Of a stretch of 64,000 bases of DNA, positions 1 to 64,000 are shown in pieces. How positions within the stretch are numbered: the stretch's first letter is position 1; each line of letters begins with the position of its first letter. The stretch is from Microbacterium sp. zg-Y818 (lineage in GTDB: Bacteria > Actinomycetota > Actinomycetes > Actinomycetales > Microbacteriaceae): the NCBI RefSeq assembly GCF_030246905.1, contig NZ_CP126741.1:2914001-2978000 (forward strand). Reading direction: 5' to 3'. Under the pieces are notes generated by a model. It saw only the letters and a list, made by a program, of their open reading frames with translations, was not told where the DNA came from and searched no databases. Position numbers and translations under genes: made by a program.

Positions 1-703
1 CGCGCGCGATGGTGCGGGAGCGGGCGACCAGCTCGGCCACGGGCGACCCCTCGACGCCGTCGCCGATGAGTTCGCCGCGGCGCACCCTCACCGGTCCGCC
101 GAAGTCCTCGGAGAGCACCGCGTACAGCCCGCTCGGACCGAGCACGATGTGGTCGAGCTTGGCGTCGGGGAGGTCGCCGCGGGCGGGCGCCGAGACGTCG
201 TGCCAGACGGTGTAGCCCATGCCGAGGTCGGCGACCACGCGGGCGGTCGCCTCTTCGGCGAGCGCGTCGGCCAGCAGCCGCCGCACCTCGTGGGGCGCGG
301 TACGCACGAGCGCGGGGTCGTAAGGGTCGGGAAGGTCGACACCGCGGCCGACCCACTCCCGCATGAGGGTCAGGTAGCGCTCGCGCCGCCACCCGCCGGG
401 GTGCCCGAACGAGCGGGCGCGGGGACGCGTGTCGGTGCGCGCAGCCGGCGCCTTCCACCCCGAGAAGTCGGGGGCGGCGGCAGCGCCGAAGCCGTGGCCG
501 CGGTCGTAGGCGGCACGGGCGTCGGAGGTGCCCACGAGCTCCCACGCGCGCTGCACCTGCACGAACACCGCGGCGTCGCCGCCGGTGTCGGGGTGGGTCT
601 GCCGCAGCCGCAGCCGATACGCCTTGCGCAGCGCCTCGTCGTCGGCGGCGGGGTCGACGCCGAGCACGTCGTACGCCGAGGCGGACAGCGGACTGTCGAA
701 CAC
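1..703 (-). CDS. J-domain protein with NERD-like C-terminal region, partial
   Basis: The gene starts at a GTG (701-703 on the plus strand) preceded by a GGGAGG ribosome site, and it runs off the left edge. The first 60 or so residues are a DnaJ J-domain: YDVLGVDPAADDEALRKAYR, then the HPD motif at residues 37-39 and a YDRG helix IV end. The rest has no G/F or zinc region. A stretch near residues 185-200 reading LDHIVLGPSGLYAV resembles the core of NERD (nuclease-related) domains. J-domains stimulate Hsp70 ATPase; what the tail does is unknown. The J-domain call is firm and the NERD call is tentative. The C-terminus is outside the window. Confidence 0.8.
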   Translation of the reverse strand, partial: MFDSPLSASAYDVLGVDPAADDEALRKAYRLRLRQTHPDTGGDAAVFVQVQRAWELVGTSDARAAYDRGHGFGAAAAPDFSGWKAPAARTDTRPRARSFGHPGGWRRERYLTLMREWVGRGVDLPDPYDPALVRTAPHEVRRLLADALAEEATARVVADLGMGYTVWHDVSAPARGDLPDAKLDHIVLGPSGLYAVLSEDFGGPVRVRRGELIGDGVEGSPVAELVARSRTIAR

Positions 704-750
704 GTTCCCTCCCGGGGTCGGCCATCCAGGCTAGCGGCGCAACCCGGGCG

Positions 751-1815
751 TCAGCTCCACAGCGGCACGTCGGGGACGAACGCCAGCGCCTCCTCGGCGA
801 TTCCCGGGTCGACGTCGGCGAGGGCGGCCGGATGCCACCGGGGCGAGCGGTCCTTGTCGACGAGCTGAGCGCGGATCCCCTCCACGAGGTCGGGCTGGGT
901 CTGTGCGAACCACATCACCAGGCCGTACTCCTGCGCGAGGGCGGCCCGGAGGTCCGGCAGGCCGCGCGCGCGGCGGACGGCGGCGAGGGTGACCGTCAGC
1001 GCCGTCGGCGACAGCGTCTCGAGCTCATCGGCGGTGGCGGATGCCGCGGGCTCCGGCCGCGCCCGCAGGCGCGCGACGATGTCGGCCACGGTGTCGCCGG
1101 CGAAGGCGTCGTCGATCCACTCCCGGTCCGCCTGCAGGCGGGACGACCCTGCCGTGGCATCGAAGAGCAGGACGAGCTCGGTGGGGGTGTGGGGGTCGGC
1201 CCGGGTCTCGAGTGCGTGGTGCAGCTCGGGCAGGTGCTCCGACGGCACCAGATGATCGGCGAATCCGGCGTGGATGGCATCCGCGGCATCCATCGTCGTG
1301 CCGGTCAGCCCCAGGTACTCCCCCAGCCTGCCGGGCGCACGGCCGAGCAGCCAGGTGCCGCCGACGTCGGGGGTGAAGCCGATGCGGGTCTCGGGCATGG
1401 CGAGCCGGGATCGCTCCGTGACGACGCGTACGGCGGCGTGGCCGGCGAGGCCGATGCCGCCGCCCATCGTGATGCCGTCGGCGAGCACCACCACGGGCTT
1501 CGGGTACTCGGCGATCGCGGCGTTGAGCGCGTACTCGGCGCGGAAGAACAGGGCCGTGTCCCCCGGGCGCCCCGCGACGATCTGCTCGTACAGTCCGCGC
1601 ACGTCTCCGCCGGCGCACAGCCCCCGATCGCCGGCGCCGTCCAGCAGCACGATCCCCACGTCGGGGTCCCCCCGCCAGGCGTCCAGTGCGGCGTGCAGGT
1701 CCTCGACCATGCCCAGGTCGAGCGCGTTGATGGCGCGCGGACGGTCGAGCGTGAGATGGCCGACTCCGTGGCGGCGCTGCACGCGGATGCGGGTCTCGGG
1801 CGAGGTCTCTGTCAC
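751..1815 (-). CDS. enoyl-CoA hydratase/isomerase family, 3-hydroxyisobutyryl-CoA hydrolase type
   Basis: A 354-residue crotonase-fold protein with a GTG start. The oxyanion-hole segments LCAGGDVRGLYEQ (about 66-78) and ITMGGGIGLAGHA, followed by PETRIGFTPDVGGTWLL, are the pattern of 3-hydroxyisobutyryl-CoA hydrolases rather than plain enoyl-CoA hydratases. The length also fits that subgroup, since plain hydratases are nearer 260. The known role of the family is hydrolysis of 3-hydroxyisobutyryl-CoA in valine breakdown, in the cytosol. No other valine-catabolic gene is adjacent, so the substrate is inferred from family only. It is divergent from the ABC exporter genes. Confidence 0.82.
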   Translation of the reverse strand: MTETSPETRIRVQRRHGVGHLTLDRPRAINALDLGMVEDLHAALDAWRGDPDVGIVLLDGAGDRGLCAGGDVRGLYEQIVAGRPGDTALFFRAEYALNAAIAEYPKPVVVLADGITMGGGIGLAGHAAVRVVTERSRLAMPETRIGFTPDVGGTWLLGRAPGRLGEYLGLTGTTMDAADAIHAGFADHLVPSEHLPELHHALETRADPHTPTELVLLFDATAGSSRLQADREWIDDAFAGDTVADIVARLRARPEPAASATADELETLSPTALTVTLAAVRRARGLPDLRAALAQEYGLVMWFAQTQPDLVEGIRAQLVDKDRSPRWHPAALADVDPGIAEEALAFVPDVPLWS

Positions 1816-1823
1816 AGCCTCAC

Positions 1824-1829
1824 GTTATA
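1824..1829 (-). promoter_or_regulatory. candidate -10 element for the hydrolase gene
   Basis: The minus-strand hexamer TATAAC ends 8 bases before the GTG start at 1815. If it is used, the transcript would be leaderless or nearly so, which is common in actinobacteria. No good -35 is visible upstream, so the call is tentative. Confidence 0.3.
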
Positions 1830-1886
1830 TGGTTCGCATTCACCGGCCATCCCCGTCAGACTGGGGCGAAACGAGAGGTTGCCCGC

Positions 1887-2848
<962 letters not shown>

Positions 2849-2852
<4 letters not shown>

Positions 2853-3676
2853 GCCTCGTCGGCACGGTCAAATCCGAGAACACCAAGCAGTTCTCCACCT
2901 CCTCCTGGTGGATCCTCGCGATCGTGCTCCTCGTCTACGTCGGGTCGACGGCCGCCGCTCTGGCGTTCTTCTTCGCCGCCTCGGCCACCGGCCAGCTGGG
3001 TGGAGCGAACGCCCCGCAGATGCCGGCCGAGACCCTGCCCCCGCTGCTCTACAGCCTCGCCACCGCGATGGGGTACGTGTTCCCGCTCCTCATCGGCACG
3101 CTCATGGTGACCACCGAGATCCGCCACCAGACACTCACGCCCACGTTCCTGGCGACGCCGCGCCGAGGCAGGGTGCTGGCGGCGAAGCTCATCGTGGGAG
3201 TCGCCCTCGGCCTGATGTACGGCGTAATCGGCGTACTGTCGTCGGTGGTCCCCTCGGCCGTGCTGCTGTCGGTGCAGGGCGTCGACACCCAACTCGGCGA
3301 AAGCGACACGTGGGCGATGGTCGCGCGCATGCTCGCCGCCTTCGTGCTGTGGGTGTTCATCGGCATCGCCGTGGGCGCGCTGGTGCGCAACCAGATCGTC
3401 GCGATCGTGGGCGTGCTGGTCTTCACCCAGTTCGTCGAGCCGATCGCCCGCACGCTGGTGCCGTTCGTCGAGGGCGCCGGCGACGTGGTGCGCTTTCTGC
3501 CCGGCGCGGCATCCGACGCCCTCGTGGGGGCGAGCCTGTACAACGCCGAGGTGATCATGGGCGCGGGCGGCGGCAACATGCTCCAGTGGTGGGCGGGCGG
3601 CCTCGTGCTGCTCGGCGTCGCCGCGGTGCTGCTGGTGCTGGCATACCTCTTCAGCTGGCGCCGCGACGTGGCCTGA
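2849..3676 (+). CDS. ABC-2 type transporter permease
   Basis: A 275-residue membrane protein with about six hydrophobic segments: around residues 20-40, 70-90, 105-130, 150-165, 175-195 and 250-270. It starts inside the stop of the ATPase gene (ATGA) and so forms a two-gene exporter with it. It has no solute-binding partner and no conserved importer EAA loop, as expected for an ABC-2 exporter. Substrate unknown. Confidence 0.9.
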
Positions 3677-3699
3677 CGCGCTTCGGACGCTGCTGCCCG

Positions 3700-4191
3700 C
3701 TAGGCGGTGGCGGGCTTGGCCGCGGGCTTCGGCTTCGGCGCGCGCGCACGCGTCGTCCGGGCGCCCTCGGCGAGCTTGCCCTCGGGCTGTGTCGGCACCG
3801 CCGCCGTGGCGAGAGTCACGACGTCGGCGGGGTGCTCGCCGGCATCCACCTGCAGCGCCTGCACCAGCGCGAGGCCGTGCCGCGTGGTGAGCACCACCCG
3901 CTGGAACTCCGGGTGCCCCTCGAGGTCGATGACGACGCCGGGCAGGTGACGGCGGACGACGACGAAGTCCACACCGTTGACCGACTTCCATGTGCCGATG
4001 GCGACGACCCCGGGAAACCGCGTGCCGGGACTCTGGATGCCGCGCAACCACGTCCACGGATCGTCGATCAGCTGCACCTTGGCGATCGTGTCGCGTTCGA
4101 CGATCACATTCCCCTTGCGGAATGCGAGGGCGCGCTCGGTCCCCGACAGCACCACTTCGAGGCGGGTCGAGTCCAGGAGCAACGTCACCAT
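3700..4191 (-). CDS. conserved hypothetical protein with basic Ala/Pro-rich tail
   Basis: A 163-residue protein with an ATG start, transcribed away from fbiC. Residues 1-115 are beta-rich and read like a small PH-like or barrel domain (LDSTRLEVVLSGTERALAF, then WTWLRGIQSPGTRFPG). The last 30 residues are a low-complexity KPKPAAKPATA tail of the kind seen in nucleoid- or envelope-associated actinobacterial proteins. I do not recognise a named family and give no function. Confidence 0.7.
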   Translation of the reverse strand: MVTLLLDSTRLEVVLSGTERALAFRKGNVIVERDTIAKVQLIDDPWTWLRGIQSPGTRFPGVVAIGTWKSVNGVDFVVVRRHLPGVVIDLEGHPEFQRVVLTTRHGLALVQALQVDAGEHPADVVTLATAAVPTQPEGKLAEGARTTRARAPKPKPAAKPATA

Positions 4192-4286
4192 GTGCTCCAG
4201 TCTGCCAGCGTCACGGTCAGGGTTTGCTTACGGGACGGCAACGATCTGCCGGGCCTCGCGCGCGTAGGCGGTGCAAGACTGGGGCG

Positions 4287-6761
4287 GTGACCCTTGCGCA
4301 GCCCGCTTCCCCGGCGGCGACAGTCCATGACACCCTCGGCAGGGCGGCTTCCGGCGCCCTGCTCGACGCCGTCGACGCCGAGGTGCTGCTGCAGGCGTCG
4401 GGTGAGGCGTTCGACCGGCTGCTCGACCTCGCGGCGCGACTGCGAGACGAGGGCCTGGCGGCATCCGGTCGCCCTGGGGTCATCACCTACTCCCGCAAGG
4501 TCTTCGTTCCGCTGACGACCCTGTGCCGCGACCGCTGCCACTACTGCGTGTTCGTCGACACGCCGGGCCAGCTGGCCGCTCGACACAAGCCGTTGTACAT
4601 GACCGATGCGCAGGTGCTGTCGGTGGTGCGGCAGGGGCAGGCGCACGGATGCAAAGAAGCGCTGCTGACCCTCGGCGACCGCCCCGAGGACCGTTGGCCC
4701 GCCGCGCGCGCCTGGCTCGACGACCACGGCTATACCTCGACGCTGGATTACGTCGGCGCGATGGCCCGGCTCATCACGGCCGAGACCGGCATGCTCGTGC
4801 ATCTGAACCCCGGGGTGATGGGCTACGAGGAGATCCTGGCGCTGCGGCCGACCGCCCCCTCGATGGGCATGATGCTCGAGACCACCTCGACCCGCCTGTA
4901 CACCGAGCCCGGGCAGGTGCACTTCGGCTCGCCCGACAAGGATCCCGCCGTGCGGCTGCGGGTCATCGACGACGCCGGCCGGGCGCGGGTGCCGTTCACC
5001 ACCGGCATCCTCGTCGGCATCGGCGAGACGCTGCGGGACCGGGCGGAGTCGCTCGTGGCCATCCGCGACGCGCACGAGCGCCACGGGCACGTGCAGGAGG
5101 TGATCGTGCAGAACTTCCGCGCCAAGCCGCAGACGGCGGCGCAGTCCGCACCGGACGCGGACCTGCGGGAGTATGTCGCGGCCGTCGCCGTTGCGCGTCT
5201 CGTGCTGGGACCGCGCATGCGGGTGCAGGTGCCGCCGAACCTGTCGGATCCGACGGAGTTCGCTCTGCTGGTGCGGGCGGGCGCGGACGACTGGGGCGGG
5301 GTGTCGCCCGTGACCGCCGACCACGTCAACCCCGAGCGACCCTGGCCGCACCTGGACGACCTGGCGCGCCGCACCGCCGACCTCGGCTTCGAACTGCGTG
5401 AGCGGCTCACCGCCCACCCGGAGTACATCCGGCCCGCGGACGGGTGGCTCGACCCGGCGATGCACGCGCCGGTCGCGGCGCTGGCCGACCCGGTGTCGGG
5501 GCTTGCGGCGGTTGCGAGCGCGGCGGGCGCGGCCGGCGGCTCGGCGGAGGCCGGCGTGCACAGCGTCGGCGATCCCCGCGAGGGCGCGGCCGACGGCCCG
5601 GTTTCGGGGTCGCCCGAGGCGGATCGGCGACGTTCTGCACGCCGAGGCGCCGGAGCCACCATCGCCCGCCTCGCCGAAGAAGCGGCCGACGACCCGCTGA
5701 GCCTCGGCGACGACGACTGGGCCCGGCTGCTGCTGGCCACCGGCACCGACCTCGAGTCCGTCGTCGCGACCGCCGACGACGTGCGGCGCTACACGGTGGG
5801 CGAGGCGGTGAGCTTGGTGGTCAACCGCAACCTGACCTCCAGCGGCTTCCGCTCGCGCGGCGCGGCCGCGCCCGACGAGTTCGACCTCGCCGACGTCGCA
5901 GCGATCGCCGCCGACGCGGCCGATCTCGGCGCGACCGAACTGTGCGTCCAGGGCCTGCTGCCGGCGACCGAGGACCCGGCCGGCTACCTGGCCATCGCCC
6001 GCGCGGTGAAGGCCGCGGCCCCCGGCATCCACCTGCACGCCTACCGCCCGCAGGACGTATGGGACCTCGCCGACCGCGGGGGTCTGGGCCTGGACGGCGC
6101 CCTCGCGGCGATGCGCGACGCCGGCGTCGACACGGTGCCCGGCACCGGTGTGAAGGTCGCCGCCGAGCGGGTGCGCGCCGCCCTCTTCCCCACCGACCTC
6201 GAGGTCGACCGCTGGATCGAGGGCATCTCCGCCGCCCATCGCCACGGCTTCCGCTCGACGAGCGTGCTGTTCTACGGGCACGTCGAGACGGTCGCAGAGC
6301 GCGTCGCGCACCTGCGTCTCCTCCGCCGCCTGCAGGATGCCGCGACGGCCGCCCGCGCCGGAGGCGGCTTCACCGAGTTCGTGCCGATCCCGCTGCCCGC
6401 CCCAGCCGGCGGCGTGCCGCTCGTGCCCGGGCGCGCGGCCATCGACGAGCACCGGGCCATGGTCGCGGTCGCGCGACTGGCCCTCAACGGCTCGATCCCG
6501 CACATCCAGGTGCCGTGGCCGCGCCTCGGCCGGGATGCCGCCGCCGTGCTGCTGCGGGCGGGCGCCGACGACCTGGGCGGGACGCTGCTCGACGGGCGCG
6601 TGCGCCCGGACACCGGCATCGAGCACGGGCAGGAGCTGGCGGCATCCGACGCCGCACGCATCGCCGCGCGGCTGATGCGGCCCTTCCGTCTGCGGACCAC
6701 CGACTACGGCACCCCGACGCCCGCCACCGCCGCCCCGCCCGCACCGGCGAGCACCCCGTGA
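4287..6761 (+). CDS. fbiC: FbiC/CofGH-like 7,8-didemethyl-8-hydroxy-5-deazariboflavin (FO) synthase with degenerate CofH half
   Basis: The GTG start gives 824 residues, near the usual 850 or so of actinobacterial FbiC. FbiC makes FO, the chromophore of coenzyme F420, using two radical-SAM domains. The N-terminal CofG half is intact: C80, C84 and C87 in CRDRCHYC, then NPGVMGYEE and a TGILVGIGET glycine motif. The C-terminal CofH half is recognisable by NRN, HAYRPQDV, PGTGVKV, YGHVET and GGFTEFVPIPLP. Where CofH should carry its CX3CX2C cluster, residues 513-535 read NRNLTSSGFRSRGAAAPDEF with no cysteine and about nine residues fewer than the usual protein. No alternative frame restores the motif. 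The interdomain linker (about 400-480) is Ala/Gly-rich. It is the first gene of a tightly overlapping operon. FO synthase activity is therefore doubtful without another CofH. Confidence 0.88.
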   Translation: MTLAQPASPAATVHDTLGRAASGALLDAVDAEVLLQASGEAFDRLLDLAARLRDEGLAASGRPGVITYSRKVFVPLTTLCRDRCHYCVFVDTPGQLAARHKPLYMTDAQVLSVVRQGQAHGCKEALLTLGDRPEDRWPAARAWLDDHGYTSTLDYVGAMARLITAETGMLVHLNPGVMGYEEILALRPTAPSMGMMLETTSTRLYTEPGQVHFGSPDKDPAVRLRVIDDAGRARVPFTTGILVGIGETLRDRAESLVAIRDAHERHGHVQEVIVQNFRAKPQTAAQSAPDADLREYVAAVAVARLVLGPRMRVQVPPNLSDPTEFALLVRAGADDWGGVSPVTADHVNPERPWPHLDDLARRTADLGFELRERLTAHPEYIRPADGWLDPAMHAPVAALADPVSGLAAVASAAGAAGGSAEAGVHSVGDPREGAADGPVSGSPEADRRRSARRGAGATIARLAEEAADDPLSLGDDDWARLLLATGTDLESVVATADDVRRYTVGEAVSLVVNRNLTSSGFRSRGAAAPDEFDLADVAAIAADAADLGATELCVQGLLPATEDPAGYLAIARAVKAAAPGIHLHAYRPQDVWDLADRGGLGLDGALAAMRDAGVDTVPGTGVKVAAERVRAALFPTDLEVDRWIEGISAAHRHGFRSTSVLFYGHVETVAERVAHLRLLRRLQDAATAARAGGGFTEFVPIPLPAPAGGVPLVPGRAAIDEHRAMVAVARLALNGSIPHIQVPWPRLGRDAAAVLLRAGADDLGGTLLDGRVRPDTGIEHGQELAASDAARIAARLMRPFRLRTTDYGTPTPATAAPPAPASTP

Positions 6762-8245
6762 CCGAGCACGTCGAGGTCGCCGTCGTCGGCGCGGGCTTCG
6801 CCGGACTCGGCATGGCGATTGCGCTGCGCCGCGCGGGCCGCGAATCGTTCGTGATCCTGGAGCGCGCGGCATCCGTCGGGGGCACGTGGCGCGACAACAC
6901 CTACCCCGGCGTCGCCTGCGACGTGCCCTCGCACCTCTACGGCTTCGCCACCCACCCGAACCCGGACTGGTCGGGGCTCTACGCCACCGGCACCGAGATC
7001 CACGGGTACCTCGAGCAGGTCGCCGAGGCCGAAGACCTGGGCGACCGCCTGCGCCTGCGCACCCCCCTGCTGTCGGCGCGGTGGGATGCCGACTCGGCCC
7101 GCTGGATCCTCGACACCGGATCCGGCGCGCTCACCGCCGACGCACTGGTGCTGGCCTGCGGTCGGCTCACCGAGCCGTCGATCCCAGAGATCCCCGGGCT
7201 CGAGCAGTTCGCCGGGCCCATCTTCCACTCCGCGCGGTGGGATCACCGCGCCGACCTCGCGGGCGCGCACGTGGCGGTCGTCGGCACCGGCGCGAGCGCG
7301 GTGCAGCTGGTGCCGCGGCTGGCCGACATCGCCGGGCACGTGACGCTGTTCCAGCGGACGCCGGCCTGGATCGTGCCGCGCGGCGAGCGCCGGTACGACG
7401 ACGCCGAACGCGCACGCTTCGCCGCGCATCCCGAGGAGCTCGCCGCGCTCCGCGCCGCCCTGTACGTCGAGGGCGAGGCCCGGTACGCATCGCGGTCGGG
7501 CGACGCCGCGGCATCCGCTGCCGCGCGTGAGGTCGCGCTCACACACCTCGCGGCGCAGGTGCCCGACCCCGCGCTGCGCGCAGCCCTCACCCCCGGCTAC
7601 GCGTTCGGATGCAAGCGGGTGCTGCTCTCGGACGAGTTCTACCCCGCGGTCGCCTCCCCCGCAGTCACCCTCGAGCCCTCGGCCCTGGCGGCCGTCGAGG
7701 GCGGCGAGCTGGTGGCGGCATCCGGCGCCCGCCACCGCGTCGACGCCCTCGTGCTCGCCACCGGGTTCGTCTCGCAGCGCCAGCCCTACGCCGACCTCGT
7801 CACCGGCGAGCACGGGCAGAGCCTGGCGGAGCACTGGTCCGCGGGCATGACGTCGTTCGCGTCGACGGTGGTCGCAGGCTTCCCGAACCTCTTCGTGCTC
7901 GACGGGCCGAACGCCTCGCTCGGGCACAACTCCGCCGTGCTCATGCTCGAAGAGCAGGCCGCGTACGCCGTGCGCGCCCTCGCGCGTCGCGCCGCCGCGC
8001 CGCGCGGCGTGCTGCGCGTGCACCCGGATGCCGAGGCCGACTACACCGCCGAGATCGCGCGGGCCGCCCGCACTACGCCGTGGCTGACCGGCGGATGCGA
8101 CAACTGGTACGTCGACCGTGGCAGGCTGACCCTGCTGTGGCCCGGCACCGTCGACGCGTTCCGCGCGCGGCTGGCGCGGGCAGACGGATCCGAATTCACG
8201 ACCACCCCCGCCCGCACCGGCGGGGACGAGAGGAGAACGTCATGA
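6758..8245 (+). CDS. flavin-containing (Baeyer-Villiger-type) monooxygenase
   Basis: The GTG start overlaps the fbiC stop (GTGA) and gives 495 residues. The FAD Rossmann motif is GAGFAGLGMA at the N-terminus, followed by GGTWRDNTYPGVACDVPSHLY, which is split here only by its position at about 42-62. The Baeyer-Villiger fingerprint FxGxxxHxxxW is present as FAGPIFHSARW, and the NADPH motif is GTGASAVQLVP. The family inserts oxygen next to ketones or oxidises heteroatoms using NADPH and O2. Its place between fbiC and an F420-dependent enzyme is unusual and suggests co-regulation with F420 metabolism, but the substrate is unknown. Confidence 0.9.
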   Translation: MTEHVEVAVVGAGFAGLGMAIALRRAGRESFVILERAASVGGTWRDNTYPGVACDVPSHLYGFATHPNPDWSGLYATGTEIHGYLEQVAEAEDLGDRLRLRTPLLSARWDADSARWILDTGSGALTADALVLACGRLTEPSIPEIPGLEQFAGPIFHSARWDHRADLAGAHVAVVGTGASAVQLVPRLADIAGHVTLFQRTPAWIVPRGERRYDDAERARFAAHPEELAALRAALYVEGEARYASRSGDAAASAAAREVALTHLAAQVPDPALRAALTPGYAFGCKRVLLSDEFYPAVASPAVTLEPSALAAVEGGELVAASGARHRVDALVLATGFVSQRQPYADLVTGEHGQSLAEHWSAGMTSFASTVVAGFPNLFVLDGPNASLGHNSAVLMLEEQAAYAVRALARRAAAPRGVLRVHPDAEADYTAEIARAARTTPWLTGGCDNWYVDRGRLTLLWPGTVDAFRARLARADGSEFTTTPARTGGDERRTS

Positions 8246-9276
8246 CGCAGGGACAGGCTCAGGGAGCCGACGGCATCCGCCTGGGCTACAAGGCGTCGGC
8301 CGAGCAGTTCGACCCCTCCCAGCTCGCCGACTTCGCGGTGCTGGCCGAGGAGGTCGGGTTCGACTCGGTGTTCATCTCCGACCACTTCCAGCCGTGGATG
8401 CACGAGGGCGGCCACGCCCCCGCTGCCCTGCCGTGGCTCGGCGCGGTGGGCGCTCGCACCTCGCGGGTGCTGCTGGGGACCTCGGTGCTGACGCCCACGT
8501 TCCGCTACCACCCGGCCGTCGTCGCGCAGGCGTTCGCCACACTCGGGGTGATGTTCCCGGGGCGCATGATCCTCGGGGTCGGCACGGGCGAGGCGTTGAA
8601 CGAGGTCACGCTCGGACTGGACTGGCCCGACCCGCCCGAGCGCTTCCAGCGCATGAAAGAGGCCATCACGCTCATCCGCGAGCTGTGGACGAACGACCGG
8701 GTGACGTTCGAGGGCAACTTCTGGAGTGTGAAGGATGCCACCGTCTACGACCGTCCCGACCAGCCGGTGCCGATCTACATCGGCGCGTCGGGACCGGCGG
8801 CGACCCGCCTCGCCGGTCGCATCGCCGACGGCTGGATCACCACGAGCGGCAAGGATCCGGCGCTGTACACCGACAAGCTGCTCCCCGCTCTCGAGGAGGG
8901 TCTCGAGAAGGCCGGCCGCACCGACGCCGACGTCGACACGCTCATCGAGGTGAAGGTCTCGTTCGCCCCGACCCGCGAAGAGGCGCTGGAGAAGACCCGC
9001 TTCTGGGCGCCGCTCGCGCTGTCGCCGGAGGAGAAGACCGGCATCCACGACCCCATCGAGATGCAGCGGCGGGCCGACGAACTGCCGATCGAGCGCGCGG
9101 CGTCGCGGTTCATCGTCTCCACCGATCCGGACGAGCACGTCGAGCAGATCGCCCGGTACGTCGACCTCGGGTTCCGCCACCTGGTGTTCCACGACCCGGG
9201 CCACGACCAGGAGACATTCCTGCGCACCTACGGCACCGAGATCCTGCCGCGCCTGCGGGCGCGGTTCGGTCAGTGA
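8242..9276 (+). CDS. fgd: F420-dependent glucose-6-phosphate dehydrogenase-like LLM-class oxidoreductase
   Basis: A 344-residue luciferase-like TIM-barrel protein with an ATG start overlapping the previous stop, and GAGGAGAACG as ribosome site. Motifs include FISDHFQPW, TSVLTPTFRYHP, LGVGTGEALNE, YIGASGPAA and GWITTSGKDP, which fit the FGD/Hmd subgroup. FGD reduces F420 with glucose-6-phosphate, giving 6-phosphogluconolactone and F420H2. The operon with fbiC and cofC supports F420 use. A related F420-dependent sugar or alcohol dehydrogenase cannot be excluded. Confidence 0.85.
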   Translation: MTQGQAQGADGIRLGYKASAEQFDPSQLADFAVLAEEVGFDSVFISDHFQPWMHEGGHAPAALPWLGAVGARTSRVLLGTSVLTPTFRYHPAVVAQAFATLGVMFPGRMILGVGTGEALNEVTLGLDWPDPPERFQRMKEAITLIRELWTNDRVTFEGNFWSVKDATVYDRPDQPVPIYIGASGPAATRLAGRIADGWITTSGKDPALYTDKLLPALEEGLEKAGRTDADVDTLIEVKVSFAPTREEALEKTRFWAPLALSPEEKTGIHDPIEMQRRADELPIERAASRFIVSTDPDEHVEQIARYVDLGFRHLVFHDPGHDQETFLRTYGTEILPRLRARFGQ

Positions 9277-10499
9277 CTCCGGTCGACACGCCGGTGGGCG
9301 ACGGGCCGGGGGCGACGGGAGCCGTGCGCCCCGGCGCCTCGAACGGCGAGGGCCACGGCGACGCCGACGCCGACGCCGTCGACGCCGACTGGATCGTGAT
9401 CGTGCCGGTGAAGCCGGCCGAGGCCGGCAAGTCGCGACTCGCCGTGCCGGGGATCGATCGCGAGGCGCTGGCCCGCGCCATCGCCCGCGACACCCTCGCC
9501 GCGGTCGCCCGCACCCCGGGCGTCGCGCGGGTGATCGTGGTCAGCAGCGACCCGGATGCCGCGGCCACCGTGGCCGGCGACCCCGACGGCGCCCCCGTGG
9601 AGATCGTGGGAGACCCGGGCGAAGGGCTCGACGCCGCCGTGGCGATGGGGGTCGCGGGGTTCTCCGGCCGCGCCCGTGCCGCACTCCTGGGCGACCTGCC
9701 CGCGCTGCGGCCCGACGAGCTCGCGAGCGCGCTGCGCTCCGCCGCCCGTCACCGCCGCGCGGTGGTGGGGGATGCAGAAGGGACCGGATCGACCCTGGTC
9801 ACGGCCTCGGGCGGACTGGCGTGGCGGTCGGCGTTCGGCACGGGCTCATTCGGCCGGCACCGCAAGCTCGGCGCCGTGGCGGTGACCGCGCCCGCGGCAT
9901 CCGGCCTGCGCCGCGACGTGGACACCCTGCAGCAGCTGCGCACGGCCGAAGACGTCGGGGTGGGACCGCGCACCTCGGCACTGCTACACGCGGCCCGCCG
10001 TGGAGCCGACGCGGTGCTCACCACCGCGAGGCTGCGGCTGCGTGAGATGGCCCAGCACGACCTCGACGAGATGGCCGCCCTGCTGGGCGATCCCGCGGTG
10101 ATGCGCTACTACCCCGCCCCGTTCACCCGCGAGCAGGCGGCCGCGTGGATCGAGCGCAACCAGAGCCGCTACCGCGACGAGGGCTTCGGCCTGTGGATCG
10201 TCGAAGACCACGACGGCGCGTTCGTCGGCGACTGCGGCCTCACCTGGCAGCGGATGGGCACGCGGCGGGTGCTGGAGGTGGGGTATCACGTGGCGCCGCG
10301 CTTCCAGCGGCGCGGCTACGCCAGTGAGGCCGCCGCGGCGGCCCGGGATCTGGCGCGCTCGCTGGGCTTCGGCGAGCTGCGGGCACTCATCCACCCGCAC
10401 AACGCCGCGTCGACGCGGGTGGCGACGAAGATCGGCATGCACCGGGATGGCGCCGAGTCCGCCCTCACCGGCATCACTGTCATGCGCATGGAGCTGTAG
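9273..10499 (+). CDS. cofC: CofC/FbiD guanylyltransferase fused to a GNAT acetyltransferase
   Basis: One continuous 408-residue frame from a GTG that overlaps the fgd stop. Residues about 40-230 are CofC: VIVPVKPAEAGKSRL, ALLGDLPALRPDEL, EGTGSTLV, FGTGSFGRHRKLGA. CofC/FbiD activates the phospho-C3 acid (PEP in actinobacteria) with GTP for F420 assembly. From about residue 249 a RimJ/RimL-type GNAT domain follows: TTARLRLREM, GYHVAPRFQRRGYASEAA, IHPHNAASTRVATKIGM. Normal CofC is about 210 residues and single-domain. The first 40 residues are an Asp/Ala low-complexity leader (DADADAVDAD). No internal stop or start separates the domains, so a fusion is the simplest reading. The acetyl acceptor is unknown. 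Confidence 0.87.
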   Translation: MTPVDTPVGDGPGATGAVRPGASNGEGHGDADADAVDADWIVIVPVKPAEAGKSRLAVPGIDREALARAIARDTLAAVARTPGVARVIVVSSDPDAAATVAGDPDGAPVEIVGDPGEGLDAAVAMGVAGFSGRARAALLGDLPALRPDELASALRSAARHRRAVVGDAEGTGSTLVTASGGLAWRSAFGTGSFGRHRKLGAVAVTAPAASGLRRDVDTLQQLRTAEDVGVGPRTSALLHAARRGADAVLTTARLRLREMAQHDLDEMAALLGDPAVMRYYPAPFTREQAAAWIERNQSRYRDEGFGLWIVEDHDGAFVGDCGLTWQRMGTRRVLEVGYHVAPRFQRRGYASEAAAAARDLARSLGFGELRALIHPHNAASTRVATKIGMHRDGAESALTGITVMRMEL

Positions 10500-10513
10500 C
10501 GGCCGCAGGGGCG

Positions 10514-10533
10514 CGCGGCGCTCCGGCGCCGCG
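10514..10533. terminator. GC hairpin between convergent genes
   Basis: A perfect 8-bp stem CGCGGCGC / GCGCCGCG with a four-base loop lies between the cofC and fucU stop codons. There is no clear T tract. Its position between convergent genes suggests a bidirectional terminator. Confidence 0.5.
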
Positions 10534-10953
10534 TTACGCGGACCGGTGCCCGACGACGCCCTTGCGCAGCAGCGCGTTGCCGTATTTGCGCGTCTCCCCC
10601 GTGCGCACCATGAGATACGCCGGCCGGGCGACGTCGTAGTAGGCGAAGCGCTCCACGAACCGCGTCGTCTCCACCGTGGTCCCGGCCGCGGCCATCAGTT
10701 CGTGCTGCACATCGAGCACCTCGCCGTCTGCGGACTCCATGAGGTCGAGGCCCGGCGCGTCATCGAGGGGGATGACGGTGCGGATCGCCGCCAGCACCTC
10801 GGGGGTGGTCGTGCCGGGCAGGTCGATGACCCGCCCGCCCAGGGCCCACGCCGGAAAGTGCGCGTCGGCGATCACGACGGCATCCGAGTGGCCCATCCGA
10901 TCGAGATGCAGCAGCATCTCGCCCGTCAGCAGGGGGTTGATTCCTTCGAGCAT
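10534..10953 (-). CDS. fucU: RbsD/FucU family sugar mutarotase
   Basis: A 139-residue protein with an ATG preceded by a strong AGGAGGAC site. The family hallmark is LDRMGHSDAVVIADAHFPA near residues 17-35, with its catalytic His. RbsD/FucU proteins interconvert sugar anomers, FucU for L-fucose. It sits at the end of the minus-strand arm of the fucose-type cluster, 28 bases after the aldo/keto reductase, which supports fucose rather than ribose. Confidence 0.9.
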   Translation of the reverse strand: MLEGINPLLTGEMLLHLDRMGHSDAVVIADAHFPAWALGGRVIDLPGTTTPEVLAAIRTVIPLDDAPGLDLMESADGEVLDVQHELMAAAGTTVETTRFVERFAYYDVARPAYLMVRTGETRKYGNALLRKGVVGHRSA

Positions 10954-10981
10954 GTGTCCTCCTCGATCGGGGTGCCGGGCG

Positions 10982-11944
10982 TCACGCGGTGATGAGCGCC
11001 TCGTGGGCCAGCTCCGCCCAGAAGCCCTCCGGGATCTCCAGCGTCGCCAGCTGCACGTTCTCACGCACCTGCGCGGGCCTCGAGCTGCCCAGCACCACCG
11101 ATTCCACCGCGGCATCGCGCAGCGGGAACTGGATCGCGGCGGCGGGCAACGGCACGTCGTGCGCACGGCACACGGCGACGATGCGCTGCAGCCGATCCCA
11201 GACCTCGTCGGGGACGCCGCCGTATTCGTATCGGCCGTCGCGCGTCGGCTCTGCCCGTGCGAGCAGCCCCGAGTTGAAGACGGAGGCCGCGACCACTCCC
11301 GTCCCCCGCTCACGACAGGCAGGCAGCACGTCTTCGGCGGCGGGCTGCACCAGCAGCGTGTAGCGACCGGCGATCATGATCGTGTCGAGATCCGCCCCGC
11401 GAACAGCGCGGGCCAGCGCGTGACTGGTCATCGCTCCGATGCCGATGGCATCCACCGCACCCTCGGCGCGCAGCCGTTCCAGCACGGGGAACGCTGAGGT
11501 CAGCGCGAGGTCGAGGTCGTGGCGCTCCGGGTCGTGCAGGTAGACGAGGTCGATCCGGTCGAGGCCGAGCCGGTCCTGCGATTCGGCGAGCGAGGCGCGG
11601 ATGCCGGCCTCGGAGAAGTCCCACTCGCGCCGCAGGTCGTTCGGCACGAAGAAGTCGTGATCGGTGTCCAGCCCCCCGTCGAAGGCGGGGTTCGGACGCA
11701 ACAGCCGACCGACCTTGGTCGAGACGAAGAACTCATCGCGGGGCTTCGTCTGCAGGAACGCTCCGAGGCGACGCTCGGAAAGCCCGAGGCCGTAGTGGGG
11801 GGCGGTGTCGTAGTAGCGGACTCCGCTCTCCCACGCCGCGTCCAGAACCGCCAACGCATCATCGTCGCTGAGCGCGCGGAAGAGATTGCCGACGTTCGCG
11901 GCGCCGTAGCCGACCGCCGGGATGACGCTCTCAGTCCGTGACAT
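10982..11944 (-). CDS. aldo/keto reductase, probable L-fucose (aldose 1-) dehydrogenase
   Basis: A 320-residue AKR. The ATG at 11944 lies inside the end of the dehydratase gene (14-base overlap). The catalytic Tyr is in [17 protein letters not shown], the Lys in VSTKVGR and the His in VYLHDPE. AKRs of this subgroup oxidise L-fucose or related D-threo-aldoses at C1 to the lactone, with NAD(P)+. The neighbours (mutarotase, fuconate dehydratase) place it as the first oxidation step. A GTG/ATG further upstream would add a few residues but has no better ribosome site. Confidence 0.85.
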
Positions 11945-13226
11945 GCTCACCCGTCCATGCATACTTCCGCACGCTGTCGGCCTTCATCTCCATGCCGGTC
12001 CCCGGTGCGGAGGGCGCCCGGTAGGAACCGCCCTGGATATCGACCGGAACCTCGAAGTGCTCGTGCAGGTGATCGACGTATTCGATCAGCCGCCCCTCGC
12101 GTGTCCCCGTCACGGCGACGAAGTCGAACATCGACAGGTGCTGCACAGCCTCGCACAGGCCGACGCCACCGGCGTGCGGGCAGACCGGAATGCCGAACTT
12201 CGCCGCCAGCAGCAGATTGGCGATGTTCTCGTTGACACCGGCGACGCGGACGGCATCGATCTGCATGACCCCGATCGCCCTGGCCTGCAACAGCTGCTTG
12301 AAGATGATGCGGTTCTGCGCGTGCTCCCCCGTCGCAACGCGGATCGGAGCGATGCCACGCGCGATCTCGGCGTGGCCCAGGATGTCGTCCGGGCTGGTGG
12401 GCTCTTCGACCCATGCCGGATCGAACTCGGCCAGGGCGCTGACCCACGCGATCGCCTCGGACACCTCCCAGCGCTGGTTCGCGTCGATCGCGATCGGGAA
12501 GTCGGGACCGACGACCTCGCGTGCCTTGCGGAAGCGTCGGATGTCGTCGTCCAGGTCGGCGCCGACCTTGAGCTTGATCTGGGTGAAGCCGTCGGCGATC
12601 GCTTCCAGGGCCAGCCGCTCGAGCTTCTCATCGGAGTAGCCGAGCCAGCCGGGGCTGGTCGTATACGCCGGGTATCCGGTCGCCAGCAGCTCGGCCTCCC
12701 GCTGCTCGCGCCCCGCGACGCCCGCACGGAGGATCTCGAGGGCCTCGTCACGCGTGAGGGCATTGGTGAGGTAGCGGAAGTCGACGAGGTCGACGAGCTC
12801 CTCCGGGGTCATGCGCGAGAGCAGCCGCCACAGCGGGAGACCTGCCCGCTTGGCTTTGATGTCCCACAGCGCGTTCGTCACCGCGCCGATGGCCATGTGC
12901 ATCACGCCCTTCTCCGGGCCCAGCCAGCGCAGCTGCGAGTCGCCGATGATCGCGCGAAAGGTGCCGCCCATGTCGTCCAGCAGCGGTTCGACTTCGCGGC
13001 CTACCAGGTGACCGGCGAGCGCGTCGATCGCCGCGACCTGCACGTCGTTGCCGCGGCCGATGGTGAACACGAACGAGTGACCGGCGATGCCGTCGTGCGC
13101 ATCCGTGCGGATCACGACATACGCCGCCGAGTAGTCCGGATCGGGGTTCATCGCGTCGGAGCCGTCCAGGCGCAGCGACGTCGGGAATCGGATGTCGGTG
13201 GTCTCGAGTGCGACGATGCGGCTCAC
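11931..13226 (-). CDS. L-fuconate dehydratase-type enolase superfamily protein
   Basis: 431 residues from a GTG with an AGGAGAGGAAT site. It is a mandelate-racemase/enolase superfamily enzyme: the Lys pair is in IKLKVGAD, metal ligands are in IDANQRWEV and [10 protein letters not shown], and TGEHAQNR is also present. The length and the N-terminal [15 protein letters not shown] match L-fuconate dehydratases, which convert L-fuconate to 2-keto-3-deoxy-L-fuconate. It is the first gene of the minus-strand arm and diverges from the hydrolase and SDR genes that would use its product. Confidence 0.9.
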
Positions 13227-13269
13227 TGCATTCCTCTCCTGGTGCAGCGCGAAAATCCTGCACAGACCC

Positions 13270-13303
13270 TTGGAGTGTAAACATCCGATGTCTATACTGT
13301 CAA
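13270..13303. promoter_or_regulatory. overlapping divergent promoters with a shared operator
   Basis: Plus strand: -35 TTGGAG (13270-13275), 17-base spacer, -10 TATACT (13293-13298). Minus strand: -35 TTGACA (complement of 13298-13303), 18-base spacer, -10 TACACT (complement of 13274-13279). Both spacers contain the palindromic ACATCCGATGT (13281-13291). One bound regulator could therefore silence both arms. No regulator gene lies next to it. Confidence 0.7.
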
Positions 13304-13349
13304 TCAGACGTGCCGCCTGGTCGCGGCTCCCCGACGAGGTAGGAGAACC

Positions 13350-14206
<857 letters not shown>

Positions 14207-14210
<4 letters not shown>

Positions 14211-14986
14211 CGCAGGCAAGCCCGCACTCGAACGCCGCACCGGCCCTCGACGGGCTCGTCGCGATCGTCACCGGCGGAGCCTCTGGAATCGGCGCGGCCA
14301 TCGCGGCCCGCCTGCATGCCAACGGAGCGCGGATCGCCATCCTCGATCGCGACCCGTCCGGGGCCGACGAGCGCTTCGCCGCCTTCAGCGCCGACGTCTC
14401 CGACCGCGCGAGCGTGGACCGCGCCGTCGCCGCCGTCGCCGAACGGTTCGGGCGCATCGACATCGTCGTGAACAATGCCGGCATCGGAGCCGTCGGGGAC
14501 ATCACCGCGAACGACGATGATGAATGGGCGCGCGTCCTCTCTGTCAACGTCACGGGCATCGCTCGCGTGATGTCGGCGGCCCTGCCGTGGCTGCGCCGAT
14601 CGCCCGCTGCAGCGGTCTGCAACACGGCTTCCATAGCCTCGACCGCGGGGCTTCCGCAGCGCGCGCTGTACTCGGCTTCGAAGGGCGCCGTCTCGGCGCT
14701 CACCCGCGCAATGGCCGCCGATCACCTGCGCGAAGGCATTCGCGTCAACGCCGTCAACCCGGGCACGGCCGACACGCCCTGGGTCGAGCGGCTACTCGGA
14801 CAGGCGGCCGACCCGCAGGCCGAACGCGCGGCCCTCGAGGCGCGGCAGCCGCATGGCAGGCTGGTCAGCCCGGAGGAGGTCGCCGCAGCCGTGGCATACC
14901 TCGTGTCGCCCGCAGCCGGTTCGACGACCGGCACGGCCCTCGAAGTCGACGGAGGCATGGCGCGCCTGCGCCTGCGCGCGGAATAG
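14207..14986 (+). CDS. SDR family oxidoreductase, probable 2-keto-3-deoxy-L-fuconate dehydrogenase
   Basis: 259 residues starting in the stop of the hydrolase gene. Classical SDR motifs are TGGASGIG (cofactor), NNAG and YSASK (catalytic Tyr/Lys), and it ends in a GTALEVDGGM tail. It would oxidise the 4-hydroxyl of 2-keto-3-deoxy-L-fuconate with NAD+, supplying the diketo acid to the FAH enzyme. The role is inferred from context; the SDR call is firm. Confidence 0.88.
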
Positions 14987-15026
14987 ACGCAATCGCGTTG
15001 ATCCCGCCGTCGGCATCCGTTGCTGC

Positions 15027-16007
15027 TCAGCGAGCGGTGGCCTCGGCCGCGGCCAGCGCGGCGTCGGCCATCGCAGCGGATGCCGCGACATCGCGCATCC
15101 ACAGCGGGGTGACGACCGCGCGCACGCCCTGCGCATCGACCTCGGCGGCGAGGGGAGCGTCCTCCTGTGCGATCAGCCAGGCATCCAGCACGCCGCCGTC
15201 GCGGCGGGCGCCGTAGAGCCCCGCCACCGCAGCGGCGGACGTCGCCACGCCGATCGCCGTGAGGCAGACATCGGCCATCCCCCGCACGACGGACCCGCCG
15301 ATGATCGGCGACACCCCGACCACCCGGGCGGCCGTGTCCGCCAGCGCTTCGCGGATCCCGGGCACGGCGAGGATCGGGCCGATCGACACGACGGGGTTCG
15401 ACGGTGCGAGCAGCACGACGTCGGCATCCGCGATCGCCTGGACGACGCCGGGCGCGGGACGCGCCGATCGGATGCCGGGGTTGTCGAAGCCGAGCGGGGC
15501 GAGCTGCGCACGGTGGCGCGTCCACCACTCCTGGAAGTGCATCGCGTCGCCGCCGGACACTCGAACGTGGGTGTCGACCTCGGTGTCGGTCATCGGCAGC
15601 ATCCGCACGCCGAGCGGCCACCGGCGCGAGAGCCGCTCGACGACCTGTGTCGGGGTGAGCCCTTCGCGCAGCCACCCGGTGCGCGCGAGGTGGGTGCCGA
15701 GGTCGAGGTCGCCGAGGGTGAACCATGGCCACCCGGCATCCCACTGCTGCAGTTCGCGGTTGACTCGCTCGGTGTCGCCGGCGCGGCCCCATCCCCGCTC
15801 GGTGTCGTTGACCCCGGCGAGCGCGTAGAGGATCGAGTCGACGTCGGGTTGCAGCCGCACACCCGAGAGCCACAGGTCGTCGCCGGTGTTGACGACGACC
15901 GTCGCCTCGGGGGCGCCGCGGCGGGCGAGCGCCTCACGGACGCCGAGGGTGAACTTCGAGCCGCCGACTCCACCGGCGAGCACGACGACGCGAGGAGAGG
16001 ATGTCAC
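15027..16007 (-). CDS. cofD: 2-phospho-L-lactate/PEP transferase CofD (FbiA)
   Basis: 326 residues. The N-terminal LAGGVGGSKFTLGV, VVNTGDDLWLSG, GWFTLGDLDLGTHL-type segment (here WFTLGDLDLGTHLARTGWL) and LLAPSNPVVSIGPIL are diagnostic of CofD. It joins the activated phospho-acid made by CofC to FO, giving dehydro-F420-0 or F420-0. It usually sits next to the gamma-glutamyl ligase CofE/FbiB. Here no cofE is adjacent; the neighbours are the fucose SDR and hemL. Confidence 0.93.
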   Translation of the reverse strand: MTSSPRVVVLAGGVGGSKFTLGVREALARRGAPEATVVVNTGDDLWLSGVRLQPDVDSILYALAGVNDTERGWGRAGDTERVNRELQQWDAGWPWFTLGDLDLGTHLARTGWLREGLTPTQVVERLSRRWPLGVRMLPMTDTEVDTHVRVSGGDAMHFQEWWTRHRAQLAPLGFDNPGIRSARPAPGVVQAIADADVVLLAPSNPVVSIGPILAVPGIREALADTAARVVGVSPIIGGSVVRGMADVCLTAIGVATSAAAVAGLYGARRDGGVLDAWLIAQEDAPLAAEVDAQGVRAVVTPLWMRDVAASAAMADAALAAAEATAR

Positions 16008-16081
16008 CGCTCCACCCTATGGGCGGGCCGTTGCCGCAAGCCGCCAGGCATGGGCCAACCGGCTGGACCCCGGAGCAGGCC

Positions 16082-17404
16082 CTACGCCGCCGCGCCGGCC
16101 GCGGCGCGCGCCGCACCGGGAAGCGTATCGACGATCCGCGCGAGCGCGGCGTCGTCGTGCGCGGCGGTGAGGAACCAGGCCTCGTAGACACTGGGGGGCA
16201 GAGACACCCCGGCGTCGAGCATCGCGTGGAAGAACGGGGTGTACCGCGCCGCCTGCTGCTCGAGCGCTTCTGCGTACGAGCGCGGCGCCTCGGGCAGCAT
16301 CGCCAGGCCGAAGAGCGACCCGGCCCGCGGCACGGCGTGCACCACGCCTTCGGCCGTCAGCGCGGCGTTGAGGGCGTCGGCCACGACCGATGCCGCGGCA
16401 TCCACCCGCGCGTACACCTCGGGGGTCGCCAGGCGCAGCGTCGCGATGCCCGCGGCGACCGAGAGCGGATTGCCCGAGAGCGTGCCCGCCTGGTACACCG
16501 GCCCGACGGGCGCGAGCATCTCCATCACGTCGGCGCGGCCGCCGAGCGCCGCCAGCGGCATGCCACCTCCGACGACCTTGCCGAAGGTGAAGAGGTCGGG
16601 GGTGTACTGCTCGCCGGCATCCTGCTGCAGACCCCAGTACCCGGCCGGGTGCACGCGGAACCCCGTGAGCACCTCGTCGAGGATGAGCAGCGCACCGTTT
16701 CGATGCGCGATGTCGGCGAGCGCCGCGTTGAACCCCGGCAGCGGCGGGACGACCCCCATGTTCGCGGCGGCCGCCTCGACGATGATCGCGGCGATGCGGT
16801 CGCCGTGCACGGTGAAGGCCTCTTCGACGGCGGCCACGTCGTTGTACGGCAGCACGAGCGTCTGCGCCGCGATGGGCGCCGGCACCCCCGCCGAACCGGG
16901 CAGGGCGAGGGTGGCGACCCCGGAGCCGGCCGCGGCGAGCAGCCCGTCGGAGTGCCCGTGATAGTGCCCGGCGAACTTGATCAGCAGGTCCCGCCCGGTG
17001 TAGCCCCGGGCCAGCCGGATCGCGGTCATCGTCGCCTCGGTGCCGGTCGACACCAGCCGGACGCGCTCGACGGGACGACGCTCGCCGGAAGACACCCGAG
17101 CGGCGATCATGTCCGCCAGCTCCACCTCGGCGCCGGTGGGCGCCCCGAAGGACAGGCCGCGGGATGCCGCCTGCTGCACGGCCTCGACGACCTCGGGATG
17201 CGCGTGGCCGAGGAGGGCAGGCCCCCACGACGCGACGAGGTCGACGTACTCACGGCCGGCGGCGTCGGTGATGTACGCACCGCGCGCCGACGACACGAAG
17301 CGCGGCGTTCCACCGACCGAGCCGTAGGCGCGCACCGGGGAGTTCACGCCCCCGGGGATCACCTCGCGCGCGTGTGCGAACAGTTCGTCGTTGCGGTCAG
17401 TCAT
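16082..17404 (-). CDS. hemL: glutamate-1-semialdehyde 2,1-aminomutase
   Basis: 440 residues, normal length for the enzyme. It is a fold-type I PLP enzyme with the Schiff-base Lys in [14 protein letters not shown], and [15 protein letters not shown] and [15 protein letters not shown] as GSAM signatures. It converts glutamate-1-semialdehyde to 5-aminolevulinate, the C5 entry to tetrapyrroles. It is the last gene of the minus-strand haem block, 70 bases after hemB. Confidence 0.96.
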
Positions 17405-17474
17405 GCGTCACTCTCTCTCAGCGCCACCGTCGGCTCAGCGTCGCCGTCGCGGCCGGCCGCCGCCTGCGCGGCCC

Positions 17475-18458
17475 TCACAGACCGTCGCGCAGCCAGCCGG
17501 CGGCCTCGACGGCCCAATAGGTCAAGATGGTGTCCGCCCCGGCGCGGCGGATGGCCGTGAGCGACTCGGTGATCGCTCCGCGGCGGTCGATCCACCCGTT
17601 CGCGGCGGCGGCCTCGACCATCGCGTACTCGCCCGACACCTGGTACGCCCACACCGGCACGTCGACGGCGGCGCGCACGGCGGCCAGCACGTCGAGGTAG
17701 GGCAGGGCGGGTTTGACCATGACGATGTCGGCACCCTCATCGACGTCGGTGACGGCTTCGCGCACACCCTCGCGGCCGTTGCCGGGGTCGAGCTGGTACG
17801 TGCGGCGGTCGCCCTGCAGCTGCGAGTCCACCGCCTCGCGGAAGGGCCCGTAGAAGGCGCCGGCGTACTTGGCGGCGTACGCCAGGATCAGGGTGTCGGT
17901 GAAGCCCTCGGCCTCGAGCGCCGCGCGGATGTGGGCGACCTGGCCGTCCATCATCCCCGACAGGCCCAGCAGCTGCGAGCCGGCCCGCGCCTGGGCGAGA
18001 GCCATGGCGGCATACCGCTCGAGGGTCGCGTCGTTGTCGACGACCCCGTCGGCGCGCAGCACGCCGCAGTGGCCGTGGTCGGTGAATTCGTCCAGGCACA
18101 GGTCGGTCTGCACGACCAGCGCATCGCCGACTTCGGCGACCAGGGCCTCGGTGGCGACGTTCAGTACGCCGCGGGGGTCATCGGCACCGGAACCGACGGC
18201 GTCGCGCACGGTCGGCACGCCGAAGAGCATGATTCCGCCGACCCCGGCTGCTGCGGCCTCGGTCGCGGCACGCCGCAGCGAGTCGAGCGAGTGCTGCATG
18301 ACGCCCGGCATCGAGCCGATGGCGACGGGTTCGGCCAGCCCCTCCCGGATGAACGCGGGGAGGACGAGCTGGGCGGGGACGACGTGCGTCTCGCGCACAA
18401 GGCGGCGGACCGCCGGCGACTGGCGCAGCCGACGCGGGCGGTGGTCGGGAAAGCTCAC
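17475..18458 (-). CDS. hemB: delta-aminolevulinic acid dehydratase (porphobilinogen synthase)
   Basis: 327 residues from a GTG that overlaps the hemD stop. The two catalytic lysines lie in [19 protein letters not shown] and [13 protein letters not shown]. It condenses two 5-aminolevulinates to porphobilinogen. The metal-site segment [13 protein letters not shown] has one Cys rather than the three-Cys zinc site, so a magnesium-type enzyme is likely. Confidence 0.96.
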
Positions 18459-19258
18459 GGCACCGTCTCGTCGGCTGAGTGCGGCAACGCCAGTTCCGCC
18501 ACCGCACCGATGAGGGCCGCCACGGTCTGCTCGGCGGCCACTGTGTCGACGGGAAGGCCCAGAAGGCGGGCGTCCTCGGCGGTACGCGGTCCGATCGCGG
18601 CGAGCACGGTCGCCGGCGGGATCGCGGGAAACTGCTCCCGCACTTGCTGCGCCACCGAGCCGCTGGTGACGAGGATGGCGTTGATGCGGCCGCTCGCGAC
18701 GTCCTGCGCGATCTTCTCCGTCACGGGTACGCCGACGGTGCGGTAGGCCACGACGCTGCGCACCCGGTGGCCGCCCTCGCTGAGCCGTTCGGTCAGCACG
18801 GGCTTCGCGATCTCGCTGCGCAGGGTCAGGATGTCGCGGGGCTCGCTCTCGAGGGCGATCAGCTGATCGGCCATCCCTGCGGCGGAGTTGTCGACCTCCG
18901 GCACGAGGTCGACCTTGTACCCGACGGCGCTCAGGGCGGCAGCGGTGGTCTCGCCGACCGCGGCGACCTTGGTGTTGACCGGGATCCGCGCGCGATAGGC
19001 ATAGAGCACGTCGACCGTGGTCGCGCTCGTGACGGTCAGCCAGTCGAAGACGCCCGCGGCCAGATCGGCCAGCGCCTTCTCGAGCGTCGCCTCATCGGTG
19101 GACGGCGCGAAGTTGATGAGCGGTGCGATGACGGGAGTCGCGCCCTGCGAACGAAGGGTGGCCGCGACGCCATCCCCCCAGGGTCCCCCGCGCGGCACGA
19201 GCACACGCCAGCCGGTGAGCGGCTTGGCGTGCGGCGGTGGCCAGGGGGTTGTGTTCAT
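18455..19258 (-). CDS. hemD: uroporphyrinogen-III synthase
   Basis: 267 residues from an ATG overlapping the hemC stop by 4 bases. It is a low-conservation family recognised by [12 protein letters not shown] at the N-terminus, the [11 protein letters not shown] segment, [10 protein letters not shown] and a late [15 protein letters not shown] motif. It closes hydroxymethylbilane with D-ring inversion. The call rests on motifs plus the position between hemC and hemB. Confidence 0.92.
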
Positions 19259-20253
19259 GGGGTCGACTCTCGTGGTACCAGTTCGGCTGCCCCTCTGTCG
19301 AGCAGGCGACGAGCAACGTCGGACCCGGCGCGTACGGCGTACGCGATCGGGGTCGCGTCCTCGGCAGCATCCGCACCATCGCCGCTGCCTGTCGTCCTAC
19401 CATACTCCCGCGGGAAGGCGGCGGCGCTGTCCAGGCCGATTCGGCGACTTCCGTCCAGCGCGTACACGTTCGCATCGATGCGCAGGTCGTCACCTGAGAG
19501 CTCGGCGTGCACACCCAAGGGGGCGTGGCATCCGGCCTCGAGCACCGACAGCACCGTGCGTTCGGCCGTCACGGCCAGGCGCGTGTCGAGGTGGTCGAGG
19601 AGGGCGACGGCTGCCCGCAGGTCGTCGGGGCCGTCGGCCAGCGTCTCGATCGCGAGGGCACCTTGGCCCGGTGCGGTCGGCCACGCCGCGAGCCCCAAGG
19701 GCTCGAGGTGCAGGTCGCCGAGGTCCAGACCGATCCGCGACAGACCGGCGGCGGCGAGGATGACGGCATCCAGCTGTCCGTCACGCACCCGCTGCAGGCG
19801 GGAGTCGACGTTGCCGCGCAGGTCGTGCAGCTCGACGCGGGGGTTGCGCCGCACCACCTGCGCGCGGCGGCGCGGTGAACCGGTGCCCACGCGCGCGCCG
19901 GCGGCCATCAGGTGCAGTGGCGTGCCGTCGCGGGTGACCACGACGTCCCGGGCGTCTTCGCGCTGCGGGATCGCGGCGATGACGAGCCCGTCGGGCTGGG
20001 TGGTCGGCAGGTCCTTCAGCGAATGGACCAGCAGGTCGCACTCCCCCGCGACGAGCGCTTCACGCAGCCGGGTCGCGAAGACCCCCGTGCCGCCGATCTG
20101 CGACAGCGAAGCACGCGACACGTCGCCCTCGGAGACGATCGGCACGAGCTCGACCGGTCGGCCGGCAGCCGCCGCGAGGGCATCGGCGACCTGCTGCGAC
20201 TGCGCCATGGCCAAGGCGCTGCGGCGGGTGCCGAGGCGGAACGGGCGCGTCAT
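19255..20253 (-). CDS. hemC: hydroxymethylbilane synthase (porphobilinogen deaminase)
   Basis: 332 residues with an ATG start. The N-terminal RLGTRRSALAMAQSQQVAD, HSLKDLPT, GTGSPRRRAQ and RGNVDSRLQR are all diagnostic. The Cys that carries the dipyrromethane cofactor is in LEAGCHAPLGV. It polymerises four porphobilinogens to hydroxymethylbilane. It couples to hemD downstream by overlap and follows hemQ by 10 bases. Confidence 0.97.
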   Translation of the reverse strand: MTRPFRLGTRRSALAMAQSQQVADALAAAAGRPVELVPIVSEGDVSRASLSQIGGTGVFATRLREALVAGECDLLVHSLKDLPTTQPDGLVIAAIPQREDARDVVVTRDGTPLHLMAAGARVGTGSPRRRAQVVRRNPRVELHDLRGNVDSRLQRVRDGQLDAVILAAAGLSRIGLDLGDLHLEPLGLAAWPTAPGQGALAIETLADGPDDLRAAVALLDHLDTRLAVTAERTVLSVLEAGCHAPLGVHAELSGDDLRIDANVYALDGSRRIGLDSAAAFPREYGRTTGSGDGADAAEDATPIAYAVRAGSDVARRLLDRGAAELVPRESTP

Positions 20254-20263
20254 CGCGGCATCC

Positions 20264-20923
20264 TCATCGCAGCACCTCGGCGAGGTCGGCCGGGGTGACG
20301 AGGCGGCCGGTGAAGAACGGCACCTCCTCGCGCACGTGACGGCGCGCCTCGGTGTAGCGAAGCTCCCGCATCATGTCGACGAGGTCCGTCAGCTCGTCGG
20401 CCTCCATGGGCAGCAGCCACTCCCAGTCGCCCAGGGCGAAGGATGCCACCGTGTTGGCGACCACGCCGGTGAACGCCGCGCCCTTGCGGCCGTGGTCGGC
20501 GAGCATGGCGCGACGCTCCTCGTCGGGCAGCAGGTACCACTCGTAGCTGCGCACGAACGGGTAGACGGTGAGCCACTGCTTGGCAGCGATGCCGCGGAGG
20601 AAGCCCGGCACGTGGGCGCGGTTGAACTCGGCGTCGCGGTGCACGCCCATGGCGCTCCACGTGGGCAGCAGCGGTGCGAGCAGGGCGGTGCGCCGCAGCG
20701 CCCTGAGGTCCCGCTGCAGGCCCTCGGCAGTGGGCCCGTGCATCCAGATCATCACGTCCGCGTCGGCGCGCAGACCGCTGACGTCATAGAACCCGCGCAC
20801 GGTGGTGCCGGCGTCGGCCAGATCGGCCACGACGCGCTCCAGCTCGGCGGGATCGGTGTCGGTGACGGGGCGCGAGGGGTCGCGGCGCAGCACGGACCAG
20901 AGGGTGTAAGCGGTGTCGGACAT
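20264..20923 (-). CDS. hemQ: coproheme decarboxylase, chlorite dismutase-like
   Basis: 219 residues of the Cld/HemQ family. Family signatures are KQWLTVYPFVRSYEWYLLP, with the catalytic Tyr in VYPF, and EARRHVREEVPFFTGR, with the proximal haem-ligand His. HemQ carries out the last step, from coproheme to haem b, in the coproporphyrin-dependent route of monoderm bacteria. Its presence with HemE and a porphyrinogen oxidase identifies that route here. Chlorite dismutase activity is unlikely in this context. Confidence 0.94.
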   Translation of the reverse strand: MSDTAYTLWSVLRRDPSRPVTDTDPAELERVVADLADAGTTVRGFYDVSGLRADADVMIWMHGPTAEGLQRDLRALRRTALLAPLLPTWSAMGVHRDAEFNRAHVPGFLRGIAAKQWLTVYPFVRSYEWYLLPDEERRAMLADHGRKGAAFTGVVANTVASFALGDWEWLLPMEADELTDLVDMMRELRYTEARRHVREEVPFFTGRLVTPADLAEVLR

Positions 20924-21009
20924 GCCTCAAGTCTCTCTTCCGCTCGGCCGCACGCCAAACCGCCGGCGCTGGTGGGCGCCGGCGGTGGCGGTTTATGCGA
21001 ATGGTCGGT

Positions 21010-21294
21010 TCAGCGCGCGATCAGGCGCACGATTCCCCACACCGTCAGGCCGACGGCGATGGCCACTCCGGCCGTCGCCGCGATGGCGGCGTTGGGGTTG
21101 CGACGGGCGAAGGCACGGGCCTCGGCGACGCGGCGGTCCGTCGCCTCGCCCACCCGCTTCGAGACGTTCGCCTTCTCCTCGATCGCCGAGAGGGCCGCCT
21201 TCAGCTCGGCCCTCGCCTGCTCCACCGGGTCGGCGATGCCCAGCGGCACGGCGGTGCGGGGCACCGGGACGGGCGTGGGTCGGTCAATAGTCAT
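21010..21294 (-). CDS. small membrane-anchored protein with N-terminal helix
   Basis: 94 residues. A Pro-rich start is followed by an amphipathic, charged helix (DPVEQARAELKAALSAIEEK, about 22-41) and a single C-terminal membrane segment around residues 70-90. It overlaps the end of the next upstream gene by 11 bases. It resembles the DUF3618-type proteins that accompany actinobacterial holin-X proteins. Function unknown. Confidence 0.75.
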   Translation of the reverse strand: MTIDRPTPVPVPRTAVPLGIADPVEQARAELKAALSAIEEKANVSKRVGEATDRRVAEARAFARRNPNAAIAATAGVAIAVGLTVWGIVRLIAR

Positions 21295-21694
21295 TGACAG
21301 CGTCCTTCACGATCTTGGCGTCGGTGGAGATCGCCTGGCCGGGGTTGTCCCGGCGCGAGAGCTTGCGGAATCGCAGGATGCCGAGCAGCACCAGCACGGC
21401 GGTGATCACGATCATCACGATGAAGACCACGAGCGCCGACAGCCATGCCGGCCACCAGGAAGACAGTCCGATGATGATGAACGCGCCCAGCACCGGTATC
21501 GACCAGAACAGCACGAACAGCGCCGCGACGACCCAGAGGCCGCCGATGCCGGCATCCTTGCCCGTCTTCTTCGCCCACGTCTTCGCCGCGTTGAACTCGG
21601 CCATGACGAGGTTGCGCACGAGCTCAGGCAGCTCGCCGATCAGCGTCAGCAGGCTGTCGTCGCTGCGATCGCGGAATCCGCGAGGTGTGGTCAT
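21284..21694 (-). CDS. actinobacterial holin-X/phage-holin-like membrane protein
   Basis: 136 residues from the ATG at 21694. The N-terminal charged segment (LLTLIGELPELVRNLVMAE) and two long hydrophobic stretches (about 50-75 and 80-105) match the putative holin superfamily III/DUF1469 architecture of actinobacteria. These are chromosomal envelope proteins of unknown role; there is no lysin or phage gene nearby. It is the middle member of a three-gene set with the DUF3618-like and YtxH-like proteins. Confidence 0.8.
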   Translation of the reverse strand: MTTPRGFRDRSDDSLLTLIGELPELVRNLVMAEFNAAKTWAKKTGKDAGIGGLWVVAALFVLFWSIPVLGAFIIIGLSSWWPAWLSALVVFIVMIVITAVLVLLGILRFRKLSRRDNPGQAISTDAKIVKDAVNDY

Positions 21695-21695
21695 G

Positions 21696-22082
21696 TCAGC
21701 TGTCCGCGGCCTTCTTGACGTCGTCCAGCGCCTCGTGCGCGGCCTGCTTGACCTGCGCTGCGGTCGTCTCGGCGCCCTCGGCGACCTCGTCGACCGAGTC
21801 CCTGCCGGCGTCGATCGCGGCGTCGAGGCGCTCACCGGCGGAGTCGCCGCGCTTCGTCGCGGCCTTGGTCACCTTGACGGCGCTGTCCCAGACAGCGGTC
21901 GGAAAGGCCATCGCGGCCGTCTTGCCGAGCTCCTTGACCTTGCCGACCTGCTCCTGCACCGGGTCGAGATCCCAGACCTTCGAGGCCTTTTCCTTGATCT
22001 GCTCATAGCGTTCGCGACCGGCCCGCGTGCCCAGTACGTAGCCCGCAGCGAGTCCGACGACGAGTCCAATCTTGCCCCTCAT
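21696..22082 (-). CDS. YtxH-like envelope protein
   Basis: 128 residues. A short N-terminal membrane segment (KIGLVVGLAAGYVLGTRAG) is followed by a long, soluble, Ala/Lys/Asp-rich helix typical of YtxH/LEA-like stress proteins. It is the first gene of the small trio that splits the haem block, 98 bases after the porphyrinogen oxidase stop. Membrane-anchored; function unknown. Confidence 0.8.
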   Translation of the reverse strand: MRGKIGLVVGLAAGYVLGTRAGRERYEQIKEKASKVWDLDPVQEQVGKVKELGKTAAMAFPTAVWDSAVKVTKAATKRGDSAGERLDAAIDAGRDSVDEVAEGAETTAAQVKQAAHEALDDVKKAADS

Positions 22083-22180
22083 GGGGTCTCCTCACGCTCG
22101 TTGGGAGTGCTTCGTGTGCCCCCACATTAGCCCTGTATGCCGCCCCGGGTATCCGGGGTTGCGCGCCGCAGCGTCCTGGG

Positions 22181-23686
22181 TTAGTCGACGCCGGCCGCGC
22201 CGCCCCAGAGCGCTTCGCGCCGCACGCGCTCCGCTTCGGCGATCGCGTCGGGAACGACCTGCGCCAGCCCCGTGCCCGACAGCCAGGCGCCGACGACCGC
22301 GAGGCCCGGCACGGCGTGCACGGCCTCGCGTCCGGCGGCGGCCACCGACGCGCGACCGATCACGGCGGCCGGCTGCGACTGCACGTAGCGCTCGCGGTGC
22401 GAAGCGCGCAGCTGCGATGGCTGCAGCGGCACACCCAGCAGCGCGGCGGCCTCGGACAGGGCAAGGGCCGCGGCCGCGTCGTCGTCGAGGGCTTCCGTCG
22501 CGGGAGCCTCGCCCTGAGCGCCGAACGACACGCGCAGGATGTGATGCGGCGTCGCCTCACGCAGCCACTGCCACTTCGCCGTGGCGTGCGTCAGCGCCTT
22601 GGCGGTGTGGGAGCCGGGGACGGTGAGCACGCCGGTGCCGCGGGGCGCGGCATCCAGTTCCGGCGCATCGACGACGAGCGTCACGATCTCGACCACCGGC
22701 GCCGTCACGCTCCCCGGGTCGAGGCTGGACACCGGGGCGAGCAGATGGCGCGCCTGCGCTTCGGGGGTGGCGACGATCACGGTGTGCGCGGGGATCCTGT
22801 CGACCGGTGCGGGGGTCGAGCCGTCGCCGGCCGGCGCTTCGGTGGAGGTGTCGGCGACAGCCGGCGCGGCGTCGACCACGACGGCCCACCCGTCGCCCTC
22901 GCGGACGATCTCCCTGGCCGCCGTGCCGACGCGCAGCTCCACGCCCAGTTCGGTCAGCCGCTCGACGAGCGCATCCACGAGGCGGGTCATGCCGCCGGCG
23001 AGTCCCTGCACCGCCTGGCCGGGCACGACGGCGCGGCCGCCACGCAGCTGCGCGACGGCGCCCGACAGCGAACCGGTGCGGGTGAGGGCGTTGTTGAGGC
23101 CCGGGGCGGCGAGGTCGACGTCGATGTCGTCGGGGCGTGCGGAGTACACGCCGGTGGTCACGGGGGCAACGAGCCGCTCGAGCACGGCCGTGCCCATGCG
23201 GCGGCGCACGAGGGCGCCGAGGCTGCGCTCGTGGCCGATCGTCAGTGGGGGGCGCAGGCGATCGAGGTAGGCCCGCCACGCGCCGCGCCAGCCGATGACG
23301 CGCCGAACGTCGTCCGAGAACGGGTTGGCGGGGATCCCGAGGATCCCGCCGGCGGGCAGCGGCGCCGCGGCCCCGCCCGGAAGGCCGGCCACCCAGGCGC
23401 CGGCCGCGCCCGGCGCGACCACGGCGTGCTGCAGCCCCAGTTCGGTCACCAGCGCCGCGACCGTGCCCCCGCGCGTGGCGAAGCTCTCGGCGCCGACGTC
23501 GACGGTCACCCCGTCGACGTCGGCGGAGCGGACGACGCCGCCGAGGCGGTCCGACGCTTCGAGCACCGTCACCTGCATGCCGACTTTCGCGCATTCGAGC
23601 GCCGCGACCAGGCCCGCGACACCGCCGCCGACCACGATGATGCGGGTGTCGCGCGCCTGCGCGACGAGGTCTACGGCGTCGCTCAT
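22181..23686 (-). CDS. hemY: coproporphyrinogen III / protoporphyrinogen oxidase
   Basis: 501 residues, FAD-dependent HemY/CgoX family. The Rossmann motif VVGGGVAGLVAALECA and VTVLEASDRLGGVVRS at the N-terminus are followed by GAESFATRGG. A late VVGAWLSGTGLAQVVPDA segment closes the FAD site. In a genome with HemQ it would oxidise coproporphyrinogen III to coproporphyrin III. An insertion-like Pro/Ala stretch near residues 270-300 is low complexity. It overlaps hemE by 4 bases. Confidence 0.93.
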   Translation of the reverse strand: MSDAVDLVAQARDTRIIVVGGGVAGLVAALECAKVGMQVTVLEASDRLGGVVRSADVDGVTVDVGAESFATRGGTVAALVTELGLQHAVVAPGAAGAWVAGLPGGAAAPLPAGGILGIPANPFSDDVRRVIGWRGAWRAYLDRLRPPLTIGHERSLGALVRRRMGTAVLERLVAPVTTGVYSARPDDIDVDLAAPGLNNALTRTGSLSGAVAQLRGGRAVVPGQAVQGLAGGMTRLVDALVERLTELGVELRVGTAAREIVREGDGWAVVVDAAPAVADTSTEAPAGDGSTPAPVDRIPAHTVIVATPEAQARHLLAPVSSLDPGSVTAPVVEIVTLVVDAPELDAAPRGTGVLTVPGSHTAKALTHATAKWQWLREATPHHILRVSFGAQGEAPATEALDDDAAAALALSEAAALLGVPLQPSQLRASHRERYVQSQPAAVIGRASVAAAGREAVHAVPGLAVVGAWLSGTGLAQVVPDAIAEAERVRREALWGGAAGVD

Positions 23687-24711
23687 GCGTCCTCCCCGTG
23701 GGCGAGGGCGACGATGCGGGTCAGCACCGTGGGATCGGCCTCGGGCGGCACGCCGTGCCCGAGGTTGAGGATGTGCGCACGGGCGGCGCCGCCGCGGGCG
23801 ATGACGTCGCGGACGTGCGCCGACAGCACCGGCCAGGGCGCCGCCAGCAGCGCGGGATCGATGTTCCCCTGCAGCGTGACGTCGGGCCCGACGATGCGTG
23901 CGGCCTCGTCCAGCGGCGTCCGCCAGTCAACGCCCACCGCGTCGGCTCGCCCGCCCAGGAGCATGTCCGGAAGCAGGTGGGCGGTGCCGACGCCGAAGTG
24001 GATGCGGGGCACGGTGACCCCCTCGAGTGCGGCGAGGGAGTGCGGCGCGACGAACTCGCGGTAGTCAGCCGCCGACAGCGACCCCGCCCACGAGTCGAAC
24101 AGCTGCACTGCCGACGCTCCGGCATCCGTCTGCACGCCCAGGAAGGCCCGCGAGACCTCGGCGAGCCACCCTGCCAGGCGGTGCCAGGCCTCGGGATCGG
24201 CGTGCATCATGCCGCGCGCGCGCAGGTGCTCCTTCGACGGGCCGCCCTCGACGAGGTAGGCGGCGAGGGTGAAGGGCGCGCCGGCGAAGCCGATCACGGG
24301 CACCTCGCCCAGCTCGGCGGTGACGATGCCGATGGCCTCGGCGATGGGACCGGATGCCGCGACCACCGCGGCCGGCTCGATCGCCGTCACGCGAGCGACG
24401 TCGGCGGCGGTGCGCACCGGCTCGGCGAAGACGGGACCCCGGCCGGGCTGGATCTCCACGTCGATGCCCGCCAGCAGCAGCGGCACCACGATGTCACTGA
24501 AGAAGACCGCGGCATCCACGCGGTGCCGGCGCACCGGCTGCAGCGTGATCTCCGCCGCGAGCGCGGGGTCGAGGCACGCGTCGAGCATGCGGGTACCCAC
24601 CCGCAGATCGCGGTACTCGGGGAGGGAGCGTCCGGCTTGACGCATGAACCAGACGGGAGGGCGTTCCGGGCGGTCGCCGTGCAACGCACGCAAGAGGGGG
24701 GCGGTGGCCAT
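23683..24711 (-). CDS. hemE: uroporphyrinogen decarboxylase
   Basis: 342 residues when started at the ATG at 24711; a longer frame exists but the added 20 residues lack family similarity and reach into the hemA promoter. RPPVWFMRQAGRSLPEYR near the start is the classical signature, and GFAGAPFTLAAYLVEGG is the second. It removes four carboxyls from uroporphyrinogen III, giving coproporphyrinogen III. It is the first gene of the minus-strand haem block and diverges from hemA across 59 bases. Confidence 0.96.
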   Translation of the reverse strand: MATAPLLRALHGDRPERPPVWFMRQAGRSLPEYRDLRVGTRMLDACLDPALAAEITLQPVRRHRVDAAVFFSDIVVPLLLAGIDVEIQPGRGPVFAEPVRTAADVARVTAIEPAAVVAASGPIAEAIGIVTAELGEVPVIGFAGAPFTLAAYLVEGGPSKEHLRARGMMHADPEAWHRLAGWLAEVSRAFLGVQTDAGASAVQLFDSWAGSLSAADYREFVAPHSLAALEGVTVPRIHFGVGTAHLLPDMLLGGRADAVGVDWRTPLDEAARIVGPDVTLQGNIDPALLAAPWPVLSAHVRDVIARGGAARAHILNLGHGVPPEADPTVLTRIVALAHGEDA

Positions 24712-24770
24712 TGATCCATCCTCGCACCCGCCGTCGTGCCCCTTCCCAGGCGAGGGCCAGGTAGCCTTCA

Positions 24771-26075
24771 ATGGTGCTGCTGTGTGTCACCGCGAGTCAT
24801 AAGACCGCCTCGTTCGAATTGCTCGAGCGTCTCAGTGTGCACACCGACCGCGTCGCCCCGATCATCGCCGCGCACGACGAGTGCGTGCAGGGCGCCGTCG
24901 TGGTCGCGACGTGCAACCGCTTCGAGGCGTACGTCGAGATGGACGAGCCGGTGACCGCCGCCGGTGCCGTGGCCGTCGAGGCGACCCTGCTGGCCATCGA
25001 GTCCGCCATGGGCGTGTCCCCCGCCGAGCTCGAGGGATCGTACGAGGTCGTCGTCGGCGACGATGTCGCCCGGCACCTCTTCGCAGTGGCATCCGGGCTG
25101 GAGTCGGTCGTCGTCGGCGAGGGCGAGATCGCCGGCCAGGTGCGCCGCGCCCTCCGCGAAGCGCGTGAGCAGCGCACCACATCGACCGAGCTCGAGCGCC
25201 TCTTCCAGCGCGCCAGCGAGACCCAGCGGGGCATCAAGAACGCCACGGCGATCGGCCGCGCCGGCCGCTCGCTGGTGCGCCTGTCGCTGGAGCTCGCCGG
25301 CAGCCGCGTCACCGACTGGGCCGCCCTGCGGGTCGTGATGGTCGGCACCGGGTCCTACGCCGCTGCCACCGTCGCCGCCCTGCGCGACCGCGGTGCCGCC
25401 GACATCTCGGTCGCCTCGCCCTCCGGGCGCGAAGCCGCCTTCGCTGCCCGCCACGCGCTGCGGCCGGTGCCCGCGGCATCGTTCGCCGCCGCGGTGGCCA
25501 CGGCGGACCTCGTCATCACCTGCACCAGCTCCGAGCACCCGGTGCTGTCGGCGGCGACGTTCGCCGAGGGTGCCGCGGCCGTCGACGCCGCCTCGGTCCC
25601 GGCCCGGCGCCTGGTCATCGACCTCGGGCTGCCGCGCAACGTCGACCACGACGTCGCCGAGGTCCCCGGTACCGACCTGCTCGACCTCGAGACCATCCGC
25701 CTGCACGCCCCGCTCGAAGAGCTGCAGGCCACCGACGACGCCCGCCGCCTCGTCGCCGACGCCGCCGCGCGCTTCGTCGCCACCGGCGAGCGCCGCAGCG
25801 TCGCCCCCGCCGTCGTGGCGCTGCGCGCCCACGTCGCGTCGGTGCTCGAGACCGAGATCGCCCGTGCCCGCAGCCGCGGCGACGACGGCGCCACCGAGCA
25901 GGCGCTGCGCCACCTCGCCGGCGTGCTGATGCACACCCCCACGGTGCGCGCTCACGAGCTCGCCGAGCAGGGTCGCGCCGATGACGTGTTCGCCGCTGTG
26001 TCGGCGCTGTTCGGGCTCGAGGCCGACGAGCCGGCGCCGCTCGTCGCCCCTGTCGACGTGGCATCCGCAGGCTGA
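24771..26075 (+). CDS. hemA: glutamyl-tRNA reductase
   Basis: 434 residues with an ATG start. The catalytic Cys is in VATCNRFEAYVE, ASGLESVVVGEGEIAGQVRR is the family signature 2, and the NADPH domain begins at VMVGTGSYAAATVA. The C-terminal 90 residues form the dimerisation helix. It reduces glutamyl-tRNA to glutamate-1-semialdehyde, the rate-setting step of the C5 pathway. It is divergent from hemE, so the region 24712-24770 must hold both promoters; I see no strong hexamers in it. Confidence 0.96.
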   Translation: MVLLCVTASHKTASFELLERLSVHTDRVAPIIAAHDECVQGAVVVATCNRFEAYVEMDEPVTAAGAVAVEATLLAIESAMGVSPAELEGSYEVVVGDDVARHLFAVASGLESVVVGEGEIAGQVRRALREAREQRTTSTELERLFQRASETQRGIKNATAIGRAGRSLVRLSLELAGSRVTDWAALRVVMVGTGSYAAATVAALRDRGAADISVASPSGREAAFAARHALRPVPAASFAAAVATADLVITCTSSEHPVLSAATFAEGAAAVDAASVPARRLVIDLGLPRNVDHDVAEVPGTDLLDLETIRLHAPLEELQATDDARRLVADAAARFVATGERRSVAPAVVALRAHVASVLETEIARARSRGDDGATEQALRHLAGVLMHTPTVRAHELAEQGRADDVFAAVSALFGLEADEPAPLVAPVDVASAG

Positions 26076-26077
26076 CC

Positions 26078-26374
26078 GTGAGCGCTCCCGTCCCCGCGTC
26101 CGAGGTGTACACCGCCGGCGGGGAAGACCGCGCCGCGACGCCCCTCAAGCGTGCCGCCCAGTGGGCCGGCACCGCGCTCGTATCGCTGTTCGATGCCAGC
26201 GGCGCGTCGGCCCCGGCGATGACCGACATCGTCATCCGCCTGGCACTGGACGGCACCGAAGTGCGGCGGTTCGAGCCTGCCGACATGGAGGACGTCGAAG
26301 CGATCCTCGAGATGGTGGAGCGCGACCTCGCGACGCTCGATGCCGTCGACTTCGCCGACGCCTGGCTCGACTGA
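26078..26374 (+). CDS. small acidic hypothetical protein after hemA
   Basis: 98 residues from a GTG placed two bases after the hemA stop, so probably translated by coupling. The C-terminal half is acidic and helical (FEPADMEDVEAILEMVERDL). No family recognised. The spacing and clean codon usage support a real gene. Confidence 0.65.
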   Translation: MSAPVPASEVYTAGGEDRAATPLKRAAQWAGTALVSLFDASGASAPAMTDIVIRLALDGTEVRRFEPADMEDVEAILEMVERDLATLDAVDFADAWLD

Positions 26375-26524
26375 CCGCCCCCGCTGCGCTCCCCGCACAC
26401 GCTCGCCTGCGCGGTGGGGTGGTTCAGCTTTTCCCCGATCCCAGATGGGACAAGGGCTCGCGGAGAGGGGTTCCACACGTTTTCCACGTTTGGCTCCTCG
26501 ATTTTCCACGATGGGCCGCAGATC

Positions 26525-26640
26525 GTTGAGATTCCGCGGTTCTGAACTTGCCTGCACGTGTGCTCCGACTAGGGTCGGCGAACACGCTTCCGTCTGCGAG
26601 ACGCCTTCACAAGCGCCTCGGATCGGTGGCTTTCTGCTTC
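26525..26640 (-). ncRNA. candidate TnpB guide (omega/reRNA) region and element right end
   Basis: TnpB guide RNAs overlap the 3' end of tnpB and continue to the element's right end. Here a perfect hairpin CCGAC-TAGG-GTCGG (26565-26578) overlaps the tnpB stop codon. About 40 bases downstream, in the minus direction, comes GAATCTCAAC (ending at 26525), which resembles the TCAAC right-end cleavage site of IS200/IS605 elements such as ISDra2. Position and boundaries are inference; no matching left end was found. Beyond it, 26480-26510 holds two copies of TTTTCCACG of unknown meaning. Confidence 0.35.
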
Positions 26641-28254
26641 ATCCGGGACTGCTGCGGCAAGCCGAAGACTCATGTCCCGTCCACAGGTCGCGGGCCCCGC
26701 GACGAGTATGTTCACGGCCGCGTTGTAGTCGCGGTCGAGGTGGGTGCCGCATCCGGGGCAGACCCAGTCGCGGATCTCGAGCGGCTTGGGACCGCTGTTG
26801 ACTCCGCAGATCGAGCACACCTGCGTAGACGGCAGGTACCGCGGCGCCTTGACGAGGGTGACGCCCTTGCGGTCGCACGCCTCCTCGAGGAACCGCAGGA
26901 ACTGTCGCCAGCCCGCATCATGGATGCTCTTGTTTCGTTTCTTGTGTCCCGAGGAGACCATGCCGGTGATGTTCAGCGTCTCGACGCAGACCGCTTGGTT
27001 CTCGCGGGTGAGCTTCGAGGCCAGCTGACGGGCATGGTCTTCTCGGAGGTTAGCTACGCGTCGGTGCGCGCGAGCTCGGGCTCGGCGTGCCTTCTCGTAG
27101 TTCTTGCTCCCGGGTTTCTTCCGGGAGAGGTTATTGTCGGCACGGCGGAGGGAGTCCTCCGCCTTCTGGTAGCGCTTGGGTGCGGCGACCTTCTCGCGTG
27201 TTCCGTCGTCGTAGACGAGGGCTGCGAAGTCTTCCGTGCCGAGGTCGATGCCGGCGGTCCGAGGTTGACGGGTCGGCGTCTTCGGCGGATCGACGGGGAC
27301 ACGGACAATGAAGGAGACCCACCAGGTGCCGTCCGGTTCGTAGATGATGGTCGCCGCGCTGGGGTAGCCCGGCAGCGGGCGGTGCCAGTTCACCCGGATG
27401 TCGCCGATCTTAGAGAGCCGAAGACGTCCGCCGCCTGGTCCCGTGTCCTGCCAGCCGCCCCGGATACTGAACGCGTTCTCCGGGAACCGGGCGGCTTGAC
27501 GGTGTCCCCGCTTCCTGAACTTCGGGGCACCTATCCGCGCACCTTTGCGTGCACCGCGGCAGGACGAGAAGTAGTTCTCGTAGGCTGTCGCCGCGTCGCT
27601 TACCGCGGAGCGAAGTACCGCGCTGGGCACGTCGGTCAGCCATGCTGTAGCTTCCGCCTTCCGAGCCTCTGTCACAAGGAGCTTTGCGGCGGCGTAGCCG
27701 TCGGGGTGCGGGGCGCCGACCGCGTGAGCAGAGCGTGCGAGCGCGATGTAGGAGTTGTAGACGAAGCGGCATGAGCCGAGCGTGCGGCGCAGCCCCTCTT
27801 CGACGGCGGGTTCGGGGTTGATGCGGTAGCGGTACCGCTTGATAGAAACCGGACCGTGGTACGCGGCACGCTTGGCTTCCTTCCGCTCAGCACGTTGACG
27901 GGTCCCTGCCGCCTTGCAGGGACCGCATTTGCACCGCCAGCGGTTGTACCCGCGAGTCGTTCCGTGATCCTCCGCTGGCATCGCGACGAGATCGGGCGCG
28001 GGCGGAGTCGCCCGAGTCCGTACCGCGTTGGATGCCCGGTACGCCCTCTTACATCGCTTGCAACGACAGTTCCAAAACGTGTAGCCGCTCGGCTTTCCAT
28101 GCGTCTCGGCGGGCATTCCGTCGGCGAGCTTTGCCGCAGGGCGCGCCGCTGCGGCCGCGGTGTTCGCCGCCCTACAGGCAACGCACGCGGGACGACAGTG
28201 CCGGTACGCACGGGTAGTTCCGTGCTCGTAGCCGTCGGGAAGATCCAGGGTCAT
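26569..28254 (-). CDS. tnpB: TnpB-type RNA-guided endonuclease with N-terminal Cys/His repeat array
   Basis: 561 residues from the ATG at 28254; in-frame ATG and TTG codons up to 28323 would add 13-23 residues. The core (about 140-561) is a complete TnpB. The RuvC residues are D337 in GIDLG, E425 in CVETLN and D509 in DRDYNAA, and the zinc knuckle is CSIC...CPGC at about 480-502. The unusual part is the first 115 residues: three copies of an HG-x-Y-C-x-C-x2-C unit, as in EHGTTRAYRHCRPACVACR (about 10-28), THGKPSGYTFWNCRCKRC (about 51-68) and DHGTTRGYNRWRCKCGPC (about 96-113). These are probably small zinc modules. Normal TnpB is about 400 residues and lacks this array. No TnpA is adjacent. 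Confidence 0.9.
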   Translation of the reverse strand: MTLDLPDGYEHGTTRAYRHCRPACVACRAANTAAAAARPAAKLADGMPAETHGKPSGYTFWNCRCKRCKRAYRASNAVRTRATPPAPDLVAMPAEDHGTTRGYNRWRCKCGPCKAAGTRQRAERKEAKRAAYHGPVSIKRYRYRINPEPAVEEGLRRTLGSCRFVYNSYIALARSAHAVGAPHPDGYAAAKLLVTEARKAEATAWLTDVPSAVLRSAVSDAATAYENYFSSCRGARKGARIGAPKFRKRGHRQAARFPENAFSIRGGWQDTGPGGGRLRLSKIGDIRVNWHRPLPGYPSAATIIYEPDGTWWVSFIVRVPVDPPKTPTRQPRTAGIDLGTEDFAALVYDDGTREKVAAPKRYQKAEDSLRRADNNLSRKKPGSKNYEKARRARARAHRRVANLREDHARQLASKLTRENQAVCVETLNITGMVSSGHKKRNKSIHDAGWRQFLRFLEEACDRKGVTLVKAPRYLPSTQVCSICGVNSGPKPLEIRDWVCPGCGTHLDRDYNAAVNILVAGPATCGRDMSLRLAAAVPDEAESHRSEALVKASRRRKRVRRP

Positions 28255-28394
28255 AGCTTCTCTATGCGCGGTCTCTACAGAAGCCGCGTACATGTGCCGC
28301 GGGCCCGTGGGTCGTCGTCTCAAGCGTCATGCACGTCATCTGCGCTGCGGCCACGAGATCGCGAATGGTTGCGATTCGGCCAAACCTTACCCGT

Positions 28395-28411
28395 TTCGTA
28401 ACTTTCGCAAC
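28395..28411. promoter_or_regulatory. direct repeat upstream of the HTH-PIN pair
   Basis: TTCGTAAC (28395-28402) and TTCGCAAC (28404-28411) are near-identical repeats nine bases apart, about 40 bases before the antitoxin start. An autoregulatory site for the HTH antitoxin is plausible. The -10/-35 elements are not clear. Confidence 0.3.
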
Positions 28412-28446
28412 CGTGGTACCGTTGTATCACCAGACAGAAGGGGCGC

Positions 28447-28953
28447 ATGATGAGCACGGCAATGCTGGAGGTGGTCACACCAGCGCCCACGGACCGCGCG
28501 AAAGTGGCGCAAGTCCTCAGTTTCCTCGATGCCCACCAGTCTCGCGGAGGTGCCGCACCAACCCCCGCGTTCTATCTCAGCGGGCCGAACGAGCACGACC
28601 GCGTCGAGTTGAACGAACAGCTCTTCCGGATCCTCAAGGATGTCGCCGGAGCACTCAGCCGTGGTCAGTCCGTGAGCATCATCGCGCGCGACAAAGAGAT
28701 CAGCACTCAGCAAGCCGCCGATATTCTGGGCATCAGCCGCCCCACCGTCGTCAAGCTGATCGGCCAGGGTGACCTCCACGCCACCGTGCCAGGAGAGAAA
28801 CGCCGGAAGCTACGACTCGCGGACGTCCTCGAGTACCGGGACCGGCTACACCAGGCGCGGAATGAGTTCATCACCGAAAGCTCCGCCGAATTCGACGATG
28901 TCGACCCGGCCGACGCGGCGGCGCTTGCCGCGAAGGCACGCAGGGCGCGCTGA
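28447..28953 (+). CDS. excisionase-type HTH antitoxin
   Basis: 168 residues; a second ATG follows the first directly. Residues about 86-108 (STQQAADILGISRPTVVKLI) form an excisionase/MerR-type winged helix, followed by GEKRRKLRLADVLEY, the wing typical of this family. The C-terminal 40 residues are acidic and helical (DDVDPADAAALAAKARRAR), a likely toxin-binding tail. It lies 35 bases before a PIN-domain gene. This HTH + PIN order is a known type II toxin-antitoxin arrangement in actinobacteria. Confidence 0.85.
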   Translation: MMSTAMLEVVTPAPTDRAKVAQVLSFLDAHQSRGGAAPTPAFYLSGPNEHDRVELNEQLFRILKDVAGALSRGQSVSIIARDKEISTQQAADILGISRPTVVKLIGQGDLHATVPGEKRRKLRLADVLEYRDRLHQARNEFITESSAEFDDVDPADAAALAAKARRAR

Positions 28954-28988
28954 CCCCCTGGCTGGACGGCGTGTGACAGACTCGCCAC

Positions 28989-29600
28989 GTGTACCGCGCC
29001 GTCCTCGACACTGTCGTCCTGGTACCCGGCCTGCAGCGCGACTTCCTTCTGCAGTTGGCAGCAGAAGGGGCATATACGCCGCTGTGGGGTAGCGGCATCC
29101 TGCACGAGCTCGACTATGTGCTCGAGGCTCTTCATGAAAGGCGTAGCGTAACCAGCAGCGCCGCACGCCGCGCTCACCTCCTGGAACAGATGCAGAAGGC
29201 GTTTCCCGGCGCCCTCGTCGAAGCACCCAAGAACCGCCAATACAGTTACGACATAGACGACCCTGACGACGGACACGTTGTCCACGCCTCGATCATCGGC
29301 AACGCCGACGCGCTCGTAACCGGAGACAAGCGCGCAGGGTTCGAGGCGAGCACCGCGCTCGAGGAAGCCGAGGTCGAAGTCGTCGACGCGGCCACATTCG
29401 CCGCCAACTGCGTATCCGCCCACTTGGACGCCGGCATTGGCGCAGTTCAGGCCATGTCCTTGCGCAGCCAGAGCCCCCACCGAACGCCGCGCGAAATCCT
29501 CGCGGAGCTCGCGAGTCGCTATGACATGCGTGAAGTCGAGGAGCTGCTCGCCCCGAGCTTTGCCGATTCCGGGCCAAGCTCTCGGCAAGCGGAGACCTAA
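28989..29600 (+). CDS. PIN-domain toxin, probable ribonuclease
   Basis: 203 residues from a GTG. PIN-domain acidic residues are visible: VLDTVVLVPG with the first Asp at residue 7, GILHELDYVLE, DDPDDGHVVHASI and ALVTGDKR. PIN toxins cleave RNA with Mg2+ and are held by the cognate antitoxin. The C-terminal 50 residues after the PIN fold are helical. Linked to the preceding HTH gene. A catalytically active toxin is expected since all key acids are present. Confidence 0.85.
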   Translation: MYRAVLDTVVLVPGLQRDFLLQLAAEGAYTPLWGSGILHELDYVLEALHERRSVTSSAARRAHLLEQMQKAFPGALVEAPKNRQYSYDIDDPDDGHVVHASIIGNADALVTGDKRAGFEASTALEEAEVEVVDAATFAANCVSAHLDAGIGAVQAMSLRSQSPHRTPREILAELASRYDMREVEELLAPSFADSGPSSRQAET

Positions 29601-29650
29601 CGCATTCCGGTCGAGCGCCTGCGCAGCACTCTGAGTATCGAACGCGAACT

Positions 29651-29701
29651 CCGTATTGTCAGCTCTGCGTGCACGCGGCGGTACCCGTAGGTGCCGCGGG
29701 A
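29651..29701 (-). pseudogene. remnant of an IS3-family transposase (OrfB)
   Basis: The minus strand encodes SRGTYGYRRVHAELTIR, a hallmark segment of IS3 OrfB integrases, with stops or unrelated sequence on both sides. Just upstream (29721-29745) is CCTGACCCGGTTTCCCGGAC, which resembles an IS3-type terminal repeat. The element is eroded to about 100 bases. The 194-base gap before the IclR gene is made of this debris. Confidence 0.65.
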
Positions 29702-29791
29702 CGTGACATCGACTTGAAGCCTGACCCGGTTTCCCGGACACCTGGGGCGCTTCATTCCTGCGGACTCGAAGCGGGCCGATCACCGTAAACT

Positions 29792-29809
29792 GGAATGGCA
29801 TTCCGGAAT
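29792..29809. promoter_or_regulatory. IclR-type operator
   Basis: GGAATGGCATTCC (29792-29804) is a perfect palindrome with a three-base centre, and it overlaps a second palindrome ATTCCGGAAT (29800-29809). It sits 34 bases before the iclR-like start, the usual place for autoregulation. It matches 11 of 13 bases of the site at 34130-34142. Confidence 0.65.
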
Positions 29810-29842
29810 CACCACACTCAGCGTCGGCGACGAGAGGCAGGC

Positions 29843-30652
29843 ATGACCCAGCACGTAGACGATCCCAAACGGCGCGGGCCGGAGGGTCTACGGGCAATAG
29901 ACCGTGCGACGAGCATCCTATTCGAGCTCGCGGCGCATCCTCAGGCCCTAACCCTCGCCGATCTCGCAAGGGAGACTGGGCTAACCCTCACCACCGTGCA
30001 CCGCATGATCGGGGCCCTCCGGGAGTACCGACTCACGCGCGAGACCCCCGATGGCCGACAGGCGCTAGGGCCTGGAACTCTGATTCTCGCGCGCGGGTTT
30101 CTCGGCGGGCTCGACTTCCGGGTCGAGGCGCTTCCGGTCCTCTCCGAGCTCCGCGATGCGACGGACGAGGCCTGCCATCTCGGCACGCTAGCTAATCCGC
30201 ACATCGTCTACGTCGACAAGCTCGACAGCACCCGGTCGGTCGGCGTCGTCTCGCGGATCGGGGCCACGGCGCCGGCGGTTACCACGGCGGTGGGCCGGGC
30301 GATCCTCGCCTACTCGACGCCTGCCGTCGTCGACGCGGTGGTCGAGTCCACAGCATCACAGCTCGGCCGAGCCATGGACCGGGACGACCTGGACGCCGAA
30401 CTCGCACACACGCGCCGGGCCGGCTTCAGTCGCGACCTCGGCGAGCACGAGCCATGGGTGACGTGCCTCGGGGCGCCAGTTTTCGACGAGCAGGGCGCGC
30501 CGGTCGCGGCCATCGGTCTATCGATCCCGACCGAACGGTTCGATCGTGAGCGCGCCGCCGAGTGGGGCGCGCTCGTGCGCCGCAGCGCTGACCGCATCTC
30601 CGAGGCCCTGGGCTACCGCGCCGAGGCGCCCGACATGATGGAAGCAGAGTGA
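29843..30652 (+). CDS. IclR family transcriptional regulator
   Basis: 269 residues from the ATG at 29843, preceded by GAGAGGCAGG. A start at 29795 would lie inside the operator, so it was rejected. The N-terminal winged helix (TLADLARETGLTLTTVHRMIGAL, split around residues 40-62) and the C-terminal effector domain with VGVVSRIGATAPAVTTAVGRA fit IclR. It lies 2 bases before an oxidoreductase gene. The operator at 29792 and the second site at 34130 suggest it controls itself, the oxidoreductase and the divergent M20/PLP genes. Confidence 0.92.
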   Translation: MTQHVDDPKRRGPEGLRAIDRATSILFELAAHPQALTLADLARETGLTLTTVHRMIGALREYRLTRETPDGRQALGPGTLILARGFLGGLDFRVEALPVLSELRDATDEACHLGTLANPHIVYVDKLDSTRSVGVVSRIGATAPAVTTAVGRAILAYSTPAVVDAVVESTASQLGRAMDRDDLDAELAHTRRAGFSRDLGEHEPWVTCLGAPVFDEQGAPVAAIGLSIPTERFDRERAAEWGALVRRSADRISEALGYRAEAPDMMEAE

Positions 30653-30653
30653 C

Positions 30654-31691
30654 ATGACCTCGCCCTTTCGCATTGCCATCGCCGGCGCGGGCCGGTTCGG
30701 CTCGCTGCACGCGCGGGCCTGGAGCGAGGCCGGCGCACAGGTCGTGGCCGCGGTCGACACGGACCCCGAGCGGGCCCGTGTCCTCGCATTTGCGCACGGC
30801 TCGGACCGGCACGGTACCGACCTCGGAGAGGTGCTGCGGGGCGGCGAAGTGGGCGCCGTCGTCGTGGCCACCGACGAGGCGTCGCACACCCGCCTCACGG
30901 ACCAGGCGATCGAGCACGGCTGCCACGTGTTTGTCGAGAAGCCTTTCTCGCTTAGCAGCACGGAGGCGGCACGGAGCATTGCCGCCGCGGAGGCCGCAGG
31001 GCTTCACATCATCGCAGGGCACGTCTCCCGCTTTGCGCAACCCTACGCGTACATGCGCGAGGCGCTTGATGCCGGGCGACTCGGCGATCTGTGGAGCATA
31101 CGCTTGCGCCGCGACTTCACACGCGGCTGGCTGGCGGACTTCGGACACCGAGTCCACCCGGTTTGGGAATCGTGTATTCACGACATCGACCTCGCCATCT
31201 ACTTCACGGGCGAGTGCCCGGAATCGGTCTACGCCCTGCAGGTCGTCGACCCCGACACCGACGCGCCGGCTTCGATGACGGCGCTGCTCCGGTTCCCGTC
31301 GGGGCGGACGGCGACCATCGAGTCCGCTTGGAGCATTCCCGATAGGGGACCGCAGTCGCTCGCAGGCGCGTTGGCACTCGACGGGACGATCGCGGGTGAG
31401 GCCGAACTCATCGGGGCGAACGGGACCGTCAGGCAGCGCCTGATCAGCGACGCACTCGTCGAATGGAACGAGCGCGGCGTCTTCACGCCGGACCTCTCAC
31501 TCTGGCCGGAGCGCAACGGCCGCATCGGAGGAGCCCTTAGCGCGGAGATCGAGCACGCGCTCGCGGTCTTCTCCAGCGGGGCAGAGAATACCCGGATGCC
31601 CCACCGGGAGTCGCTCTGGAGCGTGGCGACAGCCGAGGCCATGATCGGGTCCCTCGAGCGCGGCGCGCCCGAGGCCGTGATCACGGATTGA
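30654..31691 (+). CDS. Gfo/Idh/MocA family oxidoreductase
   Basis: 345 residues. The N-terminal NAD(P) Rossmann motif is AIAGAGRFGSLHARAW, and the EKPFSLSS segment carries the conserved Lys-Pro of the family. The C-terminal domain carries CIHDIDLAIYF (catalytic His/Asp area). Such enzymes oxidise or reduce sugars, inositols or sugar acids. It is co-transcribed with the IclR gene. Its last 11 bases overlap the convergent metallo-hydrolase gene. Substrate unknown. Confidence 0.9.
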   Translation: MTSPFRIAIAGAGRFGSLHARAWSEAGAQVVAAVDTDPERARVLAFAHGSDRHGTDLGEVLRGGEVGAVVVATDEASHTRLTDQAIEHGCHVFVEKPFSLSSTEAARSIAAAEAAGLHIIAGHVSRFAQPYAYMREALDAGRLGDLWSIRLRRDFTRGWLADFGHRVHPVWESCIHDIDLAIYFTGECPESVYALQVVDPDTDAPASMTALLRFPSGRTATIESAWSIPDRGPQSLAGALALDGTIAGEAELIGANGTVRQRLISDALVEWNERGVFTPDLSLWPERNGRIGGALSAEIEHALAVFSSGAENTRMPHRESLWSVATAEAMIGSLERGAPEAVITD

Positions 31692-32433
31692 GGAAGTTGC
31701 GCGGAGGGATGAGGCGTGCGAACGAGTCTGCGGCCGAGGTCACGTCCCGGTGCGCCTCACACAGGACCGGATCGCCGTGACCGGGAAAGAGCTGGTCGAT
31801 CCCGAGTTCAGCGAGCCTCATGACGCTCTCGGCGTACCGGTCAAGCCGACAGTCTGGAATGGCTTGGAGGCTCACGAGGCCGCCAGCGAAGAGAACGTCG
31901 CCCGTGAACAGCGCTAGCCCCGCCGGCCCGTCGGCGAGGAAGACAAAATGTCCATCGCAATGACCGGGCGTGGCGAGGCTCGTGACCCGGACGGTCCCCA
32001 CGTCGATGCTCTCACCATCGGCCAGGATCCGTTCGGAAGCCTGCGCCCGCAATGAGAACTGTGGCGGGTAAATCCCGAGTTCGCGAGCCCGCGCGACCTG
32101 CGTGACAGCTTCGTCGCCGGCGGCGATCGCGGCTGCGGTGACCTCGCCTGCCGCAACCGGCCAACCGTGGGCGGCCGCCGCGGCCGCCCCACCAGCGTGA
32201 TCGCCGTGATAGTGACTGATGAGCACGAGGTAGATCGCGTCAGCGGCGGCTACGGACTCGACGTTCGCGAACCAGGAGTCAGCGCCTAGCCCAGTCCCGG
32301 CGTCGAGCAGCACACCCCGCTCGCCGTCCCAGATCAGGTATTGGTTACCGTCGTACGGGCTCGTGAAGGCGGGGCTGCGATCGTCTGCGGTTCCGACGAG
32401 CCAGACGTACTCGCCCAGCCGGACCGCGGTCAT
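31681..32433 (-). CDS. metallo-beta-lactamase fold hydrolase
   Basis: 250 residues. The metal motif HYHGDHAGG, then PGHCDGH, TGDVLF and a terminal FPGHGDPV, give a complete two-metal site. It overlaps RidA by 4 bases. Family members hydrolyse thioesters, lactones or amides. In this operon it may open a lactone or cyclic product, but that is inference. Confidence 0.88.
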   Translation of the reverse strand: MTAVRLGEYVWLVGTADDRSPAFTSPYDGNQYLIWDGERGVLLDAGTGLGADSWFANVESVAAADAIYLVLISHYHGDHAGGAAAAAAHGWPVAAGEVTAAAIAAGDEAVTQVARARELGIYPPQFSLRAQASERILADGESIDVGTVRVTSLATPGHCDGHFVFLADGPAGLALFTGDVLFAGGLVSLQAIPDCRLDRYAESVMRLAELGIDQLFPGHGDPVLCEAHRDVTSAADSFARLIPPRNFLNP

Positions 32434-32864
32434 GATGGCCCTTGCCCGACCGCTCCGTCCTCGATAGAGAGCGGCAGCTGCGCCGACGGCGGGCGGACCG
32501 CCATGACGTCGATCTCGACCAGGATGTTCGCAAGCGTGCTGCCGACCGTGGTGCGTACCGGGTACGGCGCAGGGAAGCGTCGCTCGTAAACAGCGTTGTA
32601 TGCGGCGAAATCGCGGTCGAGGTGCTGCAAGTGCACGGTCGACTTGACGACGTCCGCGAGTGTGAGCCCGACGAGCCCGAGTGCTGTCTCGACGTTGCTG
32701 ATGACCTGTTCGGTCTGCGCCTCGATGCTCTCAGGAACGAGCCCCGTCGCCGGGTCTTGCGGACCGAAGCCAGCAGTGACCACGAAGGATCCGCAGTCGA
32801 TCACGTGACTGTATGGCCCTGCCGGATTCGGAAGGATGTCACTGGTGTGGGCGATGCGGGTCAT
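32430..32864 (-). CDS. RidA family enamine/imine deaminase
   Basis: 144 residues of the YjgF/YER057c/UK114 family. The N-terminal PAGPYSHVIDCGSFVVTAG is typical, and the catalytic Arg is in YPVRTTVGSTLA, followed by the VEIDVMAV strand. RidA proteins hydrolyse reactive enamines released by PLP lyases, giving a keto acid and ammonia. It is coupled on both sides by 4-base overlaps in the order M20 - RidA - metallo-hydrolase. Confidence 0.92.
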   Translation of the reverse strand: MTRIAHTSDILPNPAGPYSHVIDCGSFVVTAGFGPQDPATGLVPESIEAQTEQVISNVETALGLVGLTLADVVKSTVHLQHLDRDFAAYNAVYERRFPAPYPVRTTVGSTLANILVEIDVMAVRPPSAQLPLSIEDGAVGQGPS

Positions 32865-34063
32865 GCGAGTTCCTTCCTGCGGAGGTCGAAATAGGTCTCA
32901 ACGAGGGTGCCGTAGAGCCGATGTGCTTGGTAGAGCTGAGAGACACCGACCTTCTCGTTCGCGCCGTGCGCGACGCTGATCCATCCGGGGCCCAGGCTCG
33001 CGATGGTGGGAATGCCGCCCTGTCCCATGAAGTAGGTGGCGTCTGTGCCGCCCGGAAACGCGGCGAACGGAACGCTCCGCCCAAGGACGGACTTGGTAGC
33101 CAACTGCGCGGCCCGCGCGACCACCGTCTTGGGCGACAGCTCGACCGCGGGCATCCAGCCCTGACCGCTGCCGAGATAGCTGATCCGGTAGTCGACATCG
33201 GCGGGGAGTGTTGCCCGTACGAGCGCGTCGACTTCAGAGTGGAGCGTCTGCTGGCTCATGCCGGGAACGAGGCGCACCTCCATGCTTACGCGGCACTGCC
33301 CGGGCCAGGTTCCGAAACTCACTCCGCCACTGATGAACATGCCGGGGTTGACCGTCGGCGCGCAACCCACCTCTCCGGGCGTGTCAACGGTGGGCCGGAA
33401 GGTCTCGAAGGCATGCAGGAGGTCAGCGGCGTGCAGAGTGGCGTTGCGGCCGAGTGTGTGCGAGAGCCCACTGTGGCCCTGGCGCGCGAGCACATCGATG
33501 TGGAAGCAGCAGATACCACGCGACACCAGGTACACGGCCTCCCAAGGATCAATGATGCCGCTCGGCTCCCCGATCACGATGGCGTCGAGGTCGGGCAGCA
33601 GTCCGTCGGCAGCGAGGGCCTTAGCACCCGCGTCGGAGCCCTGTTCCTCGTCGGCTGTAAGGACGAGGGATAGCCGACCAGCGGCCGCAGCCCCACCCCT
33701 ATCTGACGCGAAGTCTTCGAGCGCCAGCATCATCGCCGCCACCCCACCCTTCATATCCGTGCTGCCGAGCCCGAAGGCCTCGTCACCGGCAACAGTCAAC
33801 TCGAGCGGGGAGGTCTTCCACTCCGATGCAGCGTCCCCGATGGGCTTCGTGTCAAGGTGACCGGACAGGCCGAGATGGCCGAACCCGCCGCGGTCGACCG
33901 CGACGACGAGGTTGGGGCGGCCGGTGACGGGTTCCAGGATCTGGGCGTCAAATCCGCGCTCTTTGGCCCAGCGCGCGACATAGTTGACTATTTCCGACTC
34001 CTGCGGGCCGGGATTCTGGGAGTCGATAGCGACCAGTTCGCGGGTGAGATCGAGCACGTCCAT
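32861..34063 (-). CDS. M20 family (ArgE/DapE/ACY1-type) metallohydrolase
   Basis: 400 residues. The metal ligands appear in LSGHLDTKP, GSTDMKGGVAAM and TADEEQGSDAG, with the general-base EE pair. The mid-region GHSGLSHTLGRN is the lid-domain signature. M20 enzymes remove acyl groups from N-acyl amino acids. It is the first gene of the operon with RidA and the metallo-hydrolase and diverges from a PLP enzyme across a region holding an IclR-like site. Confidence 0.9.
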   Translation of the reverse strand: MDVLDLTRELVAIDSQNPGPQESEIVNYVARWAKERGFDAQILEPVTGRPNLVVAVDRGGFGHLGLSGHLDTKPIGDAASEWKTSPLELTVAGDEAFGLGSTDMKGGVAAMMLALEDFASDRGGAAAAGRLSLVLTADEEQGSDAGAKALAADGLLPDLDAIVIGEPSGIIDPWEAVYLVSRGICCFHIDVLARQGHSGLSHTLGRNATLHAADLLHAFETFRPTVDTPGEVGCAPTVNPGMFISGGVSFGTWPGQCRVSMEVRLVPGMSQQTLHSEVDALVRATLPADVDYRISYLGSGQGWMPAVELSPKTVVARAAQLATKSVLGRSVPFAAFPGGTDATYFMGQGGIPTIASLGPGWISVAHGANEKVGVSQLYQAHRLYGTLVETYFDLRRKELA

Positions 34064-34129
34064 GGATTCTCCTCGTTATTTCCGCGAGCTGATGACGGCC
34101 CGGACTTGTGGGAAGCGATCAAAGCTTTC

Positions 34130-34142
34130 AGAATGGCCTTCC
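34130..34142. promoter_or_regulatory. second IclR-type site in the M20/PLP divergent region
   Basis: AGAATGGCCTTCC matches 11 of 13 bases of the palindrome before the iclR gene. It abuts a CATAAT -10-like hexamer (34142-34147) reading towards the PLP gene. This links four more genes to the IclR regulon. Confidence 0.5.
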
Positions 34143-34165
34143 ATAATCTAGTCGGTGGAAGGCGC

Positions 34166-35377
34166 ATGAGCGGAACAATGAAGGCTGGGACCCGCGGACA
34201 CCGCTTTGCCTGCGCGCTCTGCGGAGACTCCGACGAAGCCTTTCGCTACGACTGCCCCAGCTGCGGCGGCGCGATCGTGCTCGACGCCAACCAGGTGACC
34301 GCTGCCGAGCTCAAGCAGACCGCACCGGGTACTCGTGGCCCGTGGCGATTCCCGGCGCTCCTGCCGTGCACCGAGACCCGCATCTCGCTCGGCGAAGGCG
34401 ACACGCCGCTCGTGGCGTTGCCCGTCACCGACGCCGGCGAGCGGCCGGTATTCGCAAAGCTCGAATCACTCAACCCGTCCCTTTCGTTCAAGGACCGAGC
34501 GATGGCGCTCGGGGCATCCGCCGCCGTGGGGCTTGGGATGGACGGCCTCGTCGTCGCCTCCACGGGCAACGCAGCCGTCTCCGCGTCCATGTACGCCGCT
34601 GCGGCGGGGCTGTCGTGCGTCGTGCTGGTCGGGTCCGAGTCGAACGCGACCAAGAAACTCGACGCCTGTCGCGTCCTCGGCGCTGACGTCCGGGAAATCG
34701 AGGGCGACTACAGTGCGGCGTACGCACACGCCAAGATCCTCGAGGGCGCGGGATGGATGAACGTCTCGACGACGTACCGGAATCCGATACTCGCCGAGGG
34801 GTACCGGTCGCTCGCCTTCGAACTCATCGAGCAGCTCGGCCGGGCTCCGAGCGCCGTGATCGTGCCGATCGGAGCCGGCCCCCTCCTGCGCGGGATCGAA
34901 CGAGGGTTCGCCGACGCCGTCGCTGTCGGTCGAGTGGGCCGTCCGCCCGCGCTGATCGGCGTGCAGGCCGCCCGGGTCGCGCCCATTCACGCCGCGTGGC
35001 AGCGGCGGCACGGCCCCAGGACCGCCACCGCGTCCAGCGAGCGCGGACCCACGCTCGCTACGGCCATCGCCGACCGGCTGGTCGGGTACGAATCTCACGG
35101 CGACCTCACCATCGCCGCGGTCGAACGCACCGGTGGCGAGATCGTCGCGGTCGAAGAACCAGAGATCGCTCGTGCCACCCGGCAGCTCGCCGCGATCGGC
35201 GTCTGGGTCGAGCCGTCCGCCGCCACGGCGCTCGCCGCACTCCGAAAGGTCACGTTGCCGAAGAGCGCTCGCAGGGCGGATGTGTCGGATGAGCCTGCAG
35301 CGGCCGGCCCAGTCGTGCTGATACTCACGGGCCACGGCGCCAAAGCGCCCGCCCTGCCGCCAGCTTTGACCACATGA
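34166..35377 (+). CDS. threonine synthase-like PLP enzyme (fold type II)
   Basis: 403 residues from the ATG at 34166 (GGTGGAAGG site upstream). An N-terminal zinc ribbon CALCGD...CPSCGG (about 15-35) is followed by the PLP Lys in SLSFKDRAMALG, the STGNAAVSASMYAA phosphate-type loop and VPIGAGPLLRGIERG. The length and ribbon match threonine synthase-like proteins, but no hom/thrB is near. The family also includes ammonia-lyases acting on amino acids or amino sugar acids. Convergent with the GntR gene. Confidence 0.85.
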   Translation: MSGTMKAGTRGHRFACALCGDSDEAFRYDCPSCGGAIVLDANQVTAAELKQTAPGTRGPWRFPALLPCTETRISLGEGDTPLVALPVTDAGERPVFAKLESLNPSLSFKDRAMALGASAAVGLGMDGLVVASTGNAAVSASMYAAAAGLSCVVLVGSESNATKKLDACRVLGADVREIEGDYSAAYAHAKILEGAGWMNVSTTYRNPILAEGYRSLAFELIEQLGRAPSAVIVPIGAGPLLRGIERGFADAVAVGRVGRPPALIGVQAARVAPIHAAWQRRHGPRTATASSERGPTLATAIADRLVGYESHGDLTIAAVERTGGEIVAVEEPEIARATRQLAAIGVWVEPSAATALAALRKVTLPKSARRADVSDEPAAAGPVVLILTGHGAKAPALPPALTT

Positions 35378-35403
35378 CGCGGGTGGTGAGCCACCAAGTG
35401 AGG

Positions 35404-36102
35404 TCATCCGCGATTGATGTCCGTCCGCACTTCATAGCGGTCGAAACGGTAGCGCGAGCGGACGTGCTGGATGGGTCGGCCGAGCGTGTCGAAGAAGGTG
35501 TCGACGATCTCGAGCGCGGGGTACCCCCGCGGCAACTGCAACAACTCGCACTCACGATTCGACGCGAGCACCGCCCGGACCACCCGCTCGGTCGACATGG
35601 GCGTGAAGCCTTTCGTTGCGAGCCGCTCGTGGACCGACCCGGAGAGGTCCACTCCCAACAGCAGCGGCGCGAACTGGGGCCGGAACACGCTCACCTCATG
35701 GCACATGGGCTCGTTATCGGCGTACCGAAGCCGCTCAACCAGCACCGCGGACTCGCCCGGCCGCAGGTCGAGCACCCCGATGGTCTCCACATCGGGGGTG
35801 ATGGTCTCGCTCCGCATCACCTGCGAACTGGGCGTGAAGCCGCGCTGCCGCATGTCCTGCGTGAACGAGGTCAGCGCCGGGCCCATCGACACCGTGGGGC
35901 GGCTCACGTATGTCCCGCTGCCGGGGATTTTCTTGACCCAGCCCTCTGCGGCGAGCTGACCGAGCGAGCGGCGCACGGTCATCACACTCACTCCGAACTC
36001 CTCCGCGAGAGCCCGCTCCGGAGCGAGCCTCGCGCCGATGGGCAGCCCGGAAGAGCGACTACGGAGCGCATCGAGGATCTCCAAGTACTTGGGTTGGACC
36101 AT
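35404..36102 (-). CDS. GntR family regulator, HutC/DasR subfamily
   Basis: 232 residues. The winged helix is at the N-terminus (ALAEEFGVSVMTVRRSLGQLAAEGWV, about 32-57) and a UTRA effector domain fills residues 80-230 (RYADNEPMCHEVSVF, RSRYRFDRYEVRTD). HutC/UTRA proteins sense sugar phosphates or amino sugar phosphates. It diverges from the ABC sugar operon. The palindrome at 36196-36207 in the shared region is close to a DasR site. It probably represses that operon and itself. Confidence 0.92.
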   Translation of the reverse strand: MVQPKYLEILDALRSRSSGLPIGARLAPERALAEEFGVSVMTVRRSLGQLAAEGWVKKIPGSGTYVSRPTVSMGPALTSFTQDMRQRGFTPSSQVMRSETITPDVETIGVLDLRPGESAVLVERLRYADNEPMCHEVSVFRPQFAPLLLGVDLSGSVHERLATKGFTPMSTERVVRAVLASNRECELLQLPRGYPALEIVDTFFDTLGRPIQHVRSRYRFDRYEVRTDINRG

Positions 36103-36195
36103 TCAGCGACCCTTCGTCAATGACATTCTCCCGGACAGGTGTTCAAGAAAACCGAACATGCCCGAAACACGCCTGTCATGTATCACAGCCTATAT

Positions 36196-36221
36196 TGCTC
36201 TAGAGCACTCTTTGCTACACT
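36196..36221 (+). promoter_or_regulatory. DasR-like operator with extended -10 promoter
   Basis: TGCTCTAGAGCA (36196-36207) is a perfect palindrome. In context, ATTGCTCTAGAGCACT differs from the DasR-type ATTGGTCTAGACCACT by one symmetric base pair. Next comes TGCTACACT (36213-36221), an extended -10 with TACACT. The operator therefore occupies the -35/spacer region. The gap 36103-36312 holds nothing else recognisable. Confidence 0.65.
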
Positions 36222-36312
36222 GGCTCAACCGTCACGGGACGGAGTCTCAGCAGCTCCGTCATCGCGCCGGTTCACTGTCGAACGGCGTTCACACCAACCA
36301 GAAAGTTGTGAC

Positions 36313-37629
36313 ATGCGATCTAAATCAATTGGGGCTGTGGCACTCGGAACGGCGGCCGTGCTCGCCCTCGGTGCGTGCTCAGGCGGCGGCACCGACGGGC
36401 CCGACGCCGGCGGCGACCAGGAACTCGTCCTCTGGCACATGGAAGGCACGCCTAACCGTGTGGCAGCCTTCGAGTCGCTTGCCGAGAAGTACAACGAGAC
36501 CAACCCGGAGTACCCGGTCACTGTGCAGGTGCAGGACTGGGACCAGGTCTATACGAAGGTCGCTGGTGCGGCGCAGTCGGGCAAGCAGCCCGACATCCTC
36601 TTCGCCATCCCCGACTTCGCTACCTACGTGCGCAACCTCGGTCTCGGCCAGTCGGTCACGGACGTGGTCGACTCGCTCGAGAACGAGTACGGGCTGATCG
36701 ACGCAGCCAAGGCGCCTTATCAGGATGACGACGAGTACTGGGCGGTGCCGCTGTACGGCATGGTGCAGATGCTCTGGTACCGCGAGGACATGCTCGCGGC
36801 CGCGGGGGTTGAGGCGCCCACCACGTGGAGCGAGCTCGTCGACGCCGCTGCGGCGCTGACCACGGATGGCACGAGCGGCATTGCCCTTCCTGCCGGGAAG
36901 AACCTCGCCACAGATCAGGTGCTCTATAGCCTCATGGTCACGGGAGGTGGCGCCAACTTCTTCACCGAGGACGGTCAGGTCGATATTGACACGCCCGAGA
37001 CCGTAGCCGCGTTCGATCTGTACAAGGAGCTGCTTCAGTACTCCCCCACTGACTCCGCGAATTACGCGTGGGGCGAGCCACAGGCGGCCCTGAACAGCGG
37101 CGCGGCCGCCATGGCGATCGAGAAGGGGCAGTACCTCGCCCCGTTCGCCGAGGAATCCGGCCTCGACCCGTCGCAGCTTGGCTGCGCGCCGATTCCGGTG
37201 GCGGACGAGGGCGGGGAGCCGGGAAGCATCTACTACTCCAATGGCGCCATGGTGTTGAGCGAGGACTCGGCCAAGCAGGCTGCTGCTGGTGACTTCCTCG
37301 AATGGCTACTCGAGCCCGACAACTACGGCGACTTCCTGAACGCCGAGCCGGGCCTCTTCCTCCCCGTCACGAGCGGTGGCGCGGAACTTGAGCAGTGGCG
37401 CTCCAACGAGGTCCTGACGACCTACGCCGAGTGCGTCGACGCGATGTTGAAGCAGTCCGAGACCGGCGAGTTGTTCGGCTTCGTCGACGGCCAGTACATC
37501 GACGCTGTCGGCGAGATCTCAGGCCAGAACTTCCTTGCGCAAGCCATTCAGCAGATGCATGTCAACGGCATGAGCGCCGAAGAAGCTACAGCCTGGGCGC
37601 AGGAGCAGATGCAGGCAGCGATCGACTGA
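36313..37629 (+). CDS. extracellular sugar-binding lipoprotein of an ABC importer
   Basis: 438 residues. An n-region MRSKS, a hydrophobic core and the lipobox LGAC (Cys about residue 21) make it a lipoprotein. The mature part is family 1 solute-binding: LVLWHMEGTPNRVAAFESLA, AAQSGKQPDILF, WYREDMLAAAGVEAPTTWSEL and AMAIEKGQ. Followed 2 bases later by two permeases. An extended in-frame GTG start at 36139 would destroy the signal peptide and is rejected. Ligand unknown, probably a sugar or amino sugar. Confidence 0.94.
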   Translation: MRSKSIGAVALGTAAVLALGACSGGGTDGPDAGGDQELVLWHMEGTPNRVAAFESLAEKYNETNPEYPVTVQVQDWDQVYTKVAGAAQSGKQPDILFAIPDFATYVRNLGLGQSVTDVVDSLENEYGLIDAAKAPYQDDDEYWAVPLYGMVQMLWYREDMLAAAGVEAPTTWSELVDAAAALTTDGTSGIALPAGKNLATDQVLYSLMVTGGGANFFTEDGQVDIDTPETVAAFDLYKELLQYSPTDSANYAWGEPQAALNSGAAAMAIEKGQYLAPFAEESGLDPSQLGCAPIPVADEGGEPGSIYYSNGAMVLSEDSAKQAAAGDFLEWLLEPDNYGDFLNAEPGLFLPVTSGGAELEQWRSNEVLTTYAECVDAMLKQSETGELFGFVDGQYIDAVGEISGQNFLAQAIQQMHVNGMSAEEATAWAQEQMQAAID

Positions 37630-37631
37630 CG

Positions 37632-38588
37632 ATGACCAGCTCGGTAACGAGCCGTCCGGCGGCGCTGGCGGCGATCCGTCAGCGCCGCCCCTCGTCGGCT
37701 CCCGCTCCAAAGAAAAAGCAAAGCCTGGGTGAACGTGTCCTGGGCTACGCACTCATCGCCCCAATCGTGGTCATCATGGCGCTCGTGATCGCGTTCCCGC
37801 TCATCAACGCGGTGATCACCAGCTTCCAGGATCAGCGCACGATTGGCAGCCCTGCCGAATTCGTCGGCTTCGACACCTATGCCAAGGTGCTCGGAGACAG
37901 CGCCTTCTGGGAGGCGCTCGGCCGGTCCGGCATCTGGCTCGTCGTGAACATGATCGTGCAGACGATTCTCGCCTTCGCGACGGCGCTCCTCCTGCAACGC
38001 AGCACCCGGTGGTCGAGAGCCGCGCGGACCTGGATCGTCCTGCCGTGGGTGATCCCGACAGTGGCGGTGGCCGTGGTGTGGCAGTGGATGCTCAACAGCA
38101 ACTACGGCATCGTCACCCAGCTCTTCCGCGGCATCGGCATCGACCTCGGCTCACCGTTCGGCGACTCGGCCGTCGCGCTCATCGCTGTAATCCTCGTCAA
38201 CAGCTGGCACTGGTTTCCGCTCAGCGCGGTCGTCATATACGGAGCGCTGGCCACGGTGCCAGGCGAGGTGCTCGAGGCCGCGAAGATGGACGGGGCGGGC
38301 GCCTGGCGAACGTTCTGGGCCGTGACTTTCCCGCTGCTCCAGCCGGTGCTGTTCGCTCTCGCGCTCGTGGGCTCGCTGTGGTCGTTCAACGTACTCGACA
38401 CCATCTATCTGATCACCGGCGGCGGACCCGTCGGTTCCACGACGACCATGCCCGTGTACGTCTACGACACCGCCTTCAGCGCCTTCCGCTCCAGCCAGGC
38501 GGCCGCAGCAAGCGTGCTCACCGTGATCGTGCTCGGCATTGCGGCGCTGCTCTTCGTGCGCTTCGCCCGTCCCAAGGAGGACTCGTGA
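37632..38588 (+). CDS. ABC sugar transporter permease (MalF type)
   Basis: 318 residues. An N-terminal basic tail (SAPAPKKKQS) precedes six membrane segments, the first at about 38-60. The EAA loop is in EVLEAAKMDGAGAWRTFWAVTFP. Pairs with the next gene, whose GTG overlaps its stop. No ATPase gene is in the locus, so a shared MsiK-type ATPase is implied. Confidence 0.93.
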   Translation: MTSSVTSRPAALAAIRQRRPSSAPAPKKKQSLGERVLGYALIAPIVVIMALVIAFPLINAVITSFQDQRTIGSPAEFVGFDTYAKVLGDSAFWEALGRSGIWLVVNMIVQTILAFATALLLQRSTRWSRAARTWIVLPWVIPTVAVAVVWQWMLNSNYGIVTQLFRGIGIDLGSPFGDSAVALIAVILVNSWHWFPLSAVVIYGALATVPGEVLEAAKMDGAGAWRTFWAVTFPLLQPVLFALALVGSLWSFNVLDTIYLITGGGPVGSTTTMPVYVYDTAFSAFRSSQAAAASVLTVIVLGIAALLFVRFARPKEDS

Positions 38589-39448
38589 CCAGTCTCACCG
38601 CGTCCCGTCGATCGGGGCGCACCCTGCGTCACCGACTAGGGGCCGTCCCCCGGGTCGTGGCGTGGATCGTCCTCTCGGTCATCGTGCTCGGCCCCCTCTA
38701 CTGGATCACCATCTCGGCATTCAAGGGTCGCGAGGAGATCATCCGATCGACGCCCACGTTCTGGCCAGAGACGTTCACGCTCTCGAACTTTGAGCAGCTG
38801 TTCATGTCGACCGAGTACCCGGTGTTCCTCACGAACAGCATCATCGTGGCGGTCACGACGACGGTCGTGACCGTGTTCGTATCGCTCGCCGCCGCGTACG
38901 GCCTCTATCGGCTGAAGGTGCCCGGCAGCGGCAAGATCGCCGGAATCGTTCTGCTGTCGTACATGATCCCCGGAACCTTGCTCATCGTGCCGCTGTACCG
39001 CACGCTCGCAGGTCTCGAGCTCATCGACACCCACGCTGGCATCGTTCTCGTGAACGTTGCCTTCACGGCGCCGTTCTGCACGTGGCTGCTGCGAGGATTC
39101 ATCTTCGCCGTGCCTCGCGAGATCGATGAGGCCGCGGCCATCGACGGCGCTGGCCCGACCCGTACCATGTTGCAGATCGTGCTGCCGCTGCTTCTACCCG
39201 GCATCGCAACCGTCGCGGTCTACTCGTTCGTATTTTCCTGGACGGAGTTCGTTTTCGCTTCGCAGTTCATCGTGAGCGATGCCTTGCAGACGCTGCCGAT
39301 CGGCCTCAGCGCCATCATCGGCCAGTACACCGTCAACTGGGGTCTCGTGATGGCCGGAACCCTGTTCACCCTGCTGCCGACCGTCGTGCTCTTCCTCTTC
39401 GTTGGGCGCTACTTTGTCGGCGGTCTGATCACGGGAGCCACTAAATGA
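38585..39448 (+). CDS. ABC sugar transporter permease (MalG type)
   Basis: 287 residues from a GTG inside the previous stop. Six membrane segments; the EAA loop is EIDEAAAIDGAGPTRTMLQ, and LPIGLSAIIGQYTVNWG is typical of MalG-type subunits. The stop overlaps the SIS gene start. It forms the membrane channel with the preceding permease. Confidence 0.93.
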   Translation: MTSLTASRRSGRTLRHRLGAVPRVVAWIVLSVIVLGPLYWITISAFKGREEIIRSTPTFWPETFTLSNFEQLFMSTEYPVFLTNSIIVAVTTTVVTVFVSLAAAYGLYRLKVPGSGKIAGIVLLSYMIPGTLLIVPLYRTLAGLELIDTHAGIVLVNVAFTAPFCTWLLRGFIFAVPREIDEAAAIDGAGPTRTMLQIVLPLLLPGIATVAVYSFVFSWTEFVFASQFIVSDALQTLPIGLSAIIGQYTVNWGLVMAGTLFTLLPTVVLFLFVGRYFVGGLITGATK

Positions 39449-40200
39449 CCGATCATGCCACGGGGCTGTTGCGCCCAACGCGCACGTACCTCGACACCAC
39501 GGAGGAGCTGCTACGCGCCGCGACCGAAGCGGGGGCGACGTCCGTCGAACTCGCCGGCCGCATGGTGGCCGAATGCTTCGACCGCGGGGGCATGCTCTAC
39601 GTGTTCGGTAGCGGCCACTCGCACGTATTCGCCGAGGAGGCCTTCTACCGGGCAGGCGGGGCAGCCCGGGTTTGCCCGATCCTCAAGCCCGAGCACATGC
39701 TGCACGCAGGGGCCCGGCGAAGCACCGAGCTCGAACGGCAACCGGGCCTTGCGGTCGCGCTGCTCGAGCCGTACGCGATCAACCCGGCCACGGACGTGCT
39801 GCTCGTCGTATCGAACTCCGGCGCGAACGCCCTACCCGTCGAGGTCGCCGAAACTGCGTGCGAGCGCGGTATCCCCGTGATCGCGATCACGTCGGTGGCA
39901 TACGCGAAAGCCTCACCGAGCCCGGGCGGGCGGCTGCACGAGATCGCCGACGTCGTGCTCGACAATCAGTGCCCGCCTGGGGATGCGCTCGTCACACTCG
40001 GCGACGACCTGCCGCGCGTCGGCCCCGCGTCGACTGTGGTGGGGCTCGCGCTTCTGAATGCGGTCATCGTGGAGGCACTCGCCCGGCAGACCGCGCAGGG
40101 GCACCGACCCGACATCTATCTGAGCGCGGGAATGCCTGGCGCCCGCGAGCACAACGCGCGCACCTCCCAGCTGTTCAGCCGAAGGAACCCACATATCTGA
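39445..40200 (+). CDS. SIS-domain protein (UPF0309 type)
   Basis: 251 residues. One SIS domain: LYVFGSGHSHVFAEEAFYRAGG binds the sugar phosphate and VVSNSGANALPVEVAE is the second signature. Relatives are phosphosugar isomerases or MurNAc-6-P etherase-like enzymes. It is translationally coupled to the permease. It suggests the imported sugar, or a derivative, is an amino or keto sugar phosphate. No enzymatic claim can be made. Confidence 0.88.
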   Translation: MTDHATGLLRPTRTYLDTTEELLRAATEAGATSVELAGRMVAECFDRGGMLYVFGSGHSHVFAEEAFYRAGGAARVCPILKPEHMLHAGARRSTELERQPGLAVALLEPYAINPATDVLLVVSNSGANALPVEVAETACERGIPVIAITSVAYAKASPSPGGRLHEIADVVLDNQCPPGDALVTLGDDLPRVGPASTVVGLALLNAVIVEALARQTAQGHRPDIYLSAGMPGAREHNARTSQLFSRRNPHI

Positions 40201-40224
40201 TCGCTCGGCGCCCGCCCTTCGATC

Positions 40225-40241
40225 GCCGACCGTCGGTCGGC
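40225..40241. promoter_or_regulatory. 17-base palindrome in the SIS-isomerase gap
   Basis: GCCGACCG-T-CGGTCGGC is perfectly symmetric around one base. It lies in the only sizeable gap (78 bases) of the sugar operon, 38 bases before the next start. It could be an operator, or an RNA hairpin tuning distal expression. Confidence 0.4.
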
Positions 40242-40278
40242 ACTCGCACCGCAAGAAACAAGTAAGGAACGAACCCAC

Positions 40279-41223
40279 ATGAAACTCAGCTTCGAAGTCT
40301 GGCCAAACATGCCGTGGGGGCGCCTCGAGGCCGCCGGCCCCGCGTGGAACTCGTGGGGCGACCTGCCCTCCGCCGAGACGGCCACGAAGGTGGCGGAGTA
40401 CGGCTACGACGCCGTCGATTTCCTCCTCGGCCATCTCATGAACGGTCCGGCGAGCGAGTACGAGGCGAACCTTGCCGCGACCAAGGCCGCGGCGGAGGCC
40501 AGCGGCATCGAGATTGGTTACGTCGCGAATCACACCACCTTCGTGAGCCCGCGCGAGTACGACCGGGAGCGCGGCATCGAGAGCTTCAAGAAGGCACTCG
40601 ACGCGGCGAAGGCGCTCGGCGCGAAGTCCGCGTGCACGCTCCTCGGCGACGGCTTCTACGATCCGCCTCTGAACGTGCTCATGTCGCGGAAGGAGGCCTG
40701 GCGTCAGGCTCGTGAGGCCATCACTGAGGTTTGCGACTACGCCGCGAAGCTCGACCTGAACGTGAGCATCGAGTTGCTGCAAGGCACCATCCTGAACAAG
40801 GTCGAGTCCGTCGAGCGCATGTTCGACGAGATCGGCGCTTCGAACCTCCGAATGACTATGGACACCGGCGCGTTCTACATCGCCGTCAAACCGTTCATGA
40901 GCGTGACGGAGGGTATCAAGCGCCTCGCCCAGCACATCGACATCGTGCAGATCAAGGACGAGGTGGGCCTTCCCACCATCGTGAACACCAACCACATCTG
41001 GTTCGGCGGCGGCCTCGTCGACTTCCGGGAGACGTTCGACGCCCTGACCGAGATCGACTTCAACGGTTATGTCAGCGTCGAATGGGAGGGCTGGCAGGTC
41101 GGTGGGAACATCGGCGTCGGCGAGCCCGCGGGCATCGGCCTCGCGAACTTCGACCGCGTCGCTGAGGAGTCGCTTGAGTTCCTCCGAGAATACGGATTCA
41201 CGACCGCGAAGGAACGTGGGTGA
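40279..41223 (+). CDS. sugar phosphate isomerase/epimerase (AP-endonuclease 2-like TIM barrel)
   Basis: 314 residues preceded by AAGGAACG. Xylose-isomerase-like TIM barrel: SIELLQGTILNKVESVERMF, MDTGAFYIAVKPF, QIKDEVGLPTI and the late YVSVEWEGWQVGG metal-site Glu. Such enzymes epimerise or isomerise keto sugars with a divalent metal. It overlaps the FGGY kinase by 4 bases, which suggests isomerisation then phosphorylation. Confidence 0.88.
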   Translation: MKLSFEVWPNMPWGRLEAAGPAWNSWGDLPSAETATKVAEYGYDAVDFLLGHLMNGPASEYEANLAATKAAAEASGIEIGYVANHTTFVSPREYDRERGIESFKKALDAAKALGAKSACTLLGDGFYDPPLNVLMSRKEAWRQAREAITEVCDYAAKLDLNVSIELLQGTILNKVESVERMFDEIGASNLRMTMDTGAFYIAVKPFMSVTEGIKRLAQHIDIVQIKDEVGLPTIVNTNHIWFGGGLVDFRETFDALTEIDFNGYVSVEWEGWQVGGNIGVGEPAGIGLANFDRVAEESLEFLREYGFTTAKERG

Positions 41224-42665
41224 CCGACGTTCCCGATGCGGTGCTCATGGGCATCGACGTAGGCACGACGGGGGTCAAGGTCATCGGCCTCGACCCCCGT
41301 TCCGGTGCCGTGGTCGCTGCGTCAGCGCGAGAGTACCCGAGCAGCACCGACGCTGACGGCGCGCACGAGCAAAACCCCGCCGCGTGGTGGGAGGCCGTGT
41401 GCGGGTGCACTCGCCGTGTGATGGAGTCGGTGGCCGACCGACCGGTCGCTGGGGTTGGGCTGTCCGGTCACATGCACTCCCTGCTCCTCCTTGATGAGCA
41501 CGACCAGCCGGTACTGCCGGCACTGACCTGGGCCGACCGCAGGGCGTCGGACGACACCGCTCGACTCGCGCAGGATGCGCGGTTCCGGAAGGTAGGCGGG
41601 AACCAGGTCGTGAACGCGTTCACGGCGCCGAAGCTTGCTTGGGTGGCGCGCACCCGACCGGAGGTGCTCGCGCGCGCCACCCGCCTCGTGCTCACGAAGG
41701 ATGTGATCGGTCACCGGCTCACCGGCACCTGGGCCACAGACGAGACGGATGCCCTCGGCACCCTGCTCTACGACCTCTCGGAGGGAGCCTGGAGCGCCGA
41801 CCTGTTCGCGGCAGTGGGCGCGAGCCCCTTGCTGGGCCTGCCCGTCCTATCGTCGACGTCCCTACGGGGCGTGGTTCACGCGGGCGCGGCGGCCGCGACC
41901 GGCCTGCCAGAGGGCACCCCGGTTGTCGCCGGGGCGGGTGACGTAGCCGCGTCTGTCGTCGGCGCCGGCGTCGCAGACCGCAGCCGCATGGTGCTCAATG
42001 CCGGGACCGCCGCACAGGTGATGGGCGTCAGCACCACGCCGGATCCCGGATCGGGATTCCTGTTCGGCTCAGCAACCGGCGAGGGGTTCGTCGCGATGAC
42101 CTCGCTCTATGCCGCGGGCGCGAGCGTCCGTTGGGCCGAGCGCTCCGTGCTCGGTGGCACCGACATCAACGAGGCTGCCTCGGCCGCAAACGCTGGGTCC
42201 GACGGGCTCACTTATCTGCCGTTCATGTTCGGGTCAACCGTCCCGCGAAAAAAAGACATGGCCCGGGCCGCGTTCCTCGGGCAAACCGAGCGTCACGGGC
42301 GGGCCGAGTTGGCTGCATCTGTACTTGAGGGCATCGCATTCGCATGCGCCGACGCGATCGACGCAGTTGCCGCCGCGACTGGATCCCCCGATGTCGTGCA
42401 TCTCGTGGGCGGGGTGACCCGCTCGGAGCGCTGGCGGCACGCCCTGGCGAGCGTGATCGACGCTCGGTTCGAACTCGTGCCGGACGGCGGTTCCGCGCTC
42501 GGCGCCGCGGTCCTCGCCGGAATCGGGACGGGCGCCTACGGCTCAGCCGCCGATGCTGCCGATGCCATCTCGACCGTGTCCGTCGGTCGCCCCGAACCCG
42601 AGCAAGTGCTCGCGTACCGGCAGGCGCGGGACCGCTATCGCGCCTGGTGCGAACGCCTGCTCTGA
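41220..42665 (+). CDS. FGGY family carbohydrate kinase (xylulokinase-like)
   Basis: 481 residues from a GTG in the stop of the isomerase gene. The N-terminal MGIDVGTTGVKVIGLD (phosphate 1), SGHMHSLLLLDEHDQPVLP, the VAGAGDVAASVVGAGV segment and the late HLVGGVTRSERWRH adenosine motif are all present. The length fits xylulokinases. The sugar is unknown. Confidence 0.92.
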   Translation: MTDVPDAVLMGIDVGTTGVKVIGLDPRSGAVVAASAREYPSSTDADGAHEQNPAAWWEAVCGCTRRVMESVADRPVAGVGLSGHMHSLLLLDEHDQPVLPALTWADRRASDDTARLAQDARFRKVGGNQVVNAFTAPKLAWVARTRPEVLARATRLVLTKDVIGHRLTGTWATDETDALGTLLYDLSEGAWSADLFAAVGASPLLGLPVLSSTSLRGVVHAGAAAATGLPEGTPVVAGAGDVAASVVGAGVADRSRMVLNAGTAAQVMGVSTTPDPGSGFLFGSATGEGFVAMTSLYAAGASVRWAERSVLGGTDINEAASAANAGSDGLTYLPFMFGSTVPRKKDMARAAFLGQTERHGRAELAASVLEGIAFACADAIDAVAAATGSPDVVHLVGGVTRSERWRHALASVIDARFELVPDGGSALGAAVLAGIGTGAYGSAADAADAISTVSVGRPEPEQVLAYRQARDRYRAWCERLL

Positions 42666-42720
42666 GGACACCCCCGACCGAGACATCCACCGGCGCCCGT
42701 CAGCCGTTCGAGAGAGCACC

Positions 42721-42813
42721 CATGCAAGCCATCATCGCGAAAGACGCCGACGACGTCGGTGGCAGCGCAAGGACTACAACCCGACCGGGAATGCAGATTT
42801 CAAGGAGCCAAAG
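42721..42813 (+). pseudogene. possible gene remnant between kinase and aldolase
   Basis: An ATG at 42721 opens a frame starting MQAIIAKDADDVGG, which looks like the beginning of a real protein but lasts only 31 codons. In the neighbouring frame the end of the gap reads KDYNPTGNADFKEPK, which looks like the end of one. A large internal deletion of one gene, leaving both tips, would explain this. No family named. Confidence 0.3.
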
Positions 42814-43491
42814 ATGACGGACGCAGCTGCCCGCACGGCCCCACCCGCTCGTCTCGCCTTATCCACTCGACTCGAGGGCATGCCGCTGGTCGCTGTACTC
42901 CGGGCTGACGCCGCGTCCCGGTACGATGCGGTCATCGACGTGCTCGTCGACCACGACATCCGGTCGATCGAACTGACCCTCACCACCCCGGGCACGCTCG
43001 ACCGCGTGACGAGCATCGTCGATCGCGTCGGCGCATCCGTGGACGTGGGTGTAGGCACAGTCACAAAGGTCGAGGAGGCCAAGGCTGCGATAGATCGCGG
43101 CGCGCACTACCTTGTGACACCCACCGCACGACCCGAGGTCGTCGCCGTCGCCGTCGCGGCCGGGACACCGATCCTTGCCGGCGCTTTGACACCCACCGAG
43201 GTGTTCACGGTGTGGGAAGCAGGGGCCACCGCGGTCAAGATCTTCCCCGCGCAGACCGTGGGCGTCGGATACGGGTCGCATCTGCGCGGCCCCCTGCCCG
43301 ACCTGCAGTTCATCCCATCCGGCGGCATCGCTCAACATGACGTAGCGCCCTGGCTACTTGCGGGCGCCGCCGCGGTCAGCGTGGGCGGCCCCTTGATCGG
43401 TGATGCACTGCAAGGTGGTTCGCTGGCCGCGCTGGCCGACCGTGCCAAGCGGTTTAGCGACCTCGTCCGCGACTTCGCGAGCACCCGATGA
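42814..43491 (+). CDS. bifunctional KDPG/KHG aldolase-type protein
   Basis: 225 residues from the ATG at 42814 with AAGGAG just upstream; a longer in-frame start runs through the remnant region and is not used. VGVGTVTKVEEAKAAIDRGA, FLVTP-type YLVTPTARPEV and the Schiff-base Lys in TAVKIFPAQ identify the KDPG aldolase family. It splits 2-keto-3-deoxy-6-phosphogluconate or a relative to pyruvate and a triose. Coupled to the PfkB gene, which would make its phosphorylated substrate. Confidence 0.92.
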   Translation: MTDAAARTAPPARLALSTRLEGMPLVAVLRADAASRYDAVIDVLVDHDIRSIELTLTTPGTLDRVTSIVDRVGASVDVGVGTVTKVEEAKAAIDRGAHYLVTPTARPEVVAVAVAAGTPILAGALTPTEVFTVWEAGATAVKIFPAQTVGVGYGSHLRGPLPDLQFIPSGGIAQHDVAPWLLAGAAAVSVGGPLIGDALQGGSLAALADRAKRFSDLVRDFASTR

Positions 43492-44459
43492 GCGCAGCCG
43501 ACGCCGCGGCCGGTGTCGTCACCATCGGCGAGACGATGGCGCTCATGTCGTCTCGGGGCTATGGACCGCTACCCCACAGCGCCGGTCTCGACCTGGGGAT
43601 CGGTGGAGCCGAGAGTAACGTCGCGATCGGTGTCCAGCGCCTCGGCATTCCGGCGACGTGGGTGGGCAAGGTCGGGCGTGACCCGCTCGGCGACCTGGTC
43701 TTGCGGGAGATTTCCGCAGAAGGGGTGCGGGTGCGCGCCGTCCGGGATGACGACGCTCCCACGGCGCTCATGGTCAAGGAGCGGCGCACGTCATCCCGCA
43801 CTTCGGTTTGGTACTACCGCACGGGAAACGCTGGGTCTCGCCTGCGAGCGGACGAGGTCGACCTCGAGGCCGTGCGATCGGCTGCTCTCCTGCACGTAAC
43901 CGGCATCTCGCTTGCGGTGTCCGAAACCCTCGCGGACGCGGTTGCACGGGCCGTCGCGGTGGCACGCGCCGAGGGGGTGGTCGTGTCCTTCGACCTCAAC
44001 TTCCGCCGCAAACTGTGGTCGCCAGAGACCGCCGCCGCTTCGTACCGGAGCATCCTGCCGTCGTGCGATGTCGTCTTCGCGGGCGACGACGAGGCCCGCA
44101 TCGCCCTCGGTGCTATGGCGAGCGACGACCTGCAGCCGCTCGAGCTCGCGGCCCGCCTCGCCGAGTTCGGCCCGGCGCAGTCGGTGATCAAGCTCGGGGA
44201 GCGCGGCGCGACCGCCATCATCGACGGTGCGCGGTTTGAGCGGCGCGCAATTCCGATCACGCCCGTCGACACCGTCGGCGCTGGGGATGCGTTCGTCGCC
44301 GGCTACCTCGCGGAGCTCGTGAGCGGCGCCCCGGCCGAACAGCGACTGGACACCGCCATCAGAGCTGGCGCCTACGCGTGCCTGAGCGAGGGCGACTGGG
44401 AGGGTCTGCCACGCCGAGCGGAACTAGCCGACCTCGATTCCGACGGCGTCGCGCGCTAG
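43488..44459 (+). CDS. PfkB family carbohydrate kinase, probable 2-keto-3-deoxygluconate kinase
   Basis: 323 residues from the ATG at 43488, overlapping the aldolase stop. The N-terminal IGETMALM and GGAESNVAIGVQRLG, FDLNFRRKLW and the GAGD anion hole in PVDTVGAGDAFVAGYL mark the KDG kinase subgroup. With the aldolase it forms a KDG-to-pyruvate route. Last gene of the sugar operon; the 180 bases after it hold no recognisable feature. Confidence 0.9.
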   Translation: MSAADAAAGVVTIGETMALMSSRGYGPLPHSAGLDLGIGGAESNVAIGVQRLGIPATWVGKVGRDPLGDLVLREISAEGVRVRAVRDDDAPTALMVKERRTSSRTSVWYYRTGNAGSRLRADEVDLEAVRSAALLHVTGISLAVSETLADAVARAVAVARAEGVVVSFDLNFRRKLWSPETAAASYRSILPSCDVVFAGDDEARIALGAMASDDLQPLELAARLAEFGPAQSVIKLGERGATAIIDGARFERRAIPITPVDTVGAGDAFVAGYLAELVSGAPAEQRLDTAIRAGAYACLSEGDWEGLPRRAELADLDSDGVAR

Positions 44460-44639
44460 GAGACGACTCAGCCGATAGATCTGGCCATCTGGCGGCCGGA
44501 CAGGGCGACTGCCGCACAGCGATGCGTTGTGACCAAACGTCGACCATTAGCGGGACACACCGCATCGCCGTCCACGTCCGGCATCAGGTGAAACCCATCA
44601 GCCAGATATGGCCGGGGTGGGCCGCGTCGAGGTCACTGC

Positions 44640-45218
44640 TCAGCAGATCCCTGGCAGGGATTCCGTCTTCGCGGGAATCGCGGTGGGCACGTCACCTCCG
44701 AAGCAGTGGCTGGGGTGGTCGGTGCCCCAATCGTCGTACTTCGATTCGTCCCGACCAGGTGCCGAGTGGGGCCAGGTCCACTCCCGGCCGCGGGCGTGCG
44801 CCCAGACGGCGGACTCCAGAGCCGCGGACGCGAAGTCGACCGCCGCGATGACAGAGTCCACGAATGCGCTCTGGAATCGCCTGTCGCTGGTGGGTCCTCC
44901 TAGCCGGGCGTCCCAGTCGCGGTCGCGCTCCGTGTAGGGGATTCTCTGGGCTGCGAACTCCGCGAGCTGGGATTGAGAAGCGGCCGGCAACGCTGCGGGG
45001 ATGCGAAAGTGGATGCTGGCGTAACCCTCCTCCTCGTTGGGGAGCACGCGGACACCGAAATCGTCCCACGTCCCGAGCTTACGTAGCGTGCACGCGAGGT
45101 GAGCGTAAAGCTCTTTCCCGCGGTGGAGGAATCGGCCGTACTCGTCGATGGCGGGCCTTGGGAAGTCGTCCAGATCGACGTCAGACGTCGAGGGCGTTCC
45201 GGTAGCGATGTTCAGCAT
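44640..45218 (-). CDS. hypothetical protein, unrecognised
   Basis: 192 residues with a good AGAAGGAAAC site before the ATG. The middle holds a beta-rich stretch (EEEGYASIHFRIPAAL) and a charged helix (AAQRIPYTERDRDWDARL). The end is Trp/His-rich (EWTWPHSAPG, DDWGTDHPSHCF). I cannot assign a family. It lies in the accessory island among mobile remnants. Confidence 0.55.
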   Translation of the reverse strand: MLNIATGTPSTSDVDLDDFPRPAIDEYGRFLHRGKELYAHLACTLRKLGTWDDFGVRVLPNEEEGYASIHFRIPAALPAASQSQLAEFAAQRIPYTERDRDWDARLGGPTSDRRFQSAFVDSVIAAVDFASAALESAVWAHARGREWTWPHSAPGRDESKYDDWGTDHPSHCFGGDVPTAIPAKTESLPGIC

Positions 45219-45253
45219 GAGGTTTCCTTCTGTGGGTTTCGGACAGTCCCTCT

Positions 45254-45385
45254 ATGCGCACCACCTCGAAGATCGCCACGTCCTACCTTGGCTGCCCGCA
45301 GTGCGGTCTCGGCAGTCTGCAGCCGCACCCGCGCCCGCGCCTGATGGCATGGTCCTGCCCGGAATGTGGCGCAGTCAGTCTGTGA
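45254..45385 (+). CDS. 43-residue double-CxxC zinc-ribbon ORF
   Basis: An ATG at 45254 opens a 43-codon frame with GCPQCGLGSLQP and WSCPECGAVSL, two CPxCG knuckles 20 residues apart, as in small zinc ribbons. The ribosome site is weak. The same frame continues after the TGA with QCGRCDRCVPCLRLIEP, so the ORF may be the front part of a gene broken by a nonsense change. The rest of the gap (45386-45641) shows only this tail. Confidence 0.35.
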   Translation: MRTTSKIATSYLGCPQCGLGSLQPHPRPRLMAWSCPECGAVSL

Positions 45386-45641
45386 TTTGCGTCGTCCGCA
45401 CGGACGCAATGCGGGCGGTGCGACCGGTGTGTGCCGTGCCTGCGCCTGATCGAGCCCGTCACCGCGAGACGTCCTAGCGCACCGGAGCTGTCGGCGAACA
45501 CTGCGCGCGCCGCGTCGGTAACACCGGAACGGCGACAGGCCGGTTCCCACGGATCGCCGCCCCTGCGCCTCAATGCATAGACGGTTTTCTGCGTAACGAC
45601 GTGGTGGTCCGTTTGGCCTCAGGGTCGTCTCGGCGCACGCG

Positions 45642-45983
45642 TTACGCCTGCCACGCCCATGCGGTGTGCAACGCGGCCCGCAGCGTCGGCTCGAACTCTC
45701 CGTCGTGTAGCCGGTCGATGTGACGGTACGGTCCGCGGTGGCCGTTGGTGCGGCGCGCGTGTAGCCACTGGATCCACATCAAGGGGCTGTCGGTGCCCAT
45801 CGAAAGCGTGAAGAGCACACCGTGGAGACCGGGCGCAATTCGGCCGGCGCGGATCTGGCTCTGCGGGTAGAGGGTGACTCCATCCGATGCTCGGAAGGCG
45901 AGCAGTCGCCGATCCGCGGTCCACTCCTCACCGGCGACGTCGCTCTCGACTCCACCCGCATCAAGGTGCAGGGCCGTGTACAC
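45642..45983 (-). pseudogene. truncated Xre/MbcA/ParS-like antitoxin
   Basis: A 113-codon frame whose RRLLAFRASDGVTLYPQSQ, AGRIAPGLHGVLFTL and IDRLHDGEFEPTLRAALHTA match the toxin-binding C-terminal domain of Xre/MbcA/ParS antitoxins (RES-Xre type). The N-terminal helix-turn-helix is missing: an in-frame TAG lies just upstream of the only start (GTG, 45983). No RES-domain toxin is visible downstream. It meets a truncated transposase head to head. Confidence 0.5.
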
Positions 45984-47120
45984 AGCCGGGCGTTCACACT
46001 AGCCCGGAACGGCACACCACTAGACCACCCCGACGTCATCGCCGCAAGCCGCACCCTGCTGCCAGGCGGCGTCCTCACCAACGCCGACTTCACCGCCGGC
46101 ACCTACACCCGGCGCGATAAGGGCAACGAGCCGGCGCACGAGCTCGACTTCGTCACCATGATGGACACGAACGGGTACGCCGAGTACCCGGCGTTCCCAC
46201 GACTCATCACTGCGATGTCCATCCACGGCCCCGGCAACATCACTGACGGCCCCCGGCACGCCATGCAGGCGCACTCCCGCACGTTCGAGCAGCGGGGCAT
46301 CGCCGCCACCGACCGCGCTTTCAACGGGTCCGCCCCCGAGAACTTTCAGTTGCCGCTTCGGACGGACAACTGGGAGTTCGCCTTCGACTACAAGAAGACC
46401 GACTTCGGCCACCAGGGCTCCGTACCCGGCAAAGACATCATCGTCGTCGACGGGGCCTTCTACGTCGCCTTCATGCCGCAAGAACTCATCTGGGCAACCC
46501 ACTGGTACAAGAACGGCACCCCGCACCCCGACACGGGAGAGCTCTACTCATGGGCCGACATCCAGCGCATCATTAAGGAACGCCGGGCGTACCAGCTCAA
46601 ACGACACGGTTCGCTTCAGAGCGAGAAGAAGAACGGCGCACAGCGCTTCACCTACCCCGATGCGCACTCGTACCGCGCCTTCGACCCCGCCACCAACAAG
46701 CCGCTCCCACCAGGACGGAACAAGCTCCGCGGGAGCGTGCTGATTCGCCCCGAAGCCTCGTTCGTGAAGCATCTCCAGCGGCACCCCTGGGGTACCGCTG
46801 AATGGGCGGCCGCGTACGCTCAGCGAAACCAAGTCGAATCCGTCAACGCCGACATCAAGCGAAGCCGCTTCACCGATATCGAAAACCCGCAGAAGCGCAC
46901 CGGTCGCGGCGTCGCATTCCACGGCCTCGCCAGCGCGCTGATGGCCATCGCACACAACATCCGCGTTCTGGTTCGCACCCTCGTCGGCGAACACGCGCCC
47001 AGGAGCAAGCCGCTCAAGCCTGCCGCGGCCCTCTCGCCCAACGAGCCGCCCACCTGGACCCTTGGCGGAGCAGACCTCGACACCGGCGACCCACCCGGCA
47101 TACCAAGCGAAGCCGCGTAG
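45984..47120 (+). pseudogene. DDE-type transposase, 5'-truncated
   Basis: An open frame extends left to 45822, but only the part from about 45984 reads like protein; the rest is antisense to the antitoxin. It contains GIAATDRAFNGSAPENF (DDE Asp region), VPGKDIIVVDGAFYVAFMP and RNQVESVNADIKRSRF (Glu region), then a helical end. The first catalytic Asp region is probably lost or is in ELDFVTMMDTNG. Family not named. A hairpin follows the stop. Confidence 0.6.
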
Positions 47121-47155
47121 CCGCCGCGGCGCCCCGAACCGAAAACAAACCAACC

Positions 47156-47171
47156 AGCCCCGCTAGGGGCT
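47156..47171. terminator. hairpin after the transposase
   Basis: AGCCCC-GCTA-GGGGCT is a perfect 6-bp stem with a tetraloop, 36 bases after the stop and followed by TATTCGT. Possible terminator or part of the element's right end. The rest of 47172-47364 shows nothing recognisable. Confidence 0.4.
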
Positions 47172-47364
47172 ATTCGTCGTGGCATCCCTTCGGTGATCCC
47201 GGAGCCAAAGGCCCGCCGGCCGCCGAAACGAGCGGCCGCGCGACGGCTAATGCCCGGCAGTCAGCCCCATGACGGCCCCAATTCCCGCCGCACGCCCACT
47301 TCGCAACCATTTCGTGAAGGTTTTCTCCGCAAAGTGCGAAACACCCCGGTGAGACGATGGAGGG

Positions 47365-47949
47365 ATGAGCCTGCACATCACCGACGACCCCGCAGCGGAT
47401 GAGCTGCTCACCCGCGACCCGCTGGCCCTGCTCATCGGCATGCTGCTCGACCAGCAGGTGCCGATGGAGACCGCGTTCGCCGGGCCGCTGAAGATCAGCG
47501 AGCGCCTGGGGACGCTGGATGCCGAGGCCATCGCCGGCACCGACCCCGAACAGTTCGCCGCGCTGTTCGCACAGAGCCCGGCAGTGCACCGCTTTCCGGG
47601 TTCCATGGCGGCGCGGGTGCAGGCGCTGTGCGGTGCCGTCGTGAACGAATGGGGCGGGGATGCCGCAGCCATCTGGACCCGCGACGACCCGGATGGGCGC
47701 ACGGTGCTGAAGCGCCTGAAGGCCCTCCCGGGGTTCGGGGACCAGAAGGCGAAGATCTTCCTGGCGCTCCTCGGAAAGCAGTACGGCTACACCGGCGACG
47801 GGTGGCGTGAGGCATCCGCCCCCTACGGCGAGGAGGGGTCGCACCGCAGCGTCGCCGACATCGTGTCGCCCGATTCGCTGCAGAAGGTGCGCGCGTTCAA
47901 GAAGGCCGCTAAGGCCGCCGCGCGCGAGTCCGCAGGCACGTCGGCATAA
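47365..47949 (+). CDS. HhH-GPD-type base-excision repair-like protein
   Basis: 194 residues. The N-terminal ADELLTRDPLALLIGMLLDQQVPME and the HhH segment LKRLKALPGFGDQKAKIFLALLG match a conserved actinobacterial HhH-GPD protein. The catalytic Lys/Asp of true glycosylases cannot be assigned with confidence. Likely DNA-binding. It marks the return to core-like sequence after the accessory island. Confidence 0.85.
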   Translation: MSLHITDDPAADELLTRDPLALLIGMLLDQQVPMETAFAGPLKISERLGTLDAEAIAGTDPEQFAALFAQSPAVHRFPGSMAARVQALCGAVVNEWGGDAAAIWTRDDPDGRTVLKRLKALPGFGDQKAKIFLALLGKQYGYTGDGWREASAPYGEEGSHRSVADIVSPDSLQKVRAFKKAAKAAARESAGTSA

Positions 47950-48023
47950 GAAAAGCAGCGCAAGCTCTCAGGTTTCTCATAGGGTAGAGGCGAAGCGACC
48001 GCCGACGCCCTGGGGAGGCCTGC

Positions 48024-48494
48024 ATGCTCACGCCGTTCATCATCATCGGCAGCATCGGTCTTCTGGTGCTCGTGATCTCGCTCGTGGTCGGCGACATCTT
48101 CGACCACTTCGAGATCGGCGAGGGTGCCCTGTCGGGCACGGCGCTGGGCATCGCCGCCGTGGTCTTCGGCGCCAGCGGCGTGTTCACCACCTCATCGAAT
48201 CTCGACGACGTGTGGGTCTACGTCGTCGCGGGAGCGCTCGCGCTCGTGGCGTACGTCGTCGCGGTGCTGTTCATCCGCAAGCTCGCGGCGAGCTCCGACG
48301 GCGCTCCCGCCAACGCCGTCGGCCTCACCGGAGTATGTCGCTCCCCGATCACCCCGGCCGGCGGCGAGGTCTCCCTCGACGGCCCGCACGAGATCGAGCG
48401 GCGCCTGGCGTACTCGGACACCCCCATTCCCGAAGGCGTGCGCATCCGCGTCGTCGAGCACAGCGGCACGCGCGTCAAAGTCGTCGCCGAATAA
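48024..48494 (+). CDS. NfeD-like membrane protein
   Basis: 156 residues. Three hydrophobic segments (about 4-24, 40-56, 66-87) are followed by a C-terminal OB-fold-like beta domain (GLTGVCRSPITPAGGEVSL, VRIRVVEHSGTRVKVVAE). NfeD proteins partner with flotillins, and the flotillin gene follows 36 bases later. GGGGAGGCC-type site before the ATG. Confidence 0.85.
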   Translation: MLTPFIIIGSIGLLVLVISLVVGDIFDHFEIGEGALSGTALGIAAVVFGASGVFTTSSNLDDVWVYVVAGALALVAYVVAVLFIRKLAASSDGAPANAVGLTGVCRSPITPAGGEVSLDGPHEIERRLAYSDTPIPEGVRIRVVEHSGTRVKVVAE

Positions 48495-48530
48495 CCCGCG
48501 GCGGTCGCCGCGATCCACGGAAGGAATCCC

Positions 48531-50012
48531 ATGCCGGTCGACATCGTCCAGATCGCCGCCGTCCTCGCCCTCATCGTCGCAGTCCTCGGACTTCTGACCT
48601 TCATCGCGCGTCGCATCCGCCGCGTGCCCCCGAACGAGGCGCTCATCATCGTCGGACGCGGCGCCGGCAAGCCCGTGCCGGGCGAGGCCACCGGTCAGCG
48701 CGTCGTCATCGGTGGGCGCACGTTCGTGTGGCCGATCCTTCAGCAGGGCTTCCCGATCTCGCTCGAGCAGCGCCAGATCGGCATCACCGTCGAGGGCGTC
48801 GACAAGAACCGCATCAAGATCGCCATCAAGGCGTCGATCAACTTCAAGGTCTCCGGCACCGAAGAGGGCGTGCGCCGCGCCGGCCAGCGCTTCCTCTCGC
48901 AGCAGGAGACCCTCACCGACATCATCCGCGAGTCGCTCGAAGGCTCGCTGCGCTCGATCATCGGCGACATGACCATCGAGCAGATCATCTCCGACCGCAA
49001 GGGATTGTCTGACCGGGTCGTCGCCGAGACCAAGGCCGACCTCGTCGAGCAGGGCCTGCAGGTGGATCTGCTCAACATCAGCGACATCTCCACCCCCGGC
49101 AGCGACTACCTCGCCAACCTGGGTCGCGCCGAGGCGGCCCGCGCCCGCCAGGTGGCGGAGGTCAGCGAAGCCGAAGCCTCGCGCGCCAGCGAATTCGCCC
49201 GCATCGAGGCCGCCGAGCAGATCGCCGAGCGTCAGAAGGCGCTGAGCCTTCGCCAGGCATCCATCAAGGCCGAGACCGACCGCGCGAACGCCGAGGCCGA
49301 GGCTGCCGGCACGTTCACCAAGGCCGAGCAGGACCGTCTCGTCGCACAGCAGGAGCGCGAGGCGCTCATCGAGCAGGCCCTCGTGACGCAGGAGCGCCTC
49401 GACATCGAGATCCGCAAGCCCGCCGAAGCCGAGGCGTACGCCGAGGTGCAGCGCGCCACCGCCCAGCGCGACGCCGCCAACGCCGCCACCGAAGCCGACG
49501 CCTACAAGCGCACCAAGATCGCCGAGGCGAACAAGGTCGCCGCGGTGCAGGATGCCGAGGCGTCCGCGACGTCGGTGCGCTTCGCCGGTGAGGCCGAGCG
49601 CGACAAGCAGGTGGCTCTGGCCGCCGGTATCCGCGCCGAGGGTGAGGCGCGCGCCGCCGCCATCCAGGCAGAGGGTGTCGCGGAGGCGACGGCGACCGAC
49701 GCCAAGGCCGAGGCGCTGAAGAAGTACGGCGAGGCCGCCCTCGCGCAGGAGATCATCTCGCGCCTACCCGAGATCGTCCGTGCCGCCGCCGAGCCGATCA
49801 GCAACATCGACCAGCTCACCGTCATCTCCACCGACGGCGCGTCGGCGGTCACGAAGACCGTCGGCACGGTGCTCGGCGAAGGCACCGAGGTCGTCAAGTC
49901 GCTGACCGGGCTCGACCTCGGAACCCTTCTGGCCGGCTTCGCCGGCGCCCGCACCGGCGCCTCGGGCAACGGCTCGGCGCCGGCCGGCACGGGAACGACC
50001 GCGCACGGCTGA
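48531..50012 (+). CDS. flotillin family (SPFH) protein
   Basis: 493 residues. One N-terminal membrane segment (about 8-25), then the SPFH domain (VPPNEALIIVGRGAG; RQIGITVEGVDKNRIKI). A long Ala/Glu coiled coil follows (about 200-420), with repeated AEAEA/ERQKAL units. The C-terminus is glycine-rich. Flotillins scaffold membrane microdomains. Operon with the NfeD-like gene is the standard arrangement. Confidence 0.94.
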   Translation: MPVDIVQIAAVLALIVAVLGLLTFIARRIRRVPPNEALIIVGRGAGKPVPGEATGQRVVIGGRTFVWPILQQGFPISLEQRQIGITVEGVDKNRIKIAIKASINFKVSGTEEGVRRAGQRFLSQQETLTDIIRESLEGSLRSIIGDMTIEQIISDRKGLSDRVVAETKADLVEQGLQVDLLNISDISTPGSDYLANLGRAEAARARQVAEVSEAEASRASEFARIEAAEQIAERQKALSLRQASIKAETDRANAEAEAAGTFTKAEQDRLVAQQEREALIEQALVTQERLDIEIRKPAEAEAYAEVQRATAQRDAANAATEADAYKRTKIAEANKVAAVQDAEASATSVRFAGEAERDKQVALAAGIRAEGEARAAAIQAEGVAEATATDAKAEALKKYGEAALAQEIISRLPEIVRAAAEPISNIDQLTVISTDGASAVTKTVGTVLGEGTEVVKSLTGLDLGTLLAGFAGARTGASGNGSAPAGTGTTAHG

Positions 50013-50103
50013 GCCGACAGCGCAGGATGCCGACGATGCGGTCCACACCGGATGACGGTGCGGACCGCATCGTCGCAGACGGCCGCGTCAACGAGAGGGC
50101 GAC

Positions 50104-50901
50104 ATGGCGATCCGGTGGATCACACCTGAATCGGGGCAGTGGATCGAGATCGCCGAGCGCGCCCTCGCGGTAGAGCGCGAGCGCGGCGGCATCGCGCCTC
50201 AGGAGGTCGCCTCCTCGGCCGACGCGCGCCGCGCCGAGGATGTGCTCTACCGGGACTGGCGCAGGTACTCCCGCTTGGGGTGGGGGGCTCTCGGGGTAGC
50301 CCTGTGGTTCTGCGCCTCCGTCATGGCGGCGCTCATCCCGGCGGGCTTCACCGAGACCCTCGAGCGGGAGCAGAGCACGGCATGGGCTGTCACAGCCGCC
50401 GGAGCGGTTCTCACCGCCGTCCCGGCAGCCCTCTCGCTGTGGATCCTGCTGCACCTGCGCCGAGCGGGACGGGCACTGACACGTGCCCTCGCCTTCTGGG
50501 TGCGCCTCCCCTGGCGGCGCGGGGAGCGTCGCACGATCGATCCGATGTTCGTCGGCACGGCGCAGACCTACACCCAGCCGGCCTTCAACCTGCGGATGAC
50601 CGCGATGGGGATCATCGCGGTGTTGGGAGCGCTCGGTGGCGCCCTGGCCGTCTGGAGCGCGCTGCGCGCGGAGGCGACCGCCGACGCCGGGGCGACCGCC
50701 GCGGCTGCCGTCTTCGGCTCGGCGATGGCGGTCGGGCTCCTGCCGACCGCGGTCGGCATGGCCACCGGCATCCGCCGAGCGGCGTTCGCCTACTCGGACC
50801 CGCGCGCCGCGGTGGCCGCGCGCTTCGGCTACGGGCCACCCGAGGGCATCCTGCCGAGCCACGCCGCGCGCAGGGGGACCCGGGCCCGCCGCCGACGCTG
50901 A
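50104..50901 (+). CDS. hypothetical four-TM membrane protein
   Basis: 265 residues with four hydrophobic segments at about 62-83, 97-120, 168-190 and 200-225. The N-terminal 55 residues are charged (QWIEIAERALAVERERGGI). Family not recognised. Its stop codon is inside a long inverted repeat. Downstream of flotillin by 91 bases; the link is only positional. Confidence 0.75.
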   Translation: MAIRWITPESGQWIEIAERALAVERERGGIAPQEVASSADARRAEDVLYRDWRRYSRLGWGALGVALWFCASVMAALIPAGFTETLEREQSTAWAVTAAGAVLTAVPAALSLWILLHLRRAGRALTRALAFWVRLPWRRGERRTIDPMFVGTAQTYTQPAFNLRMTAMGIIAVLGALGGALAVWSALRAEATADAGATAAAAVFGSAMAVGLLPTAVGMATGIRRAAFAYSDPRAAVAARFGYGPPEGILPSHAARRGTRARRRR

Positions 50902-50990
50902 GACACCAGCATCCGGCTGAGACATCGCGCGTCGCGTGGTGTCTCAGCCGGATCGTGGTGTCTCAGCCGGATCGTGGGTTTCTCACCCGG
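50897..50990. repeat. long imperfect hairpin built from a repeated TGTCTCAGCCGGAT unit
   Basis: Arms 50897-50924 and 50940-50967 pair at 26 of 28 positions around a 15-base loop. The unit TGTCTCAGCCGGAT occurs twice on the plus strand (50940, 50959) and once in full on the minus strand (50911-50924), plus degraded copies at both ends (50898, 50980). It overlaps the stop of the preceding gene and lies between convergent genes, so it may act as a bidirectional terminator or be a dispersed intergenic repeat. Confidence 0.8.
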
Positions 50991-51063
50991 CGGGGGGCGA
51001 GGGCGAGGGCCGGGGCGAGGGCGGCGGCGTCGGCGGGGCCGGCCGAACCGGCCGCCGCGCGGG

Positions 51064-52452
51064 TCAGGCGCCCCGCAGGCGCTCGGCCAGGTAGCCCTCC
51101 AGCGCGTCGAGACCGATGCGCTCCTGCGCCATCGTGTCGCGGTCGCGCACCGTGACGGCGCGGTCATCGAGCGAGTCGAAGTCGACCGTCACGCACAGCG
51201 GCGTGCCGATCTCGTCCTGACGGCGGTAGCGGCGTCCGATGGCGCCGGCGTCGTCGAAGTCGATGTTCCAGCCGCGGCCGCGCAGGGTGTCGGCCACCTC
51301 GCGCGCCAACGGCGACAGCCGCTCGTTGCGCGACAGCGGCAGCACGGCGACCTTCACGGGCGCCAGACGCGGGTCCAGGTGCAGCACGGTGCGGGTGTCG
51401 ACTCCGCCCTTGGCGTTGGGCACCTCTTCCTCGTCGTACGCGTCGACGAGGAAGGCCATCATGGCGCGGGTGAGACCGAACGACGGCTCGATGACGTACG
51501 GGGTGTACTTCTCACCGGTGGCCTGGTCGAAGTAGGTCAGCGACTGGCCGGATGCCTCGGAGTGGCTGCCCAGGTCGTAGTCGGTGCGGTTGGCGACGCC
51601 CATCAGCTCGCCCCACTCCTTGCCGGTGAATCCGAAGCGGTACTCGACGTCGATGGTGCCGGCGGAGTAGTGCGCGCGGTCCTCCTCGGGAACGTCGAAG
51701 CGGCGCATGTTGTCGGCGTTGATGCCCAGGTCGATGAACCAGTTCCAGCACGCCTCGACCCAGTGGTCGAACCACTCGGGCGCCTCTGCGGGCGGGGTGA
51801 AGAACTCGATCTCCATCTGCTCGAACTCGCGGGTGCGGAAGATGAAGTTGCCGGGGGTGATCTCGTTGCGGAAGGCCTTGCCCACCTGGCCGATGCCGAA
51901 CGGCGGCTTCTTGCGCGATGCCGTGAGCACGTTGGTGAAGTTGACGAAGATGCCCTGCGCGGTCTCGGGGCGCAGGAAATGCAGACCCGACTCGTCGTCG
52001 ACGACGCCGAGGTAGGTCTTCACCAGGCCGGAGAACGCCTTGGGCTCGGTGTACTTGCCCTTCGTGCCGCAGTTCGGGCACGGGATGTCGGCCAGACCGT
52101 TGGCGGCGGGGCGGCCCTTGCGCGCCTCGAAGTCCTCGATGAGGTTGTCGGCGCGGAAGCGCTTGTGGCACTGCAGGCATTCCACGAGGGGGTCGGTGAA
52201 CGTCGCGACGTGGCCCGACGCCTCCCAGACCCGCTTGGGGAGGATGATCGAGGAGTCCAGACCCACCATGTCGCCACGGCCGCGGACGAACGTCTGCCAC
52301 CACTGGCGACGGATGTTCTCCTTCAGCTCCGTGCCGAGGGGGCCGTAATCCCATGCCGAGCGGGATCCGCCGTAGATCTCACCGGCCTGGAACACGAACC
52401 CGCGGTGACGGGCGAGGGCGATGACTTTGTCGAGGCGGGACTGCTCGGCCAC
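51064..52452 (-). CDS. glyS: glycyl-tRNA synthetase (alpha2 type)
   Basis: 462 residues from the GTG at 52452, which has GGAG six bases upstream; a TTG four codons earlier is rejected because it would itself cover that site. Motifs are [20 protein letters not shown], the zinc-type [12 protein letters not shown] and [24 protein letters not shown] (motif 2) and [14 protein letters not shown] (motif 3). Class II enzyme charging tRNA-Gly. Isolated, as is usual. Confidence 0.96.
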
Positions 52453-52537
52453 AGGTGGCTCCAAATGGTCGTGGTGCGGGCGCGAAAATCGCGGATGCCG
52501 CGAGGCCGCGGCATCCGTCGATTCTAGCCGCCGGGCC

Positions 52538-52921
52538 TCAGCGCACGAACGTGATCGTCAGCGGGTAGCGGTACCACTGCCCTTGGCTGGCCTTGACGGC
52601 GGCGATGATCGAGAAGATCAGGTCGACGATGACCACGGCGATCAGGACGAAGGCGCCGACCAGCAGGAACAGCAGCACCATTCCCGCGAAGGCGGCGATC
52701 ATCACCGTCAGCTGGAAGTTCAGAGCCGTCGCGGCATGGGCGCGCACGAACGGGCCGCGGTCGCGCAGCGCCAGGTATCCGACCAGCGCGGGGACGAAAC
52801 CGAAGAAGATGCCGCCGACGTGGATGAGGGTCGCCCACATCTTCTCGTCGGCAGGGCTGAGCGGAGCGGGCCCGTACGGAGCGCCATACGGCGGATGCGG
52901 GGGCGGAGGCGGCATGGTCAC
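52538..52921 (-). CDS. DUF4870-like membrane protein
   Basis: 127 residues (GTG) or 125 (ATG at 52915); no ribosome site decides. A Pro/Tyr-rich N-terminus ([19 protein letters not shown]) is followed by three membrane segments from about residue 30. [19 protein letters not shown] between them is the DUF4870 (Tic20-like) signature. Function unknown. Confidence 0.82.
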
Positions 52922-52947
52922 GGTCTCAGCCTATGGGGGCGGCCGGG

Positions 52948-54294
52948 TCAGTCCGCGCGGCGGAGGGCGGCCGGAGTGAGCTCGCCGACGGAGGTGTGCC
53001 CGGAGAGCCCGAGGGTGATGTCGAGCTCGGCGAGCACGTTGCGCACCACCTCGCCGACCCCGGCCTCGCCGGCGACGCCGAGTCCGTACGCATACGGGCG
53101 GCCGAGACCGACCGCGGTGGCCCCGAGGGCGAGGGCGATGAACACGTCGGCGCCGCTGCGGACTCCGGAGTCGAAGACGACCGGGACCCGTCCGGCCACG
53201 CGCTCTGCGATCGCCGGCAGCACCGCGAGCGTCGGCACCGACCGGTCGATCTGCCGGCCGCCGTGGTTGGAGATCCAGACTCCGTCCATCCCCGCGTCCA
53301 CCGCACGGGCGGCGTCGTCGGGGTGCACGATGCCCTTGAGGACGATGGGCAGCGACGTCCACTCCCTCGCGCGATCGAGCGCGTCCCACGTGAGCGCCGG
53401 GGTCGAGAACACGTCGAGGAACGTCTCGATGGCCGCACGTGGCAGCGGCGAGCGCAGATTCTCACGCAGGCGCGTGGACCCGGTGAGCGCGGCTCCCCGC
53501 CGCGCGATGCCGACCCCGGCGGCGACCGTGCGCGGCGTCATCCGCAGCTTGTCACCGGGCTCGGCGGCATCGGCGCCCGCCATGGCGGCGCTGCGCACCC
53601 GATCCCGCACGAGCCCGCGGAAGACGGGATCGGCCGTGTACTGCGCGATGCCGAGGCCGCGCGTGAACGGCAGGTACGCGAGGTCGAGGTCGCGGGTGCG
53701 CCAGCCCAGCAGGTGCGTGTCGAGGGTGATCACGATCGCCTCGCACCCCGAGGCCTCGGCCCGGCCGATCAGCGACCGGTTGAGCTCCTCCGAGGCCGAC
53801 CAGTACAGCTGGAACAGCCGGTCGCCGTTGGGCGCGGCATCCCACACCCGCTCCATCGCATACGAGGCCTGATTGCTCAGCGTGTAGGGGACACCTGCGG
53901 ATGCCGCGGCGCGCGCGACGGCGAGGTCGGCGTCGGGGTGGGCGAGCTCCATCACCCCGAGCGGCGCCAGCAGCAGCGGCGTCTCGCGGCGACGTCCGAG
54001 GAAGTCGATCGACAGATCGCGGCTCGACACGTCACGCAGCGGCCGCGGCCACACCTCCCACGCGTCGAAGGCGGCACGGTTGGCGGCCACAGTCCGCTCG
54101 GCGCCCGCACCGCCGGCGAGGTAGGCGAAGGCCTCGGCGCTCAAGGCACGACGTGCGGCGGCCTCGAGCTGCAGCGGGTCCACCGGCACGCGCGGCGTCT
54201 GGCCGCTGATGCCGGCACGGTAGATGTGCGACTGGGTGCGGCGGGAGATGCCGCGGGCGGCCGCGGCGGGGTCTTCGGGAGCGACGGTGCTCAT
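52948..54294 (-). CDS. FMN-dependent alpha-hydroxyacid oxidase (lactate 2-monooxygenase-like)
   Basis: 448 residues from the ATG at 54294. TIM-barrel FMN enzyme: LLLAPLGVMELAHPD, TLSNQASYAMERV, VLKGIVHPDDAARAVDAG, the catalytic His in WISNHGGRQIDRS and VFDSGVRSGADVFIALALGA. It is longer than typical L-lactate dehydrogenases (about 380) and carries the inserted loop seen in lactate monooxygenases. It oxidises an L-alpha-hydroxy acid; substrate not certain. Confidence 0.88.
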   Translation of the reverse strand: MSTVAPEDPAAAARGISRRTQSHIYRAGISGQTPRVPVDPLQLEAAARRALSAEAFAYLAGGAGAERTVAANRAAFDAWEVWPRPLRDVSSRDLSIDFLGRRRETPLLLAPLGVMELAHPDADLAVARAAASAGVPYTLSNQASYAMERVWDAAPNGDRLFQLYWSASEELNRSLIGRAEASGCEAIVITLDTHLLGWRTRDLDLAYLPFTRGLGIAQYTADPVFRGLVRDRVRSAAMAGADAAEPGDKLRMTPRTVAAGVGIARRGAALTGSTRLRENLRSPLPRAAIETFLDVFSTPALTWDALDRAREWTSLPIVLKGIVHPDDAARAVDAGMDGVWISNHGGRQIDRSVPTLAVLPAIAERVAGRVPVVFDSGVRSGADVFIALALGATAVGLGRPYAYGLGVAGEAGVGEVVRNVLAELDITLGLSGHTSVGELTPAALRRAD

Positions 54295-54350
54295 CCCCAC
54301 ACCCTATGGGGCGGTCGCCGCTCGCCCGGCGGCGCCCGCGCCCGCGCCGC

Positions 54351-55490
54351 CTACCGCCGCAGGGTCTCCCGGGCGACGGTGAAGTCCGCCAGCGCCACCG
54401 GATCGATCTCGATCCCGATGCCCGGGCCCGTCGGCACCCGCACGTGGCCGTCCTCGAGCACGATGGGGTCGGTCACGATGTCGCGCGGGTAGAACCGGTC
54501 CGACGCCGAGACATCGCCGGGCAGCGTGAAGCCCGGCAGGGCGGCGAGCGCCGCGTTCGCGGCCCGGCCGATGCCGGTTTCGAGCATGCCGCCGCACCAC
54601 ACCGGGATGTCGGCGCCCCGGCAGAGGTCGTGGATGGCGACGGCCTCGAGGTAACCGCCGACCCTGCCGGCCTTGATGTTGATGACGGAGGCCGCGCCCA
54701 GCCCCCGCGCGTCCTGCGCGGCCTTGAGCGAGACGATCGATTCGTCCAGACACAGGGGCGTGCGCAGTCGCTCGGCGAGCACGGCGTGGTCGACGAGGTC
54801 GTCTTCCTGCAGGGGCTGCTCGATCAGCAGCAGGTCGAAGCGGTCGAGCTCGACGAGCGTGTCGACGTCGGCCAGCGTGTACGCCGAGTTGGCGTCGACC
54901 TGCAGCGGGATCGTGCCGAAAGCGTCACGCACCGCCGCGGTGTCGGCGATGTCGCGACCGGGCTTGATCTTGATCTTGATGCGCAGGTAGCCGGCGTCGA
55001 GGTACTCCGCGACGGCGTCGACGAGGGCAGCTGGGTCGTGCTGGATCCCCACCGACACCCCGCTGGGCACCCGGTCGCGCACCGCGCCGAGGTACTCGGC
55101 CAGCGCCCGGCCCTGTGCGCGCAGACTCGCGTCGAGCACCGCCAGCTCCAGCCCTGCCTTCGCCATGCGGTGCCCCCTGAAGGGCTCGAGGATGCCGGCG
55201 ATCTGCTCCGGCGCGATGACGTGGCTGTCCAGCAGCGCCGGCGCGAGCCACCGCAGCGTCACGTCCCACGCCCCCTGCGTGTACTCGCTCGAGTACAGCG
55301 GAGCCGCCTGCGTGACGATCTCGCCCCAGCCGTCGCCGTCGGCCGTCAGCGCCCGCACGACGATCACCTCCCGCTCGGACTCGGTGCCGAACGAGGTGGT
55401 GAACGGCGAGACGAGCGGCATCCGCAGCACGCGCAGCTCGATGCCTTCGAGGGCGACGGATGCCGCGGGCGTGGCGATGGGCATGCGCAC
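54351..55490 (-). CDS. o-succinylbenzoate synthase / N-acylamino acid racemase
   Basis: 379 residues, enolase superfamily. Acid-base lysines are in LRIKIKIKPGRD and SVINIKAGRVGG, and metal ligands in QVDANSAY, LLIEQPLQ and CLDESI. The length and HRMAKAGLELAVLDASL fit the NSAR/OSBS group rather than the shorter E. coli-type MenC. No other men gene is near. The GNAT gene beside it favours N-succinylamino acid racemase. Confidence 0.85.
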   Translation of the reverse strand: MRMPIATPAASVALEGIELRVLRMPLVSPFTTSFGTESEREVIVVRALTADGDGWGEIVTQAAPLYSSEYTQGAWDVTLRWLAPALLDSHVIAPEQIAGILEPFRGHRMAKAGLELAVLDASLRAQGRALAEYLGAVRDRVPSGVSVGIQHDPAALVDAVAEYLDAGYLRIKIKIKPGRDIADTAAVRDAFGTIPLQVDANSAYTLADVDTLVELDRFDLLLIEQPLQEDDLVDHAVLAERLRTPLCLDESIVSLKAAQDARGLGAASVINIKAGRVGGYLEAVAIHDLCRGADIPVWCGGMLETGIGRAANAALAALPGFTLPGDVSASDRFYPRDIVTDPIVLEDGHVRVPTGPGIGIEIDPVALADFTVARETLRR

Positions 55491-55549
55491 AGGCTAGCCG
55501 CGTCGGCTCAGCCGGTGAAGCCGCGCACCCGTCCGGCCGAGCCGCGTCG

Positions 55550-56275
55550 TCAGGCCCGCACGAACAGGTACCCGCGGTCGGGGTCGAACCCGCCGACGAC
55601 GAGCCCGGATGCCGCCTGCTCGGCGAACTGCTCGCGCACGCGGCGCCGCCAGACCGCCGCCTCCGCGGGGGCTTCCCGGCGCAGGCCCTCGATGTCGCGG
55701 GGCACCGCGACGGTCGCCACCACGTCGCCCGGGTCGGGTGCGGCGGCGGGAGCGGCGAGCGCCCACGACGCCATCAGCCGGTCGGTCTCGTCGCCCCGGT
55801 TCAGGCCGTCGTCCATGGGGCCGTACTGGTCGATGAGGTACTCCGTGACCCGCGCGCCGAGCACGACGAGGTTGAAGTAGGCGTTGCGGGCCACCAGCGG
55901 GTCGAAGGTCCAGGTGATGTGGCCGACGTCGTGCGCGAAGGCCCACGTGCGCTGGTGCGCCTTGAGCAGCCGCCCGAACCCCCGGCCCTGGTACTCGGGG
56001 AGCACCCCGGTGACGTGCGAGTGCATCGAGCGCTCGGCGGGGGCGGCGAAGAACGCCACCGACGCGCCGATGATGCGATCGCCGTCATAGAGGCCCACGG
56101 CGTAGTTGCCCGAGTGCGCGAGGGCGCGCAGCAGATTCGGCGGCATGGCGTCGTCATCGCCGCCCCAGACGTCCGAGAGCACGCGGGCGGCATCGAACAC
56201 CTGGGCCACGGTCTCGAGCGCGCGGATCTCGATGCCGGCGGGCACGGTGAGCTGATCGAGGTCGGCCATGCCCAC
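55550..56275 (-). CDS. GNAT N-acyltransferase, NSAR-associated
   Basis: 241 residues (ATG at 56269 is an alternative). The acyl-CoA site is GVLPEYQGRGFGRLLKAHQRTWA, and WTFDPLVARNAYFNLVVLGARV is the signature of the GNAT group paired with NSAR enzymes. It precedes the racemase gene on the same strand, 59 bases away. A succinyl-CoA:amino acid N-succinyltransferase role is inferred from known NSAR operons. Confidence 0.85.
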   Translation of the reverse strand: MGMADLDQLTVPAGIEIRALETVAQVFDAARVLSDVWGGDDDAMPPNLLRALAHSGNYAVGLYDGDRIIGASVAFFAAPAERSMHSHVTGVLPEYQGRGFGRLLKAHQRTWAFAHDVGHITWTFDPLVARNAYFNLVVLGARVTEYLIDQYGPMDDGLNRGDETDRLMASWALAAPAAAPDPGDVVATVAVPRDIEGLRREAPAEAAVWRRRVREQFAEQAASGLVVGGFDPDRGYLFVRA

Positions 56276-56325
56276 ACCCTACGACTCCACGCCGGTACGT
56301 CCGGAACCGGCGATACCCTGGACCG

Positions 56326-57759
56326 ATGGGCCGGGACGAGGACGTACGCAGACGCCTCACCCGCATGCCCCGCCAGGGCGCCATCGTTGCCGTGCTGGCC
56401 CTGGCCGGCCTGGCATCGTCGTTCATGTTCACCCTCGTGGTGCCGATCCAGGCGAAGCTGCCGGAGCTGCTCAACGCCAGCCGCGAGGACACCGCGTGGG
56501 TGGTGACCGCGACGCTGCTGGCGGCAGCGGTGGTCACGCCGATCGCGGGGCGCCTGGGCGACATGTACGGGAAGCGCCGCATCGTGCTGGTGCTGCTGGG
56601 CGTGCTGGTGCTCGGCTCGGTCGTCGCCGCGCTGTCGGGCGAGATCATCGGGGTGATCATCGGCAGGGCCCTGCAGGGCGCTGTCACCGGCGTCGTGCCG
56701 CTGGCGATCTCGATCCTGCGTGACGTGCTGCACGAAGACCGGGTGGATGCCGCGATCGCCCTCATCAGCGCGACGATGGGCGTGGGCGGTGCTCTCGGCA
56801 TGCCGCTGAGCGCTCTGGTGACGCAGTACAGCGACTGGCACGCCCTGTTCTGGCTGGCCGCCGGCATGGGGGTCGTGGTCTTCGTGCTGGTGGTGTGGAT
56901 CGTGCCGGTGAGCGTGCTGCGCACGGCGGGCCGTTTCGACTACGTCGGCGCCGCGGGACTCGCGGTCGGCCTCACCGGCGTGCTGCTGGCGGTCTCGCGC
57001 GGCAACGAGTGGGGCTGGACGTCGCCGGCCGTCCTCGCGTGCGGGCTGGGCGGGCTCGCGGTGCTGCTGGTCTGGGGCTGGTACGAACTGCGCATCGCCG
57101 AGCCGCTGCTGGACCTGCGGGTGGCTGCCCGCCGTCCGGTGCTGCTCACCAACATCGCCTCTCTCGCGATGGGGTTCTCGCTCTTCGCCTCGAACGTGGC
57201 CTACCCGCAGCTGCTGGAGCTGCCGGCCCCTGCGGGTTTCGGACTGTCGCTGCTCGCCGCCAGCCTCGTCATCGCGCCGGCGGGCCTGGTGATGATGGTG
57301 CTGTCGCCCTACTCGGGGCGGGTGGCGCGCACCGTCGGCCCTCGGCTGCTGCTGATCCTCGGGGCGATCGCCCTCATCGTCGCGTACGGGTTCACGCTGC
57401 TGTTCTCCTCCGAGGTGTGGCACATCCTGGTGGCCAATCTGCTGGTGGGCGTCGGGATCGGCTTCGGCTACGCCAGCATGCCGATGCTCATCATGCGCAG
57501 CGTGCCGCAGAGCGAGACGGGCGCCTCCAACGGCCTGAACGCACTGTTCCGCTCGCTCGGCACCAGCACGGCTGCTGCCGTGATCGCCGCGGTGCTGGCG
57601 AGCCTGTCGGTCACGCAGGGCGGCGTGCAGGTGCCGACGGCGGCGGCGTTCGACGTGGCGTTCTTGCTGGGCGGCGCCGCCGCGGTGGTGGCCCTGGTGC
57701 TCGCTCTGTTCATCCCGCAGCGCCCTGCACGCGAACCCCATCCCTCTCTGCCGCAGTGA
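56326..57759 (+). CDS. MFS transporter, DHA2 type
   Basis: 477 residues and about 14 hydrophobic segments. Motif A is GRLGDMYGKRRIVL and motif C-like GVGGALGMPL follows. Typical of drug/H+ antiporters. Divergent from the GNAT gene. Substrate unknown. Confidence 0.9.
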   Translation: MGRDEDVRRRLTRMPRQGAIVAVLALAGLASSFMFTLVVPIQAKLPELLNASREDTAWVVTATLLAAAVVTPIAGRLGDMYGKRRIVLVLLGVLVLGSVVAALSGEIIGVIIGRALQGAVTGVVPLAISILRDVLHEDRVDAAIALISATMGVGGALGMPLSALVTQYSDWHALFWLAAGMGVVVFVLVVWIVPVSVLRTAGRFDYVGAAGLAVGLTGVLLAVSRGNEWGWTSPAVLACGLGGLAVLLVWGWYELRIAEPLLDLRVAARRPVLLTNIASLAMGFSLFASNVAYPQLLELPAPAGFGLSLLAASLVIAPAGLVMMVLSPYSGRVARTVGPRLLLILGAIALIVAYGFTLLFSSEVWHILVANLLVGVGIGFGYASMPMLIMRSVPQSETGASNGLNALFRSLGTSTAAAVIAAVLASLSVTQGGVQVPTAAAFDVAFLLGGAAAVVALVLALFIPQRPAREPHPSLPQ

Positions 57760-57775
57760 GGTCTACCCTGGGCCA

Positions 57776-59290
57776 ATGAGCGCGAACGAGCCGGCCCAGG
57801 TCCCCGTCGGGCCTCCCACGGGCCCCATCGAGACCGCCGCGGAAGACGCCGGCGACCGCGACACCCGCTTTTTCGGGCAGCCCCGGGCGCTGGCGCACAT
57901 CTTCGGCGTGGAGATGTGGGAGCGGTTCAGCTTCTACGGCATGCAGGGCATCCTGCTCATCTACCTGTACTACTCCGCCACCGACGGCGGGCTGGGGCTC
58001 GACCGCGCCGTGGCTGCCGGCATCGTGGGCGCATACGGCGGCTCGGTCTACCTCTCGACCATCCTCGGGGCGTGGATCGCCGACCGCATCCTCGGCTCCG
58101 AGCGGGTGCTCTTCTACAGTGCGATCGTCATCGTCGCCGGTCACGTCGCCCTCGCCCTCATCCCCGGATTCCTCGGGGTCGGCGTCGGACTCATCCTCAT
58201 CGCGCTGGGATCGGGCGGCCTCAAGGCCAACGCCACGAGCGTGGTGGGAACGCTGTACCGGCGGGACGACCCCCGACGGGATGCCGGGTTCTCGCTGTTC
58301 TACCTCGGCATCAACCTCGGCGCGCTGGCCGGCCCGCTGCTGACGGGTCTGCTGCAGGCCTCGCTGGGGTTCCATTGGGGCTTCGGGCTGGCTGCCGTCG
58401 GAATGGCGCTGGGGCTGCTGCAGTACTCTTTCGGGCGCCGGTCGCTCCCCGAGGCGGCACGCCACGTCGCCAACCCGCTCCCCCGCAACCGCTACGCGCT
58501 GGTCGGCGGCATCGCCGCGGCGGCGGTGGTGCTCATCGTCGTGCTGGTGCTCGTCGGGGTGATCCGCCCCGAGAACCTGTCTCTCATCGTCATCATCACC
58601 ACGGTCGGCGCCACGATCGCCTACTTCGTCGTGATCCTCTCGAGCCGCAGCATCGACGCCGTCGAGCGCAGCCGGGTGTTCGCGTTCGTGCCGCTGTTCA
58701 TCACGTCGGTGGCGTTCTGGTCGCTGTACCAGCAGCAGTTCACCGTCGTGACGATCTACGCCGACGTGAAGCTCAACCGCGACCTCTTCGGCTGGGAGAT
58801 GCCGGTGCCGTGGGTGCAGTCGATCAACCCGATCTTCATCATCGTGCTCTCGGGTGTCTTCGCGTGGCTGTGGACGAAGCTCGGCACGCGGCAGCCCTCG
58901 ACCCCGGTGAAGTTCGGTCTGGGCGTCATCATCATGGGCGCGGCGTTCCTGCTGTTCCTCCCGTTCGCCGGGGGCGGCGCCGGCTCCACACCGCTGTTGG
59001 CGATGATCGGCATCCTGCTGGTGTTCACCGTCGCCGAGCTGCTGCTGTCGCCGGTGGGTCTGTCGGTGACGACCAAGCTCGCCCCGGCGCGCTTCCACAC
59101 CCAGATGGTCGCCCTGTTCTTCCTGTCGGTGGCGCTGGGCACGGCCATCTCGGGGCTGCTGGCGGAGTACTACGATCCCGACAACGAGGTGCCGTATTTC
59201 TCGGTCCTCGGGTTCATCGCGATCGGTGTCGGCGTGCTGCTGCTGATCTTCGTGAAGCCGGTGCTGGCGCTCATGAAGGGCGTGCGCTGA
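57776..59290 (+). CDS. POT/PTR family oligopeptide:H+ symporter
   Basis: 504 residues, about 14 membrane segments. The family signature EMWERFSFYGMQGILLIYL at about 39-57 carries the ExxER proton motif, and FSLFYLGINLGALAGPLLTG is the PTR2 signature. It imports di- or tripeptides. Starts 16 bases after the MFS stop. Confidence 0.95.
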   Translation: MSANEPAQVPVGPPTGPIETAAEDAGDRDTRFFGQPRALAHIFGVEMWERFSFYGMQGILLIYLYYSATDGGLGLDRAVAAGIVGAYGGSVYLSTILGAWIADRILGSERVLFYSAIVIVAGHVALALIPGFLGVGVGLILIALGSGGLKANATSVVGTLYRRDDPRRDAGFSLFYLGINLGALAGPLLTGLLQASLGFHWGFGLAAVGMALGLLQYSFGRRSLPEAARHVANPLPRNRYALVGGIAAAAVVLIVVLVLVGVIRPENLSLIVIITTVGATIAYFVVILSSRSIDAVERSRVFAFVPLFITSVAFWSLYQQQFTVVTIYADVKLNRDLFGWEMPVPWVQSINPIFIIVLSGVFAWLWTKLGTRQPSTPVKFGLGVIIMGAAFLLFLPFAGGGAGSTPLLAMIGILLVFTVAELLLSPVGLSVTTKLAPARFHTQMVALFFLSVALGTAISGLLAEYYDPDNEVPYFSVLGFIAIGVGVLLLIFVKPVLALMKGVR

Positions 59291-59299
59291 GCGCAGGCG

Positions 59300-60469
59300 T
59301 CAGCGTTCGAGCACCACGGCGAGCCCCTGGCCGACGCCGATGCAGATCGCGGCGACCGCCACGCCCCCGCCGCGCCGCTTCAGCTCGTGCGCGGCGTGAC
59401 CGATGATGCGACCGCCCGAGGCGCCGAGCGGATGACCGATCGCGAGGGCCCCGCCGTGGATGTTGAGCTTTGCGGGGTCGAGGTCGGGCCAGCCGGCCAG
59501 GCACGCGAGCGACTGCGACGCGAAGGCCTCGTTGAGCTCGACGACATCGACGTCCGCCCAGGTCTTGCCGGCCTTCGCGAGCGCCTTGTTCGCCGCCTCG
59601 ATGGGGGCGATGGGGAAGTCATCGGGATCGACGCCGTGCGCGGCCCGCGCGGCGATGCGCGCGAGCGGCTCGCCCTGCACCGCACCCTCGGCGGCGAGCA
59701 GCACCGCTGAGGCGCCGTCGTTGATCGACGACGAGTTGCCCGCCGTCACGGTGCCATCGGCGGCGAACAGGGGGGTGAGCCCCGCGAGCTTGTCCACGGA
59801 GGTGTCCGAGCGGATCCCCTCATCGCGCGCGAGTTCTGCTCCGGCCACCTGCACGATCTCCGGATCGTAGACACCCGCCTCCCAGGCCTGGGCGGCCAGA
59901 TGATGCGACCGCGCGGCGAAGGCATCCTGCGCGTCGCGGGAGATCCCCCATTCGCGGGCGATCTTCTCCGCCGATTCGCCGTTGCTGATCGTCCACGGCG
60001 TCGGCAGCGCCCGGTTGACCATGCGCCACCCGATCGAGGTGTTCCACATCGTCTGGTTGCCCACCGCCGGCCACGGCTTGGGGGATTTCTCCACGACGAA
60101 CGGGGCGCGGCTCATCGACTCGACGCCGCCGGCGAGCACGACGTCGGCGTCTCCCGTCTCGATCGCCCGCGCGCCCTGGATGACCGCTTCGACCGACGAC
60201 GCGCACAGCCGGTTGACGGTCACCCCGGTGACAGACGTGGGAAAGCCCGCCAGCAGCGCCGCGAACCGCGCGACGTTGCGGTTGTCCTCGCCCGCCTGGT
60301 TCGCGTCGCCGAAGATGACGTCCGCGATGCGGGCGGGGTCCAGCCCGGTGCGCTGCACGGTCGCTCGCATGACGACCGCGGCCAGGTCGTCGGGCCGTAC
60401 CCCGGCCAGCGCGCCCCCGGCGCGGCCGAAGGGCGTGCGCACGGCGTCGTAGATGAATGCAGCGCTCAT
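59300..60469 (-). CDS. pcaF: beta-ketoadipyl-CoA thiolase (acetyl-CoA acyltransferase)
   Basis: 389 residues from the ATG at 60469. The nucleophile Cys is in VNRLCASSVEAV, ELNEAFASQ and GHPLGASGGRI form the active site, and the second Cys is in AICIGVGQG. The operon with pcaI/J, C, D and B makes this the last step: beta-ketoadipyl-CoA to succinyl-CoA and acetyl-CoA. It overlaps pcaJ by 4 bases. Confidence 0.94.
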   Translation of the reverse strand: MSAAFIYDAVRTPFGRAGGALAGVRPDDLAAVVMRATVQRTGLDPARIADVIFGDANQAGEDNRNVARFAALLAGFPTSVTGVTVNRLCASSVEAVIQGARAIETGDADVVLAGGVESMSRAPFVVEKSPKPWPAVGNQTMWNTSIGWRMVNRALPTPWTISNGESAEKIAREWGISRDAQDAFAARSHHLAAQAWEAGVYDPEIVQVAGAELARDEGIRSDTSVDKLAGLTPLFAADGTVTAGNSSSINDGASAVLLAAEGAVQGEPLARIAARAAHGVDPDDFPIAPIEAANKALAKAGKTWADVDVVELNEAFASQSLACLAGWPDLDPAKLNIHGGALAIGHPLGASGGRIIGHAAHELKRRGGGVAVAAICIGVGQGLAVVLER

Positions 60470-61122
60470 GAGCGTCCTTCCCCCCGGCCATCGGCCATCG
60501 CCAGCCCGGTGACCGCAGCGAGCCAGGCCACAGTGGTGTCGCCGAACAGCTCCCGCACGGCGAAGCCTGCGTCGGTGACGTCGAAGACGGCGTGATCGGT
60601 GTACACCCGCGTGACGCATGCGACCCCGGTGAGCGGGTACGTGCAGGACGACACGAGCTTGGGCTCGCCCTGCTTGGTAAGCAGATCGGTCATGACGTAG
60701 ACGCTCTTCGCCCCGATCGCGAGGTCCATGGCTCCGCCGACGGCGGGGATCGCGCCCGGTGCGCCGGTGGACCAGTTGGCGAGGTCCCCCGACTGCGACA
60801 CCTGGAACGCCCCCAGCACACAGACGTCGAGGTGACCCCCGCGCATCATCGCGAACGAGTCCGCGTGGTGGAAGTAGGCGGCACCGGCAAGCGCGGTCAC
60901 CGGCTGCTTGCCCGCGTTGATCAGGTCGGGGTCGATGAGGTCGGACTCGGGCGCCCCGCCCATGCCCAGCAGCCCGTTCTCGGTGTGCAGGATGATCTCC
61001 TGGTCGGGCGACAGGTAGTTCGCCACGAGCGTCGGGGCGCCGATCCCGAGGTTGACGTACGCCCCCTCGGGGATGTCGGCGGCGATCCGTGCCGCAAGGG
61101 CGTCCCTCGTGAGACCGGTCAT
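60466..61122 (-). CDS. pcaJ: 3-oxoadipate CoA-transferase subunit B
   Basis: 218 residues. YVNLGIGAPTLVANYL and the catalytic Glu in ILHTENGLLGMG mark the beta subunit of CoA-transferases. With the alpha subunit it moves CoA from succinyl-CoA to beta-ketoadipate. Overlaps on both sides. Confidence 0.94.
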   Translation of the reverse strand: MTGLTRDALAARIAADIPEGAYVNLGIGAPTLVANYLSPDQEIILHTENGLLGMGGAPESDLIDPDLINAGKQPVTALAGAAYFHHADSFAMMRGGHLDVCVLGAFQVSQSGDLANWSTGAPGAIPAVGGAMDLAIGAKSVYVMTDLLTKQGEPKLVSSCTYPLTGVACVTRVYTDHAVFDVTDAGFAVRELFGDTTVAWLAAVTGLAMADGRGEGRS

Positions 61123-61868
61123 CGCCGACCCTCCGCCTCGTCGGCCCGCGGACGGCCCTCGACGTCGACGCCGCCCACGAACGCACCCCCGCGCAGCCAG
61201 GGCCGCCAGCCGACCGCGACGACGCGGTCGACGAAGATGCCGGGGGTGACGACCCGCTCCGGATCGATGTCGCCCAGCGGCACCACCTCATCCACCTGCG
61301 CGATCGTGGTCGTCGCAGCTGTGGCCATGATGGGGCCGAAGTTGCGTGCCGTCTCGCGGTACACGAGGTTCCCCCAGCGGTCGCCCTGCAGCGCGGAGAT
61401 GAGCGCGAAGTCCGCGCGGATCGGATACTCCAGCACGTACTGCCGCCCGTCGATCTCGCGCTGCTCCTTGCCCTCGGCGAGTTGCGTGCCCACGCCTGTC
61501 GGGGTGAAGAACGCGCCGACGCCGGCGCCCGCGGCCCGGATGCGCTCGGCGAGATTGCCCTGGGGCACGAGTTCGAGTTCGATCCGGCCGGCGCGGTGCA
61601 GCTCGTCGAAGACCCAGGAGTCGTGCTGCCGCGGGAACGAGCACACGATGCGGCGCACCCGCCCCGCCGCCAGCAGCGCCGCGAGGCCGGTGTCACCGTT
61701 GCCGGCGTTGTTGTTGACGATCGTGAGGTCTGTGGCGCCCTGCGCGATGAGCGCGTCGATGAGCTCCACCGGCTGACCGGCCCGACCGAAGCCGCCGATC
61801 ATGACCGTCGCGCCGTCCGGGATGCCGGCGACGGCGGCGACGACGTCGGGCACGGTCTTGTCGATCAC
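61119..61868 (-). CDS. pcaI: 3-oxoadipate CoA-transferase subunit A
   Basis: 249 residues. GATVMIGGFGRAGQPVELID and TIVNNNAGNGDTGLAALL are the alpha-subunit signatures; the mid part GAFFTPTGVGTQLAEGKE is also typical. Overlaps pcaC by 4 bases. Acts as a heterodimer with the B subunit. Confidence 0.94.
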   Translation of the reverse strand: MIDKTVPDVVAAVAGIPDGATVMIGGFGRAGQPVELIDALIAQGATDLTIVNNNAGNGDTGLAALLAAGRVRRIVCSFPRQHDSWVFDELHRAGRIELELVPQGNLAERIRAAGAGVGAFFTPTGVGTQLAEGKEQREIDGRQYVLEYPIRADFALISALQGDRWGNLVYRETARNFGPIMATAATTTIAQVDEVVPLGDIDPERVVTPGIFVDRVVAVGWRPWLRGGAFVGGVDVEGRPRADEAEGRR

Positions 61869-62302
61869 TGCTGCCCCTCGTCGCCCGTGGCGCGCCCGTC
61901 CGCGACCTCTTCGCCGAACACCTCCGACGCGATGCGGAATGCGGTGTTGGCGGCGGGGACCCCGGAGTAGACCGCCGACTGCAGGATCACCTCTCGGATC
62001 TCGTCGACGGTGAGCCCGTTGCGCACCGCGGCGCGCAGGTGCATCGCGAGTTCCTCCTGATGGCCGTGCGCGATGAGCGAGGACAGCACGGCGATCGAGC
62101 GGGAGCGGCGGTCGAGGCCCGGCCGCGACCAGACGTCCCCCCAGGCGACGCGGGTGATGAAATCCTGCCAGTCGGCGGTCAGCTCCGTCGTCGCGGCGGT
62201 CGCCCGGTCGACGTGCTCATCCGACAGCACGGCGCGGCGCACCGTCATGCCGTTGTCGTAGCGCTCCTGGTCGCTCAGTCCCTCACCCCGCGGTCTGGTC
62301 AT
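61865..62302 (-). CDS. pcaC: 4-carboxymuconolactone decarboxylase
   Basis: 145 residues from the ATG at 62302. CMD fold: FITRVAWGDVWSRPGLDRRS and EELAMHLRAAVRNGLTVDEI are the signature. Decarboxylates 4-carboxymuconolactone to the beta-ketoadipate enol-lactone. Separate from pcaD here, unlike the fused PcaL of many actinobacteria. Confidence 0.94.
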   Translation of the reverse strand: MTRPRGEGLSDQERYDNGMTVRRAVLSDEHVDRATAATTELTADWQDFITRVAWGDVWSRPGLDRRSRSIAVLSSLIAHGHQEELAMHLRAAVRNGLTVDEIREVILQSAVYSGVPAANTAFRIASEVFGEEVADGRATGDEGQQ

Positions 62303-63081
62303 CGCGTCCCCTTGCTGTCGAAGAACTCCACGAGCACCCGGGCCATGTCTTCCGGCTGCTCGGCGGGCGGCAGATGCGCGGCATCCGCGATGCGCGCGAT
62401 GCGGCCCTGCGGCACCCCGTCGGCGATCTCGCGGGCCTTGGCCTCGGGTGCGACGGCGTCGAATTCGCCCCACACCGCCAGCACCGGCGTCTCGATCCGG
62501 CCGAGCTCGGCGCGCACGTCGTATGCGGCCAGCGCTTCGCAACAGCGGGCGTACGACTCGTCGTCGGTGTCCTGCAGGGCGTGCAGCAGTCGGCCAGACA
62601 GCTCGGGCTCCCGCGCGACCGAGTCGGGGGCGAACCAGCGCTGCGCCGACGCGATGATGATGCTCGACGTGCTCTCGGTGCGCACCTTGGCGGCGCGGGC
62701 GTGCCACCCGTCCGCATCACCGAGCTGAGCACCCGAGGCGATGATGGCCGCCGCGCGCACGGCATCCGCATGCCGAAGCAGCAGCTCCAGCCCGGTCGCA
62801 CCGCCCAGCGAGACTCCGGCGTAGAAGAACGGGGCGGTGGAGACCTCGCGCACGGCCGCGACGACCGCGTCGGCGAGGTCGGCGACGGTGAACGCGGCGG
62901 ATGCCGGTGCCGACCGGCCGTGCCCCGGCAGATCCCACGTGAGCACCCGATGCCCCTCCGCGAGGGCCGGGATGGCCTTCTCCCAGAGGATGCCGGTGGT
63001 CCCCAGCGACGGCCCCAGCACCAGCAGCGGCGCAGCTTCGGGCCCGACGGGGGTGGACAGGGCGACGACAGGGCGGGTCAC
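62299..63081 (-). CDS. pcaD: beta-ketoadipate enol-lactone hydrolase
   Basis: 260 residues, alpha/beta hydrolase. The nucleophile Ser is in FYAGVSLGGATG, the oxyanion area is LVLGPSLGTTGILW, and the late AHLPPAEQPEDMA carries the His. It opens the enol-lactone to beta-ketoadipate. Overlaps both neighbours by 4 bases. Confidence 0.93.
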   Translation of the reverse strand: MTRPVVALSTPVGPEAAPLLVLGPSLGTTGILWEKAIPALAEGHRVLTWDLPGHGRSAPASAAFTVADLADAVVAAVREVSTAPFFYAGVSLGGATGLELLLRHADAVRAAAIIASGAQLGDADGWHARAAKVRTESTSSIIIASAQRWFAPDSVAREPELSGRLLHALQDTDDESYARCCEALAAYDVRAELGRIETPVLAVWGEFDAVAPEAKAREIADGVPQGRIARIADAAHLPPAEQPEDMARVLVEFFDSKGTR

Positions 63082-64000
63082 GACGGCTCCTCGGGGGACG
63101 CGGCACGGGAAACGGCGGCGTCGACGAGCGAATCGGCGAGGCCCAGGTAGCCTGCCGGGTCGAGCAGCTGGGCGACGTCGAGGTCGGCCCCCGCGGCACC
63201 GGCGGCGGCCGTCACGAGGTCGGCGAGCGGCTCGCCGGCGCCGGCACGGGCGAGGAGATCGGCCGTGGCATCGGTCCCGAGCAGCGGCGTCAGCACCAGG
63301 GCCACCCGCTCAGCGAGGATGAGCCCCTCGGTCATCGCGAGGTTGCGCGCGGCGGCCGACGGGGCGATTCGCAGACCCGCGACGAGGCCGGCCGTGGTCG
63401 CGGCCGCACCGCGACCGAGCCGCAGCAGCTCGCGCAGCGCCGGCCACTCGGCATGCCACGCGCCGTCGGGGCGCTCATCGACCGCGAGCGCGGCGGCGGT
63501 GTGGAGCGTGGCGGACAGGTGCGGTGCCCGCAGCGCCGCCGAGCGCACCAGCACGGCGGCGGCCGGGTTGCGCTTGTGCGGCATGGCGCTGGATCCGCCG
63601 CCCGACCCTTCGGCGAGTTCGCCGATCTCCGTTCGGCTGAGGGTGACGACGTCGCCCGCGATCACGCCCAGCGCATCGGTGGCCTGCGTGAGCGCATCGC
63701 CGAGTTCGGTGACCGGCCACCGGGTGGTGTGCCAGGGGGCGTCGGGCGCGGCGAGGCCGAGTTCCGCCGCGAACGCGCCGGGGAGCCCGCTCGCCGCGGC
63801 GACACCGCCGACCTCGACGAACGAGGCGAGCGTGCCGCCGGCGCCCCCCAGCTGTGCGGGGAGCTCACCGAGCACGCCGGCGAGCCGTGACCGGGCGCGG
63901 GTGATGCCACCCAGCCATGTCGCAAGGCGCAACCCGATCGTCGTCGGCACGGCGTGCTGCCCGAGGGTGCGCGCGACGGCCACGTCGCCGCGGTGCGCGG
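63078..64000 (-). CDS. pcaB: 3-carboxy-cis,cis-muconate cycloisomerase, partial
   Basis: Enters from the right edge without a start in the window. The fumarase/lyase superfamily signature GSSAMPHKRNP is in place, and TLGQHAVPTTIGLRLATWL is typical of PcaB. About 307 residues are visible of the usual 450. It cyclises 3-carboxymuconate to 4-carboxymuconolactone. First visible gene of the operon B-D-C-I-J-F; pcaG/H are presumably further right. Confidence 0.93.
   Translation of the reverse strand, partial: AHRGDVAVARTLGQHAVPTTIGLRLATWLGGITRARSRLAGVLGELPAQLGGAGGTLASFVEVGGVAAASGLPGAFAAELGLAAPDAPWHTTRWPVTELGDALTQATDALGVIAGDVVTLSRTEIGELAEGSGGGSSAMPHKRNPAAAVLVRSAALRAPHLSATLHTAAALAVDERPDGAWHAEWPALRELLRLGRGAAATTAGLVAGLRIAPSAAARNLAMTEGLILAERVALVLTPLLGTDATADLLARAGAGEPLADLVTAAAGAAGADLDVAQLLDPAGYLGLADSLVDAAVSRAASPEEPS

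Follow-up and report, generated by a model that had tools for sequence, protein, structure and literature searches.

The stretch of DNA analyzed here (the window) comprises 64,000 nt of Microbacterium sp. zg-Y818, positions 2,914,001 to 2,978,000 on the forward strand of contig NZ_CP126741.1. It contains an fbiC-like gene, whose protein reads VVNRNLTSSGFRSRGAAAPDEFDLADV at the CofH loop site. This gene heads the order fbiC-monooxygenase-fgd-cofC, in which the first two joints each overlap by 4 nt (Table 1). An Rfam search across the window yielded no match.

Table 1. Positions of the F420-related genes, domains and motifs in the window.
Feature	Position	Strand	Basis
fbiC-like gene, CofG fused to cluster-less CofH	4287..6761	+	ORF with proposed GTG start, family matches
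CofG domain, radical-SAM with motif	4485..5468	+	TIGR03550, 446.2 bits (cut-off 213.35)
CRDRCHYC, CofG cluster motif	4524..4547	+	Translation, alignment
Low-complexity linker between the CofG and cluster-less CofH domains, length varies among relatives	5469..5711	+	
Cluster-less CofH domain	5712..6710	+	Near full-length CofH match below the equivalog cut-off; predicted model with pLDDT 93.7
NRN preceding the Cys-free stretch of cluster-less CofH	5823-5831	+	
Loop without CX3CX2C, LTSSGFRSRGAAAPDEF	5832..5882	+	Cys-free stretch in cluster-less CofH
Sole conserved Cys of cluster-less CofH (GATELCVQG)	5943..5945	+	Alignment
Type I Baeyer-Villiger-like flavin monooxygenase, GTG start overlapping the fbiC stop (GTGA)	6758..8245	+	
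Baeyer-Villiger fingerprint FAGPIFHSARWD (FxGxxxHxxxW[P/D])	7208..7243	+	Translation
Arg287 of the monooxygenase	7616..7618	+	Aligned with the KR motif of steroid monooxygenase
fgd	8242..9276	+	ATGA overlap with the monooxygenase stop
CofC with C-terminal GNAT domain in one frame	9279..10499	+	TIGR03552, 117.5 bits
CofD	15027..16007	-	

The CofG half of the protein scored above the TIGR03550 cut-off. It contains CRDRCHYC, as the first-pass annotation of this DNA had stated. That annotation had also described a CofH half without Cys after NRN, and translation and alignment confirmed this: zero Cys follow NRN, and CX3CX2C is not present. It had put the missing residues at about nine; in our alignment the loop has 11 residues fewer than that of the canonical FbiC of locus L060, which comes from the same taxonomic order. 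The CofH half matched the CofH model TIGR03551 (NCBIfam) over nearly its whole length at 249.8 to 249.9 bits, below the cut-off of 374.1. We refer to this variant as cluster-less CofH.

Relatives aligned at the loop gave the same picture. In the 53 same-genus loci that were read (39 genomes in addition to the window's own), Cys is absent from the 22 residues past NRN and CX3CX2C from the 40 residues past it, and a sequencing or assembly error is thereby ruled out. This set covers 38 of the 47 same-genus genomes with cluster-less CofH plus one further same-genus genome, G404; the remaining nine also scored below the TIGR03551 cut-off. The variant is common to many lineages, and CX3CX2C was likewise missing from 80 of 80 loci of named genomes (the best 80 of 210 loci). 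Only one Cys column is conserved in cluster-less CofH (GATELCVQG, 108 of 108 alignment rows), which is found in canonical CofH too, and 93 of the 108 rows have two Cys or fewer. Therefore, there is no alternative conserved Cys motif for a [4Fe-4S] cluster among these rows, and the other coordinating motif that the first-pass annotation had considered was not found. In the cluster-less loci, CofG contains CX3CX2C in every case where it was found (84 of 84).

The window genome, a single contig with a completeness of 100, contains no CofH above the TIGR03551 cut-off, the best match being the Cys-free half itself. Six other radical-SAM proteins are encoded: HemW, PflA, an Rv2578c-type protein, RlmN and NrdG2, assigned by family scan, and one read as MiaB from its translation. 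The CofH model search and the radical-SAM search together speak against a second CofH in this genome, and the earlier suggestion of a separate CofH elsewhere is not supported. Outside the genus, 29 of 31 genomes with cluster-less CofH have no CofH above the cut-off, and two Nocardia genomes carry both the canonical and the cluster-less form.

The rest of the F420 pathway is present in the window genome, with CofC, CofD, CofE (G000:C1:2874137) and FGD. CofD and CofE were found in 47 of 47 same-genus genomes with cluster-less CofH; beyond these, eight more same-genus genomes have CofE and four more have CofD (G002, G060, G065 and G076). Both genes occur without any CofH/FbiC match in four same-genus genomes. 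CofE was also detected in all 35 tested genomes with cluster-less CofH outside the genus. There, FGD (5), CofC (9) and CofD (7) were rarely found on the stretches around 84 cluster-less loci, indicating that the grouping with further F420 genes is largely confined to the window's genus. The respective numbers for 52 canonical loci were 1, 1 and 15.

A search with the CofH half in 148 genomes (the window's and 147 relatives) matched 65, of which 48 belong to the window's genus, its own included. Cluster-less CofH occurs in 47 of the 88 genomes G001-G088, a range assigned to the window's genus on the basis of genome numbering. In families f15 and f8, outside the genus, four loci encode a stand-alone cluster-less CofH lacking the motif, three of them with a separate CofG on the stretch. 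These four proteins served as queries for the scan of named genomes, and 77 of the best 80 of 210 loci could be given a family name, resulting in 13 families. Seventeen genera were named, including Actinomycetospora, Gordonia, Williamsia, Nocardia, Promicromonospora, Kineococcus, Actinoplanes, Pseudonocardia, Humibacter, Subtercola, Rathayibacter and Arthrobacter. Among the 13, Acidobacteriaceae is represented by a single metagenome bin and could be a binning error. Altogether, cluster-less CofH is carried by the window bacterium and by 100 or more of its relatives. A class-wide draw of 296 genomes contained canonical CofH in 189 and cluster-less CofH in at least eight, the window's own included, with the canonical-CofH genomes left out of the check for a second cluster-less copy.

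On the tree, the cluster-less CofH proteins form one group, and the cluster was lost in one change. Comparison of the window genes with those of five same-genus relatives yielded dN/dS values of 0.15-0.28 for cluster-less CofH, 0.12-0.20 for CofG and 0.15-0.33 for the monooxygenase. Judged by these ratios, cluster-less CofH is under purifying selection against the five relatives tested, and together with the intact frames they rule out a pseudogene. In 61 alignment columns, one residue reaches at least 90% in both cluster-less and canonical CofH. Cluster-less CofH departs from the canonical form at the cluster loop, at the second Gly of QGG and at the Ser of HAFS, and has 13 columns with near-invariant residues of its own, such as Arg for Ser in HAFS and DG for EE. 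The cluster-less CofH proteins are predicted to fold as full barrels, and the window domain shows the CofH/MqnE barrel fold together with the C-terminal CofH domain.

Cluster-less CofH resembles the FbiC and CofG + CofH systems in its domain order where fused, in the CofG motif, in the downstream genes and in the near full-length CofH homology. It differs from them by the missing CX3CX2C loop, by scores below the equivalog cut-off and by a monooxygenase encoded behind it at every locus examined. Aminofutalosine synthase, MqnE (PDB 6xi9, 6xig), is among the closest known systems; this radical-SAM enzyme of menaquinone synthesis has an intact cluster.

The monooxygenase encoded in the window consists of 495 amino acids. 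Its nearest solved relatives are steroid monooxygenase (4ap3) and phenylacetone monooxygenase (1w4x, 2ylx), matching in sequence and fold over nearly the whole protein, and the structure matches include two dinucleotide domains. None of these matches is labelled as a cofactor-biosynthesis enzyme. The protein carries the fingerprint FxGxxxHxxxW[P/D] as FAGPIFHSARWD, which we take to define type I Baeyer-Villiger monooxygenases. Among the 107 monooxygenases linked to cluster-less CofH, 63 have the strict fingerprint; the remainder deviate at the last position (N, R, H, A and others) and sometimes elsewhere in the pattern as well. D55 and R287 are invariant in 40 linked monooxygenases and align with the Asp and Arg of steroid monooxygenase; they are presumably equivalent to the catalytic Asp66 and Arg337 of phenylacetone monooxygenase.

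The linked monooxygenases form one separate group against 10 unlinked ones, defined as lying on a contig or position other than the CofH match or in a genome without a CofH match. The unlinked proteins outside the linked group come from G092, G104, G105, G110, G135 and G136 (41-45% identity), with further copies in G135 (two, 41% and 34%) and second copies in G025 and G011 (39% and 37%). The divergence of the linked monooxygenases tracks that of cluster-less CofH (Mantel r 0.884, n 84), a correlation that partly reflects common descent, given the single loss of the cluster on the tree.

To examine the linkage, stretches of about 7 to 14 kb were read around 160 loci (L039-L198). The monooxygenase gene lies behind cluster-less CofH in 107 of 107 Cys-free loci, defined by the absence of CX3CX2C, compared to 0 of 52 loci with a Cys-bearing CofH on the stretch read. 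One of the 160 (L075) ends at the contig end before the motif. The 107 loci comprise 105 distinct ones (L062 equals L089, and L064 equals L081), and the 52 controls consist of 12 order-level loci and 40 chosen across families (38 from the class-wide draw and two from Nocardia). In all 87 loci measured, both genes of the pair lie on one strand with a median gap of 66 nt; nine of the 87 have a gap of 342-1460 nt. The placement of CofG is variable in these 87 loci: fused (23), upstream on the same strand (18), downstream (17), on the opposite strand (6) or absent from the stretch (23). At least six changes in CofG arrangement were counted on the FastTree tree, and the pair of cluster-less CofH and monooxygenase stays together throughout.

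A search for recurring neighbors with query ORFs from 17 of 84 loci, with frames antisense to cluster-less CofH, the monooxygenase and CofG set aside, recovered cluster-less CofH and the monooxygenase in 83-84 of the 84 loci, CofG in 61 and the next gene in 16. Reading these matches by eye, we found no further conserved partner such as an aminotransferase or decarboxylase, none beyond CofG occurring in more than 16 of the 84. Nineteen further places from 15 class-draw genomes (flanks up to 1.5 kb) contained five cluster-less CofH, all with the monooxygenase. The same 19 included five canonical CofH (one partial) and eight Cys-bearing proteins with 33-38% identity to canonical CofH, all without the monooxygenase, and one partial match (L231). 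Within the window's genus, the monooxygenase was detected in 47 of 47 genomes with cluster-less CofH and in none of 41 without it (E up to 1e-60, up to 10 candidates scored per genome).

Since the cluster was lost in a single change, the 107 loci do not represent 107 independent events. Signals of a more independent kind come from the rearrangements around the intact pair, from a paired absence in G060 and from the occurrence of both systems within two genera. In G060 (L216), the small gene flanking the window's unit upstream and FGD lie only about 130 nt apart, and its 12-kb stretch has no match to CofG, cluster-less CofH or the monooxygenase. Canonical CofH was read in two loci and cluster-less CofH with monooxygenase in three loci of genus g65; in g111 the numbers are two and one. 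The use of either system within one genus is as expected for interchangeable systems.

The sequence comparisons show the loss of the loop, the conservation of the rest of cluster-less CofH, its single group on the tree, the linkage with the monooxygenase, the CofG motif, the downstream F420 genes and the lack of another CofH over the cut-off. On this basis, we propose that cluster-less CofH and the adjacent Baeyer-Villiger-type monooxygenase probably take the place of the radical-SAM CofH, with FO formed by a route predicted to depend on O2. This supports the first-pass suggestion that FO or a variant is made by another enzyme, and provides a candidate absent from that annotation, the flavin monooxygenase at 6758-8245. 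The second, cyclizing step probably still relies on radical-SAM CofG and should be unchanged because the CofG motif is kept in the 84 cluster-less loci where CofG was found.

Phenylacetone monooxygenase converts phenylacetone to benzyl acetate, and this benzyl migration is of the same type as the one we propose for the linked monooxygenase. Plant YUCCA-type flavin monooxygenases act on indole-3-pyruvate, which lends support to aryl-pyruvate substrates. In the proposed route, the flavin-peroxide of the monooxygenase would attack the keto group of 4-hydroxyphenylpyruvate (or 4-hydroxyphenylacetaldehyde), and migration of the 4-hydroxybenzyl group to oxygen would produce a 4-hydroxybenzyl ester. 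This ester would expel oxalate (or formate) to yield a p-quinone methide. Cluster-less CofH, with the pyrimidine still bound, would present C5 of 5-amino-6-ribitylaminouracil to it, and capture by this nucleophilic C5 of the diaminouracil would lead to the 4-hydroxybenzyl adduct that canonical CofH also forms, starting from tyrosine. CofG would then cyclize the adduct to FO, from which CofC, CofD and CofE would build F420. A template of this kind would be expected to look like a barrel that lost the radical machinery and kept the residues for binding. In the known pathway, as described in PMC8498797, a p-hydroxybenzyl radical generated by CofH from tyrosine adds to ribityldiaminouracil.

The exact substrate and the quinone-methide step are drawn from the protein families; they are tentative, and the details may well turn out otherwise. 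The wider proposal, a non-radical, O2-dependent FO synthesis across Actinomycetota in which the monooxygenase makes a p-quinone methide from a tyrosine-derived keto acid and a cluster-less CofH template feeds CofG, is possible and falls a little short of an even chance.

The strongest competitor, although itself unlikely, is that CofG, cluster-less CofH and the monooxygenase make a modified FO, from which CofC, CofD and CofE build a variant of F420. The 13 near-invariant columns specific to cluster-less CofH could reflect such a changed substrate, whereas the downstream enzymes and FGD belong to ordinary families, and the presence of either system among the species of g65 and g111 argues for the same product. 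Uptake of FO from other organisms, with CofG and cluster-less CofH decaying or otherwise employed, seems considerably less probable. FO uptake may occur in the genus, considering the four genomes that have CofD and CofE and no CofH/FbiC match, and this part of the first-pass proposal of FO acquired from outside may apply to them. For the window strain it is unlikely, because the conserved unit of CofG, cluster-less CofH and monooxygenase is kept. As the main explanation for strains with cluster-less CofH we reject uptake, given the purifying selection on cluster-less CofH and CofG against five relatives, the retention of the gene in 47 same-genus genomes and 80 named loci (the best 80 of 210), and the CofG motif in each of the 84 loci where CofG was found.

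We give a similarly low chance to cluster-less CofH being an inactive scaffold, with the monooxygenase alone performing new chemistry, or to the monooxygenase catalyzing an unrelated F420-linked oxidation and being linked for historical reasons. The operon-like run in the window, which includes both monooxygenase and FGD, would fit this, as would the fact that a cluster-less barrel has no known catalyst. However, FGD is on the stretch in only 5 of 84 loci outside the genus, the monooxygenase lies behind cluster-less CofH at every locus examined, and the 61 invariant columns in common with canonical CofH suggest that a binding site was preserved. Hardly credible, finally, is a cluster held by other ligands, in view of the single conserved Cys, or a normal CofH elsewhere in the genome, since the Cys-free domain is the best CofH match that the single contig contains and no CofH exceeds the cut-off in 29 of 31 other genomes with cluster-less CofH.

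A cofactor pathway step for which different organisms use either an O2-dependent or an O2-independent enzyme is known from the coproporphyrinogen III oxidases (PMC10965808). The F420 case differs from this pair in keeping the old barrel without its cluster, and we found no description of such a case for F420. By its name, PsgB ('HemN-related non-iron pseudo-SAM protein', TIGR04419) represents a family of radical-SAM homologs without an iron-sulfur site; it is a different family from cluster-less CofH, and we know of no partner monooxygenase for it. To our knowledge, no other Baeyer-Villiger enzyme takes part in cofactor biosynthesis, and the linked monooxygenase would be the first.

Our literature search, with most subscription papers outside its scope, yielded no report of a monooxygenase in FO synthesis. 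The two papers containing both FbiC and Baeyer-Villiger concern tuberculosis drug targets, and the passages available do not show F420 production by an organism with cluster-less CofH. A Kineococcus radiotolerans record is a 100% match to the cluster-less CofH query L059; the accessible passages of PMC3288000 cite this organism only as a source of F420-reductase sequences.

Close homologs of cluster-less CofH are annotated as 'FO synthase' in public records, a naming that masks the variant in current annotation. According to PMC8498797, all F420 producers studied so far share a universal mechanism of FO formation that uses two radical-SAM domains. In Streptomyces venezuelae, an fbiC deletion is reported to abolish autofluorescence (PMC12282290). 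PMC11917521 attributes higher FO titers in oxygen-limited E. coli to FO synthase possibly being intrinsically sensitive to oxygen, and therefore an O2-using route could be practically useful. If the proposed route is true, it would set a chemical precedent, the capture of a quinone methide inside a former radical-SAM barrel. A widespread cluster-less CofH with a predicted O2-using enzyme would then break the universal rule of two radical-SAM domains, and would help to explain F420 synthesis by aerobic actinobacteria.

The two Nocardia genomes G151 and G156 (loci L084 and L097) each carry a canonical FbiC together with the pair formed by a CofH lacking the CX3CX2C cluster loop and the Baeyer-Villiger-type monooxygenase encoded directly behind it. 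In the Actinoplanes lutulentus genome (G148), the CofH model (TIGR03551) gives two hits, both below the cut-off of 374.1 bits, one of which is the cluster-less copy at L079. Another cluster-less CofH locus, L101, groups with Tsukamurella, although its contig was assigned to an Acidobacteriaceae bin; this may reflect either horizontal transfer or a binning error.

In three relatives (L012, L020 and L030), the linker between CofG and the cluster-less CofH contains repeated SLSER/SETKRP-like peptide units, a pattern suggestive of invasion of this region by a short DNA repeat.

Two further genes of the window are listed below. The small protein encoded near fbiC has no Pfam match; in L054, one of the same-genus loci compared, its gene is located about 2.6 kb from fbiC. 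The domain arrangement of the second gene suggests a possible CofC-GNAT fusion.

Additional features in the window
Feature	Position	Strand	Observation
Small protein	3700-4191	minus	Near fbiC in 23/23 same-genus loci compared
CofC and GNAT acetyltransferase domain (PF13302, 123.2 bits)	9279-10499		Single open frame

Four same-genus genomes (G002, G065, G076 and G060; loci L213-L216) encode FGD-like and CofC-like proteins as well as CofD and CofE. No CofH/FbiC match was found in these genomes, and no CofG on the stretches L213-L216. These bacteria may take up FO, the deazaflavin precursor of F420, from their neighbours.
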